This document shows positions 1 through 32,696 of a stretch of DNA of 32,696 bases, one piece after another; position 1 is the stretch's first letter; each line of letters starts with the position of its first letter. The translations under genes were made by a program, and so were the position numbers. The DNA is from Desulfovibrio legallii. GTDB lineage: Bacteria > Desulfobacterota > Desulfovibrionia > Desulfovibrionales > Desulfovibrionaceae. The notes under the pieces are model-generated. The model did not search any database, had not been told where the DNA came from, and saw only the letters and a program-made list of their open reading frames with translations. The DNA lies in the NCBI RefSeq assembly GCF_004309735.1, contig NZ_SIXC01000003.1:221471-254166 (forward strand). Reading direction: 5' to 3'.

Positions 1-500
1 AGCACATCCTCCACCATGGCGTCGCTCAGGGGGCGGTAGTCCGGCTGGCCATAGGCCTTGATGTAGCCGTTGTAGTGGTTGCGCTTTTTGTGAAAACGGT
101 TGCCGGGCAGCTCGGCCAGGTCGGTCTGGTTGTAGAGGTATTCCCACTGGCCGCGATCTTCCCGGCCTTCCACCTGGCCCGGCAGGGCCCTTTGCCAGAT
201 ATGGAGCAGGGTTTCAGGCACGCGGGTCACACTGTGCTCGGCCACGTCAAAGCCACAGGGCAGCAGATCCTTCCAGGCCACGGCGTTCCAGTCGCCCACC
301 GGGGCCCAGCAGACCAGATTGGGGCGGGTTTGCCGTATCCAGCAAAGGTTGTCCGCAAAGCACCACTCCAGGCCGTAATAGGCCTGCCAACCCCAGAGGT
401 TGGCCAGGGTATAGTCCAGGGAACGGCAGGGGGTGCGCTGCCAGAGTTCGTAATAGCGCTCGCGGTCTTCCAGGGTAACGGGGGTAAAGTCTTTGCTCAC
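1..500 (-). CDS. DUF2156 / LPG-synthase-C domain protein, 3' part missing
   Basis: The reading frame is open from a GTG at 500 to the window edge, so the C-terminus is missing (about 166 residues visible). A strong ribosome site (AAGGAGA, about 7 nt upstream) fixes the GTG start. The protein begins VSKDFTPVTLEDRERYYELW and later has ELPGNRFHKKRNHYNGYIK, which I recognise as the pattern of stand-alone DUF2156 proteins. DUF2156 is the GNAT-like domain also found at the C-terminus of lysyl-phosphatidylglycerol synthase; stand-alone members are mostly uncharacterised. It follows the MATE gene by 61 nt on the same strand and is probably the third gene of the lysA operon. Aminoacyl transfer is a family-based guess, not shown by the sequence. 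Confidence 0.82.
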   Translation of the reverse strand, partial: MSKDFTPVTLEDRERYYELWQRTPCRSLDYTLANLWGWQAYYGLEWCFADNLCWIRQTRPNLVCWAPVGDWNAVAWKDLLPCGFDVAEHSVTRVPETLLHIWQRALPGQVEGREDRGQWEYLYNQTDLAELPGNRFHKKRNHYNGYIKAYGQPDYRPLSDAMVEDV

Positions 501-561
501 GGGTATATCTCCTTGCACGGCCCGGCGGTGCACCTGCCGGGGCGTGGTATATGCTGTGTGA

Positions 562-1971
562 TCAGACGGCGCGCTGGTGCCGGCAGCGCATGGCAAAGCG
601 CGTCCAGTCGCGGTAGCGCACTACATAGAACATGATGGCGGTCTGCAGAACCTGGGAGCAGAGCATGGCTGCGAACACACCCGAAGCCGTGCCCCAGAGC
701 ACATGCCCCAGCAGCCAGCCCAACGGCAGGCGCACCAACCAGAAGGTGCCGCCGAAGATAAGCAGGTTGTACCTGGTGGCCCCGGCGCCCACCATTATGC
801 CCCCCATGACCGTGCTGGCAATGGAAAAGGGCGTGGAAAGCAGGTTGTAGGTCAGGTAACTGACGATCTGCGCACGGGTGCCCGCTTCCTGCGAAAGCAG
901 GGCGGCGACCTCGGCGCGGAAGGGCCAGAGCAGGGCGGCCATACCGCTCATGGCTGCGGCGGCCACCAGCACCATGAACAGGCCCACGCGTTTGGCCTCT
1001 TCCGGCCTGCCCGCGCCCAGGCTGTTGCCCACCAGCACGGCCACGCTCATATTGCAGGCCATGCCGGGCAAAAAGAGCAGGGCCTCCACACGCAGACCGG
1101 CGGTGAGCCCGGCCAGAGCGTTGACGCTGTCCGCAGGCAGGGAGGCCACCAATACGAATAAGGTCATGTAGCCGGATTGCCAGACGATCTGCGCGGCCCC
1201 TGCAGGCAGGGCCACCTTGAGCAGGTAGGGCAGGGCGGCCTTGAGCCAGCGGAAGGGGGGCAGGGCGTCGCGTCGCAGGTAGCCGTAGCGGGCCAGCAGC
1301 AGACAGTTGCACAGCGCGCCCAGATACTGCACGGCCACGCCCGTCCAGATCAGCCCCATATAGCCCAGCTTGGGCAGGCCGAACCAGCCCAGGCCCAGAC
1401 CCAGGCAGCCCAGCAGATTGAGGGCGCACACGCCCACGGCCACCCAGAGGGGCGGCAGCACCTGGCGCGTGGCCCGGAACATGACGCCCGTGGAGGCGTA
1501 GACGTACTGGGCGGGCAGCCCCAGCATGCTTACCCGCCACATGTCGCTGGTGAGGGGAAAGATGCTTTCCGGCACTTGCAAAAGGCGCAGCAGCGGGTCG
1601 CCGTAGAGCCAGCCGACCAGTGCAATAATCAGGCCCAGGCCCAGGCTGCCCGCCACGGTGGTGACAACATAGCGCCGGGCGCGGGACACGCGCAGCGCGC
1701 CCAGAGACTGGCTTACCGCGGCCGTTGCCCCGCTGGAGACGGCCATGGCCACCACCATAAGCAGAATGCCGCACTGGTTGACCATGCCCAGCGCGGCCTG
1801 CACCTGTGCGCTGAGCTGCCCGGCCACCCATACGGCCACAAAGCCCATGAAGAACATAAGGTACATCATGAGCATCTGCGGCCAGGTAAGCCGCCAGACG
1901 GCGCGGGGGGCGGTGCTCAGGTCCGGCGCGGGGCTGGTTTGCGGCGGGGGGGCGCCGCGAAGGGAGGTCAC
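562..1971 (-). CDS. MATE-family multidrug/metabolite exporter
   Basis: A 469-residue, very hydrophobic protein with about twelve predicted membrane helices arranged as two similar halves, the usual length and layout of MATE (multi-antimicrobial extrusion) cation antiporters of the inner membrane. Helix-region motifs such as GQLSAQVQAALGMVNQ and the SSGATAAVSQSLGA stretch match the family. The frame stays open into lysA, but the plausible start is a GTG at 1971, one base beyond the lysA stop codon (1975-1973), so translation is probably coupled; no good Shine-Dalgarno is visible. A later in-frame start would cut into the first helix. The substrate cannot be read from sequence. Its position behind lysA makes a lysine-related or cationic substrate possible, but this is inference. 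Confidence 0.88.
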   Translation of the reverse strand: MTSLRGAPPPQTSPAPDLSTAPRAVWRLTWPQMLMMYLMFFMGFVAVWVAGQLSAQVQAALGMVNQCGILLMVVAMAVSSGATAAVSQSLGALRVSRARRYVVTTVAGSLGLGLIIALVGWLYGDPLLRLLQVPESIFPLTSDMWRVSMLGLPAQYVYASTGVMFRATRQVLPPLWVAVGVCALNLLGCLGLGLGWFGLPKLGYMGLIWTGVAVQYLGALCNCLLLARYGYLRRDALPPFRWLKAALPYLLKVALPAGAAQIVWQSGYMTLFVLVASLPADSVNALAGLTAGLRVEALLFLPGMACNMSVAVLVGNSLGAGRPEEAKRVGLFMVLVAAAAMSGMAALLWPFRAEVAALLSQEAGTRAQIVSYLTYNLLSTPFSIASTVMGGIMVGAGATRYNLLIFGGTFWLVRLPLGWLLGHVLWGTASGVFAAMLCSQVLQTAIMFYVVRYRDWTRFAMRCRHQRAV

Positions 1972-1972
1972 A

Positions 1973-3244
1973 CTAATCCAGGAGGCAGCGCGCCAGGTCT
2001 TCAAGGTTTTCACGCCGGCGGATGAGCCGTGCCGTGCCGTCGCTCTGGATGAGCACTTCCGCCGGACGGCGGCGCATGTTGTAGTTGGAGCCCATGGTAA
2101 AGCCGTAGGCCCCGGCGTCCAGCACGCCCAGGACGTCGCCCTCATGCAGGGCGGGTAGGGTGCGGTCCTTGGCCAGGATGTCGCCGCTTTCGCAGATGTT
2201 GCCCACAATGGTCTGCGGCAGGGCGTCGCGTGCGCACGCGCCTGGGGCTTCGTAGATTTCAAAGTCGTGGAAGGAATCGTACATGGCTGGGCGCACCAGC
2301 ACGTTAAAGCCCAGGTCCGTGCCCACATAGCGCCTGTCGCCGTTGTTTTTCACGGCGTGCACGCGGCCCAGCAACACGCCGCATTCGGCGGCCACATAGC
2401 GGCCGGGCTCCACAAGAAAACGCCCCTGGTAGCCGGTCTGGGCGGCCCAGTCGCTGATGAGGGCGTGCAGCCGCGCGCCCAGGTCGGCCATGTCCAGCCG
2501 GGTTTCGTTGTCGTATTTGTGGTAAGGGATGCCGAAGCCGCCGCCGAAGTCAATGACCTCCAGCGTGGCGAGGGTCGCCGCGGGCAGGCGTTCGGCCAGG
2601 TGCAGAAGTACCGTGGCGGCGTTCAGGTAGCCGTCCGGCTCCATGAACAGCGAACCGATATGCTGGTTGATGCCTGCCAGCGTCAGATTGTGGCGCTTGA
2701 GCAGGGCCAGTACATCGTCCAGCTTGTCCGGGGTGACGCCGAACTTGGTGGCCTTGCCCGCCGTGATGACCTTGGCGTGGTGCCCCGCGCCGATGCCGGG
2801 GTTAAAGCGCACCATGACCTTGCCGCCGGGGTTGAGGCTGCCCAGCAGGTCCAGTTGAGAGAGGGAATCCACGCTGACGAGCAGGCCCTTGACCATGGCG
2901 TTCTGTAGCTCCGCAGCGGAGTTGTTGTTGGAAATATACAGGATTTCTTTGGGGGTAAAGCCCGCCAGTTCGTCCATATGGAGTTCGCCGGGGCTCATGG
3001 CGTCCACCACCAGGCCTTCCTGGCGCGCCACCTTGAGCAGGGCCGGGTTGGCGTTGGCTTTGACGGAATAGTTCACGCCAAAGCCGGGATGGGCGGAAAG
3101 CCCCTTGAGCTCGCGGCAGCGTTGGCGCAGGATGTTTTCGTTGTAGACATAGAGGGGGGTGCCGTAAGTTTCGGCCAGTTCGCGGGGGGTGTGGCGGCCG
3201 TAAAAAGAGCAGGCGTCGGTATAGCTGGATCGGATATGCGACAT
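1973..3244 (-). CDS. lysA: diaminopimelate decarboxylase
   Basis: Catalyses the PLP-dependent decarboxylation of meso-diaminopimelate to L-lysine, the last step of lysine synthesis, in the cytoplasm. The 423-residue length is typical. The PLP lysine is K62 in NYSVKANAN; the barrel has the glycine-rich phosphate loop GGGFGIPY; the C-terminal domain has VEPGRYVA, the CESGD substrate/PLP motif and AGAYGFTMGSNYN. These favour LysA over carboxynorspermidine or arginine decarboxylases of the same fold. The ATG at 3244 has a GAGG ribosome site. It is the first gene of a leftward operon with the MATE and DUF2156 genes, and a near-consensus promoter lies about 80 nt upstream. No lysine riboswitch was recognised in the leader. 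Confidence 0.95.
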   Translation of the reverse strand: MSHIRSSYTDACSFYGRHTPRELAETYGTPLYVYNENILRQRCRELKGLSAHPGFGVNYSVKANANPALLKVARQEGLVVDAMSPGELHMDELAGFTPKEILYISNNNSAAELQNAMVKGLLVSVDSLSQLDLLGSLNPGGKVMVRFNPGIGAGHHAKVITAGKATKFGVTPDKLDDVLALLKRHNLTLAGINQHIGSLFMEPDGYLNAATVLLHLAERLPAATLATLEVIDFGGGFGIPYHKYDNETRLDMADLGARLHALISDWAAQTGYQGRFLVEPGRYVAAECGVLLGRVHAVKNNGDRRYVGTDLGFNVLVRPAMYDSFHDFEIYEAPGACARDALPQTIVGNICESGDILAKDRTLPALHEGDVLGVLDAGAYGFTMGSNYNMRRRPAEVLIQSDGTARLIRRRENLEDLARCLLD

Positions 3245-3317
3245 ACGTACCTCATGCAGTGCCGAAAACGCAGGGTTGGTCCGGTTCGGGCCCTGGTCGG
3301 TGTGATTGGAACAGGCA

Positions 3318-3353
3318 AATAATCATTATTGGTTCTCTGTGCCGCGCTGTCAA
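3318..3353 (-). promoter_or_regulatory. lysA operon promoter with a dyad over the -10
   Basis: On the minus strand TTGACA (3353-3348, perfect -35) is followed after exactly 17 nt by AATAAT (3330-3325, 5/6 match to the -10). The -10 forms half of a perfect 6-1-6 inverted repeat, AATAATnATTATT at 3318-3330. This AT-rich dyad in a GC-rich intergenic region resembles the core of Fur/PerR-family operators, so a bound repressor would block the -10. The promoter is strong evidence; the regulator is a guess. Confidence 0.7.
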
Positions 3354-3452
3354 GATACTTGAGCGGGCGCACAAGCCCGCTGGCGGGGCGCGGGGCCGCC
3401 GCAGCCGCCGCAGGTCTGCCCGCATTGACAGAAGGCCTGCGGCGTGTTTTTC

Positions 3453-3461
3453 TGCTATCTT
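3453..3461 (+). promoter_or_regulatory. possible extended -10 promoter for the FKBP gene
   Basis: TGCTATCTT reads as an extended -10 (TGn plus TATCTT), about 72 nt upstream of the FKBP start. A TTGACA at 3425-3430 lies upstream, but its 25-nt spacing is too long for a normal -35/-10 pair. Weak call. Confidence 0.3.
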
Positions 3462-3533
3462 CATCAAGGGCGCGTTGCGCAGCCGGCAACGCTGATCGGT
3501 TGCGGCGGGCCCACCCCAGACAATGGAGTAGTT

Positions 3534-3956
3534 ATGGGCATCAAAAAAGGCGACACGGTGCGCGCGCACTACACGGGCACCCTTGACGACGGCACGGTAT
3601 TCGATTCCTCGCGGGAGCGTGATCCTCTGGAATTCGTGCAGGGCCAGGGCATGCTCATCCCCGGTTTCGAGAGCGCCGTGGAAGGGCACGAGGCCGGCGA
3701 CGTAGTCAGCGTGACCATCGCCCCCGAAGAAGCCTACGGCGAGGCGGACCCGGAGCTGATCTTCACCGTGCCCCGCGCCCAGGTGCCGGACCATATTCCC
3801 CTCAATGTGGGCGTGCCCCTGCAGCTTTCCAACGAGCAGGGACAGATGGACGTGACCATCACCGAAGTGGGCCCGGAAGAAATCACCCTGGACGCCAATC
3901 ACCCCTTGGCGGGCAAAAGCCTGACCTTTGAAATAGAAATCGTCAGCGTCGGCTAG
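3534..3956 (+). CDS. SlyD-type FKBP peptidyl-prolyl cis-trans isomerase
   Basis: A 140-residue cytoplasmic folding enzyme and chaperone of the FKBP family. The N-terminal FKBP half has KKGDTVRAHYTGTLDDGTVFDSS and the GMLIPGFESAVEG segment; the insert-in-flap chaperone domain occupies roughly residues 65-115 (FTVPRAQVPDHIPLNVG); the end returns to the FKBP fold with DANHPLAGKSLTFEIEI. The pattern is that of the SlyD subgroup, but the His/Cys-rich nickel-binding tail of E. coli SlyD is absent. The frame stays open upstream, but the ATG at 3534 has a GGAG site and matches the family N-terminus. It is divergent from lysA and appears to be a single-gene unit. Confidence 0.93.
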   Translation: MGIKKGDTVRAHYTGTLDDGTVFDSSRERDPLEFVQGQGMLIPGFESAVEGHEAGDVVSVTIAPEEAYGEADPELIFTVPRAQVPDHIPLNVGVPLQLSNEQGQMDVTITEVGPEEITLDANHPLAGKSLTFEIEIVSVG

Positions 3957-4281
3957 CGCGTATTTTGAGAAGGTGCATTCTCAAAATGTTGTGAGGCTCA
4001 CTCCGGTGCTTATCGGTGTAAATACATTGCGTTTACGCCCCATAGGGGATGCCTGCCTGCGCAGTTGCCGGGGCATTTTTACAGTGGAATTGTCCTGAAA
4101 AGCCGCGTTGACGGCAGCCCGCCGCGTCTGTTTTGCGGCCGGGGAGCTTTGCCGTTCTGACAGCATAACCACCGTTCCGACGCGGTTGTCGCAGCGCCGT
4201 TTTTTGCGACAGCCGCGCGGCGCGGAAGCCCTGTGCACGAACCTTTGTCCGAACCCCCTCTCTTCCAGCAAGAGGTTTTTC
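3957..4281. other. 325-nt non-coding leader between FKBP and glnN, with hairpins
   Basis: No convincing gene. Three inverted repeats are visible. (1) ATTTTGAGAA at 3962-3971 pairs perfectly with TTCTCAAAAT at 3978-3987 around a 6-nt loop, directly after the FKBP stop; there is no T-tract. (2) An 8-bp near-perfect repeat, GGTGTAAA/TTTACGCC, lies around 4014-4036. (3) TGTCGCA at 4187-4193 pairs with TGCGACA at 4205-4211. No clean sigma-70 or sigma-54 promoter was found. The length and structures suggest regulated expression of glnN. Confidence 0.5.
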
Positions 4282-6474
4282 ATGAGCAGCAATACCGCCA
4301 GATACGACGCCATCCAGGCCATTACCGGCTATCGTCCGGAAGCGGCCCCCCTCAACTTTGCGGATACCAAACCCACGGATATTTTTGGCTGCAACGTGTT
4401 CAACGACCGCGTCATGCGCGAGCGCCTGCCCAAGAGCGTGTACAAGGCTCTGCATAAGACCGTAGAATACGGTGAGCGCATGGACCCTGCCATTGCCGAT
4501 ACCGTGGCTGCAGTCATGAAGGACTGGGCCATCGAAAAAGGCGCTACCCACTTTACCCATATTTTTTATCCCCTTACAGGACAGACGGCGGAAAAGCACG
4601 ACAGCTTCCTCATGCCCGACGGCAACGGCGGCGTCATTGCCGAATTTTCCGGATCCATGCTCATCCGGGGCGAGCCGGACGCCTCCTCCTTTCCTTCCGG
4701 CGGCCTGCGCTCCACCTTTGAAGCGCGCGGCTACACGGCCTGGGACGTGACCAGCCCCGCTTATATCATGGAAAACCCCAACGGCACTTTTTTGTGCATT
4801 CCCACCATGTTCCTTTCCTGGACGGGCGTGGCCCTGGACAAAAAAACGCCGCTTTTGCGCTCGGCTCAGGCCCTCAACCGCCAGGCCAAACGGGTGCTGC
4901 GCCTCTTTGACGAGGAAACTGAGCACCCCGTCATCTCTTACGCCGGGCTGGAGCAGGAATATTTCTGCATCGACCACAATTTCAACTTTGCCCGGCCCGA
5001 CATCCAGATCGCCGGGCGGTCGCTGTTTGGCGCGCGCCCGGCCAAGGGGCAGGAATTCAGCGACCAGTATTTTGGGGTCATCCCCCAGCGGGTGCTTTCC
5101 TACATGATGGAAGTGGAGCGGGAGCTCTACAAACTGGGCGTGCCCGTGCGCACCCGCCATAATGAGGTGGCCCCCAGCCAGTACGAAATCGCGCCCCTCT
5201 ATGAGGTGAGCAACCTGGCCGTGGACCACAACCACATCATCATGTCCATGCTGCGCAACGTGGCCAAGCGCTACGGTCTCAAGTGCCTGCTGCACGAAAA
5301 ACCCTTTGCCTGCGTCAACGGTTCGGGCAAGCACGTCAACTATTCCATCGGCAACGCGGAGCTGGGTTCCCTGTTCGACCCCGGCGAGACCCCGCACGCC
5401 AACGCCAAGTTTCTGGTTTTTTGTGCGGCCATGATCCGCGCCGTGCACAAGTTCGGCGGCCTGCTGCGCACCACTGTGGCCAGCGCCGGCAACGACCACC
5501 GTCTGGGCGCCAATGAAGCGCCCCCGGCCATCATGTCCATCTTTTTGGGCGACCAGCTTACGGAAGTTTTTGAAGCCTTCCGCGCCGGCAGGGTGGAGGA
5601 CGCCGCCAACGGCAAAAAGCGCCGGGCCCTTAACCTGGGTGTGGACACCCTGCCCGCCCTGCCCGCCGACCCCGGCGACCGCAATCGCACCAGCCCCGTG
5701 GCCTTTACGGGTAACCGCTTTGAGTTCCGGGCCCTGGGCTCCAGCCAGTCCGCTGCAGGTTCCATTACGGCGCTGAACACCATGATGGCCGATTCGCTGG
5801 GCTTTGCCGCCGACTGGCTGGAACGCAAACTGGGCGAGGGCATGCCCTTTAACGCCGCCCTGGAATCCTTCATCGGCCATGTCATGGACGAGCACAGCGC
5901 CGTTATTTTCAACGGCGACGGCTATTCCGAGGTCTGGCACAAGGAAGCCGTGCGTCGTGGTCTGCCCAACCTGCGCAATACGCCCGAGGCTTTGCCCGAA
6001 CTGACCCTGCCTGAAGTTATTGCGCTTTACGAAACCCATGGCGTGCTCAACCGCGCGGAACTCAAGGCCCGACAGGAAATTTATCTGGAGCAGTACTGCA
6101 AGAGCGTGCGCACTGAGGCCAATCTGGTCATCCGCATGGCTCGTACGGTCATCTTCCCGGCGGGCATGCGCTATCAGGGCGAACTGGCCGCCACGGCGGC
6201 GCAGATGCAGGCTGTGGGCAAGGAAGCCCGCACCCGCACCCTGGATGAGGTGACGGAATACCTGCGCGGTCTGCAGGACGCCTGCGGGCAACTGGAGGCG
6301 GTACTGGCGGAAGTGGAGGCCCTGGGCATGGGCATGGATGCGGCGCGCCGCTACTGCAACGACGTGTTGCCGCAAATGCAGGAGGTACGCCGCTATGCGG
6401 ACCATCTGGAAACCCGTGTGGCCGACGATTTGTGGCCCCTGCCCAATTATCAGGAGATTTTGTTCGGCAAGTAG
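4282..6474 (+). CDS. glnN: glutamine synthetase type III
   Basis: Makes glutamine from glutamate, ammonia and ATP in the cytoplasm, the entry step of nitrogen assimilation. At 730 residues it has the length of the large GSIII class rather than the roughly 470-residue GSI. Family features include FGCNVFND near the N-terminus, [12 protein letters not shown], the [16 protein letters not shown] stretch, the catalytic-core [12 protein letters not shown] (compare the GSI NGSGMH motif), [13 protein letters not shown] and [15 protein letters not shown] helical C-terminal region of about 200 residues follows, as in GSIII dodecamers. The ATG at 4282 has an AAGAGG site; upstream in-frame codons lack family similarity. 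There is no GSI adenylylation-site region. It is followed by a hairpin and then metN, and appears monocistronic. Confidence 0.96.
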
Positions 6475-6483
6475 CGGCAGGGC

Positions 6484-6514
6484 GGGCGCGACCCTCTGCG
6501 AAGGCGTCGCGCCC
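6484..6514 (+). terminator. hairpin after glnN, possible terminator
   Basis: GGGCGCGAC (6484-6492) pairs perfectly with GTCGCGCCC (6506-6514) 10 nt beyond the glnN stop. No uridine run follows, so it may be a weak terminator or an RNA-stabilising 3' end. Confidence 0.45.
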
Positions 6515-6598
6515 AGGGCTTTCGCCAGATGGCTTCCGGGGCGGGCGTGCCGTGCGGCAAGGGTAGTATTTTGAGGCGGTTCAGCAGGCAGAGGACGG

Positions 6599-7597
6599 AT
6601 GATAGAGGTCAGCGGTCTTTGTAAGAGCTACGGCGCGCACGAGGTCTTGCACAATATTGACATGTGCGTGCACGAGGGCGAAATCTTCGGCATCGTGGGG
6701 CATTCCGGCGCGGGCAAGTCTACCTTGCTGCGCTGCCTCAACGGTCTGGAGCCGTACCAGAAGGGCAGCGTGAAGGTCATGGGCGTGGAGGTGGCCGGTC
6801 TGGAAGGCCGCCGCCTGCGTGAGCTGCAGAGCAAGATGGGCATGATTTTTCAGAATTTTAATCTCATGGCCCGTAAAAATGTCTTTGACAACGTGGCCTT
6901 TCCGCTGGCCATCTGGCACAAGGGCAACCCGCGTAAGCGGGTTATGGAGCTGCTGGAACTGGTGGGCCTGGCGGACAGAGCCGGGCAAAGGGTGCAGAGT
7001 CTGAGCGGCGGGCAGAAGCAGCGCGTGGGCATTGCCCGCGCCCTGGCCCTGAATCCGCAGGTGTTGCTTTGCGACGAGGCCACCTCGGCCTTGGACCCCA
7101 AGACCACGGCCTCCATTCTGGACCTGCTGGAGGACATCAACAAGCGTCTGCACCTGACCATCATCATGGTCACGCACCAGATGGAGGTGGTCAAGCGCCT
7201 TTGCCACAGCCTGCTTTTGCTGGACAACGGCCGCACCGTGGGCCTGGGCCGGACAGAGGAGCTCTTTCTCGCGCCCGGCAAGGATATGCAGGCTTTTGCC
7301 GACAATGAATACACCCTCATCCCCGGCGGCACCAACATCCGGCTCATGTTCCCGCGGGAGATCTCGCAGCAGGCGGTCATCACCCACATGGCCCGCAGCC
7401 TGGACCTGGACTTTTCCATTGTGGGCGGCAAGCTGGAGCGCTACCTGGACGACGTGTTCGGCTTTCTTATCATCAACGTGCCGGACCAGAGCAGGGACAC
7501 TGTGCTGCGCTACCTGAAGGACCACCGGCTGTACTGGGAGATTCTGGAGTATCCGCAGGCAGAGAAGGAGGCGGCGCATGACCGGGCAGCTGACTGA
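6599..7597 (+). CDS. metN: methionine ABC importer ATPase
   Basis: ATP-binding subunit of the MetNIQ high-affinity methionine importer, on the cytoplasmic face of the inner membrane. Walker A is GHSGAGKST (residues 34-42), the Q-loop is MIFQNFNLM, the signature LSGGQKQR is at about 135-142, Walker B is VLLCDEATSALD, and the switch histidine is in MVTHQM. Beyond about residue 250 lies the C-terminal NIL domain (FPREISQQAVITHM and onward), which in characterised MetN proteins binds methionine and inhibits transport. The 332-residue length is typical. The ATG at 6599 has a GAGG site. It overlaps metI by 20 nt. No SAM riboswitch was recognised upstream. Confidence 0.95.
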   Translation: MIEVSGLCKSYGAHEVLHNIDMCVHEGEIFGIVGHSGAGKSTLLRCLNGLEPYQKGSVKVMGVEVAGLEGRRLRELQSKMGMIFQNFNLMARKNVFDNVAFPLAIWHKGNPRKRVMELLELVGLADRAGQRVQSLSGGQKQRVGIARALALNPQVLLCDEATSALDPKTTASILDLLEDINKRLHLTIIMVTHQMEVVKRLCHSLLLLDNGRTVGLGRTEELFLAPGKDMQAFADNEYTLIPGGTNIRLMFPREISQQAVITHMARSLDLDFSIVGGKLERYLDDVFGFLIINVPDQSRDTVLRYLKDHRLYWEILEYPQAEKEAAHDRAAD

Positions 7598-8288
7598 CAT
7601 GGGCGCGGCGGCGCAGATCTTCTGGCCCCTGTGGGAGCGCCTGCTGGACAAGTGGCCGGAAATCGTCACCGCCACCTGGGAGACGCTGCAGATGGTGCTG
7701 CTCTCCACGGTCTTTTCTCTGGCATCGGGCTTTTTACTGGCCATCCTCATGATCGTGACCAATCCCCTCATGAGCCTGCGCCCCTGTCGCCCGGTTTACC
7801 AGGTGGTGGATTTTGTGGTCAATCTGCTGCGTTCCTTCCCCTTCATCATTCTGCTCATTGCCATTATCCCCGTTACGCGGCTGGTGGTGGGCACCTCCAT
7901 CGGCAGCGCCGCGGCCATTGTGCCCCTCACCGTGGCGGCCGCGCCCTTTGTGGCCCGCCTCATTGAAGGCTGTTTTCTGGAGGTGGACAAGGGCGTCATT
8001 GAGGCCGCGCGGTCCTTCGGGGCCAGCAACGGGCAGATCATTTTTCGTGTGCTGCTGCCGGAAGCCTTGCCCTCCATTGTGCTCAACGTGGCGGTCATTG
8101 CCATCACCTTGCTGGGCTATTCGGCTATGGCGGGCACCGTGGGCGGCGGCGGTCTGGGCGATCTGGCCGTCAAATACGGCTACAACCGCTTTCAGGTGGA
8201 CATCATGGTTTATTCTGTGGTGATCCTCTGCATCCTGGTGCTGGTCATTCAGGGCCTCTGCAATCTGCTTTACAAACTGCTGCGCTGA
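7578..8288 (+). CDS. metI: methionine ABC importer permease
   Basis: Inner-membrane permease of the MetNIQ importer, working as a dimer with two MetN subunits. The 236-residue protein has about five to six hydrophobic helices and the coupling-helix motif EAARSFGASNGQIIFRVLLP, which docks onto the ATPase. LLRSFPFIILLIAIIP is characteristic of MetI. The ATG at 7578 lies inside the end of metN and is preceded by GGAGG, so the two genes are translationally linked. metQ follows after 36 nt. Confidence 0.95.
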   Translation: MTGQLTDMGAAAQIFWPLWERLLDKWPEIVTATWETLQMVLLSTVFSLASGFLLAILMIVTNPLMSLRPCRPVYQVVDFVVNLLRSFPFIILLIAIIPVTRLVVGTSIGSAAAIVPLTVAAAPFVARLIEGCFLEVDKGVIEAARSFGASNGQIIFRVLLPEALPSIVLNVAVIAITLLGYSAMAGTVGGGGLGDLAVKYGYNRFQVDIMVYSVVILCILVLVIQGLCNLLYKLLR

Positions 8289-8324
8289 GGCGCGGCCTTC
8301 ACCTTTTTGCGTAAAGGAGTCTGT

Positions 8325-9101
8325 ATGAAACGTCTGCTCTCGTCACTGGTTCTGCTGCTGCTGATGGCCGCCCCCGCCCTGGCTGCCGAAGACATTGTGG
8401 TGGGCGTCACGCCTTTTCCCCACAAGGACATTATGCTGGTGGCCAAGCCCCTGCTGGCCAAAGAAGGCTACAACCTGGTGCTCAAGGACTTTACCGACTA
8501 CGTGCAGCCCAATATGGCCCTGGCCGGCAAGCAGCTGTTCGCCAACTTTTTTCAGCATCAGCCCTACCTGGACAATATGAACAAGGAAAAGAACCTGGGT
8601 CTTGTATCCATTGCCAAGGTGCATATTGAGCCTCTGGGCATCTATTCCAAAAAAATCAAAAAGCTGGACCAGATCAAAAAGGGCGACATCATTTCCGTGC
8701 CCAACGACCCTACCAATGAAGCCCGCGCCCTGCGCCTGCTGGAAACCAAGGGCCTTATCGGCATCAAGCCCGGCGCGCTGGTGACCGTGGCCGACATCAC
8801 CAAAAATCCGCTCAGTCTCAAAATTCACGAGCTGGACGCCGCCCAGCTGCCCCGCACTCTGGAGGATGTGACCGCCGCCGTCATCAACACCAATTTTGCG
8901 GGCGAGGCAGGCCTCATCCCGGCTCGGGACGCTCTGGCCATGGAGGGCAGCGAATCCCCTTACGCCAACATCATTGTGGTGCGCGCCGCAGACAAGGACA
9001 GCCCCAAGGCCAAGGCCCTGGTCAAGGCCGTGCAGTCTCCGGAAGTGAAGGCGTATATCGAAAAGGTGCTGGTGCCCAAGGGCATTATGCCCGCCTTTTA
9101 G
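8325..9101 (+). CDS. metQ: methionine-binding protein
   Basis: Periplasmic substrate-binding component of the methionine importer (NlpA/MetQ family), 258 residues. A signal peptide runs MKRLLSSLVLLLLMAAPALA with likely cleavage before AEDI; there is no lipobox cysteine, so it looks like a soluble periplasmic protein and not the lipoprotein form common elsewhere. VGVTPFPHKDIM, DYVQPNMALAGKQLFANFFQ and SVPNDPTNEARALRLLE are family signatures. The ATG at 8325 is chosen over an in-frame TTG at 8307 because AAAGGAG lies just upstream of it. Its TAG stop coincides with the first three bases of the 127-bp repeat. D- versus L-methionine preference cannot be told. Confidence 0.95.
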   Translation: MKRLLSSLVLLLLMAAPALAAEDIVVGVTPFPHKDIMLVAKPLLAKEGYNLVLKDFTDYVQPNMALAGKQLFANFFQHQPYLDNMNKEKNLGLVSIAKVHIEPLGIYSKKIKKLDQIKKGDIISVPNDPTNEARALRLLETKGLIGIKPGALVTVADITKNPLSLKIHELDAAQLPRTLEDVTAAVINTNFAGEAGLIPARDALAMEGSESPYANIIVVRAADKDSPKAKALVKAVQSPEVKAYIEKVLVPKGIMPAF

Positions 9102-9225
9102 AGCAGTTAACACTTGAAATGCTCGCTTACGGCAGGCAAAAGCCTGCCTTCTCGCATTTCGTGGCAAGGATTTTCAAGAAAATCCTTGCAGAGCAGTTAA
9201 CTCATTTCATTCGCTAACTGCTCTA
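9099..9225. repeat. 127-bp TA-bounded palindromic repeat, copy A
   Basis: The element starts TAGAGCAGTTA and ends TAACTGCTCTA, an 11-bp terminal inverted repeat flanked or begun by TA at both ends. Inside are nested hairpins: GAAATGC/GCATTTC enclosing GGCAGGC-AAAA-GCCTGCC; a 12-bp stem GCAAGGATTTTC-AA-GAAAATCCTTGC; and a terminal stem GAGCAGTTA...TAACTGCTC. A second copy in opposite orientation lies at 23271-23397; a base-by-base comparison gives only 3 differences over 127 bp. No ORF is carried. Structure and TA borders suggest a MITE- or REP-like non-autonomous element. Confidence 0.9.
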
Positions 9226-9250
9226 GCATCCGGAACCGTTGCCCGGTGTC

Positions 9251-9279
9251 GGCGGCTGCGGAAATTTTCCGCAGCCGCC
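9251..9279 (+). terminator. terminator of metNIQ
   Basis: A near-perfect 29-bp palindrome: GGCGGCTGCGG (9251-9261) pairs with CCGCAGCCGCC (9269-9279) around an AAATTTT loop, followed by GCTGTTTCT. The stem is very strong and the T-run modest. Copy A of the repeat lies between metQ and this site. Confidence 0.6.
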
Positions 9280-9395
9280 GCTGTTTCTGGGGGCGGCAGG
9301 GTAGAGGCCATAGGCGGCCGTGCGGCCGTTGCCTTCCGCTCCGGGCAATGGCAGAGTGGTGCGGACGCCCAAGCAATCCTGTCTGTGGACCACCT

Positions 9396-10481
9396 ATGAA
9401 GCGCAGTTGTTCCCGGCCCGGAGTCGTCGCGCTCCTGGCCGGAATTTTTTTTCTGATCTGCCTCCTGTTCTGGGGAACGGGCCTTGCGCCGCAGTGGAGC
9501 CGGGGCGTTCTTGCGGCGTGGGAAAACCCGTCTGCGGCGACAGTTGCGGCCACAGGGAAGGCGAGGCGGGACGCGCTGTCCGAAGCAACCCCTGCGCTGC
9601 CCGCAACGCCGGAATCTGACGGGGCTGACGCAAAGGCCGCCCCCCCTGCGCCCGATGCAGCGCGCGCTTTTGTAACGCAGCCCGCACAGATTGCCGCCCC
9701 CCGCCCTGCGGACGCGGCCCAAAGTTCCGGCCAGGCTGCCGCAAACCGGGCTGCCGCAGGCCAGACCCGTGTGGACCAGGCGGCCCCGGACAATCCCGCC
9801 GCTGTCCGCCCCCAGTCCGCCGGACCTCCCCAGAGCCGTGCGGATGCCGTGGCCTCCCTGCCCGCCGTTGATCAGGAATCGTCGCCAGCGGCCCCTGCAA
9901 AGCCATCCGCTCCGCCGCATACGACGTTGCGCCTGTTTGGCACGGTGGAGTTCAGGCGGCCTCTTTCTTCTCTGCCGGGCTGGCTTGAGCTGCTTAAGCG
10001 CAATGCGCAACATGGTATTTTTACCCCTGGCCAAGTGCTGAAAAAAGGCGTCACCTGGGCGCAGTTTCGCGCCGGTGCTGCCGGGAAAAAGGGCGTATCG
10101 CTGCTGCGTTATGTCAACGCATTCTGGAATGCCTGGCCATACAGAGAGGACAGGGACGTCTGGGGCAGAGAGGATTACTGGGCCATTCCTCAGGAATTTT
10201 TGCGCCGCTCCGGCGACTGTGAAGACTACGCCATCATAAAATATTTTACGCTCAAGGAACTGGGCCTTTCGCCCAAAACCATGCGCATCGTGGTGGTGCG
10301 CGACACCGTGCGCAATCTGGGGCATGCGGTGCTGGCCGTGTATATGGACGGTACGGCCTATATTCTGGATAATCTCAGTAATGCCATCCTGCCCCATGAC
10401 CGGCTGCGGCAGTACCGGCCACAGTATTCCGTCAATGAGCAGGGGCGCTGGGCCCACCTGCAGGTGAGCCGGGTTCCGTAA
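9396..10481 (+). CDS. lapG: LapG-type periplasmic transglutaminase-like cysteine protease, membrane-anchored
   Basis: A BTLCP-family (bacterial transglutaminase-like cysteine protease) protein, 361 residues. In the known Lap systems LapG cuts a giant surface adhesin in the periplasm and releases biofilm cells unless sequestered by a c-di-GMP receptor. The catalytic triad is readable: C275 in SGDCEDYA, H310 in NLGHAVL and D325 in YILDNLS. Residues about 9-29 form one hydrophobic helix (signal anchor or uncleaved signal). Between about 40 and 190 is an Ala/Pro-rich linker, much longer than in textbook LapG. The ATG at 9396 has only a weak ribosome site, but the frame upstream of it is not family-like. 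The next gene encodes a membrane receptor candidate. No large adhesin gene is in the window. Confidence 0.87.
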   Translation: MKRSCSRPGVVALLAGIFFLICLLFWGTGLAPQWSRGVLAAWENPSAATVAATGKARRDALSEATPALPATPESDGADAKAAPPAPDAARAFVTQPAQIAAPRPADAAQSSGQAAANRAAAGQTRVDQAAPDNPAAVRPQSAGPPQSRADAVASLPAVDQESSPAAPAKPSAPPHTTLRLFGTVEFRRPLSSLPGWLELLKRNAQHGIFTPGQVLKKGVTWAQFRAGAAGKKGVSLLRYVNAFWNAWPYREDRDVWGREDYWAIPQEFLRRSGDCEDYAIIKYFTLKELGLSPKTMRIVVVRDTVRNLGHAVLAVYMDGTAYILDNLSNAILPHDRLRQYRPQYSVNEQGRWAHLQVSRVP

Positions 10482-10534
10482 CCCTTGGGGGCGTCCACTT
10501 GGGCGTTCCACAGGTTGAGAATGGGTTGTACAGT

Positions 10535-12634
10535 ATGAAGACAGAACTTGCCGCAAAGGGAATGGCCGCCAACCGCTATCGGATAAAAAAAGTGATGGCG
10601 GCGTGGGCGGGCTTGCTGCTGCTGGCCGTAACGGCCTCGCTGGCCTATGTGCTTTGCACCCTGCAGCTGCGCAACATGACGCAGGAAATTCTGGCGAGTC
10701 AGCGCGACATGCAGCAGGCCTGGGCAGACAAGGCCAAGGAATCCGTGCGCGCCTGGGATGCCGCCCTGCAAGATCAGCTGCGCTTTGTGAGCACGGCGGA
10801 AATGTTCCGGCTGTTCGCCGTGGATGTGGCGGCGCTGCCGCCGGAGGCCGTGGCCGCGCTTGACGCGCCCGACGCTGCCGAAAACGACGATGCGGCTCTG
10901 GCCAGCCTGGCGGATCAGAAAGAATATCTGAGCGATTTGCTGCAGGATACGGCCCGTGGGCGGCAGTGGGCGGCGGCACGCATTGTGGGGCTGCACGGAC
11001 AGGATCTGGTCGCGCCCAGGGACGCGCCGGAACTGGGCGCGGCCCAGCTGGCCCTGGCCCGCAACGCCATGGAGCACCGGGCGCTGCGCCACGGCCCCGT
11101 GCGGGTTTTGGGCGATGGCCTGGTTATGGATGTGGCTGTCCCCATGTATGAAGTGCTGGGACGCGGCGGTGAAAATCGTTCAGTAGCCGCCCTGTTGGTC
11201 AGCGTGCCCATGGACAAGGCCCTGACGGCCTTTTTGGCCGTGAGCCCGGAGCAACAGCGTCTGTTTGCACCCCGCCTGCTGCAGCGCTGCGCGGCGGGTG
11301 TGGAAGCCCTGTTTGTGGAAGAAGGCCGGCTGCGCCTTACCCCGGTGCGGGAACCTGTGGCGCCGGTTTCAGCCGCGCTGCAGCGGCGACCCGGCGTGCT
11401 GGGGGGGATGGTCTACGCTGTGGACAGCCTGCTGTCTGCTCAGGACTGGCGCATTGTGGTGGAAGCCCCGGCCCCGGCTGTGGACAGTCTGCTGCTGCAG
11501 CAAAAAAAGCAGATCTACGGCCTGGGCTTCCTGGGCAGTCTTGGCGCGGCTTTGCTGCTGGCCTTTGTGTGGGCCACCCTGGTCAGCCGCGCGCACCGGG
11601 CCAACGCGCAGCATTTTCAGCGGCTGTATGTAGTTATCCGGCGGCAGAAGGCCCTGCTGGACAGCGTTAATGCCTCCTTGCAGGTGGGGCTTCTGCTGGT
11701 GGATGGTGAAAACCGGGTGCAGATGTGCAATCCAGCTTTTGCCCGCATGCTGGGTCGGGAGGAAGAAAGCCTGGCGGGTGAAGACCTGCGCCGTGCGTTG
11801 CCCGGGCCTGCGTCCACGGCGCTGCTGGACAGAACGCCAGAAGGAGGCGTTGCGGACAGCCTGGAGATCACCTTGGGTGACGGCGAGGTGGCCCGTCTGT
11901 ACCGGGTGACCCTGTTCCCCTTTGCTGAACAGGACGACGATGCCCAGGACAGAGGCGCCTGGGTGGGTATTTTTCAGGATATTACGGAGTTCCGCCGCCA
12001 GGCCGAGGCCGAGCGGGCCCGTCAGGCCAGCAGTATGGCTGCCCTGGTGCGCGCCGTGGAAAGTGTGGACCCCAACCTGGTCGGCCATTCGCAGAAGATG
12101 GAACAGCTCGTGCAAGTGCTGGCCCCCCAGATGGACCTTGCGGAGCGTGACAGCGAGACGCTGCGTCTGGCCTCCCGCGTATCGCAGGTGGGGCGGCTGT
12201 TTGTGCCGCGCCATTTGCTGACCAAGACGGGCAGGCTGACGCCGGAAGAGCAGCAGCAGGTCATGCGCGCCCCGGAATTTGCCTACCATATCCTGCGCGA
12301 TCTGCGCTTTGGCCTGCCCGTGCCCGAAGCCGTGTATGCCATAGGCGAACGCATGGACGGCAGTGGGCATCCGCGCGGTCTCAAGGGCGACGCCATCGAC
12401 GCCAACGGCCGCATTCTGGCTGTGGTCAACGCTTTTTGCGCCATGACGAGCTCCCGTGCGTACCGTGCGGGCATGAGCCCGGAGGAAGCCATTGGGCGAT
12501 TGCGTACGGACGCGGGTTTTGACCAGCGCGTGGTGGAAGCCCTGGCGAAACTGCCGCCCAAGATGCTGCAGGCGGCCTTGAGCACGGCTGCAGGGGCCGG
12601 GCCGGAAGCCGGGGAGGCCCCTGCCGGTCGGTAG
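10535..12634 (+). CDS. membrane PAS/degenerate HD-GYP receptor, LapD-like role possible
   Basis: A 699-residue inner-membrane sensor. Helix 1 lies at about 21-43 and helix 2 at about 328-350, enclosing a periplasmic domain of about 285 residues. A cytoplasmic PAS-like domain (NASLQVGLLLVDGENRVQMCNPAF, about 370-485) and an HD-GYP-like domain (about 510-680) follow. The latter keeps KTGRLTPEE, DGSGHPRGLKG and ILAVVNAFCAMTSSRAYR, but the catalytic HD is replaced (RVSQVGR where LLHDIGK is usual), the HHE before DGSG is AIGER, and GYP is GHP. Metal-dependent c-di-GMP hydrolysis is therefore unlikely; it may bind the nucleotide or a partner. It follows lapG by 53 nt, which suggests it controls LapG as LapD does elsewhere. 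The ATG at 10535 is preferred; an ATG at 10562 is possible. Confidence 0.85.
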   Translation: MKTELAAKGMAANRYRIKKVMAAWAGLLLLAVTASLAYVLCTLQLRNMTQEILASQRDMQQAWADKAKESVRAWDAALQDQLRFVSTAEMFRLFAVDVAALPPEAVAALDAPDAAENDDAALASLADQKEYLSDLLQDTARGRQWAAARIVGLHGQDLVAPRDAPELGAAQLALARNAMEHRALRHGPVRVLGDGLVMDVAVPMYEVLGRGGENRSVAALLVSVPMDKALTAFLAVSPEQQRLFAPRLLQRCAAGVEALFVEEGRLRLTPVREPVAPVSAALQRRPGVLGGMVYAVDSLLSAQDWRIVVEAPAPAVDSLLLQQKKQIYGLGFLGSLGAALLLAFVWATLVSRAHRANAQHFQRLYVVIRRQKALLDSVNASLQVGLLLVDGENRVQMCNPAFARMLGREEESLAGEDLRRALPGPASTALLDRTPEGGVADSLEITLGDGEVARLYRVTLFPFAEQDDDAQDRGAWVGIFQDITEFRRQAEAERARQASSMAALVRAVESVDPNLVGHSQKMEQLVQVLAPQMDLAERDSETLRLASRVSQVGRLFVPRHLLTKTGRLTPEEQQQVMRAPEFAYHILRDLRFGLPVPEAVYAIGERMDGSGHPRGLKGDAIDANGRILAVVNAFCAMTSSRAYRAGMSPEEAIGRLRTDAGFDQRVVEALAKLPPKMLQAALSTAAGAGPEAGEAPAGR

Positions 12635-12736
12635 CCCCGCTCTTTGGTCTGGTTGTCATTTCTTCACGTTGGATGTAGGTGCAAAAAAGGGGCCGCCACC
12701 GGCCCTGCATCCGTATTGCCACGCGAGGGAACAGCC

Positions 12737-13864
12737 ATGCTCGAATCTTTTATTGGAAAGATGCTTGCCTCAGTGGACGTGACCATCAACGGCTCCCGCC
12801 CCTGGGACATCAAGGTGCACAACCCCAGACTTTATGCCAGAGTGCTGCGCGACGCCAACCTGGGCCTGGGAGAGGCCTATATGGAAGGCTGGTGGGACTG
12901 CGAGGCCCTGGACGCCTTTTTTTACCGCATTCTCAGCGGTGGGCTGGAGCGCCGCTTCCGGTTCAGCCCGCCCGTGCTGCTGGGCATCCTGGCCTATACG
13001 CTCTGCAACCTGCAGCGGGTGGGCCGGGCGCGTATGGTGGCCGTGCAACATTATGATTTCGGCAACGACATGTTCACGGCCATGCTGGACCCGGCCATGC
13101 AATATAGCTGCGCCCTGTGGGAGGGCGCGTCCAACCTGGAGGAAGCCCAACGCAACAAGATGGACCTCATCTGCCGCAAGCTGGACCTCAAGGCCGGTAT
13201 GCACGTGCTGGACATAGGCTGCGGCTGGGGCGGCCTGGGCCGTTATATGGCGCGGGAATACGGCGTGCGCGTCACGGGGGTTACCGTTTCCAAGGCGCAG
13301 GTGGAGTACGCCCGCGCCAACAGCCAGGGCCTGGACGTGGAATGGCTGCTGGAAGACTATCGTTCCCTCACCGGAACCTACGACAGGGTAGTTTCCGTGG
13401 GCATGTTCGAGCATGTGGGCTACAAAAATTACGCCGTGTTCATGCATACGGTACGCCGTCTGCTCGCGTCCGACGGGCTGTTTTTGCTGCATACCATAGG
13501 CGCCAACAAAACCATGCGCTCGGTGGACCCCTGGATCAGCAAGTACATCTTTACCAACGGCATTCTGCCCAGCATCGACCGCATCGGCACGGCCGTCACC
13601 GGCCGCTTCATCATGGAGGACTGGCACAACCTGGGGGCCAACTATGACAGAACGCTCATGGCCTGGGCCCGCAACTTCACGGCCGGACGCGCGGCCGGGG
13701 CCTTCCATTGTTCTGAAAAAGTGGCCCGCATGTTCCAGTACTACCTGTTGAGCTGCGCCGGGGCCTTTCGCGCCCGCGACCTGCAGGTCTGGCAAATCGT
13801 GCTCAGCCCGCGCGGCCTGCCCGGCGGTTATGTACGCCCGCCGTTGTTGCGGCCCGGCGTATAG
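12737..13864 (+). CDS. cfa: cyclopropane-fatty-acyl-phospholipid synthase
   Basis: Transfers a methylene group from S-adenosylmethionine to the cis double bonds of membrane phospholipid acyl chains. 375 residues, close to E. coli Cfa. HYDFGNDMFTAMLDPAMQYSCALW is the family hallmark at the lipid-binding entrance (the quoted run can be found near residue 115); HVLDIGCGWGGLGRYMA is the SAM-binding loop; MFEHVGYKNY and FIMEDWHNLGANYDRTLMAW carry further conserved active-site residues. The ATG at 12737 has GAGGGA six bases upstream. It lies 102 nt after the HD-GYP-like gene and ends in a strong terminator. Its role is usually membrane adaptation to acid or stationary phase. Confidence 0.95.
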   Translation: MLESFIGKMLASVDVTINGSRPWDIKVHNPRLYARVLRDANLGLGEAYMEGWWDCEALDAFFYRILSGGLERRFRFSPPVLLGILAYTLCNLQRVGRARMVAVQHYDFGNDMFTAMLDPAMQYSCALWEGASNLEEAQRNKMDLICRKLDLKAGMHVLDIGCGWGGLGRYMAREYGVRVTGVTVSKAQVEYARANSQGLDVEWLLEDYRSLTGTYDRVVSVGMFEHVGYKNYAVFMHTVRRLLASDGLFLLHTIGANKTMRSVDPWISKYIFTNGILPSIDRIGTAVTGRFIMEDWHNLGANYDRTLMAWARNFTAGRAAGAFHCSEKVARMFQYYLLSCAGAFRARDLQVWQIVLSPRGLPGGYVRPPLLRPGV

Positions 13865-13965
13865 GGATCCGCCCCGGCACGGCTGTGGCCGCATGGCGGC
13901 AGGTTGCGCCGGTTGTCATATCCTTACTTTGCTGCGCCGCTTTGCTGGGGCGGTCTGCATTCCGC

Positions 13966-14002
13966 AATAAAAACGCCCGCCGGGAAAGCGGGCGTTTTTA
14001 TT
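13966..14002. terminator. bidirectional rho-independent terminator
   Basis: AATAAAAACGCCCGC (13966-13980) pairs perfectly with GCGGGCGTTTTTATT (13988-14002) around a 7-nt loop. It gives a GC stem with a T-run on either strand, serving cfa (+) and the convergent lipoprotein gene (-). Confidence 0.95.
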
Positions 14003-14034
14003 GCCGCCAAAGGCCACAGCCGTGCCAAAGGGGC

Positions 14035-14754
14035 TTACAGGTTGCGTTCTTCCAGGCCGCCCTTGTCTGTGCCGCCGGCCTTGGGGGGTTCCGTCACGGG
14101 CTGCAGGCCGGGCACCACGTCCTGCACGACGGTGGGCGGGACCAGCGGGTCGGCGGCGTCGCGCTCAATGACGCGGCTGTCGCGCACATAAAGGTTGCAG
14201 GCCAGGCCGAAGCATTCGTAAATGGCCGCCAGGGTGCCTTTGAGGGTTTCTTTGTCCGAGCGGGGGGGCGGCACCAGCACATAATAGGTGCGCGTGCGTC
14301 CGCCCCATTTGGGCTCCACCAGGCAGGAAACGATCCACTCGTCTTCGCCGTCGTTGTTCCAGTCTGCAATGGCCACCATGTTTACCGTTACCTTCTGGGT
14401 GGCGTGGTTAATGGCAAAGCCGTCGGACCAGCGCTTGACCCGGCTGTCCGGCTGCAGGGTGGCCGCAAAGGTGGCCCCCAGGTAGACGTCGTGGGCAGTA
14501 TCCGCTTTCAGGAAGGAAGGTGAAAGCCGGCGGAACAGGATCTCGCCGTAGTCGCTGAACCCGGCAAAAGAAAAGGGCGCCACATAGGAGCCGTCCTTGT
14601 CCAGCAGGTTGCGGGCCTGCAGCTCCTTGGGCATTTCATGGGCCATGCGGATGAACTGGTCCTTCTGCACCACCGTCACGGGGCGGGTGCTGCCGCAGCC
14701 CGCCAGCGCGCCCAGACAGAGCAGAGCGCACAGTCGCAGTATTGTCTTTGACAT
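14035..14754 (-). CDS. lipoprotein of unknown function with an EF-hand-like loop
   Basis: A 239-residue predicted lipoprotein. The N-terminus has a basic residue, a hydrophobic core and the lipobox LAGC with C20 as the acylated cysteine; the residues after it (GSTRP) do not suggest inner-membrane retention, but this rule is unsure outside E. coli. At about residues 129-140 is IADWNNDGEDEWIVS, a DxNxDGxxE pattern like the calcium loop of EF-hand or FG-GAP repeats. The rest is not recognised. The frame stays open far upstream, but the ATG at 14754 has GGAGG and begins a proper signal peptide. It is divergent from the HlyD-type gene and convergent with cfa across a terminator. Function unknown. 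Confidence 0.82.
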   Translation of the reverse strand: MSKTILRLCALLCLGALAGCGSTRPVTVVQKDQFIRMAHEMPKELQARNLLDKDGSYVAPFSFAGFSDYGEILFRRLSPSFLKADTAHDVYLGATFAATLQPDSRVKRWSDGFAINHATQKVTVNMVAIADWNNDGEDEWIVSCLVEPKWGGRTRTYYVLVPPPRSDKETLKGTLAAIYECFGLACNLYVRDSRVIERDAADPLVPPTVVQDVVPGLQPVTEPPKAGGTDKGGLEERNL

Positions 14755-14809
14755 CCACAAGCCTCCGGCGGATATTTGACAGGCGGCCGCGTTCGGGCCG
14801 TACCGCGTG

Positions 14810-14838
14810 GTTGTATGCGTCCCGGCCAGCCTTGTAAA
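14810..14838 (-). promoter_or_regulatory. promoter of the lipoprotein gene
   Basis: Minus strand: TTTACA (14838-14833), a 17-nt spacer, then TACAAC (14815-14810). It lies about 55 nt upstream of the lipoprotein start. Each hexamer deviates from consensus, but the spacing is ideal. Confidence 0.5.
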
Positions 14839-14911
14839 GGGTTCTGGTACGGTCCCTGCATAGGCTTTGCACAGGGGCGCGTAGAGCCTTTGCCGCCCTG
14901 CAGGAGCCGTT

Positions 14912-16084
14912 ATGCAAGAATCTGTCCCTCTGTCCATGCCCCTTGCCGTGCGTTCCCGGCCGCCCCTCTGGCTGCGCCTGCTGCCCTTGTGGCTGGTGCT
15001 CTTGTTAGCGGTCGGCACGGTCTGGTGGTGGGTGGATTCGGGGCGGGTGGAAAGCGCCCGCGCCGAGCTGGACGGTATGGTGCTCAGCGTGGCCCCGTCC
15101 TACAGCGCCCGGGTGTTGGAGGTGAGCGTAAGGCCGGGGCAGGAAGTGCGCCAGGGCGCGCTGCTGGCGCGTTTGGACGCTGCGGACTACAACCGACGCC
15201 TGGGTCAGGCGGCGCGCGAGGCCGACGATCTGCGGCGCATGGCCGGTCCGCCCGGCAGGGAAGAAACCGCCGCACGCCTGCGGGACGCCGAAGCGGCGGA
15301 AAAGGATATGGTGCGCCGTCTGGCCCAGGCGCGGCATGAAGAGGATATGCGACAGCGACAGCGGCAGGAAAGCGTGGCTGCCCACGTGCGCGCCCAGCTC
15401 CATTTGCGCGGATTGGACAGTCAGGGCGGCGCGCGTGTGGTGGGGCAGAACGTCTATGCCGCAGCCCGGCGGTCCGAAGCCGAAACCCGCGACGCCATGG
15501 ACCGGGCCACTGCCGCTTTTGAAGAAGTCAGCCGTATTCGCGCGGCCCTGGACCAGGAACTGGGGCGGGTGCGCAGCGAACTTCTGCGCTATAAGGAACT
15601 GACCTCGCGCGGGCGCTATAGGCAGCCGGCGGGGCGTGATGCGCCCATGCCCGTCCCTGTGGCGGAGGCAACCCTCCGCGCGCCGCAGGACGCGCTGGTT
15701 TTGCGCGTGCTGGCAACCCCCGGCCAGACAGCCGCGCGGGACGAACCCCTGGTGTTGCTGTTGCCGCAAGGGGAGGCGGCCAGCGGCGGCTTGTGGCTGC
15801 GGGCCGGCTTTTTGCCTGAAGACGCTCGCCGGCTTAAGCCCGGCCAGCCCTGTGACGTGCGCCTGGAGGCGGACGGCAGGATTCTTGCGGGCACAGTGGC
15901 AGACTTGCTGCCGCAGAAAGTAGCGCCGGCGGGCGACGCGGCTGCGCCCGCAGCAGAGCCCGCATTTGTAAAAAACAACACGGCGTTGACCTATGTGCGC
16001 ATCCGTCTGGATGTTGCCGACAGCAGCGGACTTGTGCCGGGCATGGCTGCGCGCTGCAGCGTGCGCACTCGCAGCCTGTGGTGA
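14912..16084 (+). CDS. HlyD-family membrane fusion (periplasmic adaptor) protein
   Basis: A 390-residue adaptor with one N-terminal membrane helix (about residues 20-42, LRLLPLWLVLLLAVGTVWWW), a first half-lipoyl segment (VLSVAPSYSARVLEVSVRPG), an Arg/Glu/Ala-rich coiled-coil hairpin of about 130 residues, the second half-lipoyl strand (TLRAPQDALVLRVLATPG) and a beta-barrel domain. Such proteins link an inner-membrane pump to an outer-membrane channel in type I secretion or tripartite efflux. No pump, ABC exporter or TolC gene lies next to it, so its partner must be encoded elsewhere. The ATG at 14912 has CAGGAG upstream. It is convergent with the YcaO gene, 14 nt apart. Confidence 0.87.
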   Translation: MQESVPLSMPLAVRSRPPLWLRLLPLWLVLLLAVGTVWWWVDSGRVESARAELDGMVLSVAPSYSARVLEVSVRPGQEVRQGALLARLDAADYNRRLGQAAREADDLRRMAGPPGREETAARLRDAEAAEKDMVRRLAQARHEEDMRQRQRQESVAAHVRAQLHLRGLDSQGGARVVGQNVYAAARRSEAETRDAMDRATAAFEEVSRIRAALDQELGRVRSELLRYKELTSRGRYRQPAGRDAPMPVPVAEATLRAPQDALVLRVLATPGQTAARDEPLVLLLPQGEAASGGLWLRAGFLPEDARRLKPGQPCDVRLEADGRILAGTVADLLPQKVAPAGDAAAPAAEPAFVKNNTALTYVRIRLDVADSSGLVPGMAARCSVRTRSLW

Positions 16085-16098
16085 ACGCCGGGGGCGGG

Positions 16099-17847
16099 CT
16101 ACTCTTGCGCGCCTTCCAGTTCCGCCAGGTGGTTGCGGGCGAAATCCAGGCCAGGGTCCAGTTCCAGGGCGGCCCAGAGGTGTTCGCGGGCTTCTTTGGT
16201 CTTGCCCATGAATTTTTCGCACAGTCCCAGATTGGCCAGGTCCACGGCAGACCCCTTGTCCACCCGCAGCACGGCGGCAAAGGCCTGTGCCGCGCCGCTG
16301 TAGTCGTCGGTTTTGAACCGGGCCACACCCAGCAGGTTGGCGTATTCCTTCATTTCCGGGCAGAGGTCCGCAGCCTCGGCCAGAATGGGGATGGCTTCCT
16401 GCCAGTGCCCGGCCAGGGTCTGCGCATAGCCCTGGTAAAAAGTGGCCAAGGCGCGCGCGTCGGCATCGGGCTGCAGGGGGCGGGCCGCGGCGAAAAGGGC
16501 CGAAGCCGCCTCCCAGTTCTGGGCACGCAGGGCCAGCTGTCCTTCAAAAAACGGCAGGAAATGCGCGTCGGGATAGCAGGATGCCAGCACTTCCAGCCCC
16601 TGCCGCGCCGTATCTTCGTCCGCCTCTTCCACCAGTTTGCGCCCTACAAACAGCCCCAGGCACTGGTTGCGATCCCGCTCGCGAAAGGCCAGGCCGGGGG
16701 CCACGCTGTAGTGCGCGGGAATGCCCAGGCGGGGGTGGGTGGTTTCCACCGCGTAGACCTTGGTGGGCGCAAGACCGGCCAAGGCCGCGCGCAGTTCCTC
16801 CAGAATATCGTCATGCTCCACGCTGGGCAGGCTGTCGAGAGCCACAGTGGGGCCTGTTTGCAGCCATTGGGTCTGGGCAAGCTCGGTAAATTTGGGCAGG
16901 CCGGAAGCCTCGTAGCAGGCATTGGTGCAGAAATCGCCAGCCAATTGCGCCACCTCGGTCACGGCCCGCACCGCAGCCTTGGCCGGAGAAGCCGCCGTAC
17001 CCGCCGTGAAGACGATTTCGGAGCTTTGGGGAAAGGTGGTGGGATCCCAGGCCAGGGCGGCCACTGTGGGCACGGGCATGCCCAGCGAAAAATCTTTGAG
17101 CAGCAGGCGCACGCCCTGTTGCGCGAAATCTGCCAGCAGTTCGCCCAGCACAGGGTCCAGCAGGCAGGATTGGGGGTCGATGGTGGGCAGGGCGGGGCGC
17201 TCTCGGTCTACACGGCAGCAGACGTGTCGCTCCACCAGTTCGCAGAGCCCCTGCAACAGCGACTCCTCCGGCGTGTTGCCCGCCGAAGTGCCGTTGAACT
17301 CGCCCAGCAGTTTGAACCAGTCCAGGGGCAGCCAGACTGTGGCGCCGTTGTCGAGGCGGGTGGCCGGGTAGAACTGCCAGGCGCAGCAGTCCAGCACGCG
17401 CCGGGCCGCCGCGGGCGCAAGGCTCGTTTCGTCCACCGAACGCAGCATTTCTTCCACCGGCAAAAGGTCCGCGCCGAACAGCGTTTCCGCCTCGCTCCAG
17501 GTGGCGGTGCGCAGCTGCGGGCGTTGCTGCCAGAAGTGGAAGAAGGCAAAGCGCTCCATCAGTTCCATGAGGGCTGAGGCTTCGGCCTGCTCCGGCGAGG
17601 ATCCCTTGCCCATCTGCTTACGGGTAGGCATGATGCGCCGGGCGTCCGCGCCGCATTCGCTGAGAAAAACAGGAATGCCCAGGCGGCCCACATCCACGCG
17701 CCGGGTGCGGCTGAGCACATCCAGATGCGAGGCCGTCAGGCGTTGCCGCACGCGGGCTATGGTCTGGGCCGGGCTCATGGCCTTGTCCAGGTCGCGGGTG
17801 TAGCCCTTGGGGCAGGAAGTCAGGGTAACGCGGGGCAGGCTGTTCAT
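16099..17847 (-). CDS. YcaO-domain protein with C-terminal TPR repeats
   Basis: A 582-residue fusion. Residues about 1-390 are a YcaO domain, the ATP-dependent backbone-amide activating fold used for azoline or thioamide formation and, in E. coli YcaO, linked to ribosomal S12 methylthiolation. The ATP-site helices are visible at about 81-100 (PEQAEASALMELMERF) and 185-209 (NGTSAGNTPEESL, then GLCELVERHV). From about 400 to the end are TPR-like helical pairs (ALATFYQGYAQTLAGHWQEA, SAVDLANLGLCEKFMGKTKE). No ThiF/E1-like partner, TfuA, dehydrogenase or precursor peptide is seen nearby, so this is not an evident RiPP cluster. The start overlaps the stop of the upstream methyltransferase gene (ATGA), so the two are co-translated. 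The modified substrate is unknown. Confidence 0.9.
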   Translation of the reverse strand: MNSLPRVTLTSCPKGYTRDLDKAMSPAQTIARVRQRLTASHLDVLSRTRRVDVGRLGIPVFLSECGADARRIMPTRKQMGKGSSPEQAEASALMELMERFAFFHFWQQRPQLRTATWSEAETLFGADLLPVEEMLRSVDETSLAPAAARRVLDCCAWQFYPATRLDNGATVWLPLDWFKLLGEFNGTSAGNTPEESLLQGLCELVERHVCCRVDRERPALPTIDPQSCLLDPVLGELLADFAQQGVRLLLKDFSLGMPVPTVAALAWDPTTFPQSSEIVFTAGTAASPAKAAVRAVTEVAQLAGDFCTNACYEASGLPKFTELAQTQWLQTGPTVALDSLPSVEHDDILEELRAALAGLAPTKVYAVETTHPRLGIPAHYSVAPGLAFRERDRNQCLGLFVGRKLVEEADEDTARQGLEVLASCYPDAHFLPFFEGQLALRAQNWEAASALFAAARPLQPDADARALATFYQGYAQTLAGHWQEAIPILAEAADLCPEMKEYANLLGVARFKTDDYSGAAQAFAAVLRVDKGSAVDLANLGLCEKFMGKTKEAREHLWAALELDPGLDFARNHLAELEGAQE

Positions 17848-18563
17848 GGACGCTCCAGAATGAGGATGCTGTACAGGCGGCGCTGGTCCTGGCCGTCTTC
17901 GTCGTGCGCAGTGACGCCGATGTGACCTTCAGTGATCGTGAAGGTTTTGGCCGCCAGCTTGGCAAAGTGCGGTTGGGCGCGGGCCATGTCCGTGCAGAAC
18001 AGGGCCTTGCCGCCGGGGGCCAGGTGGCGGTCCACAAATTTGATCAGGGGGCGGTGCAGGGACTCCAGATAGAGCAGTTCCGAGGCCGCCATGAGGTCAA
18101 AGCCCGCCGCAAAGCGCGGGTCGCGCCCCGGCGCGGTCACGTCCACCCTGGTCACTTCAAGACGTTCGCCCAGGCCGTTGCGCAGGGCGTTGGCGCGGGC
18201 AAAGCGCAGGGCGTCTTCCACCACGTCGCTCACCACCATGCGCGCAAAGCCGTAGCGCGCGGCCACCAGGCTCAGCACGCCGCAGCCCGCGCCCAGCTCC
18301 AGCAGACTTTTGCTCTCCGGGGCGTATTTGCGCAGCAGGCGACCCAGTACAAAAGAGCCCGGCCAGACCTTGGCCCAGAGGGGTAGATCCTTGAGCGGAT
18401 TGTGAACGGCCTTGCGCTGCAAAAGTTTGTCAATGTATTGCGGCATGTTGCGTATAGTGAGCACGTGCAGGGTGTTGTCGTCCACTGCCAGGGGCTCAAA
18501 ATCCACATCAAAATCCTGTCGGATGCGGGCGAGCAGGGCGTCCAGGGGTGCATCTGCGGTCAT
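17844..18563 (-). CDS. class I SAM-dependent methyltransferase
   Basis: A 239-residue Rossmann-fold methyltransferase. SAM-binding motif I is LLELGAGCGVLSLVAA; motif II follows in MVVSDVVEDALRFARANA; AASELLYLE occupies the motif IV position. The motif I form and the LWAKVWPGSFVLGRLL segment before it resemble the METTL/ETFB-lysine type of protein methyltransferases, so a protein substrate is plausible, but I cannot name it. The ATG at 18563 has AAGGA upstream. It overlaps the YcaO gene by 4 nt as the first gene of a two-gene operon, and is divergent from prmA across 142 nt. Confidence 0.87.
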   Translation of the reverse strand: MTADAPLDALLARIRQDFDVDFEPLAVDDNTLHVLTIRNMPQYIDKLLQRKAVHNPLKDLPLWAKVWPGSFVLGRLLRKYAPESKSLLELGAGCGVLSLVAARYGFARMVVSDVVEDALRFARANALRNGLGERLEVTRVDVTAPGRDPRFAAGFDLMAASELLYLESLHRPLIKFVDRHLAPGGKALFCTDMARAQPHFAKLAAKTFTITEGHIGVTAHDEDGQDQRRLYSILILERP

Positions 18564-18705
18564 GAAGCGCGATCCTTATAAAAATAATGCGTGCTGAAAT
18601 TTTGCCTTTTACCCGGATTCGTCCTGCAAGGCAATCCTCTGGGTCTGACGCGGGCTCGACCCAGCGGCGAAAATCTGGCAGACTGCCGGCGTGTAAGGAG
18701 ACGTC

Positions 18706-19551
18706 ATGAAACAGATTTTTCGTTGGGAGCTGACCGTTCCGGAGGCGGATTTCGACCGGGCTACAGGCTTTTTGACCCTGCGTGTGCCCTTCGGCTGGGA
18801 AGAGCAGAGTCTGCCCACCGGAGAAACGGTTTTTCGCGTGCACTGCGACAATCCGGATTTTGTGCAGCAACTGCGGCAGGACAGCCTGGCCTGGCTGCCG
18901 GAGGCCGTCTGCCAGGTGGACAGCCTGGAGGCGCAGGACTGGCTGGCCGCCTGGCGGCAGTTTTTTACCCCGGTGGTCTGCGGGCGTTTTGTGGTGCTGC
19001 CGCCCTGGCTGGCGGAAGACCCCGCCTTTGCAGACAAAATACGCATTATTATTGAGCCCAAAAGCGCCTTCGGCACCGGGCATCACGCCACCACGGCCCT
19101 TTGCCTGGAAGTGCTGAGCAGCCTGCTGGACGCGGGACGTCTGCGAGCCGGTCAGACTTTTCTGGACCTGGGTACGGGCTCCGGCGTGCTGGGCATTGCC
19201 TGCTGCAAAAGTGGGTTGAGGGGGCTGGGGCTGGATATCGACCCCCTGGCCGTGGAAAATGCGGAAGAAAATCGCGCCCGCAACGCCGTGCCCGGTCTGG
19301 ACCTGGGGTTGGGCGGCGTGGAGGCCGCCGAAGGCCATACCTATGATTTGATCCTGGCCAACATTCTGGCCCGGCCCTTGACGGAAATGGCCCCGGACCT
19401 GGTGCGCCGTCTGACCCCCGGCGGCTGCCTGGTGCTTTCCGGCCTGTTGGATATTCAGGCCGACGGCGTCACGGCGGCCTATGCGGCGCAAGGGCTGCCC
19501 GCACCGCGCCAGGTGGCGCGGGAAAGTTGGCGGGCCCTGATCTGGAAGTAG
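18706..19551 (+). CDS. prmA: ribosomal protein L11 methyltransferase
   Basis: Methylates amino groups of ribosomal protein L11 with SAM. 281 residues, near the usual size. The N-terminal substrate-binding domain is followed by the diagnostic IEPKSAFGTGHHATTALCLE, motif I FLDLGTGSGVLGIA, the acidic end of beta-2 LGLDIDPLAVENA, and DLILANILARPL in place of the NPPY motif, as typical for PrmA. The ATG at 18706 has TAAGGAG. It is divergent from the methyltransferase/YcaO operon and followed at once by a small membrane protein gene. Confidence 0.93.
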   Translation: MKQIFRWELTVPEADFDRATGFLTLRVPFGWEEQSLPTGETVFRVHCDNPDFVQQLRQDSLAWLPEAVCQVDSLEAQDWLAAWRQFFTPVVCGRFVVLPPWLAEDPAFADKIRIIIEPKSAFGTGHHATTALCLEVLSSLLDAGRLRAGQTFLDLGTGSGVLGIACCKSGLRGLGLDIDPLAVENAEENRARNAVPGLDLGLGGVEAAEGHTYDLILANILARPLTEMAPDLVRRLTPGGCLVLSGLLDIQADGVTAAYAAQGLPAPRQVARESWRALIWK

Positions 19552-19553
19552 CT

Positions 19554-19847
19554 GTGCCGGGCCTTGCGCCGCCTCCCGGCTTGTCGCCCGCACCGTCCGC
19601 GCCTCTGACGCTCTGGCTGCCGCCCGCTGCTGCGCCGATCTGGCTGGCCGTGGGGCTGCTGGCGTTGGGCGCGGCTGCGCAGGTCGTGGGGTATAGCCTC
19701 GGTCGGGTGGGGCCGCTGCTGTGGGGGGCGGGGCTGGTGCTGGGGGCGGCCTGGCTGGACAAGGATGTGACCCTGGCCGTGGGGCAACTGCTGGTGACGG
19801 CGCTGGCCTTGCCCCTGACGCGGGAACGTGGGCGGCGCAGACCCTGA
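19554..19847 (+). CDS. small two-helix membrane protein, unknown function
   Basis: A 97-residue frame beginning at a GTG two bases after the prmA stop (GGAAG upstream); an in-frame TTG at 19527 inside prmA is an alternative. After a Pro-rich start come two or three hydrophobic stretches (WLAVGLLALGAAAQVVGYSL; PLLWGAGLVLGAAWLDK; AVGQLLVTALALPL) and a basic tail RERGRRRP. Tight coupling to prmA and a clear membrane pattern support a real gene. I do not recognise the family. Confidence 0.6.
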   Translation: MPGLAPPPGLSPAPSAPLTLWLPPAAAPIWLAVGLLALGAAAQVVGYSLGRVGPLLWGAGLVLGAAWLDKDVTLAVGQLLVTALALPLTRERGRRRP

Positions 19848-19998
19848 CCCACGGGCCCGAATCTGCAGACGGGCCGCGTGCCCCGGCCTTGTGCCCCTGG
19901 TTGGCGGAATTCTTTACGGCACGCCGGAGCGCACGTTACCGCGCTCTTTGGAAAGATCCCTGGCAGACCGGCCTTCAGGTCCGCCTGCTCCAGACCTG

Positions 19999-20049
19999 AC
20001 CGCCATGGACGGCCCAGAGGGACTGTGCCCTTAGGGCGTCCACGGCGGT
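19999..20049. terminator. large imperfect hairpin between convergent genes
   Basis: ACCGCCATGGACG near 19999-20011 pairs, with a mismatch, with CGTCCACGGCGGT at 20037-20049, and AGGG/CCCT pair inside the loop. It sits between the small membrane gene and tpx. T-runs are poor on both strands, so termination strength is uncertain. The rest of 19848-20074 shows no convincing gene. Confidence 0.5.
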
Positions 20050-20074
20050 TTGTTGCAAAAGCCGCGCAGGGTCT

Positions 20075-20578
20075 TTAGGCCAGTTTTTTCACCGCTTCCA
20101 AGGCTGCCGCATAGTCGGGTTCATGGGCTACTTCGGGCACGATCTGGCTGTAGGCCAGGGTGCCGTCCGGGGCCACCACGAAGATGGTGCGCGCCAGAAG
20201 GTGCAGCTCGTTGATAAGCACGCCGTAGGCTTTGCCAAAGTTCGCTTCCTTGTAGTCCGAAAGGGTCTGCACCGCGCTCACACCGGCGGCCCCGCACCAG
20301 CGGGCCTGGGCAAAGGGCAGGTCGCAACTCACGGCCACAATGCGCACTTTATCTGAAAGCGCGGCGGCTTCTTTATTGAAACGGCGCACCTCCATATCGC
20401 AGACGGGCGTGTCCAGCGAAGGCACGCTGACCAGTACCAGCACCTTACCGGCAAAATCCTTCAGACCTTTTGGGCTCATATCCGTGGCGGTGAGCGTAAA
20501 ATCCGGCGCTTTCTGCCCCACGGCGGGCTGGTTGCCGCTCAAGTGCATGGTCGTACCTTTAAACGTGACGGTATTCAT
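20075..20578 (-). CDS. tpx: thiol peroxidase (peroxiredoxin)
   Basis: Reduces hydrogen peroxide and alkyl hydroperoxides using thioredoxin, important for an anaerobe meeting oxygen. 167 residues, the Tpx length. Peroxidatic C60 sits in PSLDTPVCDMEVRRF; resolving C95 is in DLPFAQARWCGA; a further C85 precedes it. The ATG at 20578 has AAGGAG about 7 nt upstream and the usual Tpx N-terminus MNTVTFKGTTMHLSGNQP. The gene is divergent from hslU, with a dyad-bearing promoter region between them. Confidence 0.96.
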   Translation of the reverse strand: MNTVTFKGTTMHLSGNQPAVGQKAPDFTLTATDMSPKGLKDFAGKVLVLVSVPSLDTPVCDMEVRRFNKEAAALSDKVRIVAVSCDLPFAQARWCGAAGVSAVQTLSDYKEANFGKAYGVLINELHLLARTIFVVAPDGTLAYSQIVPEVAHEPDYAAALEAVKKLA

Positions 20579-20630
20579 GGTCAACTCCTTGTTGCTCGGG
20601 TTGTCCGCACTGTGCCGCAGGCTTGTGGGA

Positions 20631-20653
20631 TTGTCAATAACTATTCCTGACAA
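20631..20653 (-). promoter_or_regulatory. dyad and -35 element upstream of tpx
   Basis: TTGTCA (20631-20636) and TGACAA (20648-20653) form an inverted repeat with an 11-nt centre, of the form seen in LysR-type sites. On the minus strand it contains a perfect TTGACA (20637-20632) about 54 nt upstream of the tpx start; the -10 (CACAGT at 17 nt) is poor, as expected for an activated promoter. Confidence 0.4.
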
Positions 20654-20716
20654 GAAGGGTTCTTGCCTGATTGCAGCATACGCGGGGGGCAGCGATGCCG
20701 CAAGTCCGGCCTGCGC

Positions 20717-20744
20717 TTGCCAGACGCCGGAAGGTGCTTATACT
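20717..20744 (+). promoter_or_regulatory. hslU promoter
   Basis: TTGCCA (20717-20722), 16-nt spacer, TATACT (20739-20744), a good sigma-70 match. The expected start is near 20751, giving a leader of about 26 nt before the hslU ATG. Confidence 0.6.
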
Positions 20745-20776
20745 ACAGATGCAGTTACCCCAAGCAGGAGCGTTTG

Positions 20777-22090
20777 ATGAGCACGTTGACACCCCGGCAG
20801 ATTGTGGCCGAACTGGATAAATTTGTCATAGGGCAGGAGCAGGCCAAGCGTATGGTGGCTGTGGCCGTGCGCAACCGCTGGCGGCGGCAGCACCTGGACC
20901 CGGAGCTGCGGGACGAGGTCTCGCCCAAGAACATCATTATGATGGGCCCTACGGGCGTGGGCAAAACGGAGATAGCCCGGCGGCTGGCCAAACTTTCCGG
21001 CGCGCCCTTCATCAAGGTGGAGGCCACCAAGTTTACAGAAGTGGGCTATGTGGGCCGGGATGTGGAATCCATGGTGCGCGATCTTATGGAAATCGGCATC
21101 AACCTGGTGCGCGAGGAGGAAAACGCCCGCGTGCGCAAGGCTGCCGAAGCCGCGGCGGAATCCCGCCTCATGGATCTGCTGTTGCCCAGTTCTTTCGGCG
21201 TGACTGACCGCGCGGACACGCGGGAAAAACTTTTGCAGCAGTTTCGCCTGGGTTTTCTGGACCAGCGTGAAGTGGAGCTGGAAGTGACCGAGCAGGGAGG
21301 CATGGGCGTGGACGTCTTTGCCATCCCCGGCATGGAGCAGGTGGGCGGCCAGATGCGCGACATGTTCAGCAAGGCTTTTCCACCCAAGCGCAGCCAGCGC
21401 AAAATGAAGGTGCGCGACGCCTTTAACGTGCTGGTGCAGGAAGAGTCCGGCAAGCTGGTGGACCAGGAAGCCCTGGTGGACCGCGCCCGTGAGCGCGTGG
21501 AGCAGACCGGCATTATTTTTATCGACGAGATCGACAAAATTGCCAGCACCTCGCAGAACCATACTTCGGACATTTCACGTGAGGGCGTGCAGCGCGATTT
21601 GCTGCCCATTGTAGAGGGCAGCTCCGTCAACACCAAGTACGGCATGGTGCGTACGGATCATATCCTGTTCATTGCCGCCGGGGCCTTTCACTTCAGCAAG
21701 CCCTCGGACATGATTCCTGAATTGCAGGGCCGTTTCCCCTTGCGCGTGGAACTGCAGGCTTTGGGCAAGGAAGAATTTTTGCGCATTCTCAAAGAGCCGG
21801 ACAATGCCCTGACCAAGCAATACGCGGCCTTGCTGCAGACCGAGCAGATCCGCCTCAGCTTTGCAGACGATGGCCTGGAAGAAATTGCCGCCTTTGCCGA
21901 AGACACCAACGCCCGCACCGAAAATATCGGCGCACGGCGGCTGTACACCATCATGGAAAAAATTCTGGCGGACCTTTCCTTTGACGCGCCCGAAATGCCC
22001 GGTGCGCAGGTGGTGGTCAACAAGGCCTATGTGGCCGAAAAACTTCAGGACGTGCGCAACGATCAGGATCTGAGCCAATATATTCTGTAA
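20777..22090 (+). CDS. hslU: HslU, ATPase subunit of the HslUV protease
   Basis: AAA+ unfoldase that feeds proteins to the HslV peptidase. 437 residues. Walker A GPTGVGKT is at 57-64, with the pore motif GYVGRDVES after it; Walker B is IIFIDEIDK at about 245; the sensor-2 arginines are in [13 protein letters not shown]. The variable I-domain lies between. The C-terminal tail ends DLSQYIL, like the HslV-docking tail of known HslU, so an HslV partner is expected although none is encoded here. The ATG at 20777 has AGGAG; the open frame before it is not HslU-like. Confidence 0.97.
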
Positions 22091-22102
22091 CAATTGTCCG
22101 GC

Positions 22103-22124
22103 GCGGGGCGGGCTACCGCCCCGC
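22103..22124. terminator. GC-rich hairpin at the hslU/rhomboid junction
   Basis: GCGGGGCGG (22103-22111) and CCGCCCCGC (22116-22124) form a perfect 9-bp stem with a GCTA loop that contains the rhomboid stop codon. No T-run on either side. Possible terminator or 3'-end stabiliser for hslU. Confidence 0.4.
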
Positions 22125-23105
22125 CGCGGCAAAAGCCCACAGCCAGGCCGCTGCCGGCAGAGCCAGGGCCAAGGCAAAGGCCGCTGCCTGGCGTAAGGCC
22201 GAGGGCCGCACCCCCACGCGCCGCAGCGGTAGCAGGCCCAGGGCCAGACCGCAGACCAGCCCGGCCACATGGGCTAGATAGTCCGTATTTTCTCCTTCCG
22301 TCCCCAGCATGGCCAGCAAGGCCGCTCCAGCAGCCACGGGCAGCATGGCTTTGCGCCAGTGGCGTTCCCGTCGGGCCATGGCCCCGGCCAGCCCCCCTAT
22401 GGCGGCAAACAGGGCGGAGGAAAAGCCCAGACTGGTAAAGGCCCCAGGCCGCAAGGGCACGGTCAGCGCATTGCCCGCCGCCCCTCCCAGCAGGGTCAGC
22501 AGCACGGCCGACCCTGGCCCAACACAGCGGGCCAGCAAAATCAGAAACAACGCCCCAAAAACCACATTGCCGCACAAGTGGGTGAGCCCGGCGTGCAGGG
22601 TCAGGGCCGTGACTACCCGATACCATTCACCGAACACACGCACGCGCACCGCGTCCAGCATCCCGGCGGTGGCCCAGGTTTCCGGCGGCGGCAAGCACAC
22701 GGGCACAGGCCACCAGCCTGCCCGCCAGCCGTGCCAGAGCACCAGCGGCAGCAAGGCCAGAATGGAAAGATAACTGTAGGGGAAAGGCCGCCAGGGCGTC
22801 CGGGGCGGGCGCGGTTTCTGCTCCTGCACAAATTCCGTCAGTTCCAGGCGCGCCCGCTGCTCCAGCAAGGGCGGCACATAGGCGCACAGTTGTCCTCCAA
22901 AGCAAACCGTCCTGCACGGAATGCGGCAGGCCTCCAGCACCAGCAGACGGTCGCGGGCACGGGCGTAGCCTGCCGCGCCCTCCACTTCCAGAATTTTGCG
23001 CCAGAATGGGGGGACGGAACCGGGCCTGCGCCGCACGCGCCAGCGCCCGGCAGGCAAGGGATGGCGGGAGGAAGAAGAAACAGCGCGCATACGGCATGGT
23101 AGCAT
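22113..23105 (-). CDS. rhomboid-family intramembrane serine protease with N-terminal extension
   Basis: About 330 residues if read from the ATG at 23105; an ATG at 23090 is equally possible since neither has a clear ribosome site. The C-terminal two thirds form a six-helix rhomboid core: HAGLTHLCGN after helix 1, the catalytic serine S229 in GFSSALFAA, and the catalytic histidine H279 in LAHVAGLVCG. The first 120 residues are a soluble domain (LLVLEACRIPCRTV, YVPPLLEQRARLELTEF) resembling small DUF2007-like sensor domains; this comparison is tentative. The gene is convergent with hslU, 22 nt apart. Substrate unknown. Confidence 0.85.
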   Translation of the reverse strand: MLPCRMRAVSSSSRHPLPAGRWRVRRRPGSVPPFWRKILEVEGAAGYARARDRLLVLEACRIPCRTVCFGGQLCAYVPPLLEQRARLELTEFVQEQKPRPPRTPWRPFPYSYLSILALLPLVLWHGWRAGWWPVPVCLPPPETWATAGMLDAVRVRVFGEWYRVVTALTLHAGLTHLCGNVVFGALFLILLARCVGPGSAVLLTLLGGAAGNALTVPLRPGAFTSLGFSSALFAAIGGLAGAMARRERHWRKAMLPVAAGAALLAMLGTEGENTDYLAHVAGLVCGLALGLLPLRRVGVRPSALRQAAAFALALALPAAAWLWAFAAAGR

Positions 23106-23270
23106 CGGGCCCGCTGCAGCTCAACTGCCCCCCAGCCAGCCCTTCCTTTAAAAAAATGGGCGCTGTCTGGAATATACCGAGCTGTGTCGGCTTCACTGCT
23201 GTGCTTTACGCAGACGCTTGCAGCCACGGGATAGCTGCCGGGCTTGCCTTGGACGGATGGGGTGGCCGTA

Positions 23271-23397
23271 TAGAGCAGTTAGCGAATGAAATGAGCTAAC
23301 TGCTCTGCAAGGATTTTCTTGAAAATCCTTGCCACGAAATGCGAGAAGGCAGGCTTTTGCCTGCCGTAAGCGAGCATTTCAAGTGTTAAATACTCTA
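23271..23397. repeat. 127-bp TA-bounded palindromic repeat, copy B (inverted)
   Basis: Reverse-complement copy of 9099-9225, the same length, with two changes in one terminal repeat (GAGTATTTA for GAGCAGTTA) and one A-to-G change that lengthens the terminal hairpin stem to 11 bp (GAGCAGTTAGC/GCTAACTGCTC). Located between the rhomboid gene start and the rpmB terminator. The surrounding 23106-23465 stretch otherwise holds only a small palindrome, GCGCCTGAGGCGC at 23419-23431. Confidence 0.9.
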
Positions 23398-23457
23398 GTC
23401 GGGATACAGCGCAATTGGGCGCCTGAGGCGCTTGAGTGACGGTACTGCGGAGCAGAG

Positions 23458-23497
23458 AAAAAAATAAGACCCCGACAGAAAAGCCTGTCGGAGTCTT
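23458..23497 (-). terminator. rho-independent terminator of rpmB
   Basis: Read on the minus strand, AAGACTCCGACAG (23497-23485) pairs with CTGTCGGGGTCTT (23478-23466, one G-U) and is followed by ATTTTTTT. A textbook terminator 36 nt beyond the rpmB stop. Confidence 0.93.
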
Positions 23498-23532
23498 CCT
23501 GCGAAAACAGCTTCGCGTAAAAATTGTCCAGG

Positions 23533-23742
23533 TTAGCTCTCTTTGCGCACCAGGGGCTTAGTCACTACGCCGGAGCGCAGGCAACGGGTGCACACGGTGA
23601 GCGTACGCACGCTGCCGTCAGCAAACTGATGGCGCACGCGCTGCAGATTGGGGGCGAAGCGACGCTTGGTCTTGATATTGGAGTGGCTCACAAGATTGCC
23701 AACCTGGGGCTTTTTGCCGCAGAACACGCATTCCTTGCTCAT
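23533..23742 (-). CDS. rpmB: 50S ribosomal protein L28, zinc-ribbon form
   Basis: A 69-residue large-subunit ribosomal protein. [20 protein letters not shown] begins the typical L28 pattern. Two cysteine pairs, C5/C8 and C51/C54 (VCTRC), make it the zinc-binding form and not the cysteine-free paralogue that some bacteria keep for zinc shortage. The ATG at 23742 has GGAGGA upstream. It is a single-gene unit with its own terminator and at least one promoter. Confidence 0.97.
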
Positions 23743-23834
23743 ATTTTCCTCCGCAGATGCAAAAAAAATTGGCGGCAAAAACGAGGCCCGGCGTCAAAAA
23801 GCACCTCTGGGCGGGCATGACCGCGCGAAACGGT

Positions 23835-23863
23835 TATATAGTCCATGCCGGAGGAAAAGGCAA
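23835..23863 (-). promoter_or_regulatory. rpmB promoter
   Basis: Minus strand: TTGCCT (23863-23858), 17-nt spacer, TATATA (23840-23835). Predicted start near 23828, giving an 85-nt leader before rpmB. Confidence 0.6.
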
Positions 23864-23968
23864 GAAATTTTCCCGAAAAACCTTGCACAAAATACCCTGC
23901 GGCATCTGGCCTGGGCAAGCCGTAAGGGCCCCCGGCACATGGTGTAAAAAAGCCTTGTAATCTCGTCT

Positions 23969-23977
23969 ATTATAGCA
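23969..23977 (-). promoter_or_regulatory. second possible promoter upstream of rpmB
   Basis: Minus strand TGC-TATAAT: a perfect -10 with the extended TGn element. The -35 is poor. A transcript from here would run toward rpmB with a leader over 200 nt. The 320-nt stretch 23743-24062 has no convincing gene. Confidence 0.4.
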
Positions 23978-24043
23978 AAGTCCAAGAACGGCCGTGTGTT
24001 GAGGCGGTCGCAGGGGAAAAATCACGCCGCCATCTGGCTTGGA

Positions 24044-24061
24044 GCGCCGCTGTTGCGGCGC
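24044..24061 (-). terminator. hairpin at the end of the ABC importer operon
   Basis: GCGCCGC (24044-24050) and GCGGCGC (24055-24061) form a 7-bp stem immediately after the stop of ATPase 2; a TTTTT run follows only about 25 nt later on the minus strand. Weak terminator candidate. Confidence 0.4.
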
Positions 24062-24062
24062 A

Positions 24063-25127
24063 TCATTCTGATGCGGTCAGTGGAAACCAGTACGGCTTCA
24101 GAAAATGCAGTCGGCACGCTTCCCCGGTCTGAGGGCCCTTGCCATACCGTCCCTTTTGCACCCGCACTTCCTGTTTGCCCACTCTGACTTGATAGTCAAT
24201 AAGTTCGCCAAGAAAAGTTCGGCGTTCCACTATGCCGGGCACGCCGCCCTCATCGACAAATTCGATTTCATTAGGGCGGCTTGCCATGGTACCCGTGCCC
24301 GCGCGCACAATGGTCGCGTCTGGAACGCAGCCGGAAGGAAACGGCGCGGCAACGCCGTCCAGCACCATAGCACTTTCGGTTACCGTCATGTCCGTGAAGT
24401 TGGAAAGCCCAATAAAACTGAACACAAATCGATTGGCTGGGTTGGTATACACTTCGAGCGGCGAGGCTATTTGTTGCACCACGCCGTTTTTCATGACCAG
24501 AATACGATCTGAAAGGGCCATGGCCTCTGATTGATCGTGGGTCACGTACATGATGGAAAAGCCGTATATTTTTTGCAGCTCTTTTATTTCAAAGCGCATT
24601 TCTTCACGCAGGTGCGGGTCGAGGCTGGAAAGGGGCTCGTCCAGGAGCATGACAGAAGGGTTGATGGCCAGCGCCCTGGCCAGGGCTACCCGCTGCTTGC
24701 CGCCGCCGGAAAGATCTGCGGGGCTTTTGCGCGCCACGTCCAGCAAATTTGTGTGCTGCAGCGCCTCGGTGGTACGCTTGTCGATTTCAGCCGCATTGGT
24801 TTTTTTGATACGCAATGGAAAGGCTACGTTTTCGTAGACGCTCATGTGCGGCCAGACGGCAAAGGCCTGAAAAACCATGCCGAAATCACGTTTTTCCGGC
24901 GGCAGGTAATATTTTTTCGCACCGGACGAAAGCAGCTTGCCGTTGACGCTGATCTCCCCTTCGTCCAGATCTTCAAAGCCCGCCACCATGCGCAGGGTCG
25001 TAGTTTTGCCGCAGCCCGATGGCCCCAGCATGGAAAAGCACTCGCCATCGCCGATTTTCAGATTCAGCGAGGAAACAGCCTTAACCTTGCCAAAATATTT
25101 GGTTACGTCGGTCAGTGTAATGGACAT
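24063..25127 (-). CDS. ABC importer ATPase 2 (FbpC/AfuC/PotA type)
   Basis: A 354-residue importer ATPase. Walker A is GPSGCGKTT, the Q-loop is VFQAFAVWPHM, Walker B is VMLLDEPLSSLD and the switch histidine is in YVTHDQSE. The signature reads LSGGGKQR, with Gly where Gln is usual. After about residue 235 follows a TOBE-type regulatory domain (SRPNEIEFVDEGG). It begins two bases beyond the permease stop, so it is translationally coupled and last in the operon. The same operon encodes a second, similar ATPase two genes earlier. Substrate is shared with the operon and not certain: ferric iron is the common annotation, but hexose-phosphate or phosphonate systems have the same architecture. Confidence 0.9.
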   Translation of the reverse strand: MSITLTDVTKYFGKVKAVSSLNLKIGDGECFSMLGPSGCGKTTTLRMVAGFEDLDEGEISVNGKLLSSGAKKYYLPPEKRDFGMVFQAFAVWPHMSVYENVAFPLRIKKTNAAEIDKRTTEALQHTNLLDVARKSPADLSGGGKQRVALARALAINPSVMLLDEPLSSLDPHLREEMRFEIKELQKIYGFSIMYVTHDQSEAMALSDRILVMKNGVVQQIASPLEVYTNPANRFVFSFIGLSNFTDMTVTESAMVLDGVAAPFPSGCVPDATIVRAGTGTMASRPNEIEFVDEGGVPGIVERRTFLGELIDYQVRVGKQEVRVQKGRYGKGPQTGEACRLHFLKPYWFPLTASE

Positions 25128-25129
25128 GC

Positions 25130-26821
25130 TCAGGCCTGCCTGGTTTTGGCAAAGTGGTTGATAATGGTTTGCCCCGTCACGATAAGGATCAGCGCTATGC
25201 CTGCCAAGGCGGCTGAAGTGACCGTTTCACCGTCTTCATTCAAGGTGTAAATAGCCACGCCGATGGTGCGGCTGGTAGTGCCGTAAAGCATGACGGAAAC
25301 TGTGAGTTCGCGCAGGGCGGGCAAAAAGATGAGGAAGAAGGCCGCGACCATGCCGGGGCGCACCAGGGGCAACACAATGTCGCGCAGGGCCTGCCACATG
25401 GTGGCGCCGCAGGCGCGGGCCGCCTCTACCAACGAGTCGTGCACCTGCTCCAGCGCGGCCGAGTTGGCCTTGAGCGAAAAGGCCATGTAGCGCGCTATGT
25501 AGGCAATAAGGATAATCCAGATCGTGTTGTAAAGATTGATGCCAAAGCGCCCGCTCCAGGCCAGGATAACGCCCAGGGCAATAACCGAACCGGGAACGGA
25601 AAAAGGCAGCATGCCCAAAAATTCCAGGATGCCCTTGCCGCGTACCTTCATCTTGACAATGACGTAAGAAATCATCACCCCCGCGAACATGGTGATGGTG
25701 GCTGCAGCAAGGCCCAGCCCGATACTGTTTTTGATGGCCTGCTGGGTTTGGTCCCACTCAAAAAGCACGTATTTATAGTTCTCCAGAGAGAGATTCTCCC
25801 AGGTGATGGGCACCCCGTAGGTTTTCAGTCCGCCCACTAAAAAGATTGTTACCGTGGGCAGCACAATGGTTACGCCGATATACAGCAGGCAGAAGAGAAA
25901 CAGCGGCGTGCGCAGACCGCGCAACTTCAGCTCCATGGGCCGAAAGCTCTTGCCGGCGATGATTTGGTATTTGCCTGATCCCAAAATCTTCCGTTGCAGC
26001 CAGATGATGCACGCTGCGGTTACCACCAGCACCGAGGCCAGTACAGTGCCGGTGCGGATGGAATCAAAGCTGCCCGCGCTCTGGTGGATGCGCTCGTAAA
26101 TCAGGGTAGGGATATTGTAGATGCCCACCTCTATGCCCAGAACGGCCACTGTGCCAAAATGGGCCATGGAATACAGCATGATGAGCAGTGCCCCAGAAAG
26201 AATACTGGGCATTACCAGCGGCAGGGTGATTTTGCGGGTGATGGTGAAGAGGCCCGCGCCGGAGATTCGGGCCGATTCCTCCAGCGTTGGGTCCATGCGT
26301 TCCAGCGCGCCGCAGACCTGAATGAAGACAAAGGGGAAAAGATACATGGTTTCAATGGCGATGATGCCGCCATACGAAAAAATGTCGAACAGCGCGCTCT
26401 CCGAGCCGGTAAGGTCGCGCCATAAGCGATTGATATAGCCTGCACGGGGCGAAAGCAGCATTTTCCAGGCCAGTGCGCCGATGAACGAAGGCAGCATGAA
26501 TGGCACCAGAAACATGCTTTTCATAAAACCTTTGTAGGGGATGTCGGTGCGCGTTACCAGCCACGCAAAAAAGGTGCCCACAGTGGTGGCGCAAAGGGTC
26601 ACGCCGCTGGCGATGAACAGCGAGTTCAACAGCGCTTGGTACGTCTCCCCCTCGCTGAGGGTTTTGACTACATCTGCAGCGTTGAACTGACCGTCAACAA
26701 AAAATGCGTTGAAAAAGATGAGGGCCACCGGCACCACAACCACAATGACAAGAATGGCAATGGACAGAAATAAAATGACTTCCGCCACGCCAAAAGAATG
26801 TTGTCGTTTGACCGCTTGCAT
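25130..26821 (-). CDS. ABC importer permease, two fused transmembrane domains (FbpB/AfuB type)
   Basis: A 563-residue inner-membrane permease with about twelve helices in two MetI-like halves. Both ATPase-docking loops are present: EESARISGAGLFTITRKITLP in the first half (21 long, found near residue 190) and EAARACGATMWQALRDIVLP in the second. The open frame runs back to 26920, but the ATG at 26821 begins the hydrophilic lead into helix 1 (MQAVKRQHSFGVAEVILFL) and leaves an 86-nt gap after ATPase 1 containing a hairpin. Because one polypeptide provides both halves, two different ATPases could each contact one half. Confidence 0.9.
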   Translation of the reverse strand: MQAVKRQHSFGVAEVILFLSIAILVIVVVVPVALIFFNAFFVDGQFNAADVVKTLSEGETYQALLNSLFIASGVTLCATTVGTFFAWLVTRTDIPYKGFMKSMFLVPFMLPSFIGALAWKMLLSPRAGYINRLWRDLTGSESALFDIFSYGGIIAIETMYLFPFVFIQVCGALERMDPTLEESARISGAGLFTITRKITLPLVMPSILSGALLIMLYSMAHFGTVAVLGIEVGIYNIPTLIYERIHQSAGSFDSIRTGTVLASVLVVTAACIIWLQRKILGSGKYQIIAGKSFRPMELKLRGLRTPLFLFCLLYIGVTIVLPTVTIFLVGGLKTYGVPITWENLSLENYKYVLFEWDQTQQAIKNSIGLGLAAATITMFAGVMISYVIVKMKVRGKGILEFLGMLPFSVPGSVIALGVILAWSGRFGINLYNTIWIILIAYIARYMAFSLKANSAALEQVHDSLVEAARACGATMWQALRDIVLPLVRPGMVAAFFLIFLPALRELTVSVMLYGTTSRTIGVAIYTLNEDGETVTSAALAGIALILIVTGQTIINHFAKTRQA

Positions 26822-26839
26822 ACCTGTCCGCCTGATTTG

Positions 26840-26881
26840 AAAAAAATGGCCACCCCGGGCCGCGCCATCTTCGACGGCGCG
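26840..26881 (-). terminator. attenuator-like hairpin between ATPase 1 and permease
   Basis: On the minus strand CGCGCC (26881-26876) pairs with GGCGCG (26866-26861); a GGCC/GGCC mini-stem and a run of seven T (26846-26840) follow. It could cause partial termination inside the operon. Confidence 0.4.
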
Positions 26882-26907
26882 AAACAGGGTCGTGCGCGTG
26901 TGTTTTT

Positions 26908-27963
26908 TTATTTGAACCAATGCGCGTTACGCAGGGTAAAGACACAATCTTCACCCTCTTGAAGCAGCAGGCCGTTTGCCAGGGCCTCGTGCGTATCCAG
27001 AGCTGTACGCAGGTATTGCCCGCCCACTTCCAGCTGGTAGTCCATAAACGCGCCCAAAAAACTGGCCCGATGCACCTTGGCCCGCAGCCCTTGGCCTTCG
27101 CGCCGCAGAACTACGTCCGAAGGTCGAAAGCCCACCCGCAGATCGCCGGAGGAACCGGCTTCGGGCAAAAGGGGAAAGGCTTGGCCTGCCAATTCGGCCG
27201 CACCGTTCTGCACCCGAACGTGCAGAAAATTGCTCATGCCCAGGAAGGAAAACACAAATTCGTCCACAGGGCGGGCAAAGAGCTCGGTCGGCGTGCCCAC
27301 CTGGCGCAACGCGCCCTGCGCGTCCATCACCGCCATCCGATCCGAGATGGCCAGGGCTATTTCCTGATCATGCGTAACATAAAGGATGGTGACCCCAAGA
27401 TTTTTTTGCAGCGTTTTGATTTCAAAACGCATTTCTTCGCGCAGGTTGGCGTCCAGGTTGTTCAGGGGTTCATCCAGCAAAAGCAGGCTGGGCTGCGCCA
27501 CCAGCGCGCGCGCCAAGGCCACACGCTGTTGCTGGCCGCCCGAAAGTTGCGAAGGCAAGCGGTCTTCCATGCCCGTAAGGTTCACGTCGTCAATGCTTTT
27601 CTGCACCAACGCTGCCGCTTCCGCCGGGTTGGTTTTGGCGATTTTGAGAGGATAGCCTACATTTTGCCGTACCGTCATATGCGGCCACACGGCATAGTCC
27701 TGAAAGACCACCCCAAGGCTGCGCTGCTCCGCCGGCAGAAAAGCTCCAGTTTTGGCGTCGGCCACTACCTCGGAGCCGATGCGCATGCTGCCCCCGTCCA
27801 ACGCCTCGAAGCCGGCAATAATGCGCAGCAGCACAGTCTTGCCGCAGCCGGAAGGCCCTATAAGCGTGAAGCACTCGCCGTCCTCCAGCTTTAGGGAAAG
27901 ATTCTGCAAAACCTTATGTTCGCCATAGGATTTTGAAATATTGTCGAGTACGATTTCCGCCAT
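26908..27963 (-). CDS. ABC importer ATPase 1 (FbpC/AfuC/PotA type)
   Basis: A 351-residue ATPase, clearly paralogous to ATPase 2 of the same operon. Walker A GPSGCGKTV, Q-loop VFQDYAVWPHM, canonical signature LSGGQQQR, Walker B LLLLDEPLNNLD and switch VTHDQE, then a TOBE-type domain (VGFRPSDVVLRREGQ). Shared strings with ATPase 2 such as LREEMRFEIK and AVWPHM indicate a duplication within this family. The ATG at 27963 (MAEIVLDNISKSYG) has AAGGGA upstream; a start at 28002 is open but less likely. It follows the binding-protein gene by 157 nt, with a very stable hairpin between. Confidence 0.9.
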   Translation of the reverse strand: MAEIVLDNISKSYGEHKVLQNLSLKLEDGECFTLIGPSGCGKTVLLRIIAGFEALDGGSMRIGSEVVADAKTGAFLPAEQRSLGVVFQDYAVWPHMTVRQNVGYPLKIAKTNPAEAAALVQKSIDDVNLTGMEDRLPSQLSGGQQQRVALARALVAQPSLLLLDEPLNNLDANLREEMRFEIKTLQKNLGVTILYVTHDQEIALAISDRMAVMDAQGALRQVGTPTELFARPVDEFVFSFLGMSNFLHVRVQNGAAELAGQAFPLLPEAGSSGDLRVGFRPSDVVLRREGQGLRAKVHRASFLGAFMDYQLEVGGQYLRTALDTHEALANGLLLQEGEDCVFTLRNAHWFK

Positions 27964-28005
27964 AAACTGTCCCTTATGTGGCCGTGCACAGACCACGACC
28001 ACTCT

Positions 28006-28044
28006 GGAGCGACGCCCTTTTCCTGAGGGAAAGGGCGTCGCTCC
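28006..28044 (-). terminator. strong intercistronic hairpin after the binding-protein gene
   Basis: GGAGCGACGCCCTTT (28006-28020) pairs perfectly with AAAGGGCGTCGCTCC (28030-28044); three more pairs (one G-U) can close the loop to TGA. No T-run follows. It probably protects the upstream binding-protein mRNA or partly stops transcription, so that binding protein is made in excess over pump. Confidence 0.7.
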
Positions 28045-28120
28045 TGCGGCGTTGCGCCCACCAACGCGCGCTCCGGGCGCACGGCGGTGGATTTGTCACA
28101 GAGTTGTCACTTTTTTGTAA

Positions 28121-29110
28121 CTATTTTGCCATCATGATGTCGGTAAACTTTTTAATAGTAGCTTCCTTGTCAGTCAAAATCTTTTTGTAATCAACTTTGA
28201 GGCTGCGGGCCATGGCGTCCTCACCGGAGGGCAGGTTGTATTCCTTGCCGGGGGCTATGCCTTTGCGCACGGGCAGGGTGCCTTGCTCGGCCAGGATCTG
28301 CTGGCCTTCTTCAGAAAGCAGAAAGTCCACAAACTTTTTGGCCGCATTCAGGTTCGGCGTGCCTTTGAAAATAGCGGCCGGGCTGGGGATGACGAGCATC
28401 TCGGGCGGATACACCAAGGCGAGGTCAGCGCCTTTTTTGATCTTTTCATTCACGATGTAGTCCACGCCGATGCAGGCGAGCAAATCGCCGGAAGCTGTAT
28501 CGTCCACCACCTGGCCAGAGCCCTTGCCAATGCGCGCGCCGTTTTTGTGCACGTTTTGGATGTAGTCCCAGCCAAACTTGTCCACCAGAAGCTGGATGCT
28601 CATGTATGCGGTGCCGGAAAGGGCCGGGTTGGCAATGCCGAACGCCTTCTTGAACTCAGGCTTGGTCATGTCGCTCCATTGTGTGGGCGGCTGTTTCACA
28701 TAGCGTTTGTTGTAGGCAATGCCCAACGTCCCCAGACGGACGGCTGTAAATGAACCGTCAAAATCAGCAAAGGGGTTGATGACATTGGGCATCTCTGGCG
28801 AAATGTATTTTTCCAGAAGGCCCTCGGCGCGCATGTTGAAAAAGTCCGGCACTTCGCTGGTCCAGATGACGTCGGCCATAATTTTGCCAGACTGCCGCTC
28901 TGTAGCAATCTTGGCCATGAGCTTCCCAGCCCCAGCAGACTGATAGTCAACAGCTATATCAGGATATTTCTTGACGAAGGCCTCTTTCATAGAACCAATA
29001 ATGGATTCTTTTAGTGAGGTGTAGACAACCAGTTTTTCGCCCGCAATGGCTGAAATTGCGGAGATTGCCACCATGGCGACTGCCAACAAAAAAATACTGC
29101 AACGTTTCAT
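28121..29110 (-). CDS. periplasmic substrate-binding protein of the ABC importer (FbpA/AfuA type)
   Basis: A 329-residue periplasmic binding protein, first gene of the operon. Signal peptide MKRCSIFLLAVAMVAISA with likely cleavage after AIA (near residue 23). KLVVYTSLKESI at the mature start, ADVIWTSEVPDFF, GIANPALSGTAYMSIQLL and AAKKFVDFLLSEEGQQILAE are features of the class that includes ferric-iron, hexose-phosphate (AfuA) and aminoethylphosphonate binding proteins. The paired tyrosines of iron-binding FbpA are not evident around the usual site, so iron is not assured. The ATG at 29110 has GAGGAG; an upstream in-frame start at 29164 is less likely. Confidence 0.9.
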   Translation of the reverse strand: MKRCSIFLLAVAMVAISAISAIAGEKLVVYTSLKESIIGSMKEAFVKKYPDIAVDYQSAGAGKLMAKIATERQSGKIMADVIWTSEVPDFFNMRAEGLLEKYISPEMPNVINPFADFDGSFTAVRLGTLGIAYNKRYVKQPPTQWSDMTKPEFKKAFGIANPALSGTAYMSIQLLVDKFGWDYIQNVHKNGARIGKGSGQVVDDTASGDLLACIGVDYIVNEKIKKGADLALVYPPEMLVIPSPAAIFKGTPNLNAAKKFVDFLLSEEGQQILAEQGTLPVRKGIAPGKEYNLPSGEDAMARSLKVDYKKILTDKEATIKKFTDIMMAK

Positions 29111-29457
29111 GCGTTCTCCTCGTAGCTGTGGAAAAGTGCTTGGCAAGAGGCAAATTTTGAACAATAGGCCCTAAGACAAATTTCTCCGCATGGTATCCAA
29201 AGCAGGCTGTAATGACAATACATTTTCCAACGATGCAGATCGCCGCGAGGCGCAATCAAGTCCATCCCCCGGGCCATTTTAAAAACAGGGGCAGAGCAAC
29301 CAGAGCCGGTTGCCCTTCCACTGTAAAGCATGCCATTGATAAAGCTGGTGCCTCTGGCATAGGAACACCAAGATGAAAACAGCAGGTTTGCCACAGCGCA
29401 GCGTATTGGGATGCTCCGCCAGGCAGGCAAGCCGTAGGCCCTTGCGCGGCTTCCGGA
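29111..29457. other. 347-nt intergenic stretch between the importer operon and uup
   Basis: No convincing gene; several short minus-strand frames without family signal. A weak terminator for uup may lie at about 29280-29318 (minus strand GGGCA...TGCCC enclosing ACC/GGT, followed by CTGTTTTT). The proximal part holds the importer promoter. Confidence 0.4.
29190..29218 (-). promoter_or_regulatory. promoter of the ABC importer operon
   Basis: Minus strand: TTGTCA (29218-29213), 17-nt spacer, TACCAT (29195-29190), about 80 nt upstream of the binding-protein start. Confidence 0.5.
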
Positions 29458-31347
29458 TCAGCCGGAAAGCTCACCGAGCTCCTGCAGCCGCTGCTCCACA
29501 GCTTCCCAGCGCAGCAGCAGCGCCGTCTGTTCTTCTTCCAGGGCCGCAAGCCGGCCTGTCGTGCGGGTAAAGGCTGCCGGATCTCTTGTGAACAAGTCGG
29601 GGTCGGCCAGGGCGGCTTCAAGGTCGGCCTGCTCCCGCTCCAGAGCGTCCAGGCGCTCTGGCAGGGCGTCCAGCTCCTTGCCCAACAGTTCAAACTCCCG
29701 CTGTTCCTTGAAGCTGCGGCGGCGGGGTTTGTCCGTGGCGGGGCGCTGGTCCGTCCGCCGGCCGGGACGGACGGCTTTTTCTTCCGCCTTCGGTTCCTGT
29801 GGCGGCGTGGCCCGCTGGCGCAGCCAGTCTGTATACGCGCCCACATACTCGTGGGCCCTGCCGTCGCCTTCCAAGGCGATCACGCTGGTCACCATGTTGT
29901 CCAGAAAGCTCCGGTCGTGGCTGACCACCAGCACGGTGCCGGCATAGTCCGCAAGCAGTTCTTCCAGCAGTTCCAGCGTTTCCGCGTCCAGGTCGTTGGT
30001 GGGTTCGTCCAGCACCAGCACGTTTGACGGCCGGGTAAAGAGCTTGGCCAGCAGCAGCCGGTTGCGCTCCCCGCCGGACAGGACTTTGACCGGCAGCCGG
30101 AGGCGGTCCGGGGTAAAAAGAAAGTCCTGCAGATATCCGGCCACATGGCGCGTGGCGCCGCCCACGGTGACCACGTCGTTGCCCTCGGCCACGCTGTGCA
30201 TGACGCTTTCTTCCGGGTCCAGACTTTCGCGCAGCTGGTCAAAGTAGCTGATCTGCAAATGGGTGCCCAGACGTACCGTTCCTTCCGTGGAGGGCAGCTC
30301 GCCAAGCAGCACGCGGATCAGGGTGGTCTTGCCGGCGCCGTTGTCGCCGATGAGGCCCACGCGGTCCCCACGCTGGATCACGGCGGAAAAATTGCTGAAA
30401 AGCGGCGGTTTGCCGGGATAGGCAAAGGCTACGTTTTCCGCCGCCATCACGAGTTTGCCCGAACGCTCGGCTTCCTGCGCGGCCATGCGCACGTTGCCCT
30501 GCCTGGCGCGCCGCGCGGCCCGTTGGGAGCGCAGGGATTCAAGGGCGCGCACCCGGCCCATGTTGCGCGTGCGCCGGGCCTTGATGCCCTGGCGTATCCA
30601 CGTCTCCTCCTGGGCGAGCTTTTTGTCGAAAAGTGCGCAGGCGCGTTCCTCGGCGGCAAGGCGTTCCTCCCGCCGTTCCGGATAGCGGTCAAAACCGCAG
30701 GAATAGCTGAACAGCCTGCCCCGGTCGATTTCCACCACGCGCGTGGCAAGGCGTCCGGCAAATGCTCTGTCGTGGCTGACGAAAATCAGGGTGCGGACCT
30801 TGCGCAGCAGAAAGTCCTCCAGCCAGGTGATGGTCGTGAGATCCAGGTGGTTGGTCGGCTCGTCCAGAATAAGGTCTTCGGAGCACACAAGCGCCCTGGC
30901 CAGGGCTACCCGCCTTTTTGTGCCGCCGGAAAGTGCGGTGAAGTCGGCGTCCGGATTCAGCCCCAGCCGGTTGATGACGGCGAGCACCTCGCCGTAGTGC
31001 TCCCAGGCGTCGGCTTCCACGGCCTGCCCCTGCGCCGTTCCGGCATGGGCGGCGGCCAGGGCTTTGCCTTCCTCACCCAAGGCGGCGGCTACCAGGGAAA
31101 AAACAGAACCGCGCCAGTCTTCGGGCACGTCCTGGGGCATTTGCCCCATTGGCGTACCGGGCCGGAGAATCAGGCCGGAGTCTGGCGCCATCTGCCCGCC
31201 CAGAAGCGCCAGCAGAGAAGATTTGCCGGCTCCGTTGCGGCCCACAAGGCAGATGCGCTCACCGGTTTCAACGGAAAGATCAGCCGCGTCCAGCAACGGC
31301 TTGCCGCCAAGGTTCAAAGTAACGCCCTGCATGCTCAGAAATGCCAA
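29458..31347 (-). CDS. uup: ABC-F family ATPase, Uup-like
   Basis: A 629-residue soluble protein with two ABC domains and no membrane segment, the ABC-F pattern of ribosome-associated factors. Domain 1: Walker A VGRNGAGKSS, signature LSGGTKRRVALARAL, Walker B LILDEPTNHLDL. The interdomain linker is rich in Arg and Lys (about residues 235-300). Domain 2: Walker A IGDNGAGKTT, signature LSGGERNRLLLAKL, Walker B LVLDEPTNDLDA. A charged coiled-coil C-terminal domain (LEREQADLEAALADPDLFTR) is typical of Uup. I place the start at the TTG at 31347 (LAFLSMQGVTLNLGGKPLL), with GGAGA 7 nt upstream; an ATG at 31332 is the alternative, and the 45 codons before are not family-like. Likely rescues stalled ribosomes or shapes DNA transposition phenotypes as in E. 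coli. Confidence 0.93.
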   Translation of the reverse strand: MAFLSMQGVTLNLGGKPLLDAADLSVETGERICLVGRNGAGKSSLLALLGGQMAPDSGLILRPGTPMGQMPQDVPEDWRGSVFSLVAAALGEEGKALAAAHAGTAQGQAVEADAWEHYGEVLAVINRLGLNPDADFTALSGGTKRRVALARALVCSEDLILDEPTNHLDLTTITWLEDFLLRKVRTLIFVSHDRAFAGRLATRVVEIDRGRLFSYSCGFDRYPERREERLAAEERACALFDKKLAQEETWIRQGIKARRTRNMGRVRALESLRSQRAARRARQGNVRMAAQEAERSGKLVMAAENVAFAYPGKPPLFSNFSAVIQRGDRVGLIGDNGAGKTTLIRVLLGELPSTEGTVRLGTHLQISYFDQLRESLDPEESVMHSVAEGNDVVTVGGATRHVAGYLQDFLFTPDRLRLPVKVLSGGERNRLLLAKLFTRPSNVLVLDEPTNDLDAETLELLEELLADYAGTVLVVSHDRSFLDNMVTSVIALEGDGRAHEYVGAYTDWLRQRATPPQEPKAEEKAVRPGRRTDQRPATDKPRRRSFKEQREFELLGKELDALPERLDALEREQADLEAALADPDLFTRDPAAFTRTTGRLAALEEEQTALLLRWEAVEQRLQELGELSG

Positions 31348-31731
31348 AATATTCTCCAGCGCGGTGGGGTAGGAACAGCTCTCTGCCGTAACGTCCGGGA
31401 GCCGTTGCCTTCGGGGCCGTATCCACGTCGCCAAAGGTTCCGGCCGGGGCTTCACCAAAGGCGTATACCCGTGGCGGCTCAATGCGGCAACACCTGTGGA
31501 TCAGATACCCCGTCCGGCCAGACCTGTCCAATGGCATGTCCTGCGGGGGAGGGGCAAGTGGGACCTGCTGCACCGTTGCCAGAATCCGGCTGTCGGAAAA
31601 TCGGGAGGCTTGAATTGAACGCATCTGTTTAGTTCAGTCTCAGAAATTCTACGCATAAACGCTATTTCTTTTTTATAGAGGGGATTATTCTGCCGTATAC
31701 CCGCTAAATGTGCACTTTTAGGCATAAAAAT

Positions 31732-31873
31732 AGCAAGTTACCATTATATATTCTTGCTGTTTTATTACATAGTGGTTGAGAAAAATGGAGTTGAACATTC
31801 AATACAATGGTAAATCCGTATGCCATATTTACCAAATAGGGGAAAAAAGAGATATTTATAGTAAAAGTTACTA
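31732..31873. promoter_or_regulatory. cluster of three inverted repeats upstream of the PilZ gene
   Basis: AGCAAG/CTTGCT (31732-31737 and 31753-31758), TGGTAAAT/ATTTACCA (31808-31815 and 31827-31834, 11-nt centre) and TAGTAA/TTACTA (31859-31864 and 31868-31873). The last two lie just upstream of the proposed promoter and could be operators. Confidence 0.4.
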
Positions 31874-31887
31874 TTAGTATTTTTTTA

Positions 31888-31916
31888 TTGAATAATTTGA
31901 TTGTTTGGCATAAATT
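31888..31916 (+). promoter_or_regulatory. promoter of the PilZ gene
   Basis: TTGAAT (31888-31893), 17-nt spacer, TAAATT (31911-31916), about 34 nt before the ATG. A good sigma-70 shape in AT-rich DNA, where chance matches are common. Confidence 0.45.
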
Positions 31917-31949
31917 CTCAAATTCGATCTTTGACCGGAGTGAACTATA

Positions 31950-32561
31950 ATGTCTTTGCCTAACGAGGCGTCATCCGACGCGGAAATCTACCCCAAACCC
32001 AAGCACGACCGTCGTCTCGCGCCCGATATCCCCAGCCGCGGGACCACCCGACGTGGCGTTCACCAGCGGTATGAGGCCCATCTTCCGGTAACTGTGCGTG
32101 ATCCCGCAGACAGCGCTTTCTCTTTGCGGTGTCTTAGCGAAGATTTATCGTCATCAGGCATGCTGCTCCAATGGCGGCAAGATGTACCGTGTCCTTCTGT
32201 AGGGGACAAATTGGTGCTGAAGTTCACCATGCCGCCCGGCACTCTGCCGGAAGGTTATGAATCTCGCGTGCGCATACCGGCAGTCGTGGTGCGTCTGGTG
32301 GATGACATTAATGGCGAAAAAAAGATTGCAGTAAATTTTACCAGAAATTTGGATACCTATCTTCTCGTGAAAAAATGGCTGCGATTGATTGTTACATCAA
32401 TATTTTTGATTGCTCTTTCTGTTTATGCTGTTCTTTATATGAGAAAGGAAAGCGTGTTTTATTTTATGTTTGATATTCCAGTATTTACATATGGTATTAT
32501 TGCATCTGTTTTTTTGGTTAGCCGTTTTATTTTTGCTTTTTTTTACCGTAATGTACGGTAA
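31950..32561 (+). CDS. PilZ-domain membrane protein, apparently truncated by an IS element
   Basis: A 203-residue frame. Residues about 33-125 are a PilZ c-di-GMP-binding domain: the RxxxR arginine switch is in TRRGVHQRYEA and the D-x-S-x-x-G motif is EDLSSSG. Two hydrophobic helices follow (LIVTSIFLIALSVYAVLYM and FTYGIIASVFLVSRFIFAFF). The frame ends FYRNVR-stop, and the last codons lie in the terminal sequence of an IS3-type element (TGTACGG at 32552). PilZ plus two helices ending in a FxYR motif resembles the N-terminus of processive family-2 glycosyltransferases, so the catalytic part may have been cut off; this is inference. The ATG at 31950 has GGAG upstream. The 3' third is notably AT-rich. 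Confidence 0.75.
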   Translation: MSLPNEASSDAEIYPKPKHDRRLAPDIPSRGTTRRGVHQRYEAHLPVTVRDPADSAFSLRCLSEDLSSSGMLLQWRQDVPCPSVGDKLVLKFTMPPGTLPEGYESRVRIPAVVVRLVDDINGEKKIAVNFTRNLDTYLLVKKWLRLIVTSIFLIALSVYAVLYMRKESVFYFMFDIPVFTYGIIASVFLVSRFIFAFFYRNVR

Positions 32562-32696
32562 TCCTCCCATTTTTAGGAGCACTTACAAGTAGAGCCTAAG
32601 ACACCTGTGCGAGCTTCATGGCGGGAGTTATGCCGCCAATGCCCATGTTGGGGCGCTCGTTATTATAACTCCAGAGCCATTTGGTGGAAAAATCCT
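32552..32696 (-). mobile_element. IS3-family insertion sequence, one end only
   Basis: The transposase C-terminus at 32596-32696 is followed on its 3' side by a short non-coding end. TGTACGGTAATCCTCCC at 32552-32568 is the probable terminal repeat, as IS3-family ends begin with TG and carry a C-rich block nearby. The element continues beyond the window, so the other end and the target duplication cannot be seen. Confidence 0.7.
32596..32696 (-). CDS. IS3-family transposase (OrfB), C-terminal fragment
   Basis: The last 32 codons are readable on the minus strand, including KWLWSYNNERPNMGIGG and ITPAMKLAQVS before TAG. YNxxRPNMxxGGxTPxxxL is the standard C-terminal signature of the IS3-family DDE integrase-type transposase. 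The rest lies outside the window. Confidence 0.88.
   Translation of the reverse strand, partial: DFSTKWLWSYNNERPNMGIGGITPAMKLAQVS

Follow-up and report, generated by a model that had tools for sequence, protein, structure and literature searches.

Bacterial MITEs are known; to our knowledge, their tolerance by the host and the enzymes that move them are mostly a matter of guesswork. Correia (NEMIS) elements occur in tens to hundreds of copies. The RUP element of Streptococcus pneumoniae, for which IS630-Spn1 is the proposed mover, is 107 bp long (PMC2229807, PMC3049150) and, as far as the accessible parts of its descriptions go, combines short length, lack of a transposase, IS630-like inverted ends, a TA target, about 100 copies per genome and a strong fold. 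The ERIC sequences of enterobacteria are described, in the portions available, as 127 bp long and foldable, with TA at the termini and copies at the 3′ ends of genes (PMC2229807, PMC10969869), and the Correia elements of Neisseria as having TA at the termini and inverted ends of about 24 bp (PMC2229807). SPRITE and QMITE2 are, according to excerpts of their descriptions, overrepresented in or close to 3′ untranslated gene ends; no exact position at the stop codon is given there (PMC3049150, PMC10969869).

Here we describe a 127-bp repeat of Desulfovibrio legallii, two copies of which lie in a stretch of 32,696 nucleotides (the window). To judge from the available text of the descriptions, RUP, ERIC and Correia are its nearest described relatives, and the same descriptions set it apart from them. 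The repeat resembles RUP in the respects listed above, but it has another sequence and length, and docking on stop codons is not described for RUP in the accessible text; unlike RUP, it is a repeat for which a matching IS630 element was not found in the host genome, and it spans at least 13 genera. It shares with ERIC the length, the terminal TA, the capacity to fold and the occurrence at gene 3′ ends, whereas its ends and interior are different, and membership in ERIC was rejected because 5,426 E. coli genomes gave no match to the element (E ≤ 0.01). The likeness to Correia is one of described features. In the open-licence literature, within its accessible text, we found no description of the 127-bp family or of exact stop-codon docking; relative to the MITEs described there, this docking and a covarying multi-hairpin interior appear to be new.

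The repeat and its copies

The two window copies are located at positions 9099..9225 (copy 1, plus strand) and 23271..23397 (copy 2, minus strand), in opposite orientation and exactly where a preliminary description of this DNA had placed them. Copy 1 and the reverse complement of 23271–23397 differ at exactly three positions (6, 8 and 102), and TA is present at both borders of both copies. Two further features given in that description for both copies apply to copy 1 only: the 11-bp terminal repeat TAGAGCAGTTA is perfect in copy 1, which is unusual in the family, while the left end of copy 2 reads TAGAGTATTTA, and the motif GAGCAGTTA occurs three times in copy 1 and twice in copy 2. The commonest end pair in the genome is TAGAGCATTTA with TAACTGCTCTA (45 of 86 copies).

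The genome of the strain (G000) is a draft of 2,675,015 bases in 35 contigs. A sequence search with the element returned 116 candidates, of which 40 were scored, all 40 matching over 123–127 bases; searches with the two end patterns hit 60 and 68 places, and a covariance model added further ones. Among the loci fetched there are at least 86 distinct full-length copies of this short, transposase-less repeat, dispersed in the genome, and 5 partial or truncated ones. Fourteen of the 86 are identical, 60 distinct sequences are represented, and the 83 copies with a length of exactly 127 bp differ pairwise by 3.3% on average. This near-identity suggests that the family expanded recently in this genome. 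The copy count, far above two, and the absence of the element from the nearest relative searched (see below) do away with the idea, considered in the preliminary description, that there might be only two fixed copies.

Within the genus, the covariance model detects the family in 37 of 79 genomes (E ≤ 1e-3); within the order, it does so in 58 of 297 genomes and 13 of 55 genera (E ≤ 1e-5), three genomes of a second taxonomic family included. The numbers of matches per genome in both searches are to be read as “at least”. Among 62 loci whose records bear a name or title, four hold matches (E ≤ 1e-5); those in Desulfovibrio sp. MES5 (L111) and in Desulfovibrio sp. Im510_bin1 (L166) are strong. No match to the element was obtained in a plasmid collection and a phage collection, and viral contigs gave no exact match of one conserved-stem pattern; carriage on phages or plasmids thus finds no support in the collections searched, and a carrier may lie elsewhere. 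As a side observation, the window also encodes a YcaO-TPR protein (PF02624) at 16099–17847 on the minus strand, whose relatives occur in 62 loci, the titles of which mostly name Desulfovibrio or sulfate reducers related to it.

Target sites

Of the 86 copies, 82 are preceded by C or T and 82 are followed by G or A; at least 4 have lost the final TA. A symmetrised profile of 82 sites reads Y-TA-R with little beyond. The nearest relative searched (G044), which is 90% identical over the region of the NlpA-type gene discussed below, gave no match to the 127-bp element in either a sequence search or a covariance model search. Comparison of the two genomes at 10 places displays a single aligned TA in the relative at five (L007, L009, L020, L021, L028), as expected for insertion into TA with duplication of TA. 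At three places (L005, L017, L023) the TA is absent from the relative, and two are unusable: at L016 its sequence is too diverged, and at copy 1 of the window (L001) the left flank and the TA are kept and are followed by a different repeat, so that copy 1 was rejected as a clean empty site. The surroundings of copy 2 are not alignable with the relative. At a further locus of the D. legallii genome (L098), two 127-bp copies stand head to tail with one TA in common, as would be expected if one copy had inserted into the TA at the end of another.

Both genomes also contain dispersed members of a second repeat family, about 146–150 bp long and with related ends (TAGGGCATTGCAACTTTGAAATGCCC / TTCTCAAAGGTAATCTGCTCTA); sites lie at window positions 3964–4078, at L367:19089–19234, at L019, L316, L100 and L315, and elsewhere. 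Twelve of the 86 elements abut a member of this family within 4 bp, and 28 lie within 200 bp of one. The stop codon of the NlpA-type gene is occupied by the 127-bp element in the window and by a 146-bp copy of the second family in the sister species G044 (L367). Two loci of another congener (L043 and L057, genome G002) carry the same right-end hairpin with another interior, one of them resembling the second family, which suggests an exchange of modules between element families. The term “modular”, which had been based on the repeated motif, seems apt in this other sense, namely that similar ends occur on elements with different interiors (L043, L057 and the second family).

Insertion at stop codons

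Copy 1 occupies the stop codon of a gene for an NlpA-type lipoprotein (PF03180; 8307..9101, plus strand), the in-frame TAG at 9099..9101 on the plus strand being given by the element itself. The Pfam match of the encoded protein extends to residue 263 of 264. Such positions were counted for the 82 of 86 insertions flanked by no fewer than 600 bases on each side, from which the element and one TA were removed; an insertion was taken as docked if the TA left over is the beginning of the stop codon of an open reading frame (ORF) of at least 150 amino acids on either strand. By this definition 34 of 82 insertions are docked, versus 33 of 276 other Y-TA-R sites taken from the window and from these loci (odds ratio 5.2, p = 2e-8); an initial, smaller count had yielded 22 of 49 insertions versus 26 of 196 sites. 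With a stricter set of non-overlapping long ORFs, the counts are 15 of 82 versus 12 of 316, and restriction to stop and intergenic sites gives 15:40 versus 12:139 (p = 7e-4); this set classes 27 of the 82 insertions as lying inside ORFs, some share of which are possibly shadow ORFs. Pfam matches (E ≤ 1e-5) were found in 29 of the 34 docked ORFs (9/10, 9/10, 7/10 and 4/4 in four batches).

The excess is also seen in three other genomes, where 15 of 32 insertions are docked versus 9 of 85 background sites (p = 5e-5). These 32 are the insertions with TA at both ends among 40 fetched, six of genome G046 and two of G241 having been dropped; the individual counts are 6/20 in G070, 5/7 in G046 and 4/5 in G241, the last not significant on its own.

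In the occupied state all 34 docked ORFs end in TAG, and six of them would read TAA once the site is restored. Since both ends of the element read TAG inward, a TAA or TAG stop codon struck in its TA stays a stop codon, namely TAG. Docked copies point with or against their gene about equally often (19 versus 15, p = 0.61). Insertion into a TAA or TAG stop leaves an in-frame TAG, and copies that are harmless in this way would persist; the docking excess hence likely reflects survival of harmless insertions on top of a Y-TA-R target, rather than a preference of the element for stop codons.

Internal hairpins

Copy 1 contains three neighbouring hairpins on the plus strand, the first one enclosing another, instead of the three nested stems of the preliminary description; the 12-bp stem with a 2-nt loop was described exactly. 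Hairpin 1 (9116..9160) pairs GAAATGC (9116–9122) with GCATTTC (9154–9160) and encloses an inner hairpin of GGCAGGC (9131–9137) and GCCTGCC (9142–9148). Hairpin 2 (9164..9189) is the 12-bp stem GCAAGGATTTTC / GAAAATCCTTGC. Hairpin 3 (9191..9223) is formed by GAGCAGTTAAC (9191–9201) and GCTAACTGCTC (9213–9223), with one mismatch in copy 1, and folds the right end back onto an inner copy of itself. Folding z-scores of the two strands are −7.4 and −8.1 (200 shuffles each), too low for a chance fold. At the gathering score, the Rfam covariance models gave no match in the window with both copies, and a known RNA family was rejected for this reason.

Conservation of the stems was assessed in a plain alignment (A1) of 24 copies, two from the D. 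legallii genome and 22 from 12 congeners (22 of 27 loci; L035, L042, L043, L054 and L057 were omitted as truncated or of other interior). This alignment was not fitted to the structure, although the structure of 37 pairs was written from one of its members (L005). It displays 90.1% standard pairs, changes on both sides at 21 pairs (9.7 in shuffled data) and a covariation score of 0.229 (0.119 shuffled; 0.050–0.074 for slid versions), and RNAalifold recovers most stems from it unaided (34 pairs, 20 with both-side changes). A model-aligned set (A3) comprises 44 copies from 42 chosen loci, other genera included, at a stricter cut-off; it gives 92.2% standard pairs, both-side changes at 30 of the 37 pairs and a score of 0.311 (0.128 shuffled), figures that lean towards the structure to which A3 was fitted. 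The 42 loci were drawn from the 56 of an alignment A2, which was set aside since it contained matches from the opposite strand.

An RNA acting from one strand should accept G-U pairs more readily than A-C pairs. In the element the two kinds of exception are about equal in number (G-U versus A-C: 32 versus 44 in A1, 50 versus 58 in A3), while a small control of 22 tRNA acceptor stems, for which the best-pairing offset was taken and stems of fewer than five Watson-Crick pairs were discarded, gave 4 versus 0; this procedure itself favours pairing. The constraint thus looks strand-symmetric, as for DNA hairpins, pointing to a constraint at the level of DNA rather than of one-strand RNA. Within the D. 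legallii genome, singleton changes show no preference for loops over stems (22 across the 74 paired columns, 20 across the 53 unpaired ones, p = 0.59), so the resident copies look unconstrained. We infer that compensation belongs to lineages that multiplied further, or to template switching. In the former case, palindromic DNA would help the element to move or to persist, and the hairpins would likely be kept between lineages for that reason.

Template switching during replication, by which the arms would be kept matched in place of selection, would concern the fold only. It would be strand-symmetric, as is seen here, but 109 of 126 deviating pair states in 83 copies of the D. legallii genome are uncorrected one-sided changes, and 14 of the 17 two-sided states are a single subfamily pair in common. 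We therefore regard this explanation of the fold as unlikely, while giving it some weight.

Candidate transposases

The two 23-bp ends of copy 1, TAGAGC...TGAAATG on the left (9099..9121, plus strand) and TAGAGCAGTTAGCGAATGAAATG on the right when read inward (9203..9225, minus strand), resemble ends of IS630 elements of the genus. A search of 79 congeneric genomes for PF13358, the catalytic domain of IS630, was positive in 28; among 30 loci fetched for these matches, five gave readable end pairs of the TAGAGC kind. They belong to elements of about 1 kb in G016, G022, G048, G025 and G002 (L061, L062, L063, L086, L087), with TA borders and with TAGAG at each end, extended to TAGAGC at one end or at both. 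Their best matches to the 23-bp ends comprise 17, 18, 19, 14 and 15 positions, respectively, i.e. 17–19 for three elements and 14–15 for two. Five other IS630 elements of the genus score 8, 12, 12, 10 and 14, and an IS630 end outside the TAGAGC clade (L069) reaches 14 of 23, which equals the score of the weakest clade member. Scores of at least 17 are reached by 4 of 1,517 TA-starting 23-mers in the window, the number of element ends there. Three transposases of the clade were scanned and are IS630 by NCBIfam, with DDE_3 by Pfam. Unlike the 127-bp element, these IS630 elements carry a transposase gene, and since their interiors are without similarity to its own, an origin by internal deletion of IS630 was rejected.

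A resident transposase with matching ends, which the preliminary description had proposed to look for, was not found in the D. legallii genome by profile search (PF13358), protein search or end-pattern search. The protein search used the G048 transposase on 15 chosen genomes at E ≤ 1; it gave no match in G000, G017, G070, G054, G061, G062, G051, G028 and G044, and G021, G055 and G058 gave matches at E 0.004–0.35 only. In the end-pattern search of the D. legallii genome, all 68 of 68 places hold element-like sequence, with no longer element among those fetched. A matching autonomous element in the same genome is usual for a MITE, not definitional. Across the genus, PF13358 is present in 5 of 23 congeners with at least 10 element matches, six of which have weak model matches only (best E 4.5e-5 to 1.1e-6), versus 23 of 56 others (p = 0.13, in the wrong direction). 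With no positive association in the 79 genomes, a resident IS630 was rejected as the cause of the element’s abundance in the genus.

By its anatomy, then, the 127-bp sequence is an IS630-type MITE, and the mobilising enzyme is a prediction, as no matching transposase was found in the D. legallii genome. The earlier suggestion of a MITE moved by a TA-targeting transposase of the IS630 or Tc1/mariner kind is borne out by the multiple copies, the Y-TA-R flanks, the single TA that the relative shows at 5 of the 10 places compared and the IS630-like ends, and falls short in that this transposase was not found in the genome. We consider it probable that the family is a non-autonomous MITE of TA in Y-TA-R sites, likely moved in trans by an IS630-family (Tc1/mariner-like) transposase, which is predicted to recognise the TAGAGC...TGAAATG ends. 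Such an enzyme would excise the element at its ends and paste it into a TA, thereby duplicating the TA; it may have come from an IS630 copy that has since been lost, that was passing through, or that is absent from the assembly.

The main rival to a lost, transient or unassembled IS630 is that the element is mobile, but moved by a different enzyme, for example another TA-targeting transposase resident in element-rich genomes. No IS630 was found in the D. legallii genome or in several of the richest congeners despite near-identical copies, and the lack of a positive association across the 79 genomes points the same way. However, in the similarity of its ends and in its TA target the element agrees with the genus's IS630 clade, and the end-pattern search, with element-like sequence at every place, revealed no longer element among those fetched. 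We hold this alternative to be rather improbable, and retain trans-mobilisation by an IS630-type enzyme as the preferred reading.

Possible function as RNA and relation to REP sequences

The element might also be a functional RNA, e.g. a 3′-end stabiliser or attenuator of the preceding genes, whose mobility would be secondary. The strong fold with its covariation and the 3′-end location at 34 of 82 sites would agree with this, and copies of ERIC and Correia are reported, in the accessible text, to affect transcripts (PMC10969869). The near-equal G-U and A-C exceptions, the unbiased orientation relative to docked genes, the even spread of singleton changes over stems and loops, and the lack of the element in the nearest relative speak against it, and we judge such a role, as the primary one, to be quite doubtful.

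A REP/REPIN-type element, which a RAYT (Y1 transposase) would move in the form of single-stranded hairpins, was the other proposal of the preliminary description and was rejected as highly improbable: the element is palindromic, intergenic and of high copy number, and Y1_Tnp occurs in 46 of 79 congeners, but this domain (PF01797) was not found in the element-rich genomes G000 and G017, inverted terminal repeats and TA junctions are not RAYT features, and a length of 127 bp with TA-TA borders and inverted ends differs from REP sequences, which the available part of one account defines as palindromes of 20–40 bp with a GTAG or CGTC tag at one end (PMC3733652). Another genome of the genus (G071) has 35 Y1_Tnp matches, many of them identical, yet no match to the 127-bp element.

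Implications

Based on these data, we tentatively put forward, as a possibility that is less likely than not, an order-wide family of mini-transposons that dock on stop codons. For a TAG-initial, TA-duplicating element, TAA and TAG stops in a Y-TA-R context would constitute a safe harbour, and its fold would be selected as DNA, the palindromic structure itself being required when a hit-and-run IS630 enzyme, which then disappears from the genomes it has filled, amplifies the element. The family gives a testable rule for harmless insertion, by which a TAG start combined with a Y-TA-R target leaves stop codons intact, and for which a single genome provides 34 docked reading frames. The family also raises the question why a cut-and-paste element keeps internal hairpins by compensatory change across genera. 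With matches in 37 of 79 congeners, it would also give the annotation of this order of sulfate reducers a further repeat family.
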